Part shown: one piece after another, positions 1 through 64,000 of the stretch
Numbering within the stretch: position 1 is the stretch's first letter
Layout of the letters: each line of letters opens with the position of its first letter
Source: Legionella worsleiensis
GTDB lineage: Bacteria > Pseudomonadota > Gammaproteobacteria > Legionellales > Legionellaceae
Direction: 5' to 3'
DNA: 64,000 nt
Assembly: GCF_001467535.1 (NCBI RefSeq)
Contig: NZ_LNZC01000007.1
Coordinates: 1-64,000 of the forward strand
Notes under the pieces: generated by a model
The model's database searches: none
Seen by the model: the letters and a program-made list of their open reading frames with translations, nothing else
What the model was told of the DNA's origin: nothing
Made by a program: the position numbers and the translations under genes

Positions 1-535
1 GCAGTCGTTCCTTGGTTGCGGTACTGCCGGGAGGTACAGGCCATGCTTGCTCGTGTTTATCCATCAGTGCGCACAGCACTAGGGAAAAAACTTCGGGGAG
101 CGGCAGATACCATACGGTGGAAACCCGCTTTCCCTCATGCTCTTCCACCAGCGTGACCCGGTCAATTTCTTTATTGAGAATATTGTTATCCAAAATTGTG
201 CTGAGCCAGCCTCTGGTTGAAGGTTCCAACACCGATGATTTGGCTCTGCGTTCGTAACGTGCTCTGATACGCCGCATTTTTTCTCGTCCAGCAGAACTTT
301 GGGATATCCCAAGAGTCATGGATGAGTGTTCTTCAGTAGAAGAAGAGGAGGATGCAGCGGTAACCGAAGATGAGGATGCGGCCTGACTGGAGCTACGGGC
401 GTTGTGTTCTTGCAAAAAATATGTTCCAGCGAGCCGGATGGCAAGCAATGCAGCAGCGTTTGAGGTGACATGATTGTGAGTGCTCTGTTTTTGTTGAGCT
501 TCTTCGAGTATCTGGTGATCAAGATTAAAAGGCAT
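1..535 (-). CDS. Partial Ser-rich protein, N-terminal 178 codons
   Basis: An open frame begins at the ATG at 535-533 and runs off the left edge with no stop. The N-terminus (MPFNLDHQILEEAQ) matches in pattern the start of the next minus-strand gene (MPFNIEQEAIKEEQ). In both, about 25 variable residues lead into a poly-Ser linker (here residues ~48-70). After the linker comes a basic stretch and then an ordinary globular-looking segment. The promoter regions of the two genes also match, so this is a tandem paralogue. I see no catalytic motif. A Dot/Icm substrate is an inference from the genus and composition only. The C-terminus is outside the window. Confidence 0.75.
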   Translation of the reverse strand, partial: MPFNLDHQILEEAQQKQSTHNHVTSNAAALLAIRLAGTYFLQEHNARSSSQAASSSSVTAASSSSSTEEHSSMTLGISQSSAGREKMRRIRARYERRAKSSVLEPSTRGWLSTILDNNILNKEIDRVTLVEEHEGKRVSTVWYLPLPEVFSLVLCALMDKHEQAWPVPPGSTATKERL

Positions 536-553
536 GCGCTATGGACTTTGCAA

Positions 554-630
554 AATTTAAAGTGCTTTACATTATCACGAGGAATGTAAAATGTTCAATA
601 TGAAAAGAACTGGCGCTTTTTGGATGAGAG
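554..630 (-). promoter_or_regulatory. Upstream region shared with the ankyrin-like paralogue
   Basis: Read on the minus strand, this segment carries CATCCAAAAA, then an AT-rich spacer, then AAGCACTTTAAATT about 20 bases before the start codon. The same blocks in the same order lie upstream of the gene starting at 3137 (3156-3235). This is probably a duplicated promoter. I cannot assign -35 and -10 boxes with certainty. Confidence 0.5.
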
Positions 631-785
631 AGGTGATGGGTGATGCGTTTTAACTGTTGTTTTACTTTCTCATGCGTTAGCTAGAGAAAATGAGGGTTAA
701 TTGTGATATCAGTTTAAGTAAAATTTGTGCGTAGGTGTTTAGGGCATGCACAGAGATCGCATCATGCCCAATTGCCACTCGTTGT

Positions 786-3137
786 TTATAAGGCAGGACT
801 TTGCACTTTAACTGCATCCAACTCGCTCTCCTTTTCAGTTGTATCCGCAATGTGTTGCTCCTTATCTATGACTACAACAAACGAATTCATACCTTCGATT
901 GAAAAAGAATCAGAGAGGGATAACGAGGTTTGTGAGGACTTAATTCTATGGGGTATAAATGACTTGAAATATTTTTGCGCAGCCTCTTCTGTTTTTTTTG
1001 GGGCGTCCTCTTTTATTTTTTTTTGTGCATCAACCGCTTCGAGTATGCGAAGTGATTCAAATTTCGACAGATGTTTAGCATGTTTTATAGGGGTATAACC
1101 ATCGCCAAGACTACAGAACTGCACCGCATCTGCTTTTTCTTTTAGGGGTAGGTAATACAGAAGCAGGTGTAAAGAATCTGGATACAATACTGCACAATGC
1201 AGCAACGACATTTGGTTATTATTACATAAAGTCACCACGCCAACTCTGTCAGATTTGGGCAGGCACTCCATGAGTATTTTTATCAACGCAGGATCATGTA
1301 CCACCTGGTGTGCTACTGATTCACCAAGTGTGTTTTTAATTTCTACAGCAGTTGCTCTTTTTTCTGGGGGTAGGTAGATCAGAAGACTGATTAAGGCTGT
1401 GGCGTCTGTTTCTGCCAGGATGTGTAATACGTCCAATCCATTGCCATTAAGTATCATCAAAGCGTCCATTCTTTTATCTTTTAGCAGATAATTCAGCACG
1501 TGTTTTATGAAGAGGGGATGGTAAAAGGCGATCAGGTGCAATAGGTTGTTGCCGTCTTCGTATTTTTCCAGCAATGCAGTGTGCCTTTCACTCTCGGAAA
1601 ACGATCTTAGAATGGGGATCAACTGATCGGGATTAGTTTTTGCAATTTTTCGGAGCTCAGAAGCATTAGGTTTGCTTCTCTTCAGGAGTCTAGCTAATTT
1701 GTTTTTACTATCCCCTTCAGATTTTTGTACAGCCTGTTGCGCATGTTCCATTCTTCTGAACAATGAAAATCTGCCGTGGGTTGGCGAAGAGTCTGAGACT
1801 GATGAGGAGGCAGGTGAGGATGATAGGCTATAGGTATTCTGAGCTGTAACTAACAAATCAACAGAGCTTTGCTGATTTTGATGTGCTACTGAGGCTACTC
1901 TTTCTCTTGTGGGCAGGTAGTTCGTTAGCTCTATCAGGACTGTGACATTTGTTTCTACCAGAAGACGCAATACATTCAAGTTATTGTCATTCGGTATTCT
2001 CAAAGCGGGAGTTCTTTCATCTTCTAATAGATAATCCAGAAGTCGTATAAGATAGTCCGGGTGAGTTTGGGCAATCACGTGTAATAGAGTGTTGCCATTT
2101 TTGTACTTTGCCAGTATTGCGGCATGTATTTGTGTTTCGGAAAAAGAATCCAGAATTTGTATTAATAGTTCGGGGTTGTGTCGTGTAATTTGTTCCAGCA
2201 CAACACAATTTTCTTTATTCCTTGCCGTTAAAGCCGCAAAGTATGCAGGTTTAGGAAGCCAGTCTAAAAACAGTTTCAGGCTATTGGAATTATAAAATAC
2301 ACAATGCGCCATGTTATTGCCGCTCTTATCGCATGCTAATGCAGCGTCAGCTTTTGCTGTTTTGGTCACTAGCTGAAATAACTGCGTTAATGCCTGGGAA
2401 TCAAGTGCCACAAGATGCAGCAAAGTAGAGTCGTCCTTGCCTTTTTTCATCACTACATTTTCTTTTAATTCCAACAGCAAGTAGTCAATGAGTTGAAGAA
2501 GTATTTTAGGGTAAGTCATGGCGATCAGATGCAAGATGGTATCACCATCTTCGTTTGTTGCCATGATTGCGTCTGATTTTTGTGTTTCTGAGAGGCAGTC
2601 AACAATTTCTATCAATAATTTAGGCTTATTTATTGATATTTCATGCAGGAGCGTGTTGCCTTTATGATTTGTTTCCATTACGGCAATAAATCGGTCGTTT
2701 TCATTTAAGAGCAACAGAACGTGTTTTAGTGCTTTAGGGTTGTTTTTTATCACCTGCTGCAGCACGGTGGTACCATTATCGTCTTTAAAGTTTAACAGAG
2801 ACATCAGTTCTTTTGGTGAAAGTGGATCTACCCATTTTGTCAAAGTGCCAGGATATGTTTTATCAGCCTGATGCAGCAGGCTAGTATCCTCTGTTAACAT
2901 TTGCTTTTGCTCTTGTTGATTATCACGCCAATCAGTCGTTACTATTGGATCGGGGGAAGACGAGGCAGTAGAAGAAGATGCTGCGTGAACTGAATCATTA
3001 GTTTTTTTTTGTTGCAAACAATAACGTGAGGCCAAGAGCCTGACAAGCGTTTCGGCGGCTTTAAATGAAGCGCTATCACGAAGGGTCTGGATGCTTTGCT
3101 CTTCTTTGATTGCTTCTTGTTCGATATTGAAAGGCAT
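786..3137 (-). CDS. Large ankyrin-like repeat protein with Ser linkers
   Basis: 783 residues. The order is an MPFN N-terminal module (1-45), a Ser linker (~52-62), a first block of ankyrin-like repeats (~118-400), a second Ser-rich linker, a second repeat block (~480-720), and a charged helical tail with many Lys and Glu. Repeats follow a G(N/D)TLLHxIA...P..L...LDYL pattern. Counted from TLLH to TILH they are 38 residues long, against the canonical 33. The second block is a clear internal copy of the first: both hold an FSE...AxLxKYxxGNxLLHxIA segment followed by a YLP...A segment. No signal peptide or membrane helix is visible. It is probably a protein-interaction scaffold and plausibly a translocated effector, but no enzymatic domain is seen. 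Confidence 0.85.
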   Translation of the reverse strand: MPFNIEQEAIKEEQSIQTLRDSASFKAAETLVRLLASRYCLQQKKTNDSVHAASSSTASSSPDPIVTTDWRDNQQEQKQMLTEDTSLLHQADKTYPGTLTKWVDPLSPKELMSLLNFKDDNGTTVLQQVIKNNPKALKHVLLLLNENDRFIAVMETNHKGNTLLHEISINKPKLLIEIVDCLSETQKSDAIMATNEDGDTILHLIAMTYPKILLQLIDYLLLELKENVVMKKGKDDSTLLHLVALDSQALTQLFQLVTKTAKADAALACDKSGNNMAHCVFYNSNSLKLFLDWLPKPAYFAALTARNKENCVVLEQITRHNPELLIQILDSFSETQIHAAILAKYKNGNTLLHVIAQTHPDYLIRLLDYLLEDERTPALRIPNDNNLNVLRLLVETNVTVLIELTNYLPTRERVASVAHQNQQSSVDLLVTAQNTYSLSSSPASSSVSDSSPTHGRFSLFRRMEHAQQAVQKSEGDSKNKLARLLKRSKPNASELRKIAKTNPDQLIPILRSFSESERHTALLEKYEDGNNLLHLIAFYHPLFIKHVLNYLLKDKRMDALMILNGNGLDVLHILAETDATALISLLIYLPPEKRATAVEIKNTLGESVAHQVVHDPALIKILMECLPKSDRVGVVTLCNNNQMSLLHCAVLYPDSLHLLLYYLPLKEKADAVQFCSLGDGYTPIKHAKHLSKFESLRILEAVDAQKKIKEDAPKKTEEAAQKYFKSFIPHRIKSSQTSLSLSDSFSIEGMNSFVVVIDKEQHIADTTEKESELDAVKVQSPAL

Positions 3138-3155
3138 ATACAGCTGTCTTTGATG

Positions 3156-3235
3156 AATTTAAAGTGCTTAATAATAACATAAGGTTCGTAAACTGTTTAA
3201 TTTGCATCAAAACAGACGTTTTTGGATGATCTTTT
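3156..3235 (-). promoter_or_regulatory. Duplicated promoter region of the ankyrin-like gene
   Basis: On the minus strand it carries CATCCAAAAA and, 19 bases before the ATG, AAGCACTTTAAATT, as upstream of the partial paralogue at 535. The shared order of blocks shows that the duplication included the 5' flank. Confidence 0.5.
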
Positions 3236-3296
3236 GTGAAAAGACAAATTAGAACTCATGAATACTTGGCTGCTTTTCAGAGACCATGAAATGTTT

Positions 3297-3325
3297 AATG
3301 GGATCATATAGAATGTGATCCCATT
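3297..3325. terminator. Hairpin downstream of the small exported protein
   Basis: A perfect 10-bp inverted repeat (AATGGGATCA / TGATCCCATT) with a 9-base loop lies 31 bases past the stop of the minus-strand gene at 3356. There is no clear T-run, so termination is only likely. Confidence 0.4.
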
Positions 3326-3355
3326 GGTTAGTGAAAATATAACTGTGTCCCGAAT

Positions 3356-3559
3356 CTATTTTAGAAAAGCTCCAGGCACTGGTTGTAGATAGATACCGCT
3401 GGCATATTCTTGCCAGTTATCGGCATTTTTAAAGTTGCAATGTTTAGAAACCATATGCCATCCTGGTTCCGGGTTAATACATTCTGCTTGTAAAGGCCCT
3501 GCTGCAATAACCATGGAAGCAGCGATTATTAATCCAACTAATGTTGATTTGATCTTCAT
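3356..3559 (-). CDS. Small exported protein, 67 residues
   Basis: The start was set at the ATG at 3559 because AAGGAG lies at good spacing just upstream. The open frame extends further 5' to 3640 without a comparable ribosome site. The first ~25 residues are a typical signal peptide (MKIKSTLVGLIIAASMVIAA) ending near LQA. The mature part is about 42 residues, has two Cys (ECINPE and KHCNF), and could form one disulfide. I do not recognise the family. It stands alone between opposite-strand neighbours. Confidence 0.65.
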   Translation of the reverse strand: MKIKSTLVGLIIAASMVIAAGPLQAECINPEPGWHMVSKHCNFKNADNWQEYASGIYLQPVPGAFLK

Positions 3560-3778
3560 ATCGATCTCCTTGGTACTTATTGGTGCTATTTGGGCAAAAA
3601 ACAGCCATTTTAAGTATAGCCGGATCTGTGGTATATGCAAACATTAATAAGAAAATTTGTTGCCTTTAATGTTATTCAAAAGAGTAGATAAGTAGTTAAT
3701 TGTTCAATTGATTTGTTAATATTGGCTTAATTTCTTTTTGATAAAATAAAAACCATCTAAATTATCCAGAGCTATTGC

Positions 3779-4066
3779 ATGTCAGTGATCACTAATTTTT
3801 GGGGTGGTGTGTTTAACGTGGCAACACAACCAACCCGCTTTTCTTATAATTGCCTTACTGCTCAACCTGATGGTGACTATGATGTTACGCCATACCTTCT
3901 GTTCCCAGTAGGTGTACTGACGATTATTCCCAGTTTGCTTATTACTGCTGCCTTATTGCCTGCTGCGCTAGGTATTGGGTTATTAGGTACTTTATGTATT
4001 TTATTAGGAAATGCAATCAAAGCCGTTTCTGATTGCGTTGATAATACCTTGGCCCCAAGCTTTTAA
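3779..4066 (+). CDS. Small hydrophobic protein, 95 residues
   Basis: A soluble-looking 38-residue N-terminus precedes a long hydrophobic stretch (about residues 39-80, rich in Leu, Ile, Ala and Gly) that could form a helical hairpin in a membrane. The end (DCVDNTLAPSF) is polar. No strong ribosome site precedes the ATG. It is family-unknown. The proteins at 34821 and 36960 also combine a polar N-terminus with a hydrophobic middle, but I see no convincing sequence match. Moderately confident that it is a gene. Confidence 0.5.
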   Translation: MSVITNFWGGVFNVATQPTRFSYNCLTAQPDGDYDVTPYLLFPVGVLTIIPSLLITAALLPAALGIGLLGTLCILLGNAIKAVSDCVDNTLAPSF

Positions 4067-4358
4067 TCTGTTTTGCTTTTACTGAATTGATGGATGAGAG
4101 TTAATTGATTTTTGTGTTCCCAAAAATCGGTTGACTTCTCTGTCCTAATTTAAATCATTAAATGTGTACAAACCAGTTTGTTCTTTTTTCTATATCTTTT
4201 TGATTTGCTCTTAAGACGTTGACGTATGGCTTGACGTTATAACTGTTTATTTATCGAAGTAAATTAAATATCAAAAATTCTAAAGTTATTGCCAGGATTC
4301 TGTATTTTAGTATTCAATAGGCCGCATTTAAAATTACAATAAAATGATGGGATTAAGG

Positions 4359-4766
4359 ATGAGAAAATTAATTGTTATTGTGTGCTTATTATCAGGTTTT
4401 AATAGTTTTTCTTATCATGTTCGCTTGTTTTTTACTAATAATACGCCAGATAAGTTTAAGCCTCTGGCGATAATAAATTACAGTAAAGCAGGTGTTTTTT
4501 ATGAAAAATATATTGAGCCAGAAGTTTCTGTTATTGATTCTTACGCTCAAAAGGTAAAAATTGATAAAGATCGCAGTGGAATAGACAATTATATTTTAGT
4601 ATGGTTTGAACTCAACGATGTGTACAGTCACTATATTACGGCATGTCTTGCTAGTTATATTGCACTGACGCAAAGCAATGACATCTATTTCACCTTATCC
4701 CAAAATCCGGAAGCGCCTTATCAATACCTTTGCGATCACCAGATCAATGAAAGTGCAGGGGAGTGA
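4359..4766 (+). CDS. Small exported protein of unknown function
   Basis: The start was set at the ATG at 4359, which has GGGATTAAGG just upstream; an in-frame ATG at 4344 is the alternative and lacks a ribosome site. Residues ~1-18 form a signal peptide (MRKLIVIVCLLSGFNSFS). The mature part of about 115 residues is mixed alpha/beta-like with two Cys (TACLAS and YLCDHQ). No family is recognised. It ends shortly before a strong hairpin shared with the convergent outer membrane protein gene. Confidence 0.6.
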   Translation: MRKLIVIVCLLSGFNSFSYHVRLFFTNNTPDKFKPLAIINYSKAGVFYEKYIEPEVSVIDSYAQKVKIDKDRSGIDNYILVWFELNDVYSHYITACLASYIALTQSNDIYFTLSQNPEAPYQYLCDHQINESAGE

Positions 4767-4794
4767 TTGAAAAAAAGGAGAAACAGCGTTAAAC

Positions 4795-4829
4795 AATACT
4801 GCGCATAAATGCGCAGTATTGGAATTTTT
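4795..4829. terminator. Bidirectional terminator, 11-bp stem
   Basis: AATACTGCGCA and TGCGCAGTATT pair perfectly around a 4-base loop and are followed by a T-rich stretch. The hairpin lies between the convergent genes ending at 4766 and 4885 and can serve both. Confidence 0.8.
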
Positions 4830-4884
4830 ATTTCAAATCTTAGAGCGATAGAAATTAAATAAAAAAAGTGTTTGTATCAAAATA

Positions 4885-5616
4885 TTAAGCGTTAAAGATG
4901 TAGTTCAGAGAGAACAGAACCTGATCTTGTTGGATGTCTGCTTTATGATTCCAACGAAAAGCAGTTACACCATCAATAAGATCAACATTCACATCACCAA
5001 ACCATGTATGAGCATATTCCATACCCATATTCCAGTTGTTGTTAAGAGCAACTAAAATACCGGCACCAGCTTGACCGCCAGTAAGGGTTTTGCTGTAATT
5101 TATACCGGATAATGGTGCAATACCTCTATTCCAGGTAGAGCTAATATTTCCGAGGCCTAACTCCCATTTGCCTGCTTCAACACCACCCAGGATGTAAGGA
5201 GTAGCATTACCCATCTTCATACCCAAGCGGATGTTACCACCGTATTGGAAATCATTGCTAACAGTGACGTCGTGATTTCTTACAGGATTAGTTGAAGGAC
5301 CTGTACTGGAGCGTTGAACGCTATCCTGGCTGTTATACAGAACATTTCCAACCAAAGCCAAATACACATTGTTGGCCAAAACGGTTTGAATACCCAACAA
5401 ACCGCCGCCTATAAAGCTGTTATCACCGAGGCTGGCATAATGAGTGTCTGTGTTTACTGGATTATACCCAGTATAGTCGCCTTGCAGCATACCAATACCA
5501 GCGGCACCACCGATAAAAAAGCTATAACCTGAATCTTGAACAACTGGTCCCATAGTACCGGCAAAGGAAACAGCTGATGCCATAGCAAGAGCAGAAAACG
5601 ACAATTTTTTTAACAT
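4885..5616 (-). CDS. Outer membrane beta-barrel protein (Legionella OMP type)
   Basis: 243 residues with a signal peptide ending SFA before the mature start GTMGPVVQDS, the mature start typical of Legionella surface proteins. The rest alternates Gly/aromatic-rich strands (for example GAAGIGM, NIRLGMKMGNATPYILGG, AGILVALNNNWNMGMEYAHTW) and ends in an amphipathic strand (LFSLNYIFNA), as in 8-stranded barrels. It is probably a small outer membrane protein with a structural or adhesive role; substrate unknown. Two further GTMG barrels lie next to it at 6239 and 7497. Confidence 0.8.
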   Translation of the reverse strand: MLKKLSFSALAMASAVSFAGTMGPVVQDSGYSFFIGGAAGIGMLQGDYTGYNPVNTDTHYASLGDNSFIGGGLLGIQTVLANNVYLALVGNVLYNSQDSVQRSSTGPSTNPVRNHDVTVSNDFQYGGNIRLGMKMGNATPYILGGVEAGKWELGLGNISSTWNRGIAPLSGINYSKTLTGGQAGAGILVALNNNWNMGMEYAHTWFGDVNVDLIDGVTAFRWNHKADIQQDQVLFSLNYIFNA

Positions 5617-6194
5617 GATATGTCCTTATTTATTTTGTTATTGAAATAGAATTTATACTTTAACTTTATGAAAAATAATCAAATACATTTCATCTTAATC
5701 AAAATATTAGACTAAATCAACAGGGGTGCGTATCTATATGCAAATCATGCCGGCTTTTAAAAATTCTACCTTCCTGGTTGCCTGATTTTGACAGAAATTA
5801 TCCCGGCAGCACTTGCACTTGATGATGTCCTTGGCTAATTTCGCTTTAACGATTGTGTCTATTATCTATTGTTTCACTTGCGGCTCCATGTAGTTTTAGA
5901 TTAACCCCGTATGGATAGAATGATAGGGCTCAACTATTAGGAGAAGTTTATGATGAACATCATGTTTTGTTATATGGCTTTTTTCCAGATAACTAAAGGC
6001 AGTTTTAAACAGTGTTTTTTCTTGATTTAAAATTAGTGTCTTATTTGTTGCTTAATTTTGAGTTAAAAAGCAAAAGATATGCGCTAAAAGCAGCTAGTAA
6101 AGAGGTTTTTTATGGTTTGATGAACTTCAGGTTTATAAAAACTTTGGGGGCATTTGATTTTGTGATGTGCAAAGAATTGGGCGCACTTTCTAAG
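5617..6194. other. Long intergenic region without a recognised gene
   Basis: The part nearest 5617 must hold the promoter of the outer membrane protein gene reading left. The remainder is AT-rich. A 72-codon open frame at 6012-6230 runs through the terminator of the next gene and is not credible. An unannotated small RNA cannot be excluded. Confidence 0.5.
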
Positions 6195-6224
6195 AAAAAA
6201 GGCAGCGTAAATTATTACGCTGCC
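6195..6224 (-). terminator. Rho-independent terminator of the 6239 OMP gene
   Basis: On the minus strand GGCAGCGTAA and TTACGCTGCC form a perfect 10-bp stem with a 4-base loop, followed at once by six T. It lies 15 bases past the stop codon. Confidence 0.9.
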
Positions 6225-6238
6225 AATTGAGATATTTT

Positions 6239-7018
6239 TTAGGCTGTAAATTTAAATTCAACAAAAAGTTGGTTTGCTTCCAGGGTACCTTTCCATGGAA
6301 TTCCATAACTCCAGCCATCGCTGTTGGTGTAAACGTAACCAGGACCTCTGAATGTACCACCACTAAAGTATCTGTAGCCAATGTTAGCGCTTAAATGACT
6401 TGCATCGGGTTGGATGTTAATACCAACACTTCCTTGCCAGGCAAACGATGTATTGCTTACAGGGTAGGCTATTGATGTAGTAGAACCTACGTTAGCTGTA
6501 GGTAAAGGAATTACGCCTACAGTATGGAAGTTATTGACTTTGTTATAACCTGCACCAATACCACCGCTAATGAAGGGCATTACATTAAGTGACCAGGGTG
6601 TTTGGTACGCTGAATCATTGTGTAAAATGATATTCGCTAAAACTGATTTATTATTCAGAGTAAAGAAACGGTTTCTTACAGAACCTGTGAATCCAGGGGT
6701 GCCGCTGGCTCCAGTTTGGAAGATTTGGTAATCAATATCTTCGTTATTGTAATAACTGACGCTTAAATCAATGTAGCGGTGAATCTGTTTTCCAATTGTG
6801 AATGTATAAAAACCTTCATTAGACAACTCACCGTCGTAGCCTTGCGCCGCATTATCCCAAAATGTAGGCTCAGGATTTACGATACCGGAGCGCTCAGTCC
6901 AGGAATAACCTGTTCCAATTGAAGCAAACCAAGGCATAGGATGGGAAATTTCTCCCATTGTTCCTGCAGCAGCAGGTAATGAAGCAATGCAACATAAAGC
7001 AAAAACATGTTTTTTCAT
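6239..7018 (-). CDS. Outer membrane beta-barrel protein with GTMG start
   Basis: 259 residues from the ATG at 7018. That start has AAAGGA five bases upstream; an ATG two codons earlier overlaps this site. A signal peptide (MKKHVFALCCIASLPAAA) precedes the mature GTMGEISHPM. The body shows alternating strands such as FTIGKQIHRYIDLSVSYY and SANIGYRYFSGG, and it ends in a strand closing with FVEFKFTA, fitting an outer membrane barrel. It is related in layout to the neighbours at 4885 and 7497 but not closely similar in sequence. Its role is unknown. It has its own strong terminator. Confidence 0.8.
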   Translation of the reverse strand: MKKHVFALCCIASLPAAAGTMGEISHPMPWFASIGTGYSWTERSGIVNPEPTFWDNAAQGYDGELSNEGFYTFTIGKQIHRYIDLSVSYYNNEDIDYQIFQTGASGTPGFTGSVRNRFFTLNNKSVLANIILHNDSAYQTPWSLNVMPFISGGIGAGYNKVNNFHTVGVIPLPTANVGSTTSIAYPVSNTSFAWQGSVGINIQPDASHLSANIGYRYFSGGTFRGPGYVYTNSDGWSYGIPWKGTLEANQLFVEFKFTA

Positions 7019-7496
7019 AATCATCCTTTATTATTCTTATTATTTAGCGGGAAGAAATATACCTTTAAAAAAAACAGAATTCAATCATGAGGTTAAGGAT
7101 TTTTAATTTCGATGTTATTTCTACTTCGTATACAAATAATCATGAATCTGACTGATAGAGCAGTTTTAATGAATTATCATAGGAGGCATGGCTGATGAAT
7201 GCGTTCATATAGGCTAAATAAAAATCTATGTTGCTGATTAATATCTGTTTTATTAATTGAAATAACCTGCTGATGTGGGTACTATACCTGCGTTTTTGTT
7301 GCAAAAAGTGAACATTAACGCTCAATCCCGCTTGTGCAGTGGAAAATACGAGGTTTATTTTAATCTCTTAATTTTTTCATCAGTTAATCATATTCCTTGA
7401 TATTAACCAGATACTTCACTGTGGGAATTGGCAATAAAGGATTGTTCAAAATTTGTGTATTTTTACAAAGGAAACTAATCAGGATAAGGATGAAGG
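7019..7496. other. Divergent promoter region of two OMP genes
   Basis: This gap must contain start signals for the barrel gene reading left (start 7018) and the MOMP-like gene reading right (start 7497). It is AT-rich. An open frame at 7140-7325 lacks a ribosome site and family features, and I do not call it. No inverted repeat operator stands out. Confidence 0.5.
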
Positions 7497-8477
7497 ATGT
7501 TTAAAAAAACAGCACTTACGCTGCTTGTTCTAGGGAGCAGCTCCGTTTTCTCAGGAACTATGGGTCCAGTTTGTACCCCTGGAAACGCAACGGTTCCTTG
7601 TGAACAAACGACTTGGGATATTGGAATCCAAGCTCTTTATTTACAATCAATGTACAGTAATAGCGAGTTAAATAATCTCAATATTGGCAGTGGATCCGGG
7701 GTTCGTATTTTTGAAAAATACCCTGATAATTTTGAATGGGGTTTTCGCTTGGAAGGGGCTTATCATTTCAATACCGGAAACGATTTGACTCTGAACTGGA
7801 CCTATTGGCAGGAGCCCAATGATTTAAGAATTAATCCGGCTCCTGGACGAGTTGCTGGTCAGACCCAAGCGACTATTATTGATTACCGATATCGTGGCTC
7901 TGATTTTAATCAGGTCAATGTTGAGTTTGGACAGCATGTAGATTTTGGTGCTAATAAAAACATCCGTTTTCACGGAGGAGTGCAATACGCCAATGTGGAC
8001 GTTACTTTGATAGCACGTCAAATCGTTTCGGGATTACTGCCTCCAGATGATGCGTCTAACGGCGACATCAGCATAACAAACCGATATAAGTTTAGTGGGG
8101 CGGGTCCTCGAATAGGCACAGATTTGTCCTATGATTTTTTGAATGGTTTTGCGATCTATGCTAACGCAGCAACCGCATTACTTGCTGGAGACACCAAGTA
8201 TTCTGATAATGCACCGTTCAATCAAACAGGTCGACCGGTTCGCTCATCTTATCTTGCTTTGGTTCCTGAGCTTGAGGCTAAAATAGGTGCTACTTATACC
8301 TATGGAATGACCCAGGGTAACTTAATCTTTGATTTGGGTTATATGGTCGCTAATTATTTCAGTCCATTGCATGAAAATGATCTTAGTTTGGAAACGTTGA
8401 CATTCAACACGCGGCCAAATTCAGATTTTGGATTGATGGGAGCTTATGCAGGCATCAAATATACCGGTTCAGTATAG
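7497..8477 (+). CDS. Major outer membrane protein-like porin
   Basis: 326 residues. A signal peptide precedes GTMGPVCTPGNATVPC, then TTWDIGIQALYLQ, which closely follows the start of the Legionella major outer membrane protein as I remember it. The two Cys in the mature N-terminus are the ones expected to take part in the disulfide-linked oligomers known for that porin. The body has alternating barrel strands, for example GFRLEGAYHFNTGNDLTLNW. It is slightly longer than the classical protein and is best called a paralogue of the MOMP family. It is probably a pore-forming surface protein. Confidence 0.88.
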   Translation: MFKKTALTLLVLGSSSVFSGTMGPVCTPGNATVPCEQTTWDIGIQALYLQSMYSNSELNNLNIGSGSGVRIFEKYPDNFEWGFRLEGAYHFNTGNDLTLNWTYWQEPNDLRINPAPGRVAGQTQATIIDYRYRGSDFNQVNVEFGQHVDFGANKNIRFHGGVQYANVDVTLIARQIVSGLLPPDDASNGDISITNRYKFSGAGPRIGTDLSYDFLNGFAIYANAATALLAGDTKYSDNAPFNQTGRPVRSSYLALVPELEAKIGATYTYGMTQGNLIFDLGYMVANYFSPLHENDLSLETLTFNTRPNSDFGLMGAYAGIKYTGSV

Positions 8478-8478
8478 C

Positions 8479-8500
8479 TGGCCTTAATTTTATAAGGCCA
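8479..8500. terminator. Hairpin between convergent genes
   Basis: TGGCCTTA and TAAGGCCA form an 8-bp stem with a 6-base loop immediately after the porin stop codon and 15 bases from the convergent gene's stop. There is no long T-run on either side. Confidence 0.5.
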
Positions 8501-8514
8501 TAAAATGAATTCCA

Positions 8515-9642
8515 TCATCCGATGCGTGCAGTTGGTTTGTTGTTTTGCTCGATGCGGTTATTGAGCGCTTGAACAAACTCACGAACTGTGGTGATGGAGT
8601 TTTCCTCATTAGTAAGAATTGAATTTGCTCCACCTTTTTTGACAAATGAACGTATCATCTTACCTAATTCACCATTTCTTAATGCAGCGAGTTGCTCTAC
8701 AGTGATGCTAGAGGCATTGGTCGGATCCTTTATTGCTGATTTCAGCGCATTAACAGCATCTATTTTCTGTGTTTTACTGTGTCCTAAGCCTATGCAGAAA
8801 AAACTGTGTTTGTATTCATCGTGTTGCTCTCTTACTGTAGTGTATTTGTCCAGGTTCATGAGGAATGTATTTTTTTGAACCGGTAAAAACTTTGCATCAA
8901 GCTGTTCCCTAGACAATTCTTTAGTTGTCCTTTGACGCCCATTGGCTCCTGTAGTCGTTATTGCGTGATGAATTGCTATTACACTTTCGTTGGGTAATTT
9001 TTGAGCAGCAGAGTTGACGGCATCAATGTTGGGTTTTCCATCATCTACAACAACCACTTGACCAACCCATTCGGGTTTCTTGCTAAGAAAAGCGGTGAGT
9101 AATGTCCCTTTTTCGTGATCAGAATTACCATGTAAATATTTTATTACTACTCCAACGGCGTTTACCAGGCTAGTCTCTTGTTCTTTTGTTGCAGGAAGAT
9201 TGTTTTGACCTTCTTCAAATGCAATTCCTGCTTCAGTGTTTGCTATATTCAAAAGTGGTTTGTAACGATCGTTTGAAAAAAGCTCTCTGGTTATTTCATC
9301 AGTAGTTTTTGAATTACCATGGGTTATGATTTGTTGATCGAATTCCTGTTGAAATTCATAAGCTAATTCTCTTTCACGCCAAAGAATATCGCATGTTGAT
9401 ATGACCCCATGAACGGTTAATTCCTTGGTTTTTAAATATTCAATTAACCTTAAACGGTCATTTATCTGTTCCTGAGTAATTCGCATTGAGGTAAACAGGT
9501 AAACATCCAAGATTCCTTCAGCAATTAACTTTTCTATTAATACATCGTTATAGCGAATTGCGGAACTATCTCCAAAAATTAGGGTATTATCAACATCCAG
9601 CAGTGCGACAGGTTTTTTTAGCTCTTTTTTTGTGTAAGTCAT
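8515..9642 (-). CDS. HAD-like protein of unknown substrate
   Basis: 375 residues from the ATG at 9642, which has GGGG at the right distance; the open frame extends 14 codons upstream without a ribosome site. Near the start is VALLDVDNTLIF, the DxDxT motif of haloacid dehalogenase-fold hydrolases. FTSM follows, fitting motif II, and VVVDDGKPNIDAV fits the acidic motif IV. So it is probably a phosphatase or phosphotransferase. The C-terminal third is charged and ends with a small polar tail. No signal peptide is seen. It stands alone, which makes a translocated phosphatase conceivable, but this is inference. Confidence 0.7.
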   Translation of the reverse strand: MTYTKKELKKPVALLDVDNTLIFGDSSAIRYNDVLIEKLIAEGILDVYLFTSMRITQEQINDRLRLIEYLKTKELTVHGVISTCDILWRERELAYEFQQEFDQQIITHGNSKTTDEITRELFSNDRYKPLLNIANTEAGIAFEEGQNNLPATKEQETSLVNAVGVVIKYLHGNSDHEKGTLLTAFLSKKPEWVGQVVVVDDGKPNIDAVNSAAQKLPNESVIAIHHAITTTGANGRQRTTKELSREQLDAKFLPVQKNTFLMNLDKYTTVREQHDEYKHSFFCIGLGHSKTQKIDAVNALKSAIKDPTNASSITVEQLAALRNGELGKMIRSFVKKGGANSILTNEENSITTVREFVQALNNRIEQNNKPTARIG

Positions 9643-9771
9643 AAAATACCCCAATAAAGTTTTCTTAATTAGGATTATATTCAATTTTGCAATTAATGTC
9701 TATATTATGATCTTTTGGTTCAAAAATATATCTTTTGGCTGTGGGTTGATAAAAAATAGTAACTCATGAAT

Positions 9772-11106
9772 TTATTGTTTGCTGAATATAAGTACAAAAC
9801 TGACTGCGGGTATAATCATGCCAATCAACAGGATTGCTATGAATGAGCCTGATACTGGCACTGAATTTAATAGGTTATTGCCCATGAGTTTTTTTTCTTT
9901 AGACATCAGATAAGCCAGTAGCAAAAGACCGTAAAAGTGAAGTGAGTAAATGCTTATCCGCATTAGCAAAGAGGGAGTAAATCCTGTTGCTACGTAATCA
10001 AAGGGACAATTAATCAAAAAGAAACAAAACAACCAAGCTTTCGAAGGACGTTTTCCGGAAGTGTTTGTAGGTACCTCGTTGAACCAACACAAAGCCAGGG
10101 GCAGAATTAATAATGAGGAATAATAAATCCAACCCAGAGGACTAAGCAGCAGCATAAACACCAGAGTGAGGCAAAATCGGTAATGATTGATCAAATGGAT
10201 GCTGTTTTTTGGGGGAGAGCTCTTCAGCAACCAGTAATAAATACCGAGTACAAGGGGAAATACGAATAAATAAATCAGGTTAATTTGCTGCCGCATTTCA
10301 TTAGGTACATAATAGCTGAACGTAAACAGTCTAAATAAGAAACCGTAAATACTGGCATTCCAACTGTCGGCATACCAGCTTACTTGAGTCATAACGTTAA
10401 AGTAATCGAGATACAGTTGCGCACCATACAGGATAAAGGGAATGGCCCAAAAGCATAAGCATGAGCCAAGCATAATCAGTATTAGTTTAAATCGCCGTTC
10501 TGCCAATGCATAAAAAAACAATAATCCAGGAAACAGTTTGATTGAAATGATAGTTGCCCAAAAAATACCCGCCCAATAATAGTGTTTTTTTAAATAAAAA
10601 TGGTAACCGGCCATGACAAATAAAAACAATAATGAGCCTATTTGGCCTATAGCAAGATTCATGATGGTTGAAAAAAGCATCAAATAAAAAAGAGTCAATA
10701 AAAAACCATATTGGCTTAAACTTTTTTGATTCAAAACCATAGAAAAGCTTATTCGAGCGCCTATTAACCCAGAAATAAAAGACACAAGCAACCAACACAG
10801 CAGAGCTGGATGATAGCTCATCAATCCAAGAGGATAGGTTAGAATGAGGAAAAAAGGAGGACACAAATTATGAGGCAGTGTTCTGGGAACTGCTAGATAG
10901 TCGGCTGTTAAGGATGCGTATGGATTATTGCCATGACTTAATGCCTGTAAGGATGAATAAAAAGTACTGAAATCAAGTTTGAACTGATCGTTTATCGATA
11001 AATAACCAAGTAGTGTGTAAGTAATTAACACCCCTAAAATAATAATTGATTGCCCTATCGATTTTTTTATCAATTTAAAAAATTTAATCTGTTTGCTAGT
11101 ACCCAA
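9772..11106 (-). CDS. GT87-like integral membrane glycosyltransferase
   Basis: 444 residues with about ten hydrophobic segments. After the first helix comes KLDFSTFYSSLQAL..GNNPY, the acidic 'DF..FY....G..PY' signature of the DUF2029/GT87 family, which uses polyprenyl-phosphate sugars on the outer face of the inner membrane. KLFPGLLFFYALAERRFK in the middle is another family-like stretch. Only a TTG at 11106 (or ATC just before) can start this frame, because an in-frame stop lies 15 bases upstream. There is no clear ribosome site. Acceptor unknown; lipopolysaccharide or another glycan is possible. Confidence 0.75.
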   Translation of the reverse strand: MGTSKQIKFFKLIKKSIGQSIIILGVLITYTLLGYLSINDQFKLDFSTFYSSLQALSHGNNPYASLTADYLAVPRTLPHNLCPPFFLILTYPLGLMSYHPALLCWLLVSFISGLIGARISFSMVLNQKSLSQYGFLLTLFYLMLFSTIMNLAIGQIGSLLFLFVMAGYHFYLKKHYYWAGIFWATIISIKLFPGLLFFYALAERRFKLILIMLGSCLCFWAIPFILYGAQLYLDYFNVMTQVSWYADSWNASIYGFLFRLFTFSYYVPNEMRQQINLIYLFVFPLVLGIYYWLLKSSPPKNSIHLINHYRFCLTLVFMLLLSPLGWIYYSSLLILPLALCWFNEVPTNTSGKRPSKAWLFCFFLINCPFDYVATGFTPSLLMRISIYSLHFYGLLLLAYLMSKEKKLMGNNLLNSVPVSGSFIAILLIGMIIPAVSFVLIFSKQ

Positions 11107-11531
11107 GATTAGATTAAGTCAGGGTATCGTTCAACTGTATTTGTTAGTGTTGGTTGAATGCCATTGCTGGATAAATATCCTGCTTTCCAGATTTTTATCG
11201 AATATTCTCAAAATGTTTTCCGATAATCTATACCATCCAGCAATAGGACTGATTTTCGGGATGAACAGGAAAAAAAAATGTTATGGATGATGTGTTAAGT
11301 TATGGTTTGGAAAAAAAGATTTTAAATTGTCCTGATTGGTGTCATTAAACCAATCAGGCTATTTGTTTGCAACCGCTTTATTTTTTTGTAGAAATTAGGT
11401 TCTCTTGACAAGCCACGGCACGTAGGCAGAGGTGAATGACAACAGACCCTAAACATAATAATGTCAAAGAGTATCAGTCCATACGATCATCGCATGGGCT
11501 AATACTCAATGGCGTTTGAGCAAAGGCGGAG
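11107..11531. other. Intergenic region with two hairpins
   Basis: CCTGATTGGT (11331-11340) pairs with ACCAATCAGG (11349-11358) in a 10-bp stem, and the longer hairpin at 11469-11507 lies close to the fabI stop. The part near 11107 must hold the glycosyltransferase promoter. No coding sequence is convincing. A small RNA between the hairpins is possible but unsupported. Confidence 0.5.
11469..11507 (-). terminator. Probable fabI terminator hairpin
   Basis: On the minus strand GAGTAT plus AGCCCAT pair with the downstream ATGGACT and ATACTC arms around a short loop, allowing one G-U pair and one internal mismatch, then TTTGACATT follows. It is the only structured element shortly past the fabI stop. 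Confidence 0.45.
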
Positions 11532-12323
11532 TTATTGTCCTAATTCACTCATTGTAGAAACGGCATGGTACCCTGCGTCTACATGAACTACCTCACCGGT
11601 TATTCCGGATGCCAGGTCTGAACATAGAAATGCGGCGGTATTTCCTACCTCATCGGCAGTTACGTTTCTTTGCAGCGGTGTAATGTTTGCGTAGGCTGCC
11701 TGAATCTTACGAAAATCTTTAATTCCAGCTGCAGCGAGGGTTTTTATTGGACCTGCTGATATGGCATTAATTCTAAGTCCCCTTGGTCCGAGGCTTGCTG
11801 CGAGATAGCGGACAGCTGCTTCAAGGCTTGCCTTGGCTATACCCATTACATTGTAGTTTGGAACAGCTTTTTCAGCTCCATAATAGCTCAGCGTGAGGAT
11901 AGAGCCTTGAGTTTCTTGCATCATGGGTAATGCGGCCTGAGCCAGTCCTACCAGGCTGTAGGCGCTAATGTCGTGCGCTATTCTAAAGCCTTCTCTGTTG
12001 GAGCACTCGAGAAAATCACCGCTGATCTGATCGGCAGGGGCGTAGGCAACGGAGTGAATCAATACATCCAGTTTATCCCAGTGAGTCCCCAGATTGCGAA
12101 ATAAAGCGGTTATGTCTTCGTCTCGAGCTACATCACAAGGAAATGTGAGATTGGAATTAAACTCGGCGGCCATGGTTTCGACCCGAGACTGTAATTTTTC
12201 ATTTTGATACGTGAAGGCAAGCTCAGCGCCTTGAGCATGAAATGCTTTTGCAATTCCGTAAGCTATGGAACGATTACTTGCCAACCCGATTATTAATGCT
12301 TTTTTTCCAGATAAAAATCCCAC
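11532..12323 (-). CDS. fabI: Enoyl-[ACP] reductase (NADH) FabI
   Basis: Reduces trans-2-enoyl-ACP in the last step of each fatty acid elongation cycle, in the cytosol. The GTG at 12323 is chosen as start because AAGGAG precedes it at ideal spacing and it gives 263 residues, the usual FabI length; the frame continues upstream into udk. Visible are the NADH-binding [15 protein letters not shown] near the start and the catalytic Tyr-x6-Lys in YNVMGIAK, preceded by LSYYGAEK. Udk ends only 22 bases upstream on the same strand, so the two are co-transcribed. An essential lipid-synthesis gene in most bacteria. Confidence 0.97.
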
Positions 12324-12345
12324 CGTAGTCTCCTTCGTAATGCGC

Positions 12346-12981
12346 TTATTTAGTAGTATGTGATGCGAGTAATTCACGCATTTTAGCTTGAATCATTTCT
12401 ATAGCAATTCTATTTTCACCACCACGTGGTACGATAATATCAGCATAGCGGCTTGATGGCTCGATAAATTGCAAATACATGGGTCTGACTGTGGTTTCGT
12501 ATTGATGAAGTACCGATTCAAAGGATCGATGACGCTCAACAACATCTCGTTTTAAACGGCGAGTCAGGCAAACGTCCAAGGGAGTGGACATAAAAATGCG
12601 AATATCCATAATTTCCCGCAGCGCTTTATCACTGAACAGTAAAATTCCTTCCAAAACAATAATTGCATGTTGCCCAATGGTTCTGGTTTCTGGCAGACGC
12701 AAATGTTTTGAATGAGAATAAATAGGAATATCGACAGCATTACCCGTTCTTAGTTGCCGAAGATGGTCGCATAGCAGGGCATGATCGAAGGAGTCTGGAT
12801 GATCGTAGTTTATTTTTTCACGATCAGCGAAGGGCATGTGACCATTGTCTTTGTAGTAAGCATCCTCCGAGATAACAACGACTTGTTCGGAGCCAAGTTC
12901 GCTTACAATAGTATTTGCCAGCAGGCTTTTACCTGATGCAGACGGTCCAGAAATTCCAATAATAATTGCTTGTTTGGTCAT
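12346..12981 (-). CDS. udk: Uridine kinase
   Basis: Phosphorylates uridine and cytidine to UMP and CMP with ATP or GTP, in pyrimidine salvage. The ATG at 12981 gives 211 residues, the normal length; a TTG nine codons upstream is less likely. The P-loop is GPSASGKS (residues ~12-19). [15 protein letters not shown] and the Arg-rich [10 protein letters not shown] follow in the order expected for Udk. It reads into fabI with a 22-base gap. Assignment is secure. Confidence 0.95.
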
Positions 12982-13119
12982 AATAGTATCGTTTAAAATT
13001 TTGCGCAAATAGTAAAGCTATTTTGCGATAATTTCAATTAAATAGAGTGTTTTTCCTGCTTTTTAATCTTTGTTTTTCGTTTTATTCATTGATCCAATCT
13101 CAGCATCATACCCAGTATG

Positions 13120-13159
13120 CATCCTGGCAAAGTGACTATTGGAGCACTTTGTCAGGATG
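13120..13159. terminator. Stable 15-bp hairpin after the phosphatase gene
   Basis: CATCCTGGCAAAGTG pairs with CACTTTGTCAGGATG (one G-U pair) around a 10-base loop. It lies 24 bases past the stop of the 13184 gene and before udk. No T-run follows, so it may terminate or protect the 3' end. Confidence 0.5.
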
Positions 13160-13183
13160 ATTTCCTGTAATGACGCTTATTTT

Positions 13184-14809
13184 TCAGGATGCTGTGTTGA
13201 ATCGTTCCAGTACTTCATGAAGCGGTACACCTACAGATTCGGATGGTGGTTTAATCATTAATAAGGCGGATAAGGTAGCCGCGATATCTGTAGTATAAAC
13301 TGGTCTTGAAATCAGTTCGGGTTTAAATTTGGGATTTACAAACAATAAGGGCACGTAACTGTCGTATTGCCACGGAGTTCCATGCGAGACCCTGTCTTCC
13401 TGTTTATCATGATGTGATTGATAGGGTGGGGGAATGAAGTAAACATCTCCTGATCTGTAGGGGTAGGCCATTCGGTTTACCTTTTTTGTGAGCCAATTTT
13501 CAGAACTACGGGTAACTGGCAATGAATATGCCATGTATATGCCTTGCTGGTTGGTTAAAGCATTCGCTAAAAAATCACTCACATGAGACAGATTCAGCTT
13601 ATGATCTGCAATGATCTGATGATTCAGATAGACAAATGGCGGAGTGACGGACATCAGTGCATCTTTTGGGAGCTGGTATTCTTTGGTTAGCATCTCCCGT
13701 ACTGACTCTTCCAATGCCTGAACATCCAGAGGTTGTCCCTGAGGAATGTGATACTCTTTCAGGTATGCGGGGCTGTCACTGACACCATGATCTGCTGTTA
13801 ATATGATTAACGTATTCTCAAGACCAATCTGTTTATCAACTATAGATAGAAAATGCTCCAGTGTTTTATCCAGTTGCAGTAAATTGTCCTCTGCTTCAAG
13901 GCTGTTGGGACCAAATTGGTGTCCTATAGTATCTACAGCGGAAAAGCTGACTGCAAGGTAGTCGGTCTGATTATTTGAGCGCCCTATGCCTTCGTTGATT
14001 AAGAGTTGCTCGGCAAAATCTCCGGTCAACTGATCTGCTTTGGGGGTTCTGGATAAGGATTTGAAATAAGATTCTGAGGGTGGGTTGGTGATGTGATGAG
14101 GAAAAGTTTGGTTGAAGTCCCCATAATTTGCCTTAAACGGTTTTGTACGGCTGTTTTGGTAATAGGTCAAAGGTTGGCTGAGATTCCAGTCAAAGACCTC
14201 GGGTTTGTAATTTTTATTCCAGTTTTGAACCCACTGTGGATAGCTGGAGTAATAATAATCACTGGTAATAAAGCCCCCATTCATTTTATCAAACCAAAAT
14301 GCTTTACCTGAATGCCCCGCCAGGGTAATCGCAGCACGATCTTTTAACGAGACCGCAAAAACTTTTCCTTTATTAGCCAGGTTCATTTCATCACCCAAAG
14401 TCGTGCCTTGCATGTTTTTGGGGGAGCGACCTTCTAATGGCATCCTGGTGTGTTGAGTTGGTAAAATTTGGCTGTTTAAATCCTCCATGCAATAAACAAG
14501 GTGTTTGGATTTGCGGTCAAACCAATCATTATCAATCACACCGTGTAAAAAAGGATAACTACCAGTTGCTATAGTCGCATGACCAACACAGGTTGTGGTG
14601 TTTGCATGAGGATGATGGGTATTATTGAAGTTTAATCCATGGTTTAACAAATAATTAAAGCCTTTAGCACCAAATTGATGTTGATGGTGAGCCAGTAAAT
14701 CACCTCGAAGCTGATCAATGACGATTTGTAGGATCAGCTTGGGTTGGGCGCTATAGGAATAACTGTTAAACGCACACATTATCAGCAGAAATCGGAAAAA
14801 AATATTCAT
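13184..14809 (-). CDS. PafA-like alkaline phosphatase / phosphodiesterase, exported
   Basis: 541 residues with a signal peptide (MNIFFRFLLIMCAFNSYSYS). The metal-binding Asp is in LQIVIDQLRGD and the Thr nucleophile in TTTCVGHATIATGSYP, matching the PafA-type alkaline phosphatases and related nucleotide pyrophosphatase/phosphodiesterases, which use Thr instead of Ser. Further metal ligands appear in SAVDTIGHQFGP and ILTADHGVSDSP, and a final His in SHGTPWQYD. Length fits PafA (about 540). It is likely a periplasmic phosphate-releasing monoesterase. Single gene followed by a stable hairpin. Confidence 0.88.
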   Translation of the reverse strand: MNIFFRFLLIMCAFNSYSYSAQPKLILQIVIDQLRGDLLAHHQHQFGAKGFNYLLNHGLNFNNTHHPHANTTTCVGHATIATGSYPFLHGVIDNDWFDRKSKHLVYCMEDLNSQILPTQHTRMPLEGRSPKNMQGTTLGDEMNLANKGKVFAVSLKDRAAITLAGHSGKAFWFDKMNGGFITSDYYYSSYPQWVQNWNKNYKPEVFDWNLSQPLTYYQNSRTKPFKANYGDFNQTFPHHITNPPSESYFKSLSRTPKADQLTGDFAEQLLINEGIGRSNNQTDYLAVSFSAVDTIGHQFGPNSLEAEDNLLQLDKTLEHFLSIVDKQIGLENTLIILTADHGVSDSPAYLKEYHIPQGQPLDVQALEESVREMLTKEYQLPKDALMSVTPPFVYLNHQIIADHKLNLSHVSDFLANALTNQQGIYMAYSLPVTRSSENWLTKKVNRMAYPYRSGDVYFIPPPYQSHHDKQEDRVSHGTPWQYDSYVPLLFVNPKFKPELISRPVYTTDIAATLSALLMIKPPSESVGVPLHEVLERFNTAS

Positions 14810-15083
14810 TATTGTCTTTATTAGTAAGTAAACTCCGGGTTAAATTACCGCAATAAAGAAGAGTAATGCAACATAAAATTTGATTGCATGAGCTATTTTT
14901 TTTTCAATTCATTTCGTTAGGTTTTGTTAATTTTATTCAAATTTTTCTCATTAAAATCAATTGGTTGAAATTTAATTGGGTAGTGTAAGAAAAATACATG
15001 ACGTAAATGACTAATTGGTTTACACTGATTTTTGATGTGCGAAATTCATCAATCCTGTTAATAGAGTTTTAGGAGAATATTTT

Positions 15084-15848
15084 ATGTCTTTTGAGCTGGT
15101 AGCCTACAAATTATTAAAACAACGCATTATGGAAAGCATAGCAACATTGATTATTGCTCACGCACCTAGTGAAGAAGAAAAGAAGCGTCTACAACAGTTG
15201 ATTGCGGAACATTCATATTCAGCTTCAGATTCAGGTTCCGATGAAAAGTATCTTGAATTTCTCTGGAACAAATTGGAAAAAATTTCTGGCCCACGTCAAG
15301 TGCAATCCCGAGTTCTATTAAAAACAATTGAACTTCTTAATGGAGAGGATGATTTGCGTAAAGCGGCTCTTGTATTAAATACACTGGCTTTTTATATTCA
15401 TGAAAAAATAGTTGAAACATATAGCGGCATATGTTCTTTTGTAACAAGTCCTGATAGCAGCACATTAAAGCGTGGTTTGTATAATTCGCTTAATTTAAAA
15501 GACAATGTGCCAAATGATATCGATTTGGCTAAAATGTACGAAGCTTTGTTGGAATTTTTAAATCATCATGTTTATGTTGAAGGCTTTAGTCCCGAAGGTT
15601 ATTTACACATCCAACCTTTTGATATCAAAGAATACAGCGTCGAGGATGATATTAACGATTTAACTCTTAAACAGGCGCATGCAGTAATTAAAAATAACAA
15701 TGCAGCCAAGGTAAAGTACAAACAATCAGGCGGCTCGCTTAAATCCAGTTCCAGTATCTTTTCATCAAGTCCCTCGCAATCTTATTTACGGACGAGCTCA
15801 ACACCTTCAGCAGAACCAGTACCCATGCCATCAAGGCGATTTAGCTGA
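15084..15848 (+). CDS. Effector-like protein with Ser-rich C-terminus
   Basis: 254 residues, preceded by TTAGGAG at good spacing. The first ~210 residues are predicted helical and charged, with no signal peptide or membrane helix. The last ~40 residues are dominated by Ser and Pro (GGSLKSSSSIFSSSPSQS and onward to PMPSRRFS). A polar, Ser-rich, unstructured C-terminus is common in Dot/Icm substrates, so a translocated protein is plausible. No domain is recognised and no partner lies beside it. Confidence 0.7.
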   Translation: MSFELVAYKLLKQRIMESIATLIIAHAPSEEEKKRLQQLIAEHSYSASDSGSDEKYLEFLWNKLEKISGPRQVQSRVLLKTIELLNGEDDLRKAALVLNTLAFYIHEKIVETYSGICSFVTSPDSSTLKRGLYNSLNLKDNVPNDIDLAKMYEALLEFLNHHVYVEGFSPEGYLHIQPFDIKEYSVEDDINDLTLKQAHAVIKNNNAAKVKYKQSGGSLKSSSSIFSSSPSQSYLRTSSTPSAEPVPMPSRRFS

Positions 15849-15914
15849 TTGGGTGAGCATGGTATGGGTTGTTTTTTATAAAATGCAGATGTTAAAAAAA
15901 ACATCTCATCCGCA

Positions 15915-15955
15915 AAAAACGAGCCCATATCAGGTCTCGGTACGGGGCTGTTTTT
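15915..15955. terminator. Terminator between convergent genes
   Basis: AAAAAC-G-AGCCC pairs with GGGCTG-TTTTT, leaving an 18-base loop and a T-run in the right arm. A second perfect 9-bp repeat (TCTCGGTAC at 15935-15943, GTACCGAGA at 15962-15970) overlaps it and could form a competing fold. Confidence 0.6.
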
Positions 15956-16042
15956 CGTCTTGTACCGAGAGATGATCTCAATTCGAGATGATAACGGGTA
16001 AGCTCTTGCTGTGCTAAACCTGTTTTTAGGAAGAAAAAATTA

Positions 16043-16375
16043 TTATCGCTCGACAGGATAACCAAACATAGCCCAGTCCATTATTCCACCATTAACCGAA
16101 TAAACTTCCTGATAACCCAAATCTAGTAAACACTGCGCCGCATAAAGCGACCGAACACCGCTTCGGCAGTGCAGGTAAATGGGTTTGGATTTATCCGATA
16201 CTGAGTCGGCAATTCGTGATGCGATCTCATCTTTGGGAATATGCAAGGTTCCTGGTATCCGAATATCGTTACGTTCATCGTGCTCTCTGACATCAATCAA
16301 ACAGATATTTGATTGAGTATCCATTTTGTTTTTTAGCTCATGAACATCTACGGTATTAATCTCATGCTTTGTCAT
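16043..16375 (-). CDS. Rhodanese-domain protein
   Basis: 110 residues, a single rhodanese domain: LIDVREHDER near residue 27 and the active-site loop YLHCRSGVRS with Cys70 as the sulfur carrier, then a closing GGIMDWAMFGYP. It probably moves sulfane sulfur from thiosulfate or persulfide to an unknown acceptor in the cytosol. The gene overlaps the end of the upstream membrane protein gene by 14 bases, so the two are translationally coupled. The specific pathway cannot be read from the sequence. Confidence 0.9.
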   Translation of the reverse strand: MTKHEINTVDVHELKNKMDTQSNICLIDVREHDERNDIRIPGTLHIPKDEIASRIADSVSDKSKPIYLHCRSGVRSLYAAQCLLDLGYQEVYSVNGGIMDWAMFGYPVER

Positions 16376-16643
16376 AACGAATATCTCTCATTGATGGTCT
16401 GGTTAATGTTGAATGATGCAGCAGCCAATAAATTGTTGCAGTCAGCACACCACCTATTAACGTGGCAAATGCCCAGGTAGGAGCCGACACCAGAACAGGT
16501 TTTTGCCCTATTCTGTATAAATTTCCGGCATCTCGAGCTACGGCACCAGCAAAGATTACATGCAGCAGGCCATTGATTAAAGCAATTAAATAAAAAAAGG
16601 TTTCCAGCTGAGTACTGAACTGCTTGGCTAACTCCCCAATCAT
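16362..16643 (-). CDS. Small two-helix membrane protein
   Basis: 93 residues with hydrophobic segments at about 15-37 and 52-76 and a charged C-terminus (RDIRYDKA). It overlaps the rhodanese gene by 14 bases and follows the EamA transporter by 3 bases, so it belongs to a three-gene operon. Family not recognised. Its genes-in-line position suggests it could anchor the rhodanese at the membrane, but no motif proves that. A second open frame at 16372-16650 in another phase is a shadow. Confidence 0.75.
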   Translation of the reverse strand: MIGELAKQFSTQLETFFYLIALINGLLHVIFAGAVARDAGNLYRIGQKPVLVSAPTWAFATLIGGVLTATIYWLLHHSTLTRPSMRDIRYDKA

Positions 16644-16646
16644 TAA

Positions 16647-17543
16647 TCATGCTCCTTTAACGGGTATTGATTGTCTCCATGATAACAGAAAAATTGCAGA
16701 AATGACTAAAAGAATAGCCAGCGTTTGCATGGGGGAGGGGGCTTCACCGAAAACAAGATAACCCCAAAATAATCCCGTCAGGGCAACGACTCCACCGGTT
16801 AAACTGTAAAATACAGGACCAGCCAAACGTATTAGAGTAAAAAAAATCAAATACCCTATGCTGGATAAGATAATTTCCAACACAATAATTTGTTTCACAA
16901 AAGTAAATGGGCCTGCAAGGGAATAAAAAGCACCTTGGGATATAACGAGGGGAAAGAGCAGTACTGTTGCTGTAAGCAGCATGCCACTCGCAGCCTGAAG
17001 CGCATTAATTCCCCTGGGTTGTTTTATTCCTATATAAACCGAGCACAGCGCAAAACCAAAAGGACTCAACAACGCAAGCAATGTCCAGCCAGAATAAAAC
17101 CCGCTGGTATTTACTCCTATGATGCACATGATTCCTGTCATACCGAGTATTAATGCAAAAAATCGCCATCCATCCAATTGTTCCTGTTTTGTTACAAGAG
17201 CCAGTGGGTAGACCAAAAGAGGGACTGTATTAACTAGCACGGCAAGTAATCCTGCTGGTATATGGCTGGCAATGAAGTACATGTTGGTATTTGGAATAGC
17301 GATTCCTATCAAGCCGCAGATGAAAAAATAGGGATAGAACGACGGGTTGAAGAAGCTATGTTTTTGGGTTGCGATACAAATACAGGATAAAAGCAACGCA
17401 GGCCCCAAGGATTGCCAGAAGGCATAACCAAGTGGTGGTACTCCGTTGATCATGGCAAATTTAGCCAATGAGTAACCCGACCCCCAGATAAAACCTAAAA
17501 TAATCAGAAGCAGAAGTGCTTTGAAGGAGTTTAATTTATCCAT
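16647..17543 (-). CDS. EamA/DMT-family transporter
   Basis: 298 residues from the ATG at 17543; a GTG 18 codons upstream is less likely on length. Ten hydrophobic helices are arranged as two five-helix repeats, each with the family-type SGYSLAK...GVPPLGYAFWQS and GLFWGYLVFGE stretches. Members export amino acids or other metabolites across the inner membrane; substrate cannot be told. It is the first gene of the operon with the small membrane protein and the rhodanese. Confidence 0.88.
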   Translation of the reverse strand: MDKLNSFKALLLLIILGFIWGSGYSLAKFAMINGVPPLGYAFWQSLGPALLLSCICIATQKHSFFNPSFYPYFFICGLIGIAIPNTNMYFIASHIPAGLLAVLVNTVPLLVYPLALVTKQEQLDGWRFFALILGMTGIMCIIGVNTSGFYSGWTLLALLSPFGFALCSVYIGIKQPRGINALQAASGMLLTATVLLFPLVISQGAFYSLAGPFTFVKQIIVLEIILSSIGYLIFFTLIRLAGPVFYSLTGGVVALTGLFWGYLVFGEAPSPMQTLAILLVISAIFLLSWRQSIPVKGA

Positions 17544-17714
17544 AAACAGGTATGAGCATTGGTAATGTGGAATTGATAGATTATGACACTCAAGCACTTA
17601 AGAAGGCAATGCGTGCAGTTTGCAAGATCATGCCCGCAGCAAAAATCACTTTATCTTTCATTTTAACATGAACATAAGGTAACATCTGACCATTGCCAAA
17701 CTTAGAGAATACAG

Positions 17715-19010
17715 ATGAACGCTAATGAAATACCGGTTCCGCATTTGACTACTGCTCAATCAGGACCTTTATATCATGTAGAAAAAATTCTATTAAATCA
17801 CATCGCACCAATCGAGGCTTGGTTTAGGAAAAAATGGAAAGAGACTCCAGCACCTTTAACTTCTTCGGTGGATTTACGTCATGCCGGTTTTAAACTGGCT
17901 CCAGTAGATACTAATCTATTTCCAGCCGGGTTTAATAATCTCAATCCTGATTTTCTGCCATTGTGTATTCAGGCTGCTCAGTCGGTATTGAACGATTACA
18001 TCCCGGGTTGTACTAAAATTTTAATATTACCCGAGAGTCATACCCGTAATAAATTCTACTTAGAGAGTTTGAATGTCTTGCGTACTGTTTTTACTAAAGC
18101 AGGGTTTATCGTCAGAATCGGTAGTCTTGATCCTGAAATTACTAATCCTAAAGAAATCATGCTTGAACATGGTGAAAGTTTACTGATAGAGCCTTTGCGC
18201 AGGCAAGGAGACCGAGTAGGTCTGGATGATTTCAGCCCTTGTTTTTTACTGCTAAATAATGATTTGTCTTCCGGTATTCCGCCGTTGCTTGAGGGGTTAG
18301 AGCAACGTATCAGACCTACTGCCAAACTGGGTTGGGCATCTCGTCTTAAATCAAGTCATTTTCAGTTTTTTGCTGAGGTGGCCGAAGAGTTTGCTGAGTT
18401 GATTAATCTCGATTCCTGGCTAATTAATCCTTATTTCAGTGCAATTAATGGCATAGATTTTATGGCTCAGGAAGGAATAGAGCAATTGGCTCTGGAGGTT
18501 GATAAAATTCTTGCCCAGGTTAGAGAAAAATACGCTGCATATGGAATAAAAGAAAAACCTTTTGTCGTAGTCAAGTCAGACAATGGTACTTATGGTATGA
18601 GTGTAATGATGGTTCATGATGCCAATGAAATCAGGCAGTTAAATCGAAAACAGCGTACCCGAATGTCCAGTAGCAAAGGAAGTAAAAAAGTAGACAGAGT
18701 GATCATTCAGGAAGGTGTTTATACTTTTGAAACCATGCCTGATGGAGCGGTGGCCGAGCCTGTGGTTTATATGATTGGTCAGTTTGTTGTCGGAGGATTT
18801 TACCGAGTCCATAAAGGGCGTGGAATTGATGAAAATCTGAATGCTCCAGGAATGCATTTTGAGCCACTTGCCTTTGCTCAGGCTTGTAATATGCCATCTG
18901 ATGAATTGGAAGTAGTGGATTGCCCTAATCGTTTTTATGTTTACGGGGTTATTGCCCGATTGGCTGCTCTAGCTGCCGCAAGAGAAATAAGAGCTATAGG
19001 AGGCGAGTAA
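17715..19010 (+). CDS. gshA: Glutamate-cysteine ligase, proteobacterial GshA type
   Basis: 431 residues. It joins glutamate and cysteine to gamma-glutamylcysteine with ATP, the first step of glutathione synthesis. The sequence belongs to the shorter proteobacterial GshA family distinct from the E. coli enzyme: an NLNPDFLPLCIQAAQ segment, KPFVVVKSDNGTYGMSVM in the ATP-grasp-like part, and VVYMIGQFVVGGFYR near the end. Its stop shares one base with the ATG of gshB (TAATG), so the two enzymes are made together. The name relies on family recall plus the firm gshB neighbour. Confidence 0.9.
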   Translation: MNANEIPVPHLTTAQSGPLYHVEKILLNHIAPIEAWFRKKWKETPAPLTSSVDLRHAGFKLAPVDTNLFPAGFNNLNPDFLPLCIQAAQSVLNDYIPGCTKILILPESHTRNKFYLESLNVLRTVFTKAGFIVRIGSLDPEITNPKEIMLEHGESLLIEPLRRQGDRVGLDDFSPCFLLLNNDLSSGIPPLLEGLEQRIRPTAKLGWASRLKSSHFQFFAEVAEEFAELINLDSWLINPYFSAINGIDFMAQEGIEQLALEVDKILAQVREKYAAYGIKEKPFVVVKSDNGTYGMSVMMVHDANEIRQLNRKQRTRMSSSKGSKKVDRVIIQEGVYTFETMPDGAVAEPVVYMIGQFVVGGFYRVHKGRGIDENLNAPGMHFEPLAFAQACNMPSDELEVVDCPNRFYVYGVIARLAALAAAREIRAIGGE

Positions 19011-19957
19011 TGAAACTTGCAGTTTTAATGGATCCGATAGATCGTTTGCATCCTTATAAGGACACAACGGTTGCCATGATTGCCAGTGCTCAGGCCATGG
19101 GATGGTCGTGCGTTTATTTTACTCAGGAGGACTTATTTTGCCGTTTGGGTCGTTCTTATGCATGCGTTCATGAAATCAGCCTGGGCGATTTACATTCCCC
19201 TCATTGGGCTAAAACAAAAGATTTGGGGGAGCAGGCATTAAGTGATTTTGATATTATTCTGATGCGTAAAGATCCTCCTTTTGATATGGAGTACATTTAT
19301 TCGACTTATGCTTTGGATTTAGCTGAGCGAGATGGGGTGCTGGTTGCTAACAAGCCACAAAGTTTGCGTGATGCTAATGAGAAATTTTTTACTTTAAACT
19401 TCCCCCAGTGTTGTCCGGTTACTTTGGTATCCAGAGACATAAAAAGATTAAAAGCTTTTTGGCAAGAACATCAAAACGTGATTTTTAAACCCCTTGAGGG
19501 AATGGGCGGGAGCTCGGTTTTTCATGTTGATGAGCAGGGAAGAAATTTATCTGTGATTCTTGAAGTATTAACTAAAGGTCAAAATAAATGCATCATGGCT
19601 CAATCCTATATTCCTGAAATTGCCCAGACCGGTGATAAAAGAATTCTGGTGATTCACGGTGAGCCTGTGCCCTATGCTCTGGCTCGGATCCCTGCACCGG
19701 GTGAGTTAAGAGGAAATTTGGCCGCTGGTGCCAGGGGTGAGGTGGTTCCTATCACAGCAAGAGATCGCTGGATTTGTGAACAAATTGCGCCTGTACTGCA
19801 AGCTAAAGGTTTGTACTTTGTTGGTATTGATGTGATTGGTGATTACTTGACTGAAATTAACGTGACCAGCCCCACTTGTTTGCGAGAGATAGCCGCCGAG
19901 ACGGGCTTGGATATTGCCGGAGATTTTCTGAAAGGTTTGGCAAAACTTCGTCACTAA
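19010..19957 (+). CDS. gshB: Glutathione synthase
   Basis: 315 residues, normal length. Adds glycine to gamma-glutamylcysteine. The ATP-grasp signature is present: MRKDPPFDMEYIYSTY, then NKPQSLRDANEK, IFKPLEGMGGSSVF (phosphate-binding loop), GDKRILVIHGEPVP, and the metal-binding GIDVIGDYLTEINVTSPT. Coupled to gshA by a one-base overlap. Cytosolic; glutathione supports redox balance during growth in host cells, which is an inference about role rather than something visible here. Confidence 0.97.
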   Translation: MKLAVLMDPIDRLHPYKDTTVAMIASAQAMGWSCVYFTQEDLFCRLGRSYACVHEISLGDLHSPHWAKTKDLGEQALSDFDIILMRKDPPFDMEYIYSTYALDLAERDGVLVANKPQSLRDANEKFFTLNFPQCCPVTLVSRDIKRLKAFWQEHQNVIFKPLEGMGGSSVFHVDEQGRNLSVILEVLTKGQNKCIMAQSYIPEIAQTGDKRILVIHGEPVPYALARIPAPGELRGNLAAGARGEVVPITARDRWICEQIAPVLQAKGLYFVGIDVIGDYLTEINVTSPTCLREIAAETGLDIAGDFLKGLAKLRH

Positions 19958-19996
19958 CGAGTTTGATATTGGTTGCAAAAAAGAGGGCTTAATCAG

Positions 19997-20021
19997 GGCT
20001 TCCTGTTGTTTTAGGGAAGCC
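19997..20021. terminator. Possible terminator between gshB and mlaA
   Basis: GGCTTCC and GGAAGCC form a 7-bp stem with an 11-base loop between the two convergent genes. There is no immediate T-run, so this is tentative. Confidence 0.4.
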
Positions 20022-20046
20022 ACTTCTTAAATAATAGCTTGACTAC

Positions 20047-20799
20047 TTACTCATCTACATAATCATTAGCTGCCGCTGATTCGTCTGCCTGTACGTCTTG
20101 GGCATAGAGAGAACCATTATCTTGTTCTGCTCCAGTAATAAGATAACTTCTGTGCTGTAAATAGGCATCACGAATAAATGAGTATTGATCCAACGCTTCA
20201 CTCATTAACCGCTCTGATTCAAAAAGTTGTGAACGCAAATCAACGTACCTTAAGCCTATAAGTCCAAAAGCCAGGGCATCATTCTCCATATATACGTAAG
20301 GACTCCAGAGAGCAAATTGAAACAGCCATCCCGATCCATCTCTGATTGTGCTGGGGCCTATAAAGGGAATAACGATATAAGGTGATTTTTTATCTCCCCA
20401 CTTGGCGAAGGTTAGCCCTAAATCATTATAATGGGGAGGCAGGCCAAATGTACTTGCTACATCAAAAACTCCAGCCACACCAAGGGTTGAGTTAATCACA
20501 AAACGCCAGGAGTCTCTTATTGCCCATTTTCCTTTCGCTTGTAAAATATCATTGGCTACGGTGGGCAACATATCAAGGTTATTAAACGCATTATTTACCC
20601 CTTTACGTACTACCGCAGGCACAACAGCTACATAAAGACGGGTCGGTGGTTTGAGTACGGTTGCATCAAATGCCATATTAAAGTTATGAACTTTGCGATT
20701 AAATGGTTCATATGGGTCTATGGGATTTGTCCCTTTATGAGCACATCCTGTTAATATCAAAGAACTGACCACCGAAGCAAATGTAACAATTAAGCGCAT
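20047..20799 (-). CDS. mlaA: MlaA (VacJ) outer membrane lipoprotein
   Basis: 250 residues. The signal peptide ends in the lipobox LTGC with Cys19 as the lipidation site. Family landmarks follow: NPIDPYEPFNRKVHNFN, FVINSTLGVAGVFDVA, and GPYIVIPFIGPSTIRDG-like text (here SPYIVIPFIGPSTIRDG). MlaA removes misplaced phospholipids from the outer leaflet of the outer membrane and passes them to MlaC. The other mla genes are not in this window. The C-terminal ~35 residues are acidic and variable. Confidence 0.95.
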   Translation of the reverse strand: MRLIVTFASVVSSLILTGCAHKGTNPIDPYEPFNRKVHNFNMAFDATVLKPPTRLYVAVVPAVVRKGVNNAFNNLDMLPTVANDILQAKGKWAIRDSWRFVINSTLGVAGVFDVASTFGLPPHYNDLGLTFAKWGDKKSPYIVIPFIGPSTIRDGSGWLFQFALWSPYVYMENDALAFGLIGLRYVDLRSQLFESERLMSEALDQYSFIRDAYLQHRSYLITGAEQDNGSLYAQDVQADESAAANDYVDE

Positions 20800-20949
20800 G
20801 ATTATTTCTATTTATTAGATACTTAAAATGATGTTACACCAGTTTATACTTCTTGCAAACTGCTGTTTCATCAAGAAATTTAATGAATAACAAACAAGCC
20901 TTTTGCTTTATGATTTATTTCGCTTTTGGTGCAATTATTTGGATGTAAT

Positions 20950-21387
20950 TTAAAACTGCATTAAAAACGTAACCGGTCCATCGTTACATAAATGAACCTG
21001 CATGTCCGCCCCAAAGCACCCGCTAGCCGTGTTGGGATGAGCTGTAAACGCCATGTTCAGTAATTTATCAAAAAGCTGTTTACCAAGTTCTGGTGATGCT
21101 GCATTTGAAAAACTGGGTCTGAGGCCCTTTTGGGTGTCCGCCATGAGGGTAAATTGCGGTACCAACAAAAGACCACCGTTGATCTCTTTCAGGCTTAAGT
21201 TCATTTTGCCTTCACTGTCAGCAAATACACGGTAATTAAGACACTTATGCAGCATCTTGCTTAACCGGGATTCTGTGTCATCGGGTTCAAAACCACACAA
21301 AATCATAAGACCTTGCTTAATTGATCCAACGGTGGTGTTATCAATGTCAACTCGTGCTTCGGAAACTCGTTGCAGTACGGTTAACAT
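20950..21387 (-). CDS. dtd: D-aminoacyl-tRNA deacylase
   Basis: 145 residues, the usual length. Hydrolyses D-amino acids from tRNA. The first family motif reads VPQFTLMADT where most members have SQFTL; the second, NDGPVTFLMQF, is intact and ends the protein. The Ser-to-Pro change is probably tolerated, because catalysis is thought to rely mainly on the substrate. The ATG lies inside the end of pip (ATGTTAA), a 7-base overlap that couples translation. Confidence 0.95.
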   Translation of the reverse strand: MLTVLQRVSEARVDIDNTTVGSIKQGLMILCGFEPDDTESRLSKMLHKCLNYRVFADSEGKMNLSLKEINGGLLLVPQFTLMADTQKGLRPSFSNAASPELGKQLFDKLLNMAFTAHPNTASGCFGADMQVHLCNDGPVTFLMQF

Positions 21388-22340
21388 GCATCCAATCCTT
21401 GTTTGGATATTTCTTTGGTGGCATAAATGATGGCATCAATTATTCCTGATTCTCTGTCTGAGTGTCCGGCATCTCTGACTATTCTAAGATTGGATGCAGG
21501 AATTGCCTGATGCAGCTCCCAAGCGCCGGCCAAAGGGCTCACCAGATCAAATCGTCCGTGTACAATGTAGGTTGGTATGTGTCTGATTTTACTGACATTA
21601 TTCATCACCTGATTTTCTTCAATGAAATAATGATTGGTGATGAAATGTGATTCCAATGTAGCCAGGGCAAGCGCAAAATGAGGATCGCTGTATTGATCAA
21701 TCACGTACAGATGCGGTTGCAAGCTACTGCATCGTGCCTGCCATAATGCCCAGTTTTTTGCAGCACTCATCCGCAGCAGATCGTTAGAACCTTGCAGGCA
21801 ATCTGCGTAAAACTGTGGAATACGATCTTGCTTGTTCTCTGGAACCATGCTGATAAATTCCTGCCAATAATCAGGATAAACAAGACTTGCCCCTTGTTTG
21901 TAAAACCAATCAATGTCCTGTTTCCGACCCAAAAAGATCTGATGTAATAATAATGCTTTGATTTGTTGAGGGAATTTTTGTGCATAAAGAAGGGCCAAGA
22001 GCGATCCCCACCCACCGCCAAAGAGAACAAATTCTGAAAGATTTAGAAAATCTCGAATGGTATCTATGTCATCCAAAAGTAATGAAGTAGTGTTTTCTGT
22101 AATGTCCAGGTGAGGGGTTGAACGCCCGCAACCTCTTTGGTCAAACAGAATGATTCTGAAGCGTTGAGGATCAAAAAAGCGTCTGAGATGAGGGTCTGCT
22201 TCACCCCCCGGACCTGCGTGGAGCACAATAACCGGAATACCTTCAGGGTTACCCGTTTCTTCGACGTACAGCTGATGCGATTTGCTGACCCTAACCTCAT
22301 GTTGGGCATAGGGTTTTATTGCTGGATAGAGAGAATGCAT
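21381..22340 (-). CDS. pip: Proline iminopeptidase homologue lacking the catalytic Ser
   Basis: 319 residues, full length for the S33 alpha/beta-hydrolase Pip, which removes N-terminal proline from peptides. Recognisable: FDQRGCGRSTPH, the Asp loop HGRFDLVSPLAGAWELH, and DAGHSDRE. However, the nucleophile elbow reads GGGWGS (residues 108-113) where active enzymes have GGSWGS; residue 110 is GGG (Gly) at 22011-22013. The oxyanion loop is HAGPGG rather than HGGPGG, and a usual WE is WQ in NWALWQARC. The frame is intact, so this looks like an inactive or repurposed homologue. It overlaps dtd. Confidence 0.85.
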   Translation of the reverse strand: MHSLYPAIKPYAQHEVRVSKSHQLYVEETGNPEGIPVIVLHAGPGGEADPHLRRFFDPQRFRIILFDQRGCGRSTPHLDITENTTSLLLDDIDTIRDFLNLSEFVLFGGGWGSLLALLYAQKFPQQIKALLLHQIFLGRKQDIDWFYKQGASLVYPDYWQEFISMVPENKQDRIPQFYADCLQGSNDLLRMSAAKNWALWQARCSSLQPHLYVIDQYSDPHFALALATLESHFITNHYFIEENQVMNNVSKIRHIPTYIVHGRFDLVSPLAGAWELHQAIPASNLRIVRDAGHSDRESGIIDAIIYATKEISKQGLDAC

Positions 22341-22536
22341 AGTAGTCCTTTATCATTTTTTTTATAGTATACTTGAATTAATTGTAAAACAAAAAATTAC
22401 CGTATTATGCGTTGTGAATACGTTTTAAAAACAAACTCGTTTTTCAGGCTTTTCTATCCAGGACGTGCATAATCCCTTTGTCTTTATGAGTTAAATTGAA
22501 GATAATGTCCCATCTCTATTCAACTGGACTGTATTT

Positions 22537-24717
22537 ATGAGCATGACAGAGCTCCTTAAAGGCTTGAATGAACGACAGTACGAGGCTGTTACAGCACCTT
22601 TAAATAATATGTTGGTTTTGGCCGGTGCCGGTAGCGGTAAGACTCGGGTTTTGGTCAGCCGAATTGCCTGGTTAATTGAAAAAGAACAGCTTTCACCCCA
22701 TGGAATTCTTGCTGTTACCTTTACGAATAAAGCCGCTGGAGAAATGCGTACTCGACTAAGCAGCATGCTAAAAGATCCTGTGATGGGACTTTGGGTGGGT
22801 ACTTTTCATGGTTTATGCCACCGTCTGTTGCGTCGCCATTATAAAGAGGCTCATTTGCCCGAGCAGTTTCACATTCTGGATTCTGAAGATCAGGCTCGAA
22901 TGATTAAACGGGTTATTGCCTCGCTAAATCTTGATTCTGAACGGTGGCCTGTCAAGCAAGCGCAGTCCTTTATTAACGGTAGAAAAGATGAAGGCATAAG
23001 GCCTCAACATGTTAATGCCCTTTCTTACGGTCCAACTAAAACCTTGGTCGCAATATACAGTGCTTACGAACAAGCCTGTCGAACAGCGGGCGTTATTGAT
23101 TTTGCCGAATTATTATTAAGAACCCATGAGCTGTTAAGAGATAATCCTGAACTGTTGGCGCATTACAGGGATAGATTCCAAGCGATATTGGTTGATGAAT
23201 TTCAGGATACTAACACCATTCAATATGCCTGGATTCGTTTACTTGCCGGAGATAATACTCCTGTATTAGCGGTAGGCGATGACGATCAGTCTATCTACGG
23301 TTGGCGTGGTGCCAAGGTAGAAAACATCCAAAAATTTGCTACAGACTTTAAAAACACGCTTACAATAAGGCTGGAACAAAATTATCGCTCAACGGCTACC
23401 ATTCTTGAAGCAGCAAATGCCTTAATTACCAATAATCAGTCACGTATGGGTAAGGATTTATGGACGGCAGGAAATGCAGGTGAAAAAATCACGGTATACA
23501 GTGCGTTTAACGAGATTGAGGAAGCCCGTTTTGTTGCCGAACGCATCATGATGGAACTGAATCAGGGTGGCAGTGCTGATGAAATTGCCATATTGTATCG
23601 TTCTAATGCTCAATCACGGGTGTTGGAAGAGGCCTTATTACGCGCCGGAATTGCCTATAGAATCTATGGGGGGCTGCGATTCTTTGATAGAGCAGAGGTA
23701 AAAGATACCTTGGCATACTTACGTTTGGTAGTCAATAATCACGACGATACCGCATTCGAGCGTGTTGTTAATTTTCCTACTCGTGGAATTGGTGAAAAAA
23801 CGCTGGAAGATTTACGGCATTATGCCAAGACAGAGCAATGTTCCTTGTGGAGTGCCGCACACTATTTGCTGCAATCCGATGCCATGACACAGCGCTCCGC
23901 TACATCGTTACAACGCTTTATCCATTTGATAGAACAGTTGCAGTTAAAAACTGCCGCTACGGAATTGGATGAGCAATTATCCGAAGTGATTCAATCAAGC
24001 GGGCTTTATGCTCACTTCAGTAAAATTAAAGGTGATAAATCAGAATCACGATTGGACAACCTGCAAGAATTGATTAATGCGGCCAAACAATTTCGCTACG
24101 AACAGGATCAGGACGAAGAACTTCCCTTGGTCAACGCATTTCTAGCTCATGCTTCACTGGAAGCGGGCGAGATGCAGGCTGATGAGTACGAGCGTTCTGT
24201 TCATTTAATGACCTTGCATGCAGCCAAGGGTCTGGAATTTCCTTGCGTATTTTTGGTTGGTCTTGAAGAGGGTGTCTTCCCAGGCAAACAATCGCTTGAG
24301 GAGCCGGGACGCCTGGAAGAAGAGCGTCGCTTATGTTACGTGGGCATGACTCGAGCCATGCGCAAATTGACTTTGTCCTATGCTGAAGTCAGGCGTCAAT
24401 ATGGGCGAGAAGAATACCACAGGCCTTCACGCTTTTTACGAGAATTACCCGAGCAGTTGCTCGAACAAGTGAGAGTCAAATCACGGTTTACTCCTGCTGC
24501 CAGTGCACGTAGTTCTATTGCTCAGGTCCCTGAATCTTCCGGTATTCCTATGGGGCAAAGTGTGATTCATGCGAAATTTGGGCAAGGCATTGTTCTTGCT
24601 ATCGAGGGAAGCGGTGCGCACACCCGAGTACAGGTTAAATTCAGTGAGCATGGAGTCAAGTGGCTGGTTTTAGCCTATGCTAACTTAACGGTAGTTGATG
24701 AGCTCTCTCATTTTTAA
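22537..24717 (+). CDS. uvrD: DNA helicase II, UvrD
   Basis: 726 residues, normal for UvrD. A 3'-5' superfamily 1 helicase acting in nucleotide excision and mismatch repair. Seen in order: the Q motif LNERQYEAVTAP, Walker A AGAGSGKTRVL, TFTNKAAGEMRTRL, Walker B VDEFQDTN, DDDQSIYGWRGA, QNYRS, TLHAAKGLEFPCVFLVGLE and VGMTRAM. The C-terminal part has a short KFGQGIVLAIEGSG Tudor-like tail. No LexA-type box was found in the divergent promoter region shared with pip. Confidence 0.97.
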   Translation: MSMTELLKGLNERQYEAVTAPLNNMLVLAGAGSGKTRVLVSRIAWLIEKEQLSPHGILAVTFTNKAAGEMRTRLSSMLKDPVMGLWVGTFHGLCHRLLRRHYKEAHLPEQFHILDSEDQARMIKRVIASLNLDSERWPVKQAQSFINGRKDEGIRPQHVNALSYGPTKTLVAIYSAYEQACRTAGVIDFAELLLRTHELLRDNPELLAHYRDRFQAILVDEFQDTNTIQYAWIRLLAGDNTPVLAVGDDDQSIYGWRGAKVENIQKFATDFKNTLTIRLEQNYRSTATILEAANALITNNQSRMGKDLWTAGNAGEKITVYSAFNEIEEARFVAERIMMELNQGGSADEIAILYRSNAQSRVLEEALLRAGIAYRIYGGLRFFDRAEVKDTLAYLRLVVNNHDDTAFERVVNFPTRGIGEKTLEDLRHYAKTEQCSLWSAAHYLLQSDAMTQRSATSLQRFIHLIEQLQLKTAATELDEQLSEVIQSSGLYAHFSKIKGDKSESRLDNLQELINAAKQFRYEQDQDEELPLVNAFLAHASLEAGEMQADEYERSVHLMTLHAAKGLEFPCVFLVGLEEGVFPGKQSLEEPGRLEEERRLCYVGMTRAMRKLTLSYAEVRRQYGREEYHRPSRFLRELPEQLLEQVRVKSRFTPAASARSSIAQVPESSGIPMGQSVIHAKFGQGIVLAIEGSGAHTRVQVKFSEHGVKWLVLAYANLTVVDELSHF

Positions 24718-24735
24718 TGGAGAGTTGGACGCTGG

Positions 24736-24762
24736 ATCCCACAGCATTTGTTGCAGTGGGAT
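24736..24762. terminator. Hairpin between uvrD and convergent gene
   Basis: ATCCCAC and GTGGGAT form a 7-bp stem, extended inward by GCA/TGC across a mismatch. It lies 18 bases past uvrD's stop and 12 bases from the convergent stop. The T-run is weak. Confidence 0.45.
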
Positions 24763-24774
24763 TGTGTACATCAA

Positions 24775-25689
24775 TTAGACTACCATGCTGGTTGGAGCGT
24801 GTGACGCTTCTTCAGCTATTTGAATAGGGGTCTGAAGTCGCTCCATAAGCGTCGTCAAGTCTGCAGTTCTCACTCGGCATAAGGCAGTTATGGCACGCAA
24901 ATCAAATACCACAGCATACGGCGCAATAATATTTGTGCCTAGTACTGACCAGAGGTTATAAACGGATCCGCGTGTAATTGCAAAATCAATACCTAAACCA
25001 GGTGTATTAGCATCCCAAGTCTGCCAATTAGATAACAACACATTACCTGATTCTACCTTTAAAAACCTTAGAGAACGTTTTAATCCATCTTTAGAACTTG
25101 GCGTTTCTTTAAGATATGGGAAAGGATTACAATACTCGTGCCTAACGTGTGCTGGTAAATCTCGCTGAGCCATGCCTACAACCTTACACCAGTGCGCTTC
25201 CAACTGAGACGTACTCCAGGAATTACAATTATTAACACAGGTTTGCAGTGCTGAAATAAGAGGCTTAAAACTAAAGTGTTCTTTTTGCTCCTCGGCTTGC
25301 TTTAACAAGTCTTTTCTGATTTCCTCTCCCTGTTCGTTTTGGGGAAGACAATCGATCATCATGTTATACATGTGGGTATCCATAGCCCATAGGGCATATT
25401 GAAATGCAGTACCTGAAAAGGATGCCCCGGTTATGTCTTTAAAAGGACTCAATGGTCTGTAACTTAATAGTCCAATATTTTTTCTGAGAATGACTTCCGC
25501 CTCATTTTGTCTGCCATACCCTACATGTTCGAATAATTCTAATGCCTGTGCGGCTACCCAGGCCCGGTTGTATTTTTTAATTTTGTCAGGTCCAGGCTGA
25601 CATGATGTCTCATCACGCATAAGCCCAAATAAAGTCAATTGCAGTTTGCGTTTGATGTCTTCGGATATTTTTTCTTCTGTTGCTGCCAT
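24775..25689 (-). CDS. Legionella-type protein with AFQYALWAMDTHM core
   Basis: 304 residues, helical, no signal peptide. The segment from GRQNEAEVILRKNIGLLSYR through TAFQYALWAMDTHMYNMM resembles, from memory, a repeated module found in many Legionella and Coxiella proteins that look like degenerate ankyrin repeats. The C-terminal half has no motif I know. The tail (EEASHAPTSMVV) is polar with small residues, which would suit a Dot/Icm signal. It lies opposite dsbA2 with a 263-bp divergent promoter region. Confidence 0.7.
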   Translation of the reverse strand: MAATEEKISEDIKRKLQLTLFGLMRDETSCQPGPDKIKKYNRAWVAAQALELFEHVGYGRQNEAEVILRKNIGLLSYRPLSPFKDITGASFSGTAFQYALWAMDTHMYNMMIDCLPQNEQGEEIRKDLLKQAEEQKEHFSFKPLISALQTCVNNCNSWSTSQLEAHWCKVVGMAQRDLPAHVRHEYCNPFPYLKETPSSKDGLKRSLRFLKVESGNVLLSNWQTWDANTPGLGIDFAITRGSVYNLWSVLGTNIIAPYAVVFDLRAITALCRVRTADLTTLMERLQTPIQIAEEASHAPTSMVV

Positions 25690-25767
25690 GATTGGATGCT
25701 CCTATTATTTATGAGCGTAAATTGCACACTAAATGGAATGAAACAAATAGTTCATAATGATTTGCGT

Positions 25768-25783
25768 TTTATCAATTGATAAA
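25768..25783. promoter_or_regulatory. 16-bp perfect palindrome upstream of dsbA2
   Basis: TTTATCAATTGATAAA reads the same on both strands and sits in the divergent region between the 25689 and 25953 starts. Such a site suits a dimeric regulator, but no regulator is known to me for it. Confidence 0.35.
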
Positions 25784-25952
25784 CGAAAGGTCAAGTTCAT
25801 TATTAATTATTGAATTTTTCTTTCGTCGATGCTAGGGTGCAACTGGCTAAAGGAACTGGATTCAATTAAAATTCAGTCGCGGTAGTGAATAAACAAAAAA
25901 AGCTGCCGAAATTAACTTGGATTATTAGTTAACCATTAATAAGGGGAATTGT

Positions 25953-26738
25953 GTGAAATTTTCAAAATTTTTAACCGCAGGAGCACTGGCAACATCTTTA
26001 GTATCACCCATGACCATGGCCGCTGATGCTACAACTACCCCTATGTCTGATGCTCAAAAAAAAGAAATTGAACAACTGGTTCATGATTATTTGATCAGTA
26101 ATCCAGAGGTATTATTAGAAGCCTCTCAAGCATTGCAACAAAAACAACAGCAAAACATGCAGCAGCAAGCACAGTCTGCTATTTTAGAAAATGCAGATCA
26201 GCTGTTTCAGGGTAAGTTGACTACTGTAGGTAATGCCAAGGGCGCTGTTAGCATAGTCGAGTTCTTTGATTATCAATGCATTCATTGCAAAAAAATGTCC
26301 CCTGTCATTGATGGTTTAGTGAAAAAAGATTCAGGTCTTAGGGTCATTTATAAAGAATTTCCTATTTTTGGTAAAAGTTCTGAAACGGCATCAAGAGCAG
26401 CTCTTGCCGCTGGTATGCAAGGTAAATACCTCCAGATGCATGAAGCTCTGTTAAAAATTGACAAACGTCTTGATGATAAGCTGGTTATGGATGCAGCCAA
26501 ATCTTTGGGTTTGAATATGGATAAACTGAAAAAAGATATGGACAGTAAAGAAGTTACTGATATTTTAGAATCCAATCGTCAATTAGCTGAAAAATTACAT
26601 CTGATGGGGACACCTGCGTTTATTGTTGCATCGACTCCAGATGGCAAATTTAAAGCCGGCTCTGAGCCTTCATTTATTCCAGGTGCAGCAAGTGAAGAGT
26701 CTTTAAGAGAACTCATTAAGAAAGCAGCTGGAAACTAG
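25953..26738 (+). CDS. dsbA2: DsbA2/Com1-like periplasmic thiol oxidoreductase
   Basis: 261 residues from a GTG start with AAGGGG at good spacing. A signal peptide ends near MTMA. A helical, Gln-rich N-terminal extension (residues ~35-85) fits the dimerising region of the 27-kDa Com1/DsbA2 group. The thioredoxin fold follows, with active site FFDYQCIHCKKM (Cys109 and Cys112) and a cis-Pro in MGTPAFIVA. It forms or isomerises disulfides in envelope proteins, including, by recall of L. pneumophila work, Dot/Icm components. Terminated by a strong palindrome. Confidence 0.93.
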   Translation: MKFSKFLTAGALATSLVSPMTMAADATTTPMSDAQKKEIEQLVHDYLISNPEVLLEASQALQQKQQQNMQQQAQSAILENADQLFQGKLTTVGNAKGAVSIVEFFDYQCIHCKKMSPVIDGLVKKDSGLRVIYKEFPIFGKSSETASRAALAAGMQGKYLQMHEALLKIDKRLDDKLVMDAAKSLGLNMDKLKKDMDSKEVTDILESNRQLAEKLHLMGTPAFIVASTPDGKFKAGSEPSFIPGAASEESLRELIKKAAGN

Positions 26739-26816
26739 AGTAATTCTGTGACCTCTTGACGTGATTCTGGATGTGTAAGATTGTTCTCTAACAAATCACA
26801 TACCAGAAGCAAATAA

Positions 26817-26848
26817 TTATAGAGACTGTGACTTCACAGTCTCTATAA
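26817..26848 (+). terminator. Long perfect hairpin after dsbA2
   Basis: TTATAGAGACTGTGA and its complement pair over 15 positions with a two-base centre (a 4-6 base loop in practice), followed by GTTTC. It lies 79 bases past the stop. The T-run is short, but stem stability is high. Confidence 0.6.
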
Positions 26849-26941
26849 GTTTCAAGCCTGATGAGGGCAGTATGATGTCTAAGCCAGAGAAACACTAAAA
26901 GAGTCGCCATAAACCCCCTTATTGTTAATTTTGAGATTTTC

Positions 26942-27847
26942 ATGACAAAACCAACTACATTTCAAGAAATCATATTAACACTGCAGCAGTACTGGGCTGC
27001 ACAAGGCTGCGTTATTCTGCAACCTTTGGATATGGAAGTTGGTGCAGGTACTTTTCATCCTGCTACCTTTTTAAGAGCCATTGGTCCTGAGCCTTGGTCA
27101 GCTGCCTATGTGCAACCATCCAGAAGACCTACCGATGGGCGCTATGGGGAAAACCCCAACAGAGTGCAGCACTATTATCAGTTTCAAGTCGTGCTTAAAC
27201 CTTCTCCATTAGATATCCAGGACAAATACCTTGATTCATTGCGAGCTTTGGGTGTTGACCCTTTGGCTGACGATATTCGCTTTGTTGAGGATAACTGGGA
27301 ATCACCTACTCTGGGCGCTTGGGGCTTAGGTTGGGAAGTATGGCAAAATGGTATGGAAGTGTCTCAATTCACCTATTTCCAGCAAGTAGGTGGATTGCCG
27401 TGTAAACCTGTTACCGGTGAATTAACCTATGGATTGGAACGTATTTCCATGTTTATTCTGGGTGTTGATAATTTGTTTGAATTACCCTGGTGTAAAAATT
27501 CGCAGGGTATAGTGACTTATGGTGATGTGTTTCACCAAAACGAAGTGGAAATGTCGGCGTATAATTTTGAGCACGCCAATGTTGATGAATTGTTCAGACA
27601 ATTTGATTACTACGAAAGTGAAGCTCAAAAACTGATTGCTTTACAGTTGCCTCTGCCGGCTTATGAGATGGTAATGAAAGCATCTCATTCGTTTAATTTA
27701 CTGGATGCACGTAAAGCCATATCGGTTACTGAGAGACAACGTTTTATTTTAAGAGTACGTCAACTTTCCAGGGCGGTGGCTCAGGCTTATTATGACGCCC
27801 GAGAGGCTTTGGGTTTTCCTATGCAAAAGGTGTACGATGGTCAATGA
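26942..27847 (+). CDS. glyQ: Glycyl-tRNA synthetase alpha subunit
   Basis: 301 residues, normal. Carries the catalytic core of the alpha2beta2 glycyl-tRNA synthetase. Diagnostic text: [22 protein letters not shown] start ([16 protein letters not shown]), [30 protein letters not shown] and [11 protein letters not shown]. glyS begins 11 bases before its stop, so the subunits are coupled. Confidence 0.98.
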
Positions 27848-29912
27848 TTTTATTTTTGAGTTAGGGTGCGAAGAATTACCCTCTGGAGCAGTTTGGCCCT
27901 TGGCTGATGAGTTTGCTACTCTCTTGCTTGCTGCATTGGATAAAGCCCAATTAAGCTATGGTGAAGTAATGCGCTTCGCCACCCCAAGACGCTTGGCTGT
28001 AGTGATTCGTGATTTACAAGCAGAGCAAAAAAGTCAAACAGTAACCAGAAAAGGTCCGGCTGTAATAGCCGCTTTTGATAAAGAAGGCAAGCCTGCCCCT
28101 GCATTAATTGGTTTTGCCAAATCTTGTGGTGTACCTATAGAAGCCTTGACCCGAATTCAGACGGATAAAGGGGATTGGATGGTTTGTGAGATGCACAACT
28201 CCGGTGCGCAGACTAAAGAGTTACTTCCTGCTCTGGTTGCCCAGTCCATCACTTCGCTCTCAATTGCAAAACCCATGCGCTGGGGCGATGGTGATGCCGA
28301 GTTTGCCCGGCCTGTACATTGGGTGGTGATGCTTTATGGTGATGATGTGCTTGACTATGAGATTCTTGGGGTTAAAACGGGACGAGAAAGTAGGGGGCAT
28401 AGATTTCACCATCCGCAGCAAATCAGGATTAATAACGCTCAAAGTTATGAAGAACAGTTGCGTCAGGCCTATGTTATTGCCGATTTTGCAGAGCGTCGCA
28501 AGATTATAAAAAATCAGGTGGATCAACTGGCTCAATCTTTAAATGCCATGGCCGTAATGCCTGAGGAGTTATTGAACGAAGTAACTTCTATAGTGGAGTG
28601 GCCTCAGGCACTGGTTGCTAATTTTGAACATGAGTTTCTTGACGTTCCAGCAGAAGCGCTGATTGCCTCCATGCAATCGCACCAGAAGTGCTTTGCCTTG
28701 AAAGATAAAAGCGACAAATTGTTGCCTCACTTCATTACGGTTACAAATCTTGCCAGTACCAAACCTCAGCAGGTAATTGCGGGTAATGAAAAAGTCATGC
28801 GTGCTCGTCTAAGTGATGCGGCGTTCTTTTTTAGACAAGACAAAAAAAATCCCCTTGAAAACCATATAGCCGCAACTGAAAAAGTGGTATTTCAGAATAA
28901 GCTGGGAAGTTTGCATGAAAAGACTTTGCGTATCAATGCCATGATGCAGCATCTAAGTCAGCCTCTTAATTTATCAATAACACATGCTGAACGTGCTGCA
29001 AAATTAAGCAAATGCGATTTGATGACTGGAATGGTGGGCGAGTTTCCCGAGTTACAAGGTTTAATGGGATATTACTACGCTCTAAATGACGGTGAAGATG
29101 AGAGTGTAGCAAAAGCGCTTAATGAGCAATACATGCCACGTTTTGCTGCTGATATGCTGCCCAAAACGGAGTTGGGTATGGCGCTCTCTTTGGCGGATAG
29201 AATGGATACTTTAGTGGGGATTTTTGCAATAGGTCAAAAGCCCTCAGGGGTCAAAGATCCCTTTAAACTCAGGCGTCATGCTTTAGCTGTAGTGAGAATG
29301 TTGATTGCAACACCATCGCCACTTAATTTATCGACTTTGATTGATGAAGCCATAGCCAACTATCGCACAAAAGTTCCTGTAGATAAGGCTACAGCTGTTG
29401 ATTTAAAAGAATTCATTCTCGATAGATTGCATTCTTATTATCAGGGGCAGGGTGTGAGTGCTGATGTGATCCATGCTGTTCGTGCTCGACAGGAGGATTG
29501 GCTCTTTGATTTGGACTTACGTCTGAATGCGCTAAAACTGTTTATTACATTATCGGAAGCGGCGTCCCTTTCTGCTGCATGCAAACGAGTTAATAATCTG
29601 TTGGCTCATGCACAAACAACAGATTTGGCAGATGAAATTGACGTCAACCTTTTAGAGGATGGAGCAGAAAAGACACTTTATACGAGCATTAATGCAGTCA
29701 GCGAGTCTACAGCTACTTTGTACACTGAAGCCAATTACGGGTTAGTTCTAAAACAATTAGCCAGTCTTAAACAGCCGGTAGATGCTTTTTTTGATAATGT
29801 GATGGTTATGGTTGATGATAAGGCTGTGAAAAGAAATCGTTTAACGCTGTTATCCAAATTAAACGATTTGTTGCAGGGCGTGGCTGATATTTCAATGTTA
29901 CAGTGGTTATGA
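27837..29912 (+). CDS. glyS: Glycyl-tRNA synthetase beta subunit
   Basis: 691 residues from the ATG at 27837 ([15 protein letters not shown]); a further open extension to 27792 is ignored because the family starts here. Holds the tRNA-binding and HD-like parts of the alpha2beta2 enzyme. Landmarks are [21 protein letters not shown], the [15 protein letters not shown] segment and the C-terminal [19 protein letters not shown]. It overlaps glyQ by 11 bases and gmhB by 4 (ATGA). Confidence 0.97.
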
Positions 29913-30445
29913 GGCAATTAATCTTACTGGATCGTGACGGTGTGATAAATCAGGACTCTTTGCATTATATCAAAAGTGTGGATGAGTTCATTTTTATTCC
30001 CGATAGTGTGGCAGCCATAGCTCAATTGAGCCGGGCTGGCTATACCATTGGGGTGGCTACCAATCAATCTGGAGTTTCCAGAGGGCTTTATACTGAAGAT
30101 GATCTGGCTATGATTCATCAAAAGATGACGCAGGCAGTCCTGGCCGCTGGAGGCAAAGTTGACGCAATTGAATATTGCGTGCACCTGCCTTCCCAGCAGT
30201 GTTTTTGTCGAAAACCTAATCCGGGTATGTTGTTATCACTGGCTAAAAAGTTTGGGTGCTCTCTTGCAGGCGTTCCCTTTATAGGCGATAGAATTTCCGA
30301 TATACAAGCTGCTTATGCAGCTGGAGCAACTCCGGTGATGGTATTGTCTTCAATGACTGATTTGGATGGCCTAAGTGCTTACCCGGAGGTTCCGGTATTT
30401 CATTCCTTGGCTGAGTATGTGGCTCAATTATTGGCAACCCCATGA
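29909..30445 (+). CDS. gmhB: Heptose 1,7-bisphosphate phosphatase
   Basis: 178 residues from the ATG at 29909, sharing ATGA with glyS's stop. A HAD phosphatase: LLDRDGVINQDS (DxDxV), ATNQSGVSRGL, the zinc-binding Cys cluster in YCVHLPSQQCFCRKPNPGML, and GDRISDIQAAYAAG. It removes the 1-phosphate from D-glycero-beta-D-manno-heptose 1,7-bisphosphate for the inner core of lipopolysaccharide. Overlaps rsmJ by 4 bases. Confidence 0.93.
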   Translation: MRQLILLDRDGVINQDSLHYIKSVDEFIFIPDSVAAIAQLSRAGYTIGVATNQSGVSRGLYTEDDLAMIHQKMTQAVLAAGGKVDAIEYCVHLPSQQCFCRKPNPGMLLSLAKKFGCSLAGVPFIGDRISDIQAAYAAGATPVMVLSSMTDLDGLSAYPEVPVFHSLAEYVAQLLATP

Positions 30446-31161
30446 CTATTATCACCAGTTTAGGGTATGAACATGAGGATTTGAAAGACTCTGCTGTCAT
30501 ACTGGCACAACAACTTCATCTTAACCTTGATAAAGATGCCACAAGTTGCTTGTATTTAACTGCACACAAGCTTACCTTGAAATTACCCAATTTTTCATTG
30601 CTTTATCCCGACTTTACTTTTGCCACCTGGAGTAAACGAAGAGCGGAAGGAAAAAAACAAGGGCTGATCCGTGCTTGTAAACCTGCTGCCGGTTTAAAGA
30701 TCATTGATGCCACTGCTGGATGGGGGCGGGATGCGGCGATTTTAGCCAGTTTCGGAGCACAAGTTACCATGCTTGAGCGTAATCCCATCATGGCTGCATT
30801 ATTATCTGATGCACTACTTCGCCAGAGTGCTGCGGATAAAAATAATCTGAAGCTGAATATTGAGACTCTGGATACCCGAACTTATTTAACCCAACTCGAT
30901 CCTGCTGAGTATCCAGATGTCATTTACATCGATCCCATGCATCCACAACGTAACAAATCGGCTTTGGTTAAAAAAGACATGCAAGCGTTACAGCAAATGA
31001 TAGGTACTGACGAGGATGCATGCGATTTATTACATGTTGCTTTATCTCATGTCACACAACGAGTTGTGGTTAAATGGCCGCAAAAAGTGACTCCTTTGAG
31101 AGTTCCAGATGCCAGTATTGAAGGAAAAACTGTTCGATTTGATCTGTATTTTAAAAAGTAG
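30442..31161 (+). CDS. rsmJ: 16S rRNA m2G1516 methyltransferase RsmJ
   Basis: 239 residues, normal. Class I SAM-dependent fold: IIDATAGWGRDAAILASFG (SAM site), MLERNPIMAALL, and YIDPMHPQRNKSALVKKDMQ (DPMxP catalytic motif of the family). Methylates N2 of G1516 in helix 45 of 16S rRNA. Last gene of the overlapping glyQ-glyS-gmhB-rsmJ run. Confidence 0.94.
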   Translation: MTIITSLGYEHEDLKDSAVILAQQLHLNLDKDATSCLYLTAHKLTLKLPNFSLLYPDFTFATWSKRRAEGKKQGLIRACKPAAGLKIIDATAGWGRDAAILASFGAQVTMLERNPIMAALLSDALLRQSAADKNNLKLNIETLDTRTYLTQLDPAEYPDVIYIDPMHPQRNKSALVKKDMQALQQMIGTDEDACDLLHVALSHVTQRVVVKWPQKVTPLRVPDASIEGKTVRFDLYFKK

Positions 31162-31277
31162 CTTGGTTTGTTGTTTTATTCATTGCAGTAGATTCAAGCA
31201 TAGGTCTCTCCTTGTTATTAATCCAGAACGATAATTATTAACTATAATGAATATTATTTTGGTATCAAGGTGAGTTC

Positions 31278-32336
31278 ATGGCAGAAATAACGGATAAATA
31301 CTGCAAAACTTCTGCATTGTTGGTTGTTTTGATTCTGCTTCTTTTTTCTACAGGAGTAATGGCAAACGATACCGCTTTTGGTGGAGAGGGTTCTTTGCCT
31401 ATCCCAATTTCACAACCAAATATTAAAATGGTTGAGGAAGTCATCATCATCACCGGCACTAATCTGGATAGCTCACAAATGAACGGTGCTTGGCACTACA
31501 GTTGTGATTTTAATTTTCAAAATACACTGAATGCACAACTGAGCGTGTCCATGGGGTTCCCTTTTCCTGTGTACGATGAAGAATCAAGTGTTATTGCTTT
31601 GCCTGAAGGTCAGAAAACGGGGCAGGGAAAGCCTTTGGTTTATGATTTTCAGGTGCTTGTTGATGGTCATACAGTATCTGCCCATAAAGAAAAAATTGCT
31701 CCAAACAGGGATAAAGGTTTGTATTATGAGGAAGCATATTTATGGACTCATGTCTTTCCTCCTTTGGCATCGGTACGTATTCATCATAATTACATTACCG
31801 GCGCTACTTTTGATGTAATGGGATATCACTGGGTTGCCTACGTTCTCAAGACGGGAGCGCTTTGGCATAAACAAACCATAGGACATACCCGTCTGGAAGT
31901 CATCCCGAATACCCCAACACGGTTATGTTCTGAAATTGACGGCAATAAGGACTATCTCAAGACGACACCAAAAGGTATGACCATTCGGGGTACTGGCGCC
32001 AACAGGAGTTATGTATGGGATTTGCTGCAATTCCAGCCTGAAGAGGATCTGTCATTGTGTCTGTTTACTCCTAAAAGTTTTGTTCGCTATAAAATGATTT
32101 ATCCCATTTTAAATTCTGAAAAGCCCATGGATGAGCTATCTGAAATGACTCCTTCACAACTAAGACTCTTGCGTAATACCGTATTTGCTCAGTATGGAAG
32201 ATCTTTCAACTCCCCTGATTTGCAGCATTATTTTAATAAGCAATGGTGGTATGAGCCCAATCCAGGTTATTCAGACAGTATGTTAACCGATGAGGATAAA
32301 AAGCTCCTTTCTTACATGAAACAAATACACGAATGA
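31278..32336 (+). CDS. Exported YARHG-domain protein
   Basis: 352 residues. A hydrophobic N-terminal segment (residues ~13-28, ending near VMAND) acts as signal peptide. The middle (HYSCDFNFQNTLNAQLSVSM onward) is beta-rich and unrecognised, with DUF4424-like flavour. The C-terminal 60 residues match the YARHG domain: LRLLRNTVFAQYGRSF, then YFNKQWWYEPNP. YARHG domains occur in extracellular or periplasmic proteins, often near peptidoglycan-related domains; no catalytic residue is known. Probably periplasmic. Confidence 0.78.
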   Translation: MAEITDKYCKTSALLVVLILLLFSTGVMANDTAFGGEGSLPIPISQPNIKMVEEVIIITGTNLDSSQMNGAWHYSCDFNFQNTLNAQLSVSMGFPFPVYDEESSVIALPEGQKTGQGKPLVYDFQVLVDGHTVSAHKEKIAPNRDKGLYYEEAYLWTHVFPPLASVRIHHNYITGATFDVMGYHWVAYVLKTGALWHKQTIGHTRLEVIPNTPTRLCSEIDGNKDYLKTTPKGMTIRGTGANRSYVWDLLQFQPEEDLSLCLFTPKSFVRYKMIYPILNSEKPMDELSEMTPSQLRLLRNTVFAQYGRSFNSPDLQHYFNKQWWYEPNPGYSDSMLTDEDKKLLSYMKQIHE

Positions 32337-32488
32337 TCCCAGTATCGTTCCTTATGAAATTCAAAGAATTGTTTCTGATTTAACTGGGTTTGATCTGTGT
32401 TTTTTGCGATTTGATGAAGAAATAATGATATAGTTTTTGCAAAGCTGAGTTATTACAAGTACTGCCATTTTAATTTTAAGGATGAATT

Positions 32489-33493
32489 ATGAAAGCAATA
32501 GGTTATTTAAAATCATTGCCCATTGATAATGATCAGGCTTTAATCGATCTGGAGCTGCCAGCTCCTAAAGTTACAGGGCGTGATATTCTGGTTGCTGTGA
32601 AAGCAATTGCTGTGAATCCCATAGATACTAAAATAAGACGCAACGTTCAACCACAGGATAATGAGCCTAAGGTTTTGGGCTGGGATGCCTCTGGTGTGGT
32701 TATTGATGTGGGGCCTGAAGTGACGCTGTTTAAATCTGGTGATGAGGTGTGGTATGCCGGAGATTTAACGAGGCCAGGCACAAACAGTGAATTTCATTTG
32801 GTTGATGAACGAATTGTGGCTAAAAAACCAGAGTCTTTAAGTTTTGAGCAAGCGGCAGCCCTTCCTTTAACCAGCTTGACAGCCTGGGAGCTCCTCTTTG
32901 ATCGTTTGGAACTCTCACCTACCAGACCAGGTAGTCTATTAATTACCGGTGCTGCCGGGGGTGTTGGTTCCATTTTGGTTCAATTGGCAAAAAAATTAAC
33001 TAAGTTAACTGTTATTGGGACTGCCTCACGTCCGGAATCGGCTCAATGGATCCTGAATAATGGTGCTCATCATGTCATCAATCACAACAAGGATATGCAG
33101 GCTCAATTGCAGGCAATAAATTGTCCAGAAGTCGATTATGTCATTAGCCTGACGCACAGTGACGAGCACGGCAAAGCATTGGTTGATGCTTTAAAACCTC
33201 AAGGTAAATTTGCTTTAATTGATGATCCGCAGCACTTGGATTTTAAGCTATTTAAACTTAAAAGCATTTCCATTCACTGGGAGATGATGTACACCCGTTC
33301 GATGTTTAAAACTCCTGATATGGTGAGGCAACACGAGATTTTAAGTAAAGTAGCTCAATTGGTTGACGAGGGTCAAATAAAAACGACTGTGGCAGAACAC
33401 ATGGGAACTATTAATGCGCTCAATTTACGTAGAGCTCATGCCTTACTGGAAAGCGGAAAGGCTCGAGGAAAAATCGTATTGAGTGGATTTTAG
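32489..33493 (+). CDS. Zinc-binding alcohol dehydrogenase-like oxidoreductase
   Basis: 334 residues, medium-chain dehydrogenase/reductase fold of the quinone-oxidoreductase-like branch. GroES-like N-terminus with AVNPIDTKIRR and GWDASGVVIDVG, and an NADPH-binding site in LITGAAGGVGSILVQLA. The Cys ligands of the structural zinc are not visible, so 'zinc-binding' is only the family label. Reduces quinones or enones with NADPH; substrate unknown. AAGGATGAATT precedes the ATG. Confidence 0.9.
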   Translation: MKAIGYLKSLPIDNDQALIDLELPAPKVTGRDILVAVKAIAVNPIDTKIRRNVQPQDNEPKVLGWDASGVVIDVGPEVTLFKSGDEVWYAGDLTRPGTNSEFHLVDERIVAKKPESLSFEQAAALPLTSLTAWELLFDRLELSPTRPGSLLITGAAGGVGSILVQLAKKLTKLTVIGTASRPESAQWILNNGAHHVINHNKDMQAQLQAINCPEVDYVISLTHSDEHGKALVDALKPQGKFALIDDPQHLDFKLFKLKSISIHWEMMYTRSMFKTPDMVRQHEILSKVAQLVDEGQIKTTVAEHMGTINALNLRRAHALLESGKARGKIVLSGF

Positions 33494-33828
33494 TTGATTC
33501 TAAATACATCGATATCTCCTGCAACTGGTAAGCGATATTTTTAAGATATTCTTTTTCCAAATTTAACTGTTTATTATTGGGGTTTCTTAAAATAAATATC
33601 GAGCGTTACTGGTAGAGGGGGATGTTGAGTTATTGAATTGATATAAGTATTGATGGAGTATTAAGTAATGAATTACATGTATCAAAATTTGTATTTCAAT
33701 ACCAAAAGGGTGCGGTTGAAGAGATCCCAAGGTGTTTTAAGTACAACCTCCCGGATTACGGCTTCTCTTGCATCCGGGGTCGGTCAGATCTAGTTTCAAG
33801 ACAGAGTTTAAGCTTATTTTCAGTTTAG
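33494..33828. other. Intergenic region, no gene called
   Basis: A 41-codon frame at 33668-33793 (starting MNYMYQNLYF) has no ribosome site. The stretch 33715-33785 is less AT-rich than its surroundings and could be a remnant or RNA, but I see no fold I can support. Confidence 0.4.
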
Positions 33829-33996
33829 TTAACCGAATTCCGCAAGCTCTTCTCTTAATCTTTTTTCTTCAAACAAATCTTCTATTTTTCTGCGCCGTTC
33901 CAGTTTTGTAGAAGGACTTGGTTCTGGAATAATTGGTGCCACATCATTTACATCTTCAATATCAGTGTCAAAATCATCAAAATCACGAGTACTCAC
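33829..33996 (-). CDS. Short acidic PA3496-like protein
   Basis: About 55 residues from a GTG at 33996 with AAGGAG six bases upstream; an ATG at 34002 touches that site and the open frame extends to 34053. Composition is acidic at the start (DFDDFDTDIEDVND), then basic-helical, ending KIEDLFEEKRLREELAEFG. That final block resembles the small PA3496 family of gammaproteobacteria, whose function is unknown to me. No signal peptide. Confidence 0.6.
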   Translation of the reverse strand: MSTRDFDDFDTDIEDVNDVAPIIPEPSPSTKLERRRKIEDLFEEKRLREELAEFG

Positions 33997-34180
33997 AGCC
34001 ATCTCCTTAGCCAACCCGTTGAATTCCAATTTCTGTAAAAGGAGTTGCAACATTAGTTATTGATAATAAATATCTTAAAAAATATAGATATATTGTAATA
34101 AGATACCCAAAATATTGTATCAACTTTGCTGTTGATTGCCTATTAAAAATATCAGATTTTAATTATTTGGAATAGCCAGG
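33997..34180. other. AT-rich upstream region
   Basis: Very AT-rich sequence between the small acidic gene and the first RAYT-derived repeat. It probably carries the small gene's promoter; nothing else is seen. Confidence 0.4.
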
Positions 34181-34380
34181 CTAGCATTGAAGCAGCGCCA
34201 GCAAAATCAGGGAATTACGCTCCAAATCGACCTAAAGGATCAAGCACTGAGTTAGCCTAATTCGTAGTTGTTTTTCTGTTCTTAAATAATCATGAAAACA
34301 CAATACGAGTTGAATTTGAGATTAATTGAATGCGTAGCATATAAAAAACCTTGATTTCGCTTACGCTGCATCAAGGCTAC
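34181..34380. repeat. MITE-like RAYT element, copy 1 (200 bp)
   Basis: Its ends are two inverted 32-bp palindromes: a diverged left one at 34181-34212 (CTAG instead of GTAG) and a right one at 34349-34380 ending in GGCTAC. Between them lies the reverse complement of the RAYT gene's 3' end and 5' flank with the transposase body missing. This copy belongs to the subfamily reading GCCTAATTCGTAG in the tail. Confidence 0.85.
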
Positions 34381-34409
34381 CAGCTGTTGCTCGTTTATTG
34401 ATCAGAAAA

Positions 34410-34561
34410 GTAGCCTTGATGCAGCGCCAGCGAAATCAAGGAATTACTCTCCGAATCGACCTAAAGGATCAAGCAATGAGTTAGCCTAATTCGTAGTTTT
34501 TTTTCTGTTCTAAAATAATGATGAAAACATAATATGGGTTGGATTAGAAAATAATTGAATG
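34410..34561. repeat. RAYT-derived element, copy 2, right end lost
   Basis: The left palindrome at 34410-34441 begins GTAGCCTTGATGCAGCG. The coding-tail segment follows, but the sequence diverges near 34555 before any right palindrome. It is linked to copy 1 by a 29-base spacer (starting CAGCTGTTGCTCG) that recurs between other copies. Confidence 0.8.
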
Positions 34562-34596
34562 TACTGTATCAAAGCTATCTTGAGTGCTAAATACTA

Positions 34597-34820
34597 TCCA
34601 AATTCAAATTGATATATGAAGTAGAGGGCGAATAAGAAGGCATTAGCGACATTGAAAAGTGCTACTTTCTTGACCAAACATCCATTTTCAAGGAAAATAT
34701 GTCATATTTAAAACAATCATGATTTTTTTTGTTACAAAGCAAATCCAGCACAATCGGCAAGTTGCATGCAGATTTGACAGAGGAGCATAAAAATTCTGTT
34801 ATAAATTCTAAGGATTCACA
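34597..34820 (+). repeat. Promoter region duplicated at 36754-36959
   Basis: From CCAAATTCAAATTG to the start codon this region matches the upstream sequence of the paralogous gene at 36960, including TTTCAAGGAAAATATGTCA and AAGTTGCATGCAGATTTGAC. The most 3' part has TAAGGATTCAC before the ATG as ribosome site. An insertion of about 15 bases distinguishes this copy. Confidence 0.8.
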
Positions 34821-35525
34821 ATGCGTTTTAACCCTTTTTCTTTTTTAAATGAAAGCAGAGACAATCCTCATGCCCGCACACTTCGTACCTCTTTCTCTGA
34901 AAAATTGGACGACACTTATTCTGTATTTTATGGCGATGTATATACGAGCAGCAGAGATGCCAGAATGGGTTTGTTTGATTGGGCGACTTTGGGAATCACC
35001 GCTTTTCTAGCCCGTTCTGAAGTGTATATGAACAATTCCACTACTCTTTGGTCTCTGCTATTGGGAGTTCCTGTATACGCCCTGAACAGAATGCTTGATA
35101 TTCCCAGATTTCTGGTGTCGTTTATTGCTAAAATTGCTGCTGCGCCTATTACTTTTTTGGTGTCAGAGATTGTGAGACTGGTTGACAGAATTCAATGTCC
35201 AAACGGTCTTGAAGAGGTTGGAATGATACAGGGTACTGTAAAATCAAATTGGATGTCTTCTAGCAAACCTGTTAACGAAAGAGTAATGTCATTAGAGCAA
35301 TTATTTAAAGAATCAAATAGTGGCATTAATAATATGTACTGTACAAAGATCACATCCGATCAAATTGAAATGCACATTTTTGGATTTTCTTCCGAAGGTC
35401 CCCCAACGTATACATTCATGTGTGACAGAAATAACGAACATGCAAATCGATTTTTTCGTTATAACATAGGGAAAATTAATAATGCTGTGGAAAAAAGCTC
35501 ACCGACCCCCTCTGTTAATCCTTAG
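34821..35525 (+). CDS. Membrane-associated paralogue A, 234 residues
   Basis: Begins MRFNPFSFLNESRDNPHART. A hydrophobic middle (residues ~75-125, including LLLGVPVYALNRML and FLVSFIAKIAAAPITFLV) could form two membrane helices or a hairpin. The polar C-terminal half starts at RLVDRIQCPNGLEE. The protein is about 83 % identical (39 differences by my manual count) to the gene at 36960. The ends are almost identical and the changes cluster at residues 30-125. No catalytic motif is recognised. The composition would suit a host-membrane-directed effector, but that is inference. Confidence 0.82.
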   Translation: MRFNPFSFLNESRDNPHARTLRTSFSEKLDDTYSVFYGDVYTSSRDARMGLFDWATLGITAFLARSEVYMNNSTTLWSLLLGVPVYALNRMLDIPRFLVSFIAKIAAAPITFLVSEIVRLVDRIQCPNGLEEVGMIQGTVKSNWMSSSKPVNERVMSLEQLFKESNSGINNMYCTKITSDQIEMHIFGFSSEGPPTYTFMCDRNNEHANRFFRYNIGKINNAVEKSSPTPSVNP

Positions 35526-35537
35526 TTGATCAGAAAA

Positions 35538-35735
35538 GCCTTGATGGAGCGTAAGCGAAATCAAGGAATTACTCTCCGAATCGACCCATAGGATCAAGCA
35601 CCGAGTTAGCCCAATTTCTGCTTGTTTTTCCTGTTTTTAAGTAATGATGAAAACACAATACGAGTTGAATTAGAGATTAATTGAGTGCGTAGCATATAAA
35701 AAACCTTGATTTCGCTGGCGCTGCATCAAGGCTAC
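35538..35735. repeat. MITE-like RAYT element, copy 3 (198 bp)
   Basis: Starts 12 bases after the stop of paralogue A. The left palindrome (35538-35566) has lost GTA of its GTAG foot; the right one is at 35704-35735. The interior is the RAYT 3' coding tail joined to its 5' flank. Confidence 0.88.
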
Positions 35736-35863
35736 CAGCTGTGATGCGAAAATTAGCTCATATCATTTTTGGAGTACTTAAAAGCAAGCAACCTTTTAAT
35801 GAAAATTTTGCTTGCCTTTAAAGACAGTATCTACCAGCTGTTGATCGTTTATTGATCAGAAAA

Positions 35864-36064
35864 GTAGCCTTGATGGAGCGCCAGCGAAATCAAGGAATTA
35901 CTCTCCGAATCGACCCATAGGATCAAGCACCGAGTCAGTCCAATTTCTGCTTGTTTTTCCTGTTTTTAAGTAATGATGAAAACACAATACAAGTTGAATT
36001 AGAGATTAATTGAGTGCGTAGCATATAAAAAACCTTGATTTCGCTTACGCTGCATCAAGGCTAC
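35864..36064. repeat. MITE-like RAYT element, copy 4 (201 bp)
   Basis: Complete element: GTAG palindrome at 35864-35895 and inverted copy at 36033-36064. The interior keeps the in-frame end of the transposase (VLDPMGRFGE then stop, on the minus strand) and its 5' flank. The full RAYT unit begins 29 bases further on. Confidence 0.9.
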
Positions 36065-36093
36065 CAGCTGTTGCTCGTTTATTGATCAGAAAA

Positions 36094-36747
36094 GTAGCCT
36101 TGGTGGAGAGCCAGAGAAATCAAGGAGTTACTCTCCGAATCGACCCATAGGATCAAGTACCGAGTTAGCCCAATTTCTGCTTATTTTTCCTGTTTTAAAG
36201 TAATGATGAAAAGACGAATGAGGCCAATGATGTAAACACTCAACCAAACCGTGCTTGATAGGATTGTAATGAATATAATTCACGTGATTTTCAAAATCTT
36301 TAGCGTCTTTAATAGTATGCTCCCAAAATCGACGTTGCCACAAACAATATTCGTTGTGCCTTGTTTTGCTTAATGGAAATGCTGATTTATTTATAGATTT
36401 TGAGAACAGTGCCTTGATTTTTTTCCACCGTCCAGAGTAATTCGCATCTCCCTCTGGCAACTGCCAAATCATGTGGAGATGATCGGGTAAAATCACATAG
36501 GCTTTTATTAAAAAAAGGTGTTGAGCTTTGGTAATTTGGACCGCTTCTTTTAATAGATGAATTTGATCTATGAGCACACTTGATTTTCTATTACGCAAGG
36601 TTAGGGTAAAGAAAAAAGTCCCTCCCGAAACAAAATTTCTTCGATAATTTACCAATTTTATATTCCTTGAATGGTTGGATAAAAGAATATTAATTGAATG
36701 TGCGATATAAATAAACCTTGATTTCGCTGGCGCTGCATCAAGGCTAC
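36094..36747 (-). mobile_element. Full RAYT unit with flanking inverted GTAG palindromes
   Basis: The left palindrome (36094-36125, somewhat diverged) and right palindrome (36716-36747) are inverted copies with GTAG at their outer feet. They enclose a 175-codon transposase gene whose stop codon lies two bases from the left palindrome. RAYT proteins are known to act on exactly such REP hairpins. This is probably the autonomous parent of the short copies nearby, or a sister of that parent. Confidence 0.88.
36128..36655 (-). CDS. REP-associated tyrosine transposase (RAYT)
   Basis: 175 residues from a TTG with AAGGA eight bases upstream; normal RAYT size. Belongs to the Y1/IS200-like HUH enzymes: GGTFFFTLTLRNRK, the metal-binding HUH pair in YVILPDHLHMIWQLP, RRFWEHTIKDAKDFENHVNY, with the catalytic Tyr expected in YIHYNPIKHGLV, then WPHSSFHHY. 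It cuts and joins single-stranded DNA at REP hairpins. The gene is intact, so it may be active. The last ten codons (VLDPMGRFGE) are retained in the short copies around it. Confidence 0.93.
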   Translation of the reverse strand: MVNYRRNFVSGGTFFFTLTLRNRKSSVLIDQIHLLKEAVQITKAQHLFLIKAYVILPDHLHMIWQLPEGDANYSGRWKKIKALFSKSINKSAFPLSKTRHNEYCLWQRRFWEHTIKDAKDFENHVNYIHYNPIKHGLVECLHHWPHSSFHHYFKTGKISRNWANSVLDPMGRFGE

Positions 36748-36753
36748 CAGCTG

Positions 36754-36959
36754 TCCAAAGTTAAATTGAAATATGAATTAGAATTAGAAGGCTTTCGCCA
36801 AATTTAGAAAAAAAGTGCTGTTTTCTTGACCAAATATCTATTTTCAAGGAAAATATGTCACATTTAAAACAATCATGATTTTTTTGCTACAGTCAGTAAG
36901 TTGCATGCAGATTTGACATAGGAGCATAAAAGGTCTGTTGTAAACTCTAAGGATTCACT
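36754..36959 (+). repeat. Second copy of the duplicated promoter region
   Basis: Matches 34597-34820 from TCCAAAGTTAAATTG to the ATG at 36960, with TAAGGATTCACT as ribosome site. It begins only seven bases after the right palindrome of the RAYT unit, so the duplication boundary coincides with the element's end. Confidence 0.8.
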
Positions 36960-37664
36960 ATGCGTTTTAACCCTTTTTCTTTTTTAAATGAAAGCAGAGA
37001 CAATCCTCATGCCCGCACACTTCGTACCTCTTTCTCTGAAAAATTGGGCGACACTTTTTCTGTATTTTGTGGCGAAATATATCCGAGAAGGGAAGAAGCC
37101 AGAATGGGTTTGTTTGATTGGGCGACTTTGGGAATCCCCGCTTTTCTGGCGCGTTCTGAAGTGTATATGAGCAATTCCTATAATCCGTGGTTTTTGCTAT
37201 TGAAGTTTCCTGTGTACGGTCTGAACAGAATGCTTGATATTTCCAGATTTCTGGTATCGGTTATTGCCACATTTACTGCTGCGCCTATTACTTTTCTGGC
37301 GGCAGGGATTGTGAGACTGGTTGACAGGATTCAATGTCCAAACGGTCTTGAAGAGGTTGGAATGGTACAGGGTAATGTAAAATCAAATTGGATGTCCTCT
37401 AGCAAACCTGTTAACGAAAGAGTAATGTCCTTAGAGCAATTATTTAGAGAATCAAGAAGTGGCATTAATAACATGTACTGTACAAAGATCACATCCGATC
37501 AAATTGAAATGCGCATTTCTGGACGTTCTTTCGAAGGTCCCTCGACGTATACATTCATGTGTGACAGAAATAACGAACATACAAATCGATTTTTTCGTTA
37601 TAACATAGGTAAAATTAATAATACTCTGGAAAAAAGCTCACCGACCCCCTCTGTTAATCCTTAG
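36960..37664 (+). CDS. Membrane-associated paralogue B, 234 residues
   Basis: Same length as paralogue A and identical over the first 29 residues and much of the last 110. Changes are mainly amino-acid-altering and lie in residues 30-125, for example YTSSRDAR to YPRREEAR and LGVPVYAL to LKFPVYGL. The hydrophobic middle segment is kept. Function unknown. With its promoter and a 3' MITE it forms the second unit of a tandem duplication of about 1.1 kb that flanks the RAYT element. Confidence 0.82.
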   Translation: MRFNPFSFLNESRDNPHARTLRTSFSEKLGDTFSVFCGEIYPRREEARMGLFDWATLGIPAFLARSEVYMSNSYNPWFLLLKFPVYGLNRMLDISRFLVSVIATFTAAPITFLAAGIVRLVDRIQCPNGLEEVGMVQGNVKSNWMSSSKPVNERVMSLEQLFRESRSGINNMYCTKITSDQIEMRISGRSFEGPSTYTFMCDRNNEHTNRFFRYNIGKINNTLEKSSPTPSVNP

Positions 37665-37676
37665 TTGATCAGAAAA

Positions 37677-37877
37677 GTAGCCTTGATGGAGCGTGAGCGA
37701 AATCAAGGAATTACTCTCCGAATCGACCCATAGGATCAAGAACCGAGTCAGTCCAATTTCTGCTTGTTTTTCCTGTTCTTAAATAATGATGAAAATACAA
37801 TACGAGTTGAATTAGAGATTAATTGAGTGCGTAGCATATAAAAAACCTTGATTTCGCTTACGCTGCATCAAGGCTAC
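37677..37877. repeat. MITE-like RAYT element, copy 5 (201 bp)
   Basis: Begins 12 bases after paralogue B's stop, just as copy 3 follows paralogue A. Palindromes at 37677-37708 and 37846-37877, both with GTAG feet. Interior as in copies 3 and 4. Confidence 0.9.
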
Positions 37878-38035
37878 CAAATGAGAAAAATACACTTCGG
37901 GTTGGATTAGTTTTAAAGACTGTATCTGCATTTGATGAGCAATTATTGTGGAAAAATATCTTTTTTGATACAACGGTTGTTCATTATAATACATTTCTTT
38001 TTTAGCATTCTGTCAGAATTTAAGGTATATCCAAA

Positions 38036-40075
38036 ATGCAACTCATTGCTCCTGCACTGCTTGTTAATGCGCTTGATCATTTTGAACTAAGAGAATTACT
38101 GATCGAGGATTTGACTCTTGCTCCTGCGGAAGATACAAACAGTTATGCCAAATGGATTATGGCATTTTGGCTGGGGTCAAGTATCACTCGCAATGCGTTG
38201 CTTGCTTCATTTAATAAAGAAACATTGGCTGTATGTCCTTATTTGGATTGGGGATATTTTTGTGTGCTTACTATAGACCGACATTTAAGTTTGTTGCAAA
38301 AAGACTCACAGGCGTACCGGATTTTGCATCGCATTTCAGCTTCGTTTTTTCTGCATTTCAATGAGCACTACACATGCTTGCAACAGGCACCCAAAGTTCT
38401 CTTTTATCCTTTAATTCATGGCGTTGGTGCCTTGTCTGTTATTCCTGATTGTTCAGTGGAAGAAAAAAAAATAGTGATGAGCGCCAAAATACTATGTGTC
38501 GAGTTACTCTCTCAATTAATGCGTTGGACACAAATTACGCCTTTTATGAATCCAGTAACCTCAACGCCTCTCTTTACCCCACGTCCTTTTTCAATAAAAC
38601 ATAACAGGTTTAATCTCAAACAACATATCACAGAGCTGTTAACTTCCAGCTGCATGCCTCTTCACCCATTTTCTCCTCAGTCGTTTGAGATTGAACGTGT
38701 AGCCATGCCCACTTTGAGCATCTATAAATTTTTATTGTCTGGTCATGACGGTGTTATTCTTGAAGGTCTGCGTATCAGGCAAAGGCAGAAACATTCTGAT
38801 ACCACAGTACTGGCTTTGGTTGGTCAATTACAATTGGAACATGGTTATATTCATCAGATTCAACATACTTTACCTGAATTTTTTAATGCTGAAGTGGTAT
38901 TAATCAATCATCGTAATTTTTCTTTGCATGCAAGTAAACGAGCCGACACTCTTGGTGATATTGTTTTAGATGTCATTGCATTTGCTAAGCACGAGGTCTC
39001 TCGCAAAAAATCACTGGTATTATATGGAATGTGTGGTGGAGCAGGGCCTATGTTATTCGTAGCAGAGCACTTAATGAAACATCAGATCCCATTTAAAATT
39101 ATTCTGGATAGATTTGCTGAAAGTTACAGTTCTTTTTATGATTATAAAACCATTAACAGGCGTAATCATCTGGTGAAACAAATCAGAAATGAAGTGTCTT
39201 TGTGTCACTTCCAGCACTCGCCATTTCTTTGGTTACTTCTTGATGTTATGGCCTATTGGTTTGTTTTGCTCGCTTTATGTATAGTGCGTATTCCTTCTCG
39301 TTTTGATTCTATTGTTCAACAAATACCTGAGTGTGATTTGTTGATATTGCAGGCAAAAGGGCCAAAAACGCTGCAGTCGCCATTATGCAAAAGTTCTGAT
39401 AGTCGCAAATGCTCATCCAAGTTAAGAGCTGTCTTTGTTGATATGATGGTTCATCCTGAACATGAATTAAGAAATACCGTAAAAGACCAAAGAAATCAAA
39501 AAAAACTCGTGTTGAAAACATTAAAAAGAGATGCTTTAATGCTCATCTCCTGCGTTACCTATGATCCTGGGCTTGAGTGCTTGTTTAAACGTTTTAGGGA
39601 TTTTTTTGATGCATGCCTTCAATGTATTGCCAATGAAAAATTGACACTTACTACCTCAGTCGAAACTGCTCGTCCTTTAGATATTCACTGTCTTCCTTTA
39701 ACTTTTCTTGGTACTCGAAATCATCTTCCTGTGAGCCAATTTATTTATGGTTTTTATGCCAAACCCTCAATGCCATCTGCCCACTCGATTAATTTGTTAG
39801 ACAGTTCGGTTATTGAGTCACTTATTAAACGGGTTGAGGCGCATTATTGTGATAAAGAATCTGAATACAGCAAGCAATTTTCATCTTTTCTGAATGCCTT
39901 TATTACTCGCATCAAAAATAATGCCAGTTTTATCGGAAATTTGGCAGATAGACTCGCTATTACAAGTCAACATAATCTGGTGTGTATTATTCAGGAGTTA
40001 AAAGATGGTGCACAACCAATTCGTCAAATAGAAAGTGAATCGAATTTCAATCAGCTCAGTAATCAACCAGGATAA
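38036..40075 (+). CDS. Large alpha/beta-hydrolase-like protein
   Basis: 679 residues, no signal peptide. The middle looks like an alpha/beta-hydrolase: VLALVGQLQLEHGYIHQI, then FFNAEVVLINHRNFSLHAS, then SLVLYGMCGGAGPMLFVAEHL, where Cys333 takes the nucleophile position of the G-x-S-x-G elbow. The layout recalls the SidB/Sdb family of L. pneumophila effectors, but I cannot confirm that without a search. A hydrophobic stretch (FLWLLLDVMAYWFVLLALCI) follows at about residue 400. The C-terminal part is helical. Probably a translocated lipase- or thiolase-fold protein. Confidence 0.72.
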   Translation: MQLIAPALLVNALDHFELRELLIEDLTLAPAEDTNSYAKWIMAFWLGSSITRNALLASFNKETLAVCPYLDWGYFCVLTIDRHLSLLQKDSQAYRILHRISASFFLHFNEHYTCLQQAPKVLFYPLIHGVGALSVIPDCSVEEKKIVMSAKILCVELLSQLMRWTQITPFMNPVTSTPLFTPRPFSIKHNRFNLKQHITELLTSSCMPLHPFSPQSFEIERVAMPTLSIYKFLLSGHDGVILEGLRIRQRQKHSDTTVLALVGQLQLEHGYIHQIQHTLPEFFNAEVVLINHRNFSLHASKRADTLGDIVLDVIAFAKHEVSRKKSLVLYGMCGGAGPMLFVAEHLMKHQIPFKIILDRFAESYSSFYDYKTINRRNHLVKQIRNEVSLCHFQHSPFLWLLLDVMAYWFVLLALCIVRIPSRFDSIVQQIPECDLLILQAKGPKTLQSPLCKSSDSRKCSSKLRAVFVDMMVHPEHELRNTVKDQRNQKKLVLKTLKRDALMLISCVTYDPGLECLFKRFRDFFDACLQCIANEKLTLTTSVETARPLDIHCLPLTFLGTRNHLPVSQFIYGFYAKPSMPSAHSINLLDSSVIESLIKRVEAHYCDKESEYSKQFSSFLNAFITRIKNNASFIGNLADRLAITSQHNLVCIIQELKDGAQPIRQIESESNFNQLSNQPG

Positions 40076-40167
40076 CAATTTACTAAAACAATTAAGTTTC
40101 ATAATGAGTATTCTCTTATCCAATTCGTATAGTATTTTCAACATTATTTACGAACTGAAAAAAAAAC

Positions 40168-40239
40168 CACGAATTAGGCTAACTCGGTACTTGATTGGAA
40201 AGTAATTCCTTGATTTCGCTTACGCTGCATCAAGGCTAC
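40168..40239. repeat. RAYT-derived end fragment, inverted
   Basis: The palindrome at 40208-40239 ends GGCTAC. The sequence before it (GAATTAGGCTAACTCGGTAC) is the reverse complement of the coding-tail end of the elements at 34-38 kb, with about 18 bases missing. It belongs to the copy 1/2 subfamily. Confidence 0.8.
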
Positions 40240-40281
40240 AACCTGATTAATTAATGAACAAAACTCGGTGATTTTATCACC

Positions 40282-40319
40282 AACGGCTCTCCCCAAAAAA
40301 TGTTTGGGAGAGCCGTTTT
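40282..40319. terminator. Bidirectional terminator, 12-bp stem
   Basis: AACGGCTCTCCC and GGGAGAGCCGTT pair perfectly with a 12-base loop and TTTTG on the right. It lies between the convergent genes ending at 40075 and 40337. Confidence 0.75.
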
Positions 40320-40336
40320 GCATGGTGTGGTGTCAT

Positions 40337-41773
40337 TTAAACAGTTGGAGCAGGATTAGGATTATCCCCAGGTTGTGGTTGTGGGGGTGGATTATTTTTA
40401 TTTTTAAGGGCCTGAATGGCTTCTTTTGCATAGCTGTTTTTGGCTGACTTGATTTCAGGTGCTTTTAATGTGGCAAGTTCCTGTTGAATTTCAGCCGCTC
40501 TGTTTTGTACCCGGCTAAAAGCTTCCGAGTGGTCTTTAAAGATTTCTTCAAGTTTTAATTCTCTACCTGATTTGTCGCAAATTTTGATTTTGTCCAGAGC
40601 AAATCCGGCTCTCACCGAACCTTCTATAGCTTGTCTTGCTCGTTCCATCAAAGTCTTGGGATCTTTAATGTCTATAGTCCAGTTGATTTTATCGTTTCCT
40701 TGAGTCTTAATCAGTTGCGATATTAACAGGAAATCGGTAAGCGGTTTTTGGGCAAGACTTTGATAATATCTTGGACTTAATACATCGAACTGAAATTTAA
40801 AAACTCCTGGCTGTTCTTGCTTTATCTCCATGCCGGTCATTGATTTAAAAGACTGAATGTCTCCCAGTTTGACGTTGGTCATTTTTATTTTTGCCCCAGT
40901 TTCATCGACATTCGCAAGTGCCACACTGGGTACATTGACCTTTTCCTCATTTTCCTCATTTTTTTTTCTGTTTTTTTCAGCCAAGTGTTCAAGCATTGCA
41001 ACGTTATCGTTATGTGCTCTTTTGAGGGTTTCTATCAATCCCATTTGCCGGTATTCTTCAGCAGAAGCCTGATGAAGTTTATTAATCGAAGCAGAGGTTG
41101 ATTTATCAAATTCAGCTAACTGAGTCTTTTGTGCATTGACCAGATCGTTGATCATGGTTGTTTTGATGTGAGCAAGTCTTTGATCTGCATCAGCATCATC
41201 TTTCTTTATACCGTAGACGGTTTGCAGGTTTGCCTTAAATTCTTCACTGTCAAATTGTTGTTCCAGATGATTTTTGTCCAAATCCTGTTGTGCCATTATC
41301 GCTGCTCTGGCTTTATCAATGTAATACTTGTAGGTGCTCAGTAGTGCTTCTGCACCAAACTTTTCATTGGGAATTTTCTTTACCAATTCTTTGAAGAATG
41401 TAATTTGATCATTGTATTTTTTCAAAGCCTTAGTATAAGCAGGTTCGGTTTTAAGTTGATTTGTCAGCGTATTTTTTATTGCTTTGGCAGCTTCTGATGC
41501 TTCTTTATTTTTACGGTCGTCCATTTTGTCAAAAATGGATGACCCATACAGGTCTTTTGATTTGATGAGCGTTACGGCATTGCTTTCTGTTCTTTGGGAA
41601 TCCAATGTATTAAATGCCTGGTCAGCAAAGCTTGGATTATTTCCAAGCCCTATGATATTACGGTACGTTTTACCCAGATCTTCAATAGCTTTAGGTGTCA
41701 GCTGATTAATGTATTCATTGGAAAATAAATGTTTGCCGATTAACGGTATGCGAGTTAGTAAAGGACCTGGCAT
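40337..41773 (-). CDS. Coiled-coil effector-like protein with Pro-rich tail
   Basis: 478 residues, highly charged, no signal peptide. Long helical stretches (for example QTQLAEFDKSTSASINKLHQ and the EKNRKKNEENEEKVN block) suggest coiled coils. The end is a Pro/Gln/Asn-rich tail (PPPQPQPGDNPNPAPTV). No enzymatic motif is seen. It stands alone between a terminator and metQ and is the kind of gene that often proves to be a Dot/Icm substrate in Legionella, an inference from style. Confidence 0.68.
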   Translation of the reverse strand: MPGPLLTRIPLIGKHLFSNEYINQLTPKAIEDLGKTYRNIIGLGNNPSFADQAFNTLDSQRTESNAVTLIKSKDLYGSSIFDKMDDRKNKEASEAAKAIKNTLTNQLKTEPAYTKALKKYNDQITFFKELVKKIPNEKFGAEALLSTYKYYIDKARAAIMAQQDLDKNHLEQQFDSEEFKANLQTVYGIKKDDADADQRLAHIKTTMINDLVNAQKTQLAEFDKSTSASINKLHQASAEEYRQMGLIETLKRAHNDNVAMLEHLAEKNRKKNEENEEKVNVPSVALANVDETGAKIKMTNVKLGDIQSFKSMTGMEIKQEQPGVFKFQFDVLSPRYYQSLAQKPLTDFLLISQLIKTQGNDKINWTIDIKDPKTLMERARQAIEGSVRAGFALDKIKICDKSGRELKLEEIFKDHSEAFSRVQNRAAEIQQELATLKAPEIKSAKNSYAKEAIQALKNKNNPPPQPQPGDNPNPAPTV

Positions 41774-41870
41774 ATGTATCTCCGAATCATGGGACGTGTT
41801 AATTAAAGTATAACATGATTTAATTAAGAAAAAATTATACCTTTATTAACGCAATTTTTGTTAACGCTCA

Positions 41871-42662
41871 TCAGTTACTTGTGCTCCAGGCAGGTATTGC
41901 GGCATCACCAAAAAGTTGCTGCGCTTTTGTTTTCACTTTATCAGAGTTCAATGCTTTGACAAAAAGCTCCAACTGCGGTCTTTTTTCTGTGTTTTTACGA
42001 ATGACGATGATGTTGGCATAGGGTGAATCTTTGCTTTCTGTAAAAAGGGCGTCATGGCGTGGATTTAGTCCTGCCGGCAGGGCAAAGGTCGTGTTAATAA
42101 CTGCTGCGGCAACATCAGGTAGAACTCGTGGCAACTGAGCAGCGTCCATTTCTTTAAACTGCAGATTTTTGGGATTACTTTTAATTTCGGGTACGCCAGC
42201 GCTGGTTTCATCTTTAAGTGTTATTAAATGAGCATTTTCCAGTAATAAAAAAGCCCTCATTTCATTACTGGGATCGTTGGGTACGGCAATAATGCTGTTA
42301 TCCGGTAGCTCTTCCAGAGATTTGTATTTTTTGGAATAAATGCCCATAGGATAAACAAAGGTTCTTCCTATGGCTTCCAGGGTATAGCCATGAGCGGCCA
42401 TGGCTGCTTTGAGGTAGGGCAAGTGTTGATAAACATTAGCGTCCAGACTGCCATCTTGCAAGGCTTCGTTGGGCAGGTTGTAATCATTGAACTCTACAAT
42501 CTTTATCGTCAACCCAAAGTCGTGTTCAGCTACTTCCTTGGCTGTTTGGATGAGTTCAGTTTCAGGTCCGGCAATTGTTCCTATGACCAGTGTATTGGGT
42601 GTGGGCTTGCTGCTGCAGGCAACCAGGCTGAAAATGAATACTAAACAACTTAAAATTCGCAT
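41871..42662 (-). CDS. metQ: Methionine ABC transporter binding lipoprotein
   Basis: 263 residues from the ATG at 42662 with AAGAG seven bases upstream; the ATG at 42677, overlapping metI's stop, is an alternative. Lipobox LVAC with Cys16. Family text: LVIGTIAGPETELIQTAKEV, KIVEFNDYNLPNEAL, DANVYQHLPYLKA and YANIIVIRK. Binds methionine in the periplasm and delivers it to MetNI. Last gene of metN-metI-metQ. Confidence 0.95.
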   Translation of the reverse strand: MRILSCLVFIFSLVACSSKPTPNTLVIGTIAGPETELIQTAKEVAEHDFGLTIKIVEFNDYNLPNEALQDGSLDANVYQHLPYLKAAMAAHGYTLEAIGRTFVYPMGIYSKKYKSLEELPDNSIIAVPNDPSNEMRAFLLLENAHLITLKDETSAGVPEIKSNPKNLQFKEMDAAQLPRVLPDVAAAVINTTFALPAGLNPRHDALFTESKDSPYANIIVIRKNTEKRPQLELFVKALNSDKVKTKAQQLFGDAAIPAWSTSN

Positions 42663-42676
42663 GTGATATCTCTTCA

Positions 42677-43324
42677 TTAATGGTGAGTACACCGTTTAGC
42701 CAAATAGTCTCCAGTCATTTGCATGAGCTGAACCAGTAGAATTAATACAAGCACTGTTGCAATCATAATGCCCGCATTAAATCGTTGATAACCGTAGTTT
42801 ATTGCCAATGTTCCCAATCCGCCAGCGCCAACGGTGCCTGCCATTGCCGAGTAATTTATCAAGGTAATTGCTGTAACCGTAATGGCATGAATTAAGCCGG
42901 ATTTGGCTTCAGGCAGCAGGATGTGACGGATAATCTGGTTGGGACTGGCTCCCATTGCATAGCCTGTTTCTATCAGACCGGAAGGTAAACTTTGATAAAC
43001 ATTATCAACCAATCGTGCAAAAAATGGGATGGCTCCAATGGTCAGGGGAACTATAGCTGCATTCATGCCAATAGAAGTACCTACAATGAGCCGAGTCAGT
43101 GGAATGATGGCGACCAGAAGAATAATAAAAGGAATAGAGCGTAATACATTAATGATTACCGAAAGTGTTTTATGCAATTTGGGATTATTTTTGATTCGGT
43201 GGCTTGCATACAGTAATGTTCCTAAAGGAAATCCCAGCAATACGGCAAAAAAGGTACTGGTGATCACCATGTAAAGTGTTTCACCAGTTGCATTGAGCAA
43301 ATCAAAGACCATCGGGTAGGACAT
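42677..43324 (-). CDS. metI: Methionine ABC transporter permease
   Basis: 215 residues with five hydrophobic helices. The cytoplasmic coupling loop is seen in [20 protein letters not shown], and [22 protein letters not shown] is typical of MetI. Its start overlaps metN's end by 23 bases and its stop touches metQ's reading region, showing an operon. Confidence 0.96.
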
Positions 43325-44327
43325 AACCTAATTTCTCCACAGTTAAACCGACATGATTGCAGCGCTCCACAAAGGCATCGAGCAATAAGGGGTTTGCAGT
43401 TAATTCCACAACAAGCACACCGCAGGTGACCGAATCAAATCTGTCGATGTTGGCCAGTAAAATGTTAATGTCTATATTCAGCTCCCTACTGGTTTGACTG
43501 ATGAAGGGAACGGTTGCTTCTTCGCCCTGAAATAACAAGCGCAGCAGGGGTTTGTCCGTTGCATAAGGCGCCATTCTGCTGGTCAGGCAAGCAGGCAATT
43601 CGGGGCTGAGCCGGGCGTAGAGCATAGAACGAGCGAGGCTGTTTTGATTGTCCAGTACATTGGACAGCGCAGTTGTTTCTACTATGGAGCCATTGATCAT
43701 CACCGAGAGTCTGTTACAGATTCGTTTGACTACATCCATTTCATGGGTAATGAGAACAACAGTAATGCCATAGATCTTGTTAATTTTACTGAGCAGGCTC
43801 AGGATTGCATCGGTTGTTTCAGGATCAAGAGCAGATGTTGCTTCATCACAAAGCAGTATTTTGGGGGAGCAGCTTAGTGCTCGGGCAATAGCCACTCGTT
43901 GTTTTTGTCCCCCACTGAGTTGGCCAGGGTAGGCATTTTTCTTGTCGGTTAATTCGACAAGAGGTAAGAGCTCATTGATTTTTGCACTGATGGTCTCTTC
44001 ATCTATTCCCTGAATACGCATGGGCAGGGCAATGTTGTCATAAACATTTTTGGAATTAAGCAAGTTAAACTGTTGAAAAATCATGGCGATTTTATGACGA
44101 GCAGTGGCCAAATCGCCTGATGATAAATTCATGAGATTCTGGCCATCGATTAAAACATCGCCACAATCAGGACGCTCCAGAAGATTCATACACCGCAATA
44201 AAGTAGATTTTCCTGCACCACTTTTGCCTATAATTCCGAATATCTCGCCTTCTTGAATGAATAAATTAATATCCTGCAAGGCGGGTTTTCCAAAAAAGGA
44301 TTTCGTTACTCCACACAATTCAATCAT
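43302..44327 (-). CDS. metN: Methionine ABC transporter ATP-binding protein
   Basis: 341 residues from the ATG at 44327 ([17 protein letters not shown]). The frame stays open to 44570, but the extra 81 codons do not fit the family. Walker A is [12 protein letters not shown], signature [15 protein letters not shown], Walker [14 protein letters not shown]. The C-terminal ~95 residues match the NIL/ACT-like methionine-sensing domain that shuts transport when internal methionine is high. First gene of the operon. Confidence 0.97.
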
Positions 44328-44425
44328 AACAATAACCTGGAATATGCTGCGGAAGACTTTGAAGAGGGGGGTAATAACTGCCCGCTTTAGCCGTTTTTTC
44401 AAAAAAGAGAACTTTTTTGAGCGTC

Positions 44426-44458
44426 CGCAAGCTGAATGTTCAAATCGACGCAAGTTGA
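44426..44458 (-). promoter_or_regulatory. Direct repeat in the metN leader
   Basis: CGCAAGCTGA (44426-44435) and CGCAAGTTGA (44449-44458) lie 23 bases apart, about 100-130 bases before the metN start. Spacing of two helical turns would suit a regulator; no riboswitch fold was recognised. Confidence 0.25.
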
Positions 44459-44570
44459 CATTATACACACTATGGCCTTTGAAATAAAGCAGATTGTTCA
44501 TAAAATTCAACACAGCTGTTGGTTTCAGATCGGGTACATTATTGGCTTGCTGCGATAGAATCTCTCCCAA

Positions 44571-44897
44571 ATTTTAGTATTGGGGATATTGTTTAAATTA
44601 TGTCTAAACTTTTTATGGTTGATATTTTTCTTAAATTATCTATTCGCTGCGTCCACCCGCAGGGTAAAAGCATCTAAACGTATTATCTAAGACCAAGACG
44701 CCTACGTTCTGCGCTTTATGCGCAGAATCCAGATCTTTGCCTGCACTAAGATCGCATGGCTCCTGCGCATAAAGCACAGGACGTAGGCAAAAGGGTGGAG
44801 ATTTATGTTCATAATTTAGATGCGTTTGCCCTGCGTCCACCCGTTCTCTTCGGATAAATAAATTCATTTTACCCGAAAAGGAAATGATGCTGGCGAA
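44571..44897. repeat. Imperfect inverted-repeat element
   Basis: The core 44647-44843 carries CTGCGTCCACCCG at both ends in the same direction, and inside them long imperfect inverted arms: GCATCTAAA...GCCTACGTTCTGCGC on the left against the complement of GCGCATAAAGCACAGGACGTAGGC...TTTAGATGC on the right (quoted in pieces). No protein is convincing. It looks like a MITE or a transcribed hairpin. Confidence 0.5.
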
Positions 44898-47123
44898 TTA
44901 GAAAGTTGGAGAATTAACTGATTCTATTTTTTCTTCAACGCAGTTTGTTAGACTTTCACCATGAGCTTTCCAAAAAGCAAAGGTACCTTTACTCGCTTTC
45001 GAATAAATACCTAGTGTTAGAATATGGAAGATGTATTCTAAAAATTTAATTCCATTTGATGAATCACGACGATTTTTCAATATATTTTTGTTTTCTTCGG
45101 AAAGTACACTTTGCATATTGTTGATACGATCAGCTATGCTGTTCACAGTATTATCATTAAGATGGTTATTCATGGCGTTAACTATTTTATATTTATTTAA
45201 AGCCAACGAAAATTCATGAGTTAGTTGATTTGATAAAGTTCCTGAGGACGAGCATTCTATGCCAGAGTCATTAATATTAATCAGTTTATCAATATCAAGA
45301 CTGCCATCCATATGATAGCACTCCTTTATAAACTTTTCTGGTATTTGAAGTGCGAGTTTAAGTATTGATTGCTTAATATGATTTTGATATTCAGAGCATT
45401 TTTTTGTCAAGGTAAGCAAAATATTGTTGACTAAAAAAATATTTAACTCTGACTCGTTATCAATGCAAATTCGTTCAAGAAGGTCTTTATTCTCTTCATC
45501 TTTAAGGGAAATTAGTTTTGATGTCTGATCAGAAAAAAGCGATGTATAGTAGGGGCCGCGTAAGTCTTCAACAATATTAGCGTATAACTGCTGCTGCTTA
45601 GAGTCTAGTTTTTTATTAAATGAAAACCGTCTTATAACAGCCAATGCAATTCGTTCACGAATAGCTTCTCTTTCTTTAAATTGGTTTAGTATATCAGGTT
45701 TATTTTCAGTGAAATGGCTTATTATTAATTCAGCATTATGTTTAATATTGTTATACATTACAACAGGGTCATAGGGTATTATATTGCATTGGTCAGTATT
45801 GAATGTATACCCATAAGCTGGGTTAGAATAAAAAATATTAAAGACTTTATAAATAAATTCCTCTAAGCTCATGCTGGTTCTAAATTCAAAGTGGTCATGA
45901 GTACCCTCTTTGACCATTACCCCTGATGCTGTTAACCCTGGGACGGCTTCAATAGTGTATGTTTTTGATTCATCAATATTTCCTGGAGTTATAATCTCAT
46001 TTAACAGTGCGCCTGCATTGATCAATGATATCCCTTTATTTCTATTCAATACCGCTTTAAGTGCTCCAGGAACAATTGCTTCAAGATTTTTAATATAAGA
46101 CTCAACATCCTGTTTTTCACTAAAATTCCAATCTTCATTGTCATTGTGCTTATTAAATTCACTTTTTACCGCTTCTAATAACTCTGATTTAATTTGAAGA
46201 ATCTGAGGATGTTCGAGTTTAAAAAATCGATTAAAAAGGAGATTTCCTTCTGATTCTATGGCAAAACGAAAATTAATTGAATTTATAGATTCTATAATTT
46301 TTTGTTCTATGAAATGTTTTAAATATAACCGTAAAATACTTGCAGATCTTGGATTGAAAAATATTTTTTCTAAGTTAGAACACTCGCTGCTGTTATTCTT
46401 ATTCAACAGTTCTGCTAAATTATTCACGATTGCCAACACTTGGTCATCAGATGTTTCTTTAAATAATTTAGGCAAACCTGTTCCAATTTTAGCTAGTTGA
46501 TTATAGCTTTCCTTGGGTAGTAGAGATGCACCGTCTTTATCAATAAAATAACAATGAAAACGCTGGCCTTTTTTTATTAAACTCAGGTTTGTTCCTTCGC
46601 CAGAAAAATCTGAGTCTTGAACAAGAAATTCGCCTATATTAGCTGCAAACAGGTTCCCAGAAATTTTAATTTCTGATTGAGTTTCATTATCAAATATAAC
46701 TTGTTTATCAACATCTAGCGTATAACGTTGTTTGATTTCCTTAGCTTGTTTGTTGTGCCCTAAAAACCCACTGTCAGGCCACCAATTAGTATAGGCTTGC
46801 AGGGGCATATATCCATCTATTGCACGGCTAGCCATCGTTATATTAGTTGTATTTTTCTCATCATTTATAACAGTTCTTGCTTTGGGTGTAGAAAAACCAA
46901 TAGCATTAAACACTTCGAAGATGAAGTACTCATGATAGCTGCCCCGTTCTGCCAAATAATAAGCTTTTGGTTTAGATGTCTTGAGCGAGTGTTTAAAAAA
47001 TTGACCTCGTGCACCATGTGTTCCACCAAAGACAGATCCCTTAGTATCCTCTTTAAACTGCTTTCTCGGCTTTAATAACGATTTAGTTATTCTATGGTTT
47101 TTTTTTATATCATTATCACGCAT
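44898..47123 (-). CDS. Large effector-like protein, possible kinase fold
   Basis: 741 residues from the ATG at 47123, which has TTGGAA upstream; an ATG at 47162 adds 13 hydrophobic residues and has no ribosome site. The first 210 residues resemble an atypical kinase: GGTHGARGQFF, a conserved-looking YLAERGSYHEYF, then VQDSDFSGEGTNLSLI and CYFIDKDGAS, which could be catalytic Asp/Asn and metal-binding Asp. This is inference. The C-terminus (ILTLGIYSKASKGTFAFWKA then HGESL) recalls a tail I associate with Legionella effectors. AT-rich. No neighbour hints at function. Confidence 0.72.
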   Translation of the reverse strand: MRDNDIKKNHRITKSLLKPRKQFKEDTKGSVFGGTHGARGQFFKHSLKTSKPKAYYLAERGSYHEYFIFEVFNAIGFSTPKARTVINDEKNTTNITMASRAIDGYMPLQAYTNWWPDSGFLGHNKQAKEIKQRYTLDVDKQVIFDNETQSEIKISGNLFAANIGEFLVQDSDFSGEGTNLSLIKKGQRFHCYFIDKDGASLLPKESYNQLAKIGTGLPKLFKETSDDQVLAIVNNLAELLNKNNSSECSNLEKIFFNPRSASILRLYLKHFIEQKIIESINSINFRFAIESEGNLLFNRFFKLEHPQILQIKSELLEAVKSEFNKHNDNEDWNFSEKQDVESYIKNLEAIVPGALKAVLNRNKGISLINAGALLNEIITPGNIDESKTYTIEAVPGLTASGVMVKEGTHDHFEFRTSMSLEEFIYKVFNIFYSNPAYGYTFNTDQCNIIPYDPVVMYNNIKHNAELIISHFTENKPDILNQFKEREAIRERIALAVIRRFSFNKKLDSKQQQLYANIVEDLRGPYYTSLFSDQTSKLISLKDEENKDLLERICIDNESELNIFLVNNILLTLTKKCSEYQNHIKQSILKLALQIPEKFIKECYHMDGSLDIDKLININDSGIECSSSGTLSNQLTHEFSLALNKYKIVNAMNNHLNDNTVNSIADRINNMQSVLSEENKNILKNRRDSSNGIKFLEYIFHILTLGIYSKASKGTFAFWKAHGESLTNCVEEKIESVNSPTF

Positions 47124-47162
47124 TTGATTTCCAATGGCACATAAAGATAACAATAATACCAT

Positions 47163-47627
47163 GTGTTTAATTATGAATCAATATAATGCTTTTCCACTCA
47201 TATACTCTAATAAAAACTTCCAATAGGTATCCCTTTGAGCTTAAGTGATGAATAATAATTTTGTATTACTCGCTCACTATATATCCTCTGAAAACAGTCT
47301 TGCCAGCGTAAGCGGCCAATCATTAGACATTGCCATTGAGATAAGTTGAGAGAACTCGCTTATACATTGTGTATTTCTGTAATCCTGTTGTCATCTTTTA
47401 TCTTTCAGTATATGCTCAGGATCCAATCAGCATTTATTTATGACAGAGTGACTCTTATCGAAACGATAACCTTATGTTTTGTAAATAATTAGTCGGTTGT
47501 TTGTGGGTATCGAATCTTTGGTTTTATGAACACATTTTTGATTCAAATGAGTCATGTCACAAACGCATGCGGTGTTCATTAAACTGAAGTAATGGTAAGT
47601 TTTTGTTTTATTATGGAGAATGAAATA
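47163..47627. other. Intergenic region without a gene
   Basis: Upstream of both the large effector-like gene (reading left) and the small membrane protein gene (reading right). AT-rich; contains short frames only. The divergent promoters must lie here. Confidence 0.4.
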
Positions 47628-47933
47628 ATGGATAATGTGTTAACCTGGTTACCTGATTTATTGGGCTTTAAGGCAGACCCGAGTGAGTATAGAAGTGCAT
47701 GTTATCAAACTTACGGGGGTAATCCACCTCGTTGGGGGGGCGTTATGGACTCCTGTGCACTTAAGTCATCGGGCTACGAGGTGCTGTATGGTTTTTTTTC
47801 TGTACTTGGTGTGGGTTATTTAGTGATGTTGTTCCTGGCAGCTGCTGTGCAAAAAACGAATAAACAATTATCCCTTGAGGGTCCAGAAAGTAGCAATGAA
47901 GAAGGTTTGTCAACCTTAAGTCCAATCAGGTAA
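47628..47933 (+). CDS. Small single-helix membrane protein
   Basis: 101 residues from the ATG at 47628, preceded by GGAG; in-frame ATGs at 47613 and 47592 are possible. The N-terminal ~50 residues have two Cys (RSACYQTYGG, MDSCALKSSG), then a helix GFFSVLGVGYLVMLFLAAAV, then a polar tail ending STLSPIR. Family unknown. Followed by a strong terminator, which supports transcription. Confidence 0.6.
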   Translation: MDNVLTWLPDLLGFKADPSEYRSACYQTYGGNPPRWGGVMDSCALKSSGYEVLYGFFSVLGVGYLVMLFLAAAVQKTNKQLSLEGPESSNEEGLSTLSPIR

Positions 47934-47960
47934 GGTACATTTGGATTTTTTTTAATTTTG

Positions 47961-47993
47961 CTCTGGCACTGCTTTTTGGTGCCAGAGTTTTTT
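47961..47993 (+). terminator. Rho-independent terminator
   Basis: CTCTGGCAC and GTGCCAGAG form a 9-bp stem with a 9-base loop and six T follow. It lies 27 bases past the stop of the small membrane protein gene. Confidence 0.9.
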
Positions 47994-48084
47994 GATATTT
48001 CTAAATGCTCAGAAATATATGTCATGAAGTATGTAGTACTATTTTTCCACCAACTTCATGACACAAACAACGAATCACAAAGAG

Positions 48085-50025
48085 TTAATTTAATAACTCT
48101 GTTCTGTTTTTAAAACACTCCAAAGCCTGAGGATTGGCCAGGGATTGAATGTTTTGTACCGGTTGGCCATGAACAATTTGCCTGACCGCCACCTCGACAA
48201 TTTTGCCGCTAATGGTTCGTGGAATGTCCTTGACCTGCAGTATTTTGGAGGGAACATGCCTTGGTGAGGCATTTTCTTTTATAGTGCGCTTGATAAGCTG
48301 TATTAAATCCTCATCAAGGTTAATGCCTTCGCGTAATTTAACAAATAAAACTACCCGAACATCATCTTGCCAATCTTGACCTATGACGATACTGTCCATG
48401 ACGGCGTCAACTTTTTCAACTTGCCTGTAGATTTCGGCTGTACCTATTCGAACGCCACCGGGATTGAGTACGGCATCTGAACGTCCATAAATGATGAGGC
48501 CGTCATGTTGGGTTATTTCAGCAAAATCACCATGAGCCCATACACCCGGAAAACGGGTAAAATAGGCATTGGTATAGGCTGTTTTATCTTTATCGTTCCA
48601 AAATCCTACCGGCATGGATGGAAAAGGCCTGGTACAGACTAATTCACCACGTGCCTGGTGTATGGATTTCCCTTCTTCATTAAATACATCCACGTCCATC
48701 CCCAAACCAATACATTGGAGTTCACCCCTATATACTGGAAGCATGGGATTGCCTAAGGCAAAGCAGGAAATAATATCGGTTCCTCCCGAAATGGAGCTGA
48801 GCTGAACGTCATTCTTAATGTGTTCATAAACAAAATCATAATTTTTGTGCAGCAGGGGAGAGCCTGTGGAGAGAATGCATCTGAGTTGAGATAAGTTGCA
48901 TTGTTCGTTGGGTCTTACTCCTGCTTTTTCTATAGATGAAATGAATTTTGCGCTGGTTCCAAACACTGTAATACGTTCTTCATCAATCAATTTGAATAAG
49001 CGATCAGCTTCAGGATAGGTGGGTGAGCCCTCGTATAAAGTGAGTGTAACACCTAGCGCAAGAGCAGATACCGTCCAGTTCCACATCATCCAGCCGCAGG
49101 TGGTATAAAAACATAAATTGTCAGTATCTTGTAAATCGGTATGCAATCCCAATTCTTTTAAATGCTGGATTAGAGTGCCGCCCGCACCGTGAATGATGCA
49201 CTTGGGTTTTCCTGTAGTACCTGATGAAAAAAGGATGTAGATTGGATGATTAAAAGGCAGAATTGCAAACTCACAATCCATTGCCGGTTTTAGGAAATCA
49301 TTCCAATATAAGGCATCCTGGAGCTCGTTGATGTTGATTTTTTCATTAATATTGGGGCAAATCACTACTTGTTTTAATGAGGTAATTGCGGTTTTTAATT
49401 GAATAATTTTTTCAGCGCCACTATGAGTTTTTCCCTGATATTGATGCCCATCGCAAATAAACAATACCTTGGGTTCAATCTGTCCCAAACGGTCTATAGC
49501 CGCCTGTGCTCCAAAATCCGGTGAGCAAGAAGACCACACAGCTCCTAGAGAAGTCGTTGCCAGCATGGCGATTATTGTCGAGGGAATATTGGGCATGAGC
49601 GCTGCAACCCTGTCGCCAATACCTACACCAATAGCCTTGAGCCCAGCTGCGCACTGTGCAACTTCCTTGTACAATTGCCCATAACTTAGTATTTGTTTTT
49701 CATTTGCTTCGTTAATGCTGATAAGTGCTGGATGTTCATCTTGGCGTGATAATAATTTTTGTGCAAAGTTAAATCGTGCACCGCTAAACCAGTGAGCATC
49801 CAGCATGGACTCATAATAATTAAGTATTTGATGCGGCGGGGTATCAAAAGTGAGTTCAAAAAAATCGCACACAGTTTGCCAGAAGGCATCAGGATGTTTA
49901 ACCGACCAACTGTGCAGATCATGGTAGTTTTCAAAAATCTGGCAATGTTGCTCCGCTGCAAAGCGCATAAATTGCCCCATGCGGGTATTTTGAGGGTTTT
50001 TAGGGGTCCATATTACTTCGTTCAT
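48085..50025 (-). CDS. Acetoacetyl-CoA synthetase
   Basis: 646 residues from the ATG at 50025 (MNEVIWTPKNPQ); the open extension upstream is not family-like. Acyl-adenylate-forming enzyme with ILFSSGTTGKPKCIIHG, WMMWNWTVSALALG and the domain-hinge/motif text HGDFAEITQHDGLIIYGRSD and LNPGGVRIGTAEIYR, characteristic of acetoacetate-CoA ligase rather than acetate-CoA ligase. It activates the acetoacetate made by the HMG-CoA lyase encoded just upstream. Last gene of the leucine cluster. Confidence 0.93.
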   Translation of the reverse strand: MNEVIWTPKNPQNTRMGQFMRFAAEQHCQIFENYHDLHSWSVKHPDAFWQTVCDFFELTFDTPPHQILNYYESMLDAHWFSGARFNFAQKLLSRQDEHPALISINEANEKQILSYGQLYKEVAQCAAGLKAIGVGIGDRVAALMPNIPSTIIAMLATTSLGAVWSSCSPDFGAQAAIDRLGQIEPKVLFICDGHQYQGKTHSGAEKIIQLKTAITSLKQVVICPNINEKININELQDALYWNDFLKPAMDCEFAILPFNHPIYILFSSGTTGKPKCIIHGAGGTLIQHLKELGLHTDLQDTDNLCFYTTCGWMMWNWTVSALALGVTLTLYEGSPTYPEADRLFKLIDEERITVFGTSAKFISSIEKAGVRPNEQCNLSQLRCILSTGSPLLHKNYDFVYEHIKNDVQLSSISGGTDIISCFALGNPMLPVYRGELQCIGLGMDVDVFNEEGKSIHQARGELVCTRPFPSMPVGFWNDKDKTAYTNAYFTRFPGVWAHGDFAEITQHDGLIIYGRSDAVLNPGGVRIGTAEIYRQVEKVDAVMDSIVIGQDWQDDVRVVLFVKLREGINLDEDLIQLIKRTIKENASPRHVPSKILQVKDIPRTISGKIVEVAVRQIVHGQPVQNIQSLANPQALECFKNRTELLN

Positions 50026-50096
50026 GAATTGTTCTCTCTTGCTGTATACTTCCCTGATGTGTCCTATGAGCAGCAATCAGGCCTGAATGAAATGGG

Positions 50097-51005
50097 TTAA
50101 TTACAGGGATTCGCCAGTAATGCATTGGCTACTTTGGATTGATTTTTGCGTCCCAATTGTTTGCAAATCATGTCTCCAGTCGCCACGATTTTAAATATAT
50201 CAACTCCAGTATTTATTCCCAAGCCGTGCATCAGATATAACACGTCTTCGGTGGCAACGTTACCGCTTGCGCCTCGGGCATAGGGACAGCCTCCAAGACC
50301 AGCTACAGAACTATCAAAACGATACACTCCGTGGTGTAGCGATTCATGGATATTGGCAATAGCCTGACCGTAGGTATCGTGAAAGTGCATGGCCAACTGG
50401 TCTAAGGGGATAAGTCTTAAAATTTTATCCAACACGAGTTGGGTCTGTCTGGGAGTCCCAACGCCTATGGTATCCCCGAGCGATATTTCGTCCACACCCA
50501 GATCCAGCAATTTTTGCATAACCTCAGCAACTTTAGCGGGACTTACTTCTCCTTCATAAGGACAACCAAGAACACAGGAAATATACCCTCTGACTTTGAC
50601 TGCGTTAGCTTTGGCCAAATCAAGAACGGGCTTGAATCGCTCTATACTCTCTTGAATGGAGCAATTGATATTTCTTTGGTTAAACGATTCACTTGCTGCG
50701 GTGAATACGGCCACATCTCGAACCCCTGCTTGTAGCGCTTTAATCATGCCACGTTCATTAGGAACCAGTGCTGAATAGGCTATGGATGGATTTTTTAAAA
50801 TCGCACGATATACCTCTTCACCGTCCGCCAGTTGCGGTATGGCTTTGGGAGATACAAAACTGGTTGCTTCTATATGCTTTAGGCCTGTTTGACTAAGTTT
50901 ATTGATGAGTTCAATTTTATGTTCCGTGGATACAAAAGAGGACTCATTTTGCAGGCCATCACGAGGACCTACTTCTATTATTGTCACGTGTTGAGGATAG
51001 TCCAT
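50097..51005 (-). CDS. mvaB: Hydroxymethylglutaryl-CoA lyase
   Basis: 302 residues, normal. Splits HMG-CoA to acetyl-CoA and acetoacetate. TIM-barrel family text: VTIIEVGPRDGLQNE, ATSFVSPKAIPQLAD, SLGDTIGVGTP, MHFHDTYGQA (metal-binding His), and the Cys-containing GGCPYARGASGNVATEDV with the active-site Cys. 15 bases separate it from the carboxylase alpha gene upstream. Confidence 0.96.
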   Translation of the reverse strand: MDYPQHVTIIEVGPRDGLQNESSFVSTEHKIELINKLSQTGLKHIEATSFVSPKAIPQLADGEEVYRAILKNPSIAYSALVPNERGMIKALQAGVRDVAVFTAASESFNQRNINCSIQESIERFKPVLDLAKANAVKVRGYISCVLGCPYEGEVSPAKVAEVMQKLLDLGVDEISLGDTIGVGTPRQTQLVLDKILRLIPLDQLAMHFHDTYGQAIANIHESLHHGVYRFDSSVAGLGGCPYARGASGNVATEDVLYLMHGLGINTGVDIFKIVATGDMICKQLGRKNQSKVANALLANPCN

Positions 51006-51020
51006 ATTAATCTCAGTAAT

Positions 51021-52985
51021 TTATGAATCCGATTCACTGAGTGAAAGCAATTCCGCTCCTTCACTTACTTGTGCGCCTACTGTGTAAAATACATCCGCAA
51101 GTATACCATCTACTGGAGCATGAATGGTGTGTTCCATTTTCATCGCTTCCAGAATAATCAATCTGTCCCCAGCTTTGACTTGTTCTCCTGCTTTTTTCAA
51201 AATGGCAACTACTGTTGCAGGCATGGGGGCGGTCAGTTGACCTTTATGTTGCGACGCATGTGCATCCAGCTTATTCCAGCGAAAGCGCTCGATGTTTATT
51301 TGACCCTGACTGGAATATAAAGTCAGATTTCTTTCTTTGTTATCAACAGTCACTTGATAATGATGTTGGTTGAGCTCTACTTGTAAGAGATTGTCATTAC
51401 AATTTGCGCTAATGAATTCCTCGTTATCTGCCAGCTTGAGTTTGAAACTTTGCTTGTCAATTGGGGTTACATATACTTCGGTAATATCTCCATCGTGTTG
51501 GTAACGCCAAACCCAGTGACTTTGAATGTGCATCTGCCAGGCGAAAGTGTCTTTTAGTAAGGGGTCACCCACCGAGTGCACCGTTTGCAAATAATCATAA
51601 GCGACTGCCAGACGTAGTGCCAAATGCCAATTCGGGGTTGATAACTCAATGTGTTCTTGTGTTAAAAAATCAGTACTCAGCTCGGCTTGAGTAAATTTAG
51701 GGTGCTGACATATGGCTTGCAAAAACGGAATATTGGTTTTTACCCCACCTATATAATAATGGCCAAGCGCCTGACTCAAGCGTTGCAACGCTTCTCCTCT
51801 GTTATTTCCCCAAGCGATTAATTTAGCGATCATGGGATCGTAATACATGGTGATATGAGAGTTAACCCTGACTCCTGTATCAATACGAATTCCTTCGCCA
51901 TTGGGTTCTTGCAAAAAATTCAATTGCCCAATTGAGGGGATAAACCCGTTAAAAGGATCTTCCGCATAAATTCGACATTCTATAGCATGTCCTTTGGCCT
52001 TAATGTCATTTTGCGCCAGAGGAAGCGGTTGATTAGCGGCTATTTTAAATTGCCAGGCGACCAGGTCTATTCCTGTAATCATTTCAGTCACCGGGTGTTC
52101 AACCTGAAGTCGGGTATTCATTTCCATAAAATAAAATTGTTCTTGACTGTCAACCAGAAACTCAACTGTACCGGCGCCTCTGTAGTTAATTGATCGGGCT
52201 ACTTCACAGGCAGCATCAGCTAATCTGCGTCTTAAGGAATCTGTGAGATTGGGAGCAGGGGCTTCTTCGATTATTTTTTGATGCCTTCGTTGAATGGAGC
52301 AATCTCTTTCAAATAAATGAACTACAGATCCGTGATTGTCAGCGATAATTTGTAATTCAACGTGACGGGGATTGAGCAGTAGTTTTTCAATGATCATGGT
52401 GTCATCTGCAAAACTGGCGAGCGACTCTCTTTTGGCTCCAGCCAGACACGCACTAAACTCACTTTCGTTATGAACGGCTCTCATGCCTTTACCGCCGCCG
52501 CCATTCGCTGCTTTGATCAGTACTGGAAAGCCAATTTTTTTTGCTTCTGCCAGCAATCGGTCTTCTGATTGATCCTTGCCATGGTATCCTGGAGTTAAAG
52601 GAACGTTGGTTTTTTCAAGCAGTTGTTTGGCCAGCTGTTTTGAGGCCATGGCATCCAGTGCTTCAATTGAAGGTCCTATAAAAACAATGCCGGCTTCTTC
52701 ACAGGCTTTAGCAAATCCGGGATTTTCTGACAAAAACCCGTAACCAGGATGAATTGCCTCAGCCCCACTGTCTTTTGCTGCCTGAATAATATGATCTATA
52801 TTCAGATAGCTGTCTTTTGCCACCGCCTCTCCAACATAACAGGCGCTGTCAGCCAATTGAACATGAAGGCTGTTCTTGTCTGCAGATGAATAAATTGCTA
52901 CGGAATGAATCCCCATGGAGCGCGCTGTTTTTATGATTCTACAGGCTATCTCACCTCTATTAGCGATCAGAATTTTATTAAACAT
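51021..52985 (-). CDS. mccA: Methylcrotonyl-CoA carboxylase biotin subunit
   Basis: 654 residues. Biotin carboxylase ([17 protein letters not shown], then [14 protein letters not shown] [11 protein letters not shown]), then a linker domain and a C-terminal biotinyl domain with the lysine in [15 protein letters not shown]. Carboxylates 3-methylcrotonyl-CoA together with the beta subunit. Assignment as methylcrotonyl rather than propionyl or acetyl carboxylase rests on the neighbouring ivd, hydratase and lyase. Confidence 0.94.
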
Positions 52986-52993
52986 GCAAGTTC

Positions 52994-53770
52994 CTAGTTC
53001 CAGTTAGGTGTTACTTTATTTAAAAAAGCGTGCAGGCCTTTTTGTCCTTCAGCAGAAATACGTTTTTGAGCAATAAGGCTGGCTGTGTAATGAACCAGTT
53101 CCTCATCAATGTCTTTATTCGCTACATGTTGAGCCAGTTTTTTGGACATGGTCACTGCTTGAGGTGCGTTATTAATGATTTGTTTGGCGTAATTCAAAGT
53201 AAAGTCCAGTAATTGTTCTTCTGGGACAAGGTGTTGCACCAAATTAAGAGAGCAGGCTTTTGCTGCATCGAACACTTCAGCTGTCATAAACAGCATTTTT
53301 GCGTTTCGCTCTCCGATAGCTTTTACGACATAAGGACTGATTACTGCAGGTATCAATCCCAATTTTACCTCTGAAAAACAAAAGCGAGCGGAATGTGCTG
53401 CAATACTAATATCGCAGGCAGCTGCAAGTCCTGCTCCACCACCAAATGCAGAGCCCTGGATCATGGCTATGGTTGGTTTGGGGCTTTGATTCAGGGTGTG
53501 CATCAAGCGAGCCAATATCATGGAGTCTTGCAGATTTTGTGCTTCATCAAAGTCAATCATACTTTGCATCCAAGCCAAATCAGCACCAGCACAAAAATGC
53601 GCTCCATTGGCTTTGAGCACGATAACCCGGACACTGTCGTTATTGATTGCTGCGTCAAGCTGTGTTTGCATCTGTGTGAGAAGATGGTTATCAAAAGCAT
53701 TGCGTTTGTTAACCCGGTTAATGGTTAACAAACAGAGGTGATCTTGAATTTCATAAAGAAGGTCGCTCAT
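52994..53770 (-). CDS. Enoyl-CoA hydratase, probable methylglutaconyl-CoA hydratase
   Basis: 258 residues, crotonase fold: [14 protein letters not shown] (oxyanion hole and active-site loop), [17 protein letters not shown] and [17 protein letters not shown]. Sits between the two carboxylase subunits with 8- and 14-base gaps, so it most likely hydrates 3-methylglutaconyl-CoA to HMG-CoA. Confidence 0.92.
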
Positions 53771-53784
53771 GTGTTTTATTCCAG

Positions 53785-55392
53785 TTACATGCGAAAAACG
53801 CCAAATTGAGTTGATTCAATGGGTGCATTTAAAGCGGCAGATAAACCAAGCCCCAGTATCATTCGTGTATCCTCTGGAGCTATGACGCCATCATCCCATA
53901 GCCTTGCACTGGCGTAGTAAGGATTGCCTTGTGCTTCATACTGGGAACGCAGCTGATTTTTAAACTGCTCTTCCTCTTCAATAGGCCAAATTTTACCTTG
54001 TTTGGCATATTTTTCGCTGTTGACCTGCGCCAGCACATTGGCAGCCTGCTCTCCACCCATGACTGAGATACGTGAGTTAGGCCAGGTCCAGATAAAACGG
54101 GCATTATAGGCACGTCCGCACATGGCATAGTTTCCAGCACCAAAGCTTCCGCCAACGATCACGGTAAATTTGGGTACATTGGCATTAGCAACTGCGGTAA
54201 CCATTTTTGCGCCATGTTTAGCAATTCCAGATGCCTCGTATTTGGAACCTACCATAAAGCCGGTTATATTTTGCAAAAAGATCAAGGGAATTTTACGTTG
54301 ACAGCACAATTCAATAAAATGGCTTCCTTTTAATGCACTTTCACCAAATAAAATTCCATTGTTAGCAATGATGCCAACTGGATAACCATAAAGTCTTGCA
54401 AATCCGCAGACCAGTGTTGTTCCAAACAAGGCTTTAAATTCGTCAAATTCGGAGCCATCAACCAAACGAGCGATAATCTCTCTAATATCAAAAGGTTTTC
54501 TGGGATCACTGGGGACAATTCCGTTAAGTTCTTTAGGATCGTAAAGTGGCTCTTTTGTTTGGGTGCGTGTAATGGTTTCAATCTTTTTTCTGTTCAGGTT
54601 TTCTACGGCAATACGTGCCAGATGCAGGGCATGAGCATCGTTTTCTGCATAGTGATCTGCAACGCCTGAGTGTCGGCAATGTACTTCTGCGCCGCCCAGT
54701 TCTTCCGCACTAATCACCTCACCAGTGGCCGCTTTAACTAAAGGAGGGCCGCCCAGAAAAATAGTGGCCTGATTTTTAACCATGATGGATTCGTCCGCCA
54801 TTGCAGGAACATAGGCTCCGCCAGCGGTGCATGATCCCATAACTACCGCAATTTGTGGGATGTTTCGGGCAGACATTTGAGCCTGGTTATAAAAAATCCG
54901 GCCAAAATGATCTCTATCAGGGAAGACTTCATCTTGAAGAGGTAAAAAAGCGCCACCCGAATCTACAAGATAAATACAGGGCAGATTATTGGCAAGGGCT
55001 ATTTCTTGAGCTCTTAAGTGTTTTTTAACGGTAAGCGGGTAGTAGGTACCCCCTTTTACCGTAGCATCATTGACCACAATAACGCATTCAGTTCCAGATA
55101 CTCTTCCTATACCGGCAATAACGCCTGCGGCCGGAATGTTGTCCTCATAAACCTGATAGGCTGCAAGTTGTGATAATTCAAGAAACGGACTACCAGGGTC
55201 CAATAATTGATGCAGACGTTCTCTGGGCAGTAATTTACCATGCTGCAAGTGTCGGGAGCGGGCTTTTTCATCGCCACCCAAGGCGATTTCCTTGATTCTG
55301 TTACGAAGCTCATCCACCAGAATCTGCATTGCAGCCTGATTGCTTTTAAATTCCTGACTGCCCGTGTTGATTTGACTGATTAGTTGTGCCAT
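53785..55392 (-). CDS. mccB: Methylcrotonyl-CoA carboxylase beta subunit
   Basis: 535 residues, carboxyltransferase. Text typical of the MCC beta group: [55 protein letters not shown], then [19 protein letters not shown] and [16 protein letters not shown]. Transfers carboxyl from biotin to methylcrotonyl-CoA. Ten bases follow the small membrane protein gene. Confidence 0.95.
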
Positions 55393-55402
55393 GCCTGAGT
55401 CC

Positions 55403-55717
55403 TTAACGAATCAAAATAACGCTCAATACGATGATGGTCCAGATTACCCAGACAACAGCAATAAAATGAGGCATCTCTCGGCCTTTGATAGCCCTGTAAA
55501 GAAGGGCGGGTATTGCCGTGATCACTATGGGCATAAACATCAATACCAGCACTTTTCTTATAATTAATCCCCATCCAGTCTGGCTGAATATTGGTGTTAA
55601 TTTCAGATTGATGTAGGTAAATAACAGATCAATGTAAACAATAAGCAGGTGCGCATATCTGGCAAAGATTACAACCAGAACGCTCAATAAGAGATAAATA
55701 AGACTTTGTCGTAGCAT
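55403..55717 (-). CDS. Small three-helix membrane protein in the leucine operon
   Basis: 104 residues from the ATG at 55717, which has AAAGG at good spacing; an ATG two codons earlier overlaps it. Three hydrophobic helices (about residues 3-35, 53-75, 85-102), joined by short basic loops ([14 protein letters not shown]). Family unknown. It reads in line with mccB (10-base gap), so it is expressed with the catabolic genes. It could handle uptake or simply be a bystander; I cannot decide. Confidence 0.72.
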
Positions 55718-55793
55718 GTACATCCTTTATTTTTATTATTAACTGTTCGCCACAATTTTAACATGAATCTTTGACGCCAACGAAGTGAACGGT

Positions 55794-55837
55794 ACTATGA
55801 AAAGAAGCATGGTTAAATCCACGCTTCTTTTCATAGT
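55794..55837. other. 19-bp hairpin inside the leucine operon
   Basis: ACTATGAAAAGAAGCATGG and CCACGCTTCTTTTCATAGT pair with a single mismatch (G-U on the minus-strand RNA) around a 6-base loop. It lies between thiolase and the small membrane protein gene. No T-run on the transcript side, so it may be a processing or attenuation site. Confidence 0.55.
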
Positions 55838-55909
55838 GTCCATCACCTGGATAGGCACGGCATTAGAACGATTCACTATAGGGTGAGGTATAAGTGAATT
55901 TTTGCTTGG

Positions 55910-57094
55910 TTACATCAGTTCAATAGCCATAGCCGTTGCTTCACCGCCACCAATACACAAAGAAGCAACACCACGTTTTTTGCCTTGTTGTTTTAATGCA
56001 TGCAATAAAGTAACCAGTATACGTGCACCTGAAGCACCTATAGGATGACCCAGAGCACATGCGCCACCATGAATATTAACGTGTTCAGGGTTTAATTCAA
56101 GTTGCGATATTGCTGCCATGGTGACTACTGCGAACGCTTCGTTTATTTCATAAAGATCAACATCATTTTGTTTCCATGATGCTTTGTTCATTACTTTACG
56201 AATGGCGTCTACAGGGGCAGTTGTAAACCATTGAGGCGCTTGAGCATGACTGGCATGAGCAACTATTCTTGCCAAAGGAGAGATACCACGCTTTTCCGCA
56301 TTGGCCGCACTCATCAGGATAAGGCTTGCCGCACCATCTGAAATAGAACTGGAGTTGGCTGCTGTCACCGTACCGTCTGATTGGAAGGCTGGTTTTAATT
56401 GTGACATTTTAGTCAGTTTTGCAGGATCAGGACCTTCATCCGCACTTACAGTTACGTCACCTTTACGGGTAGTTAAGGTCACAGGAACAATTTCATCTCT
56501 AAATGCGCCACTTTCCATAGCTTTAAGTGCATTGGTCATAGAGCGGATTGCAAATTCATCCTGCTGTTCTCTGGAGAAATTGAAATGTTTGGCAGTTGTT
56601 TCTGCAAAACATCCCATCAACTGTCCTTTTTCATAGGCATCTTCAAGTCCGTCAAGGAACATGTGATCTTTCAGCTCACCATGTCCCAGTCTATAACCTG
56701 AACGTGCTTTTGCGAGTAGATATGGCGCATTACTCATACTTTCCATTCCACTTGCCAGAATAACTTGTGCTGATCCTGCTTTAATCAAGTCATGTGCCAA
56801 CATGGCGGCTTTCATTCCCGAACCACACATTTTATTGATGGTTGTGGCACCAGCAGAATTGGGTATTCCTGCCTTGATTGCAGCTTGTCTTGCAGGCGCT
56901 TGTCCTATTCCAGCCTGGAGTACGCAACCGCTAATGACTTCATCGATTTCTGCAGGGGTAAGTCCTGATTGAGTTAACGCAGCCATGTGAGCTATTGCGC
57001 CAAGCTCTGGTGCTGAAAGAGCAGAAAGCGAACCTAACATCGCTCCCATAGGAGTCCTTTTTGCTGCTACGATTACCACATCGTTTTGTTCCAT
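55910..57094 (-). CDS. atoB: Acetyl-CoA acetyltransferase (thiolase)
   Basis: 394 residues, normal. Nucleophilic Cys in INKMCGSGMKAAMLA, His in NEAFAVV, and the second active-site Cys near the end, SLCIGGGEATAMAIE, with GGACALGHPIGASGARI. It cleaves acetoacetyl-CoA to two acetyl-CoA (or runs backward for polyhydroxybutyrate). Eleven bases after ivd; together with acetoacetyl-CoA synthetase it completes leucine breakdown. Confidence 0.94.
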   Translation of the reverse strand: MEQNDVVIVAAKRTPMGAMLGSLSALSAPELGAIAHMAALTQSGLTPAEIDEVISGCVLQAGIGQAPARQAAIKAGIPNSAGATTINKMCGSGMKAAMLAHDLIKAGSAQVILASGMESMSNAPYLLAKARSGYRLGHGELKDHMFLDGLEDAYEKGQLMGCFAETTAKHFNFSREQQDEFAIRSMTNALKAMESGAFRDEIVPVTLTTRKGDVTVSADEGPDPAKLTKMSQLKPAFQSDGTVTAANSSSISDGAASLILMSAANAEKRGISPLARIVAHASHAQAPQWFTTAPVDAIRKVMNKASWKQNDVDLYEINEAFAVVTMAAISQLELNPEHVNIHGGACALGHPIGASGARILVTLLHALKQQGKKRGVASLCIGGGEATAMAIELM

Positions 57095-57105
57095 GTCACT
57101 ATTCC

Positions 57106-58266
57106 TTATGCAGTTTCTTTAAAAAGTTCACGACCTATCAACATTCTTCTGATTTCAGACGTGCCAGCTCCAATTTCATACAGTTTGGCGTCTCGTAACA
57201 ATCGTCCTGTGGGGTATTCGTTAATGTATCCGTTACCACCCAGGGTTTGAATTGCCTGAAGCGCCATTTGTGTTGCTTTTTCTGCAGTATATAAAATAAC
57301 GCCTGCTGCATCTTTACGACTTACCATACCGTTGTCACAGGCTTTTGCAACGGCATACAGATATGCTCTGGATGCGCTAAGTTCTGTGTACATATCGGCA
57401 AGTTTACCCTGGATAAACTGAAACTCTCCAATTGCCTGATTAAATTGTTTGCGTTCATGCACGTAGGGCAAAACAACATCCATGCATGCTTGCATAATGC
57501 CCACAGGGCCTGCTGCAAGAATAGTGCGTTCGTAATCAAGGCCACTCATTAAAACCTGAACACCCTGATTGACTTCTCCAAGGACGTTTTCAGCCGGAAC
57601 TTCGCACTGTTCGAAAACCAGTTCACAGGTATTGGAACCTCTCATGCCCAGTTTATCGAGCTTTTGGGCCGTTCTAAAGCCAGCCATTCCTTTTTCTATC
57701 AGAAAAGCAGTGATGCCTTTACTTCCCGCCTGCTTGTCTGTTTTGGCGTAGACCACCAGAACGTCGGCATCTGGCCCGTTGGTTATCCACATTTTGGTGC
57801 CATCCAGAATGTATTTATCACCATGCGAACGAGCCTGGAGTTGCATGCTGACTACGTCTGAGCCTGAGTTTGACTCACTCATGGCCAGAGCGCCAATATA
57901 TTCTCCGCTTATAAGCTTAGGCAGATATTTTTCTTTTTGCGAATTGTTTCCGTTCAGGTAGATTTGATTCACACACAAATTGGAGTGAGCGCCATAACTC
58001 AATCCTACCGAAGCTGATGCCCTGGAAATTTCTTCCATGGCTATGGCATGCGCCAGATACCCCATATTGGCACCGCCGTATTCTTCACTGACTGTGATCC
58101 CTAACAATCCCAAATCACCTAATTTTCGCCATAATTGATTGGGGAATGTATTGCTTTCGTCAATGTGGGCTGCCAGAGGAGCGATTTCTGTGCGGGCGAA
58201 TTGGTAGACCGTGTCTCTTAACATGTCATAGGTTTCACCCAGTTGATACTTTAGTCCGTTGTGCAT
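57106..58266 (-). CDS. ivd: Isovaleryl-CoA dehydrogenase
   Basis: 386 residues, acyl-CoA dehydrogenase. FAD-binding text [16 protein letters not shown] and [17 protein letters not shown], then [20 protein letters not shown] with the Glu base position typical of the isovaleryl branch, and [20 protein letters not shown]. Oxidises isovaleryl-CoA to methylcrotonyl-CoA. First gene of the cluster; its promoter lies between 58267 and 58508. Specificity for isovaleryl-CoA follows from the neighbours. Confidence 0.94.
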
Positions 58267-58508
58267 GGATTATATCCTGTTGATTTTACAAATACTCAAG
58301 ACTATACCCAATCGATTCGGCCTTGTCCATTCACTGGCGGTTTCTAACACAGTGTATTTTAAAAAGACTCTTTACCACGGTTAAAAAATAACCTAATCTT
58401 AAGCCGAAACACTACTTTTGGGTCGTGATAAGTTTTTCCTGAATTCATGGCAGATAACTCTGTGATGAAATTGAGCACGGAATTCAGGTTCATAGAGGAG
58501 AGTTGCTC

Positions 58509-59192
58509 ATGCGTAATCTGGTTTTATGGGGGCACGATGTCAATGAATACAAAGAAATGTTTGATTTGTCAGAAGAAGAAATTCATACAAAGATTTTAGA
58601 ATTTGGCTGTGGCCCTAGTGCAGTAAACACTCAGCTTAATAAAAAAAATATTGAGGTGGTTAGTTGCGATCCTTTGTTTGTTTTGGATAAAGATACTTTA
58701 TATTCAAAATCAGTGTTGATTTTTTCCCAAATGGCAGAAGAAATTAAAGCGGTACAAGACCATTTTGATTTTAGCCAAAGCGGTGGTTTTGAACACTTGC
58801 TTGCCAAACGAAAAGCGGGATTTGAACAGTTTTTTGCCGATTATCCGCAGGGAAAGACCGAAGGAAGATACTTGGGCGTTAACGATTGTCAATTACCTTT
58901 TGCTGATTTTACTTTTGATTTTGCTTTGTGTTCTCATTATTTATTCGCTGATTTGGAGAATCAATCGGTAGCGTTTCATTTGGATGTACTGCGTGAGCTG
59001 GCTCGAGTGGCAAAAGAAGTCAGAATTTTTCCTTTGATCGACAAAGACGGAAATACTTCGCCTTTTCTGGGGCCTGTATTACTTAGCCTGCAACAGGAAA
59101 ACTACGGTATTGAGGTACGAGAAGTCGCCTTTCATTTACAGAAATCAGGTAATGCCATGTTAAGAGTATGGGCTCAGGAATGTAAGGTTTAG
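58509..59192 (+). CDS. Class I SAM methyltransferase, unknown substrate
   Basis: 227 residues from the ATG at 58509 with AGAGGAG upstream. The SAM-binding region is ILEFGCGPSAVNTQLNKK and VVSCDPLFVLD, then LPFADFTFDFALCSHYLF. Substrate unknown. It is divergent from the leucine cluster and about 48 bases before pyrD, so probably co-transcribed with it. Confidence 0.82.
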   Translation: MRNLVLWGHDVNEYKEMFDLSEEEIHTKILEFGCGPSAVNTQLNKKNIEVVSCDPLFVLDKDTLYSKSVLIFSQMAEEIKAVQDHFDFSQSGGFEHLLAKRKAGFEQFFADYPQGKTEGRYLGVNDCQLPFADFTFDFALCSHYLFADLENQSVAFHLDVLRELARVAKEVRIFPLIDKDGNTSPFLGPVLLSLQQENYGIEVREVAFHLQKSGNAMLRVWAQECKV

Positions 59193-59239
59193 AGGATGCA
59201 GTGGTTTGCATGAATTATGGTTTTATCGGAGGTATTTGA

Positions 59240-60241
59240 ATGTATTCGCTGATCCGTCCTTTGTTATTTAAACTGGATGCGGAGACCGCTCATCACTTGG
59301 TTTTATCTACTCTGGATAACTTGCCTGGATGGTGTTTTAAAACAAATGCAGGTAAACCTGTTCATGCCATGGGGCTGGTTTTCCCGCATCCGGTTGGATT
59401 GGCTGCAGGTCTTGATAAAAACGCCGATCACCTTGATGGTCTGGAAAAACTGGGGTTTTCTTTTATAGAGGTGGGAACAGTCACCCCAAGACCACAGTCG
59501 GGAAATTCCAAGCCTCGTTTGTTTCGTCTGCCCGAGGCGCAGGCGCTTATTAACCGAATGGGGTTTAATAACCAGGGTGTCGATGCTCTGGTTACTCACG
59601 TTAAAAAAGCAAAGTACAACGGGATTTTAGGCATTAATATCGGTAAGAATAAAGAGACGGCATTGCAGCATGCGGCTGATGATTATTGTTATTGTCTGCA
59701 AAAAGTATATGAACATGCCTCATATGTTACCGTTAACATTTCATCACCTAATACCCCTGATTTACGCCAGCTGCAAAAGGGTGATTATCTTGTTCAGTTG
59801 TTGTCTTTGTTGCATACGGAGCAAAAAAAACTCGCTGATCGTTATCAAAAGCATGTGCCTTTGGTCGTCAAAGTATCTCCTGATGAGGATGAAGAAACTT
59901 TGAAAGTCATGACTGATGTGTTTTTAAGTCATGGTATTGAGGGAATTATAGCGACCAATACCACCTGCACTCGAGAGCAGGTTAAAAATCTTACCCATGG
60001 CGATGAGCAGGGCGGTTTAAGCGGAAAACCTGTTGAAGAACTGGCGAATCGATGTTTGACTTTGTTGAAACATTATGTGGGTGATGCGATTACTCTGATT
60101 GGAGCCGGTGGTATTGATAGCCCGGAGGCAGCCCAAAGGAAAATTGCAGCTGGGGCATCCCTGATACAACTGTACACTGGATTGATTTATCAAGGCCCTG
60201 GCCTGGTGAATCAGGTGATAAACAAATTAAGTGAAACATGA
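59240..60241 (+). CDS. pyrD: Dihydroorotate dehydrogenase (class 2)
   Basis: 333 residues. Membrane-associated, quinone-linked oxidation of dihydroorotate to orotate in pyrimidine synthesis. FMN-binding text [22 protein letters not shown], and the class 2 active-site Ser in [28 protein letters not shown] near the end. The stop TGA shares bases with the ATG of the next gene. Confidence 0.96.
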
Positions 60242-61029
60242 TGTACATCACCAAAGAGCAAGCGGCGCGCATGGAAGCGTGCATCAAACAAACGCATATT
60301 GAAGTGACTCAAAATTATATAAATGGAAAAACATTAGAAATAAATGGCGGTGCCGCCTGTTTTTCTGGACATGATTCTTTTTTATCTCAGGTTGTGGGTT
60401 GGGGATTTTATACAAAACCAAAGTATTTCAAGTCTGAGATTGAAACCATAGAGTATTTTTATAAGGAGCGTGCTCATAGGCAGGTTGATATAGAATTATG
60501 TCCCTACGTCGGTAATGATTTGATGCGTTTTTTATGCGCAAGAGGATACAGTATTAGCGAGATCAGCTCAGTTTCTGTTCTTGATTTATCTTCGGTTAAA
60601 GAGGACGAGCAGCCGGGCAGTTTCTATCCAATCAGGATAGTACCGGCGGATGAGTTGAATTATTGGGCCAGACAAGTTGCTGCAGGATTTGGTTATCCTG
60701 AAGCTCAGGAGCAGTTTATTCGTTATGCCAGAGCAAAAGGGGTTGTGGTGTTTGGTGTTTATGATGAAGATCGGATTATTGCAGGTGCTACTCTGGCCAT
60801 GCATGGAGAGGTATGTGATTTGGGAGTAGCCAGTACTTTACCTGCTTTTAGAGGAAAAGGGTTGCAAAAAAAATTGCTTTTAGCTCGATTACATTATGCA
60901 AGACAATATGGGTTGAATACGGCTACAGTAACCACCGAACCCGGAACTATATCTGATTTGAATGTGCAAAAGACTGGTTTTCGATGTGCCTATTCTCGCA
61001 TTAAAATGTCCCGAACAGTAAGGTCCTGA
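60238..61029 (+). CDS. GNAT-family acetyltransferase
   Basis: 263 residues. The C-terminal half has the acetyl-CoA-binding pattern [21 protein letters not shown] and [14 protein letters not shown]. The N-terminal half is helical and unrecognised. It overlaps pyrD by four bases, so translation is coupled. Acceptor unknown; an N-acetyltransferase for a small amine or peptide is the family default. Confidence 0.85.
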
Positions 61030-61181
61030 AGCGTCCATTTGCTTTTTACAGCGAGTCTAATCCAATCGTTTTGTTGCATTTTTTGTCGCTTATTCTTTTA
61101 TTTCTTCTCCAAGAGTGTTGGCACAAAATCACAATAAGGGGTACAATTTAGTTCATTTGCCAACCTTTGACCCGCTAATCA

Positions 61182-62948
61182 ATGAAAAATAATACTCCTG
61201 TTAAAACCAGTCTGCTGTACAAACGTTTATTATCCTATGTAAAACCGTTTTGGCCTGTGCTGATTTTAGGAATATTGGCTAATATTCTTTATTCTGGAAT
61301 TGATGCCACGTTTACTTATTTAACCAAGCCTTTTCTTGATAAAGGTTTTATCAACATTGATATAGATTTTGTTAAAAAAATCCCGCTCATTGTGTTGATA
61401 GGTATTACTTTGCGGGGTGTGGTCAGTTCATTGGGTAGTTATTGCATGACCTGGGTTGCCCGTTCGGTTGTAAAGGTACTCAGGCAGAAGGTTTTTGCAC
61501 ATATAGTCCATTTACCTGCTGATTTTTATGATGAAGCCACTTCAGGCCAAATGTTGTCCAAAATTCTTTATGACGTGGAACAAGTCGCACAGGTCAGTGC
61601 GGATGCGTTGACAGATTTTGTGCAAAATACATGTCTTGTTATTGGTCTTCTTACAGTGATGATGGTTATATGTTGGCAGCTTTCCCTGATGTTTTTACTC
61701 ACCATTCCGTTTATTGGTTTAATCGTAAATTACACTAATAAACGAGTGAGGCGAATAAGCCATAAGGTACAAAAAACCATGGGTGAAGTTACGGAAATTG
61801 CAAGTGAGGCTATAGAAGGGTATAAAGTCGTCCGTATTTTTGGCGGTGAGGCGTATGAGGAAGGAAAATTTAATGCCGCAACAGAGCATTCTCGAATAAA
61901 TGACATGAAGGTTGCGGTAAGCAAGGCGGTTAATGTCTCTGGAGTGCAGGCTGTTATTGCTGTGGGGATAGCAGCTATCATTATGGCCGCAATTCAACTT
62001 TCAACAGTTATTACAATAACCGCTGGTTCATTTTTGGCAATTATCGCTGCCATGTTGCAGTTAATTAAACCCATGAAGACCTTAACCACATTGAATGCCA
62101 CTATTCAGAGAGGACTAGCTGGTGCTGAAAGTGTGTTTCATATTCTTGATTTGCCCATAGAATCAACGCAGGGTATCGCATTAAAGAATAAAGCATTGGG
62201 AGCAATTGAGTTTAAAAACGTGTCCTATGCCTATAGAGATGGGCACCGTGTGTTGCATGATGTCAGTTTTAACATTGAGGCGGGCACTTGTGTTGCTTTG
62301 GTTGGTCACTCTGGTAGTGGTAAGACTACGATTGCCAGTTTGTTACCTCGTTTTTATGAAGTATCTGAAGGCATGATTACTCTTGATGGCATTGACGTGA
62401 ATCAGATCAGTTTAAACAGTCTCAGGGAACAAATGGCTTTAGTCAGTCAAAACGTGATGCTGTTTAATGATACCTTGGCAAATAATATTGCTTACGGGCG
62501 CAGTGATATCAGCCGGCAGCAGATCATTAACGCAGCAAAATTAGCTTACGCTGATGAATTCATTGCACAACTGCCGCAAGGATACGATACTCGAGTTGGC
62601 GAAAATGGCGTATTGTTGTCCGGTGGACAAAGACAAAGAATAGCCATAGCACGAGCCATCTTAAAAGATGCGCCAATTTTAATTCTTGATGAAGCCACTT
62701 CAGCTTTGGATAGTGAATCGGAGCAGTACATACAAGCAGCATTGGAACAGGTTATGAAAAATCGTACTACCCTGGTTATTGCGCATCGATTATCAACCAT
62801 CAAACATGCTAATAAAATTATTGTCATGCAGCATGGCCGTCTTGTAGAACAAGGTTCTCACCATGAGCTGTTGCATTTGCAAGGTCATTATGCCCAGTTG
62901 TATAAAGTACAACAAATAGGCATGGTTCCAGAGGACGCACTGGCTTGA
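61182..62948 (+). CDS. msbA: Lipid A export ABC transporter MsbA
   Basis: 588 residues: six helices in the first ~310, then the ATPase domain with Walker [15 protein letters not shown], signature [15 protein letters not shown] and Walker [16 protein letters not shown]. Flips lipid A core across the inner membrane. Its stop overlaps the lpxK start (ATGA), so the two are coupled. Assignment as MsbA rather than a generic exporter is fixed by lpxK. Confidence 0.96.
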
Positions 62949-63922
62949 TGACGGCTTTTTTTGAACAATTGTGGTATAAAAATCATCCCTTACGTTGGTT
63001 TTTATTACCCTTTTCCTGGTGTTATGGTTTTATTACTCTGATTCGCCGCAGGTATTTGGAGCTTTTTTGTCAACACAATCCTTCTGTTCCGGTAATTGTT
63101 GTGGGGAACGTATCGGTAGGTGGTGTAGGAAAAACACCCCTGGTGATCGCTTTAGCCAAAAACATACGCCAAAAGGGGATAAAAGTAGGAGTAGTCAGTC
63201 GAGGATACGGGGCGAAAATCAAAACCTTTCCCTACGAAATACAATGCACTGATACTGCATTAGATGTTGGTGATGAGCCTTTAATGATCGCACAAAAGAC
63301 TGATTGTCCGGTAGTTATAGCCCCTAATCGTATGGACGCTGTTCATCATCTTGTCAACAAACATCAGGTTGAACTGATAATTAGCGATGATGGTTTGCAA
63401 CACTACCGTATGGGACGATCTATAGAAATTGCCGTGATCGATGGTCTTCGTGGCCTTGGAAATCGCTTGTTATTGCCGGCAGGTCCTTTACGAGAATCTC
63501 CTGCGCGTTTGAATGAAGTGGATTTTATTATTGTAAATGAGGGCACTTGGGATAAGGCCTACCCAATGTGTTTAACCCCTGGAAAAATCATTAAGTTATC
63601 TACAGGTGAAGAAGTTGAGCCTGATGAGTTGAAAAAAAGAGATGTGGCAGCAATCGCAGGGATAGGAAATCCACAACGTTTTTATTCCACTTTAACTCGT
63701 TTAGGGATAGAATTCAAAACTTATTCTTATCCTGATCATTATCAATTTGAGCCTATTGATTTTAATCAACCAGAATCTCTTATTATCATGACGGAAAAGG
63801 ATGCCGTGAAATGTCGTTCCTTTAGTTCTGACAAAATGTATTATCTACCTGTTGACGCAACATTAAATAAAGCCTTTTGGGACGCATTATGGACGCACAA
63901 ATTATTAAAGGGTTATTGCTAA
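62945..63922 (+). CDS. lpxK: Tetraacyldisaccharide 4'-kinase LpxK
   Basis: 325 residues. Adds the 4'-phosphate to the lipid A precursor, at the inner membrane. One N-terminal helix ([18 protein letters not shown]), then the P-loop [27 protein letters not shown] and [12 protein letters not shown] (catalytic Asp pair). Final step before MsbA substrate export; the operon order msbA-lpxK is common. Confidence 0.96.
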
Positions 63923-63923
63923 T

Positions 63924-64000
63924 ATGATATCAGTACGAATTTGGATGATTTTATTTTGCTTGATTATGGTGATGAGCAGTTCGGTGATAGCGGCTGATGT
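63924..64000 (+). CDS. Start of an exported protein, cut by the window edge
   Basis: The ATG at 63924 lies two bases after lpxK's stop. The visible 25 residues read as a signal peptide (MISVRIWMILFCLIMVMSSS then VIAAD), so an exported or periplasmic protein follows lpxK. Nothing more can be said. Confidence 0.7.
   Translation, partial: MISVRIWMILFCLIMVMSSSVIAAD

What the first reader, a model, noticed from the sequence alone, without database searches (positions are those of the whole stretch)
34181..37877. About 200-bp copies are internal-deletion derivatives of the RAYT unit
Copies at 34181, 35538, 35864 and 37677 each join the transposase 3' tail to its 5' flank between the same palindromes. 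The join point falls near the HHYF codons on one side and near ATTAATTGA upstream of the gene on the other. This matches how MITEs form from an autonomous parent. REP-sized BIMEs are usually shorter and lack transposase coding sequence, so this is an unusual class.
Basis: seen in the sequence. Interest (0 to 1): 0.8.

Follow-up and report, generated by a model that had tools for sequence, protein, structure and literature searches.

The report
RAYT transposon eroding into short REPINs
In this Legionella-group genome, short repeated DNA elements still carry pieces of the transposase gene they came from, showing step by step how tiny "passenger" repeats can arise when a small jumping gene loses its middle.

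Summary
The finding holds and is broader than stated. The ~200-bp copies are bounded by the RAYT unit's own REPs (GTAG...CTAC); inside, the last ~85 nt of the RAYT gene are joined to its 5' flank (spacer vs gene tail z=29.8, vs 5' flank z=5.0, vs gene middle z=0). Of 30 complete or partial elements extracted genome-wide, 18 share one join by computation and 2 more by eye; 4 are trimmed further, 2 have an independent deletion, 4 do not span it. The join lies at a 5-bp direct repeat (GAATG) of the intact unit. So: one old deletion, then spread, with much local duplication inside the window.

Two other RAYT lineages in the same genome made their own derivatives with other joins. RAYT3 shows a size series (about 790, 269, 215, 159, 145, 135, 122 bp) in which transposase sequence fades below recognition. 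Composites also occur near a minority of RAYTs elsewhere. Whole REP-to-REP RAYT units occur in several copies with unrelated flanks in two Legionella loci. This is direct sequence support for the proposed origin of REPINs from RAYT-like transposons, which I found undocumented in the papers I could search. Mobilisation in trans by RAYT is inferred; no insertion event was shown.

The parts
36094..36747 (-). RAYT1 unit bounded by inverted REPs (GTAG...CTAC), the full-length parent-type element
   Evidence: two L. maioricensis units align over unit 1-654 at 79%
36128..36655 (-). RAYT1 gene, 175 aa, TTG start as called; HLH at residue 59, YIHYNP at 127
   Evidence: NCBIfam NF047646 182.1 bits, cut-off 80; Pfam Y1_Tnp 29.7 bits, cut-off 23; motifs
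36094..36125 (+). REP at the gene's 3' side (GTAG end outward), four stem differences from the usual form
36716..36747 (-). REP at the gene's 5' side
36216..36220 (+). GAATG at the breakpoint inside the gene (codons for H146-S147)
   Evidence: junction mapping
36669..36673 (+). GAATG at the breakpoint upstream of the start codon
   Evidence: junction mapping
34182..34380 (-). short copy (RAYT tail joined to 5' flank), join near 34304 by eye
   Evidence: one search placed it at unit 139//594 on the own unit and 128//577 on the L. maioricensis unit
34410..34561 (-). truncated short copy lacking the 5'-side REP, join near 34533
35537..35735 (-). short copy, join near 35659
35864..36064 (-). short copy, join near 35988-35993; folds as one long hairpin
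   Evidence: ssDNA fold z=-7.5
37677..37877 (-). short copy, join near 37801
40109..40239 (+). partial copy in opposite orientation: 3'-side REP plus RAYT tail
34821..35525 (+). 234-aa gene, followed by a linker and the 35537 copy (context)
36960..37664 (+). paralogous 234-aa gene, followed by the same linker and the 37677 copy (context)

Best explanation
The short copies are internal-deletion (MITE-like) derivatives of a REP-bounded RAYT transposon. SHOWN by sequence: their ends are the RAYT unit's own REPs; inside is the gene's 3' coding tail joined to its 5' flank; one join is shared by 20 of the 26 RAYT1-type elements that span a join; the copies lie on nine contigs, the window's included; they differ from each other evenly over codon positions; other RAYTs gave their own derivatives with other joins; in the RAYT3 series the RAYT sequence fades stepwise until only a REP-spacer-REP doublet (a REPIN) is left. 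INFERRED: the first deletion arose by slippage or misalignment between the two GAATG copies; because both REPs and the outer GTAG survive, the shortened element is still recognised as hairpin DNA by the RAYT protein and is moved in trans; later deletions shorten it further; tandem arrays and exchange with the parent gene come from ordinary recombination.
For: Spacer ancestry: z=29.8 tail, 5.0 5' flank, 0 middle. Shared join 18 of 30 by computation plus 2 by eye. The RAYT1 gene differs from an L. maioricensis relative mainly at third codon positions (27/175, 16/175, 65/174), while pairwise differences among 20 short copies are 0.188, 0.243, 0.217. Polarity: the tail is coding in RAYT2 and in RAYTs of other genera (query residues 1-175 or 1-170 matched at about 50%), so the gene is ancestral and the short form derived. 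RAYT2: REP + last ~93 nt of gene + REP beside the gene and, 99% identical, on another contig. RAYT3: derivatives that keep the 5' end of the gene, with a chain z=21 (215 bp vs gene), 15.6 (215 vs 159), 18 (159 vs 145), 17 (145 vs 135). Whole units with exact GTAG..CTAC ends and unrelated flanks, three in locus L132 and two in L131. One-strand fold of a copy -40.4 vs -17.8 +/- 3.0 kcal/mol.
Against: Empty sites were not searched for, so no insertion event is shown. Several copies share more outer sequence than fresh insertions should: L012a on C2 and L015 on C1 share flanks, L010a and L016 share one, and a 29-nt linker recurs between the window and C3, so part of the spread was by larger blocks. 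Against the gene the copies' tails differ by codon position 50/430, 76/425, 93/441, a mild rise, and in the tail alone the gene-to-gene third-position excess is weak (9/28, 6/28, 11/27). GAATG as cause is a guess: the copies' letters at the join match neither side exactly and one of two L. maioricensis units has GAGTG at one place. The 97-bp REPINs of the RAYT3 type show no detectable RAYT link. Composites were found near a minority of RAYT genes.
Confidence: 0.82

Rival explanations
1. Gene capture: a 200-bp REPIN came first and a RAYT gene body inserted into it, so that the gene's last codons were borrowed from the REPIN.
For: RAYT1's 3' arm is nested among three of the window's short copies in the tree of that arm.
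Against: The tail is homologous coding sequence in RAYT2 and in RAYTs of other genera; RAYT2 and RAYT3 derivatives hold other parts of the gene, for RAYT3 the start codon and first ~78 nt. The nesting is explained by gene conversion, since the 5' arm does not share it.
Confidence: 0.04
2. Repeated independent deletions at one hotspot (GAATG...GAATG) made the RAYT1-type copies, rather than one event.
For: A 5-bp direct repeat lies at both breakpoints in RAYT1 and in one of two L. maioricensis units. Repeated deletion is clear between families.
Against: Copies share letters at the join (CACAATACGGG-type) that neither side of the parent predicts; L009a and L012a on different contigs share one secondary deletion.
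Confidence: 0.08
3. The copies spread only by recombination, segmental duplication and gene conversion, not by transposition.
For: In the window the copies share linkers and flank two paralogous genes; flanks are shared between some copies on different contigs.
Against: Copies on C3, C6, C22, C27, C29 and C31 have at least one 60-nt flank with no similarity (local score below 14) to the flank of any other of the 19 elements compared, and L014 on C6 has none on either side; a 99% identical RAYT2 derivative lies on another contig; full units in L132 end at the tips in three contexts unrelated but for a few bases.
Confidence: 0.15
4. The retained RAYT piece is kept because it is a needed cis-acting part (binding, folding or an antisense RNA against the RAYT mRNA).
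For: The tail is present in most RAYT1-type copies; a copy folds far better than shuffles, but mainly through its REPs.
Against: Different families keep different pieces (3' coding in RAYT1 and RAYT2, 5' coding in RAYT3, L116 and L140); differences among copies show no codon pattern.
Confidence: 0.08

Closest known systems
REPINs (REP doublets forming hairpins) moved by RAYTs; Bertels and Rainey 2011, PMC3116915 (passages and the Discussion section read)
   Same: Two inverted REPs with a spacer, long hairpin, RAYT in the genome. [quoted passage not shown]
   Different: Here spacers still carry RAYT coding sequence with mappable joins and a graded series. The paper says RAYTs appear incapable of self-mobilisation and are single copies, whereas some Legionella units are multicopy with exact ends.
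PATEs and terminal-only IS605-type elements of Haloquadratum walsbyi, PMC3119063 (passages read)
   Same: Core deletion of an IS200/IS605-type element between direct repeats yields a palindrome-bearing remnant that may be mobile; HqIRS71 keeps part of a C-terminal coding region.
   Different: Archaeal, IS605-type parents, palindromes near but not at the ends; the deletion repeats described there are the palindromes themselves (19-22 bp), here a 5-bp repeat inside the element.
Bacterial MITEs, e.g. QMITE2 of Coxiella burnetii, PMC5896051 (passages read)
   Same: Short non-coding repeats; QMITE2 is 150-190 bp and contains a GTAG REP that is a target of IS1111.
   Different: QMITEs are described with direct repeats at their ends; here none were looked for systematically. 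The parent here is a RAYT; no parent is named for QMITE2 in the passages read.
BIMEs / REPtrons of E. coli and Stenotrophomonas, PMC8266576 and PMC6006769 (passages read)
   Same: GTAG-tagged palindromes in inverted pairs around a TnpAREP gene.
   Different: [quoted passage not shown] units in L132 and L131 look transposed as units.

Membership tests
RAYT / TnpAREP | REP-associated tyrosine transposase profile | tested here: met
   NF047646 182.1 bits, cut-off 80
RAYT / TnpAREP | HuH motif, Y---NP signature, NP(L/V)(R/K)xG motif | tested here: met
   HLH at 59, YIHYNP at 127, then IKHG; signatures from PMC6006769 and PMC2817692; the third motif has I instead of L/V
RAYT / TnpAREP | gene flanked by inverted GTAG-tagged REPs | tested here: met
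REPIN | two REPs in inverted orientation with a spacer, able to form a hairpin | tested here: met
REPIN | dispersed, mostly extragenic copies | tested here: inconclusive
   dispersed on nine contigs, ten with a 5'-side remnant on C12; extragenic position was not scored genome-wide
REPIN | moved in trans by RAYT | not testable with these tools
   no mobility data
MITE | non-coding element whose ends match an autonomous element and whose inside is a deleted form of it | tested here: met
MITE | target-site duplication | not tested
   flanks were listed but duplications were not searched for; IS200/IS605 elements make none (recalled), and PATEs are said to make none
PATE | IS605-type elements with near-terminal palindromes in haloarchaea | tested here: not met
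   REPs at the very ends, RAYT parent, Legionella-group genome

The most novel reading that the evidence does not exclude
RAYTs in Legionellaceae are still autonomous REP-ended transposons, and REPINs in general are their eroded internal-deletion products: each RAYT lineage repeatedly sheds shortened elements that keep only the REPs, shrink stepwise until no transposase sequence is recognisable, and can even rewrite the parent's C-terminal codons by gene conversion.
Probability: 0.45. Interest if true: 0.8.

Novelty: new variant of a known kind. Interest (0 to 1): 0.58.

Why it matters
REPINs and BIMEs are widespread repeats in bacterial genomes and the origin of REPINs was posed as an open question (PMC3116915 Discussion). 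Here the intermediate forms are preserved in one genome: full unit, first deletion, further deletions, and REP doublets with no recognisable transposase. That makes the origin testable by sequence comparison. The multicopy RAYT units also question the view, in the papers read, that RAYTs are single-copy genes that do not move as units.

Tried and rejected
Tried without result: Rfam on 33500-40500, no family at gathering threshold. A first fuzzy REP scan missed most REPs and was replaced. A search of 45 genus genomes with a RAYT1-type copy found tail matches only in G014 and REP-only matches in G024 and G039 at E <= 1e-8 (at most 18 first-look candidates per genome were scored), so this family seems narrow. 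Thirty class-level RAYT loci with about 1.5 kb flanks gave 0 composites; 40 class-level loci with wider flanks gave 2 positive loci; the two sets overlap and must not be added. Spacers of two small RAYT1-type doublets (L123, L024) showed no clear RAYT link (best z 2.6 and 1.6). L018 matches only the 5' flank (z=5.4). L131, L114, L147, L127, L110 and L049, among others, show partial RAYT copies that are not clean composites. Considered and rejected: gene capture, known RNA family, chance.

Limits: only open-licence papers could be searched; the 2017 paper on domesticated bacterial transposases was not held and was seen only as a citation. Searches behind 'not seen in print'. The genome is a 31-contig draft and several contigs end in or next to these repeats, so copy numbers are lower bounds. 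In one search, 40 of 53 first-look candidates were scored. I cut out 30 element-sized pieces by hand from the 95 matches plus two; REP-only matches were left out. In one search the pairwise test used 20 of the 30: W35537, W37677, W34410, L020 and L025 were dropped by me, the rest by a score limit. RAYT2's derivative was found by hand, not by the detector.
Full report
What is there. The window lies on contig C7 of a 3.07-Mb, 31-contig genome. Its RAYT matches best, among the named records with near full-length matches, to Legionella maioricensis (79%) and L. feeleii (77%). At 36094-36747 stands a RAYT gene (minus strand, 36128-36655; NF047646 182 bits) between two inverted, GTAG-tagged REPs. 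Around it are four complete short copies (34182-34380, 35537-35735, 35864-36064, 37677-37877) and two partial ones (34410-34561; 40109-40239 in the other orientation).

The inner parts are RAYT. The spacer between the REPs of the 35864 copy matches the RAYT 3' coding tail (82/88 identical, z=29.8) and the gene's 5' flank (z=5.0), not the gene middle (z=0) or the reverse strand. A two-segment alignment to the window's own unit places the join at 125-134 // 577-584 for 18 of 30 extracted elements. W34182 comes out at 139//594 there and at 128//577 on an L. maioricensis unit; L017 fails on the own unit and gives 120//574 on the other; both show the common join by eye. L009a, L012a, L015a and L015b are trimmed further; L020 and L025 have another join (208//554) and another REP subtype; W40239, L009b, L018 and L019 do not span it. 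In the intact unit GAATG lies at both breakpoints; one L. maioricensis unit has it at both, the other GAGTG at one. The common form lacks the start codon.

Direction. The tail is real coding sequence: it aligns with RAYT2 of the same genome and with RAYTs of Methylobacter and others. The RAYT1 gene differs from an L. maioricensis relative mostly at third codon positions (65/174 vs 27/175 and 16/175), while 20 short copies differ from each other evenly (0.188, 0.243, 0.217). Two weaker results belong here: copies against the gene's tail give 50/430, 76/425 and 93/441, and in the tail alone the gene-to-gene excess is small (9/28, 6/28, 11/27) (all). The gene is the older form and the copies are non-coding descendants; the outgroup alignment carries most of this argument.

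Spread. RAYT1-type copies lie on C1, C2, C3, C6, C7, C22, C27, C29 and C31, with a 5'-side remnant on C12. Of 19 elements whose 60-nt flanks were compared, L014 has no flank similarity to any other; L006a, L007, L008b, L009a, L010a, L013a and L016 have none on at least one side; but L012a and L015 share flanks, L010a and L016 share one, and the window's linker recurs at L008. In the window, 3 of 4 complete copies share the left linker and 3 of 4 the right one, and two sit behind the two paralogous 234-aa genes, so local duplication made part of the cluster. The RAYT1 3' arm is 89-92% identical to three nearby copies and nested with them, whereas its 5' arm is 78-81% identical to them and 89% to L019. 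This mosaic fits gene conversion; its direction is not known, and the arms are short (about 120 and 75 nt).

It recurs. RAYT2 (C22): REP, last ~93 nt of the gene, REP, beside the gene and again, 99% identical, on C27; I found it by hand, the detector missed it. RAYT3 (C11): two derivatives beside the gene keep the first 87 and last 36 coding nt. On C9 two complete derivatives and one that shares a REP with its neighbour keep the 5' leader, start codon and about 78 coding nt; partial relatives lie on C27, C31 and C12. Survey near the genes: 51 RAYT genes (42 Legionellaceae, 9 others) with flanks of up to about 3-10 kb plus 30 class-level genes with about 1.5 kb flanks gave composites for 6 of 81 genes: WIN, L041, L116, L120, L140 (Legionellaceae) and L043 (Methylobacter MAG); 0 of the 30 short-flank genes. 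Forty class-level loci with wider flanks: 2 loci, 3 of 46 genes (L211, L220). The class is not named by the tool; Gammaproteobacteria is my inference. So it is recurrent but seen near a minority of genes, and only local flanks were searched.

The ladder. Measured from stem to stem, RAYT3-type REP doublets in this genome come as the unit of about 790 bp, then 269, 215, 159, 145, 135, 122 and 97 bp. The 215-bp spacer matches the RAYT3 5' region (116/144 identical, z=21). The 159-bp spacers match it weakly (z 5.9 and 6.6) and the 215-bp spacer strongly (z=15.6). The 145-bp form matches the 159-bp form (z=18) and, weakly, the gene (z=3.6); the 135-bp form matches the 145-bp form (z=17) and has no detectable match to the gene (z=0.5, 100 of 300 resamples as good). 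Transposase ancestry thus disappears by successive internal deletions. The 97-bp class shows no link and may have another origin. At E <= 1e-10 the 159-bp element is matched along its length in this genome and once in G033 (164 bp, 73%), which also holds RAYTs; other matches in 45 genus genomes are end pieces (at most 18 candidates per genome scored).

Units that move. L132 (G018) holds three RAYT units; L131, L129 and L148 two each. In L132 and L131 the shared sequence runs from GTAG to CTAC and the outer sequence is unrelated apart from a few bases; in L129 and L148 part of the outer sequence is shared, so those could be block duplications. L186 and L220 outside Legionellaceae also hold several units. 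PMC8049555 and PMC6006769 describe RAYTs as single-copy or as not transposing as units (passages); PMC6006769 does report a multicopy subclass with poorly conserved copies.

How it most likely works. A REP-ended RAYT unit loses its middle, probably through short direct repeats; both REPs survive; as single-stranded DNA the product folds into one long hairpin (-40.4 vs -17.8 +/- 3.0 kcal/mol), and TnpAREP enzymes act on single-stranded REPs (PMC8266576, passages); RAYT made elsewhere in the cell moves it. The ancestry and the deletions are shown by sequence; the deletion mechanism and the enzyme's role are inferred.

Place among known things. It is a MITE-like REPIN with its parent still recognisable. 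The nearest published kind is the PATE of Haloquadratum (passages); the nearest published idea is the origin suggested by Bertels and Rainey (Discussion). I found no paper reporting RAYT coding sequence inside REPINs, but the library holds only open-licence papers.

Noticed in passing
L007:1-1000 (C29 start); also L006, L008, L010, L025: A repeat whose end reads TTGCTTACACATTAAAGATACAAG cuts into the REP at the same place in several elements, four of them near contig ends. L007 encodes pieces of an IS110-type transposase (Pfam DEDD_Tnp_IS110, 46.4 bits, cut-off 29). It recalls IS1111 hitting GTAG REPs in Coxiella (PMC5896051 passages).
   Followed up: partly
window 34821-35525 and 36960-37664: Paralogous 234-aa genes with no Pfam or NCBIfam match at E <= 0.001, each followed by the same linker and a RAYT-derived copy.
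   Followed up: partly
L020 and L025 (C3:136.9k and 140.1k): A longer derivative class in which RAYT codons about 113-169 are joined to sequence around a start codon, leaving an open frame across the join in both copies (98 and 85 aa).
   Followed up: partly
L010, L011, L016, L124: An outer sequence ending CATTCCGG (CATTTCGG in L011) recurs next to copies on different contigs, so these copies either entered another repeat or moved with more than the REP-to-REP unit.
   Followed up: no
L120:5212-5507: The RAYT3 gene carries an internal tandem duplication of 143 nt (gene nt 128-270 and 281-423, 98% identical).
   Followed up: no
window 40337-41773: A 478-aa protein with a weak Pfam ATLF match (22.8 bits, below the 27.4 cut-off); probably not meaningful on its own.
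   Followed up: no
L132:3799-4501, 14650-15351, 17429-18130: Three full RAYT units in about 14 kb share AGCCGGC just outside the left tip and (G/A)CC(A/T)GCT just outside the right tip, a possible target or cleavage motif.
   Followed up: partly
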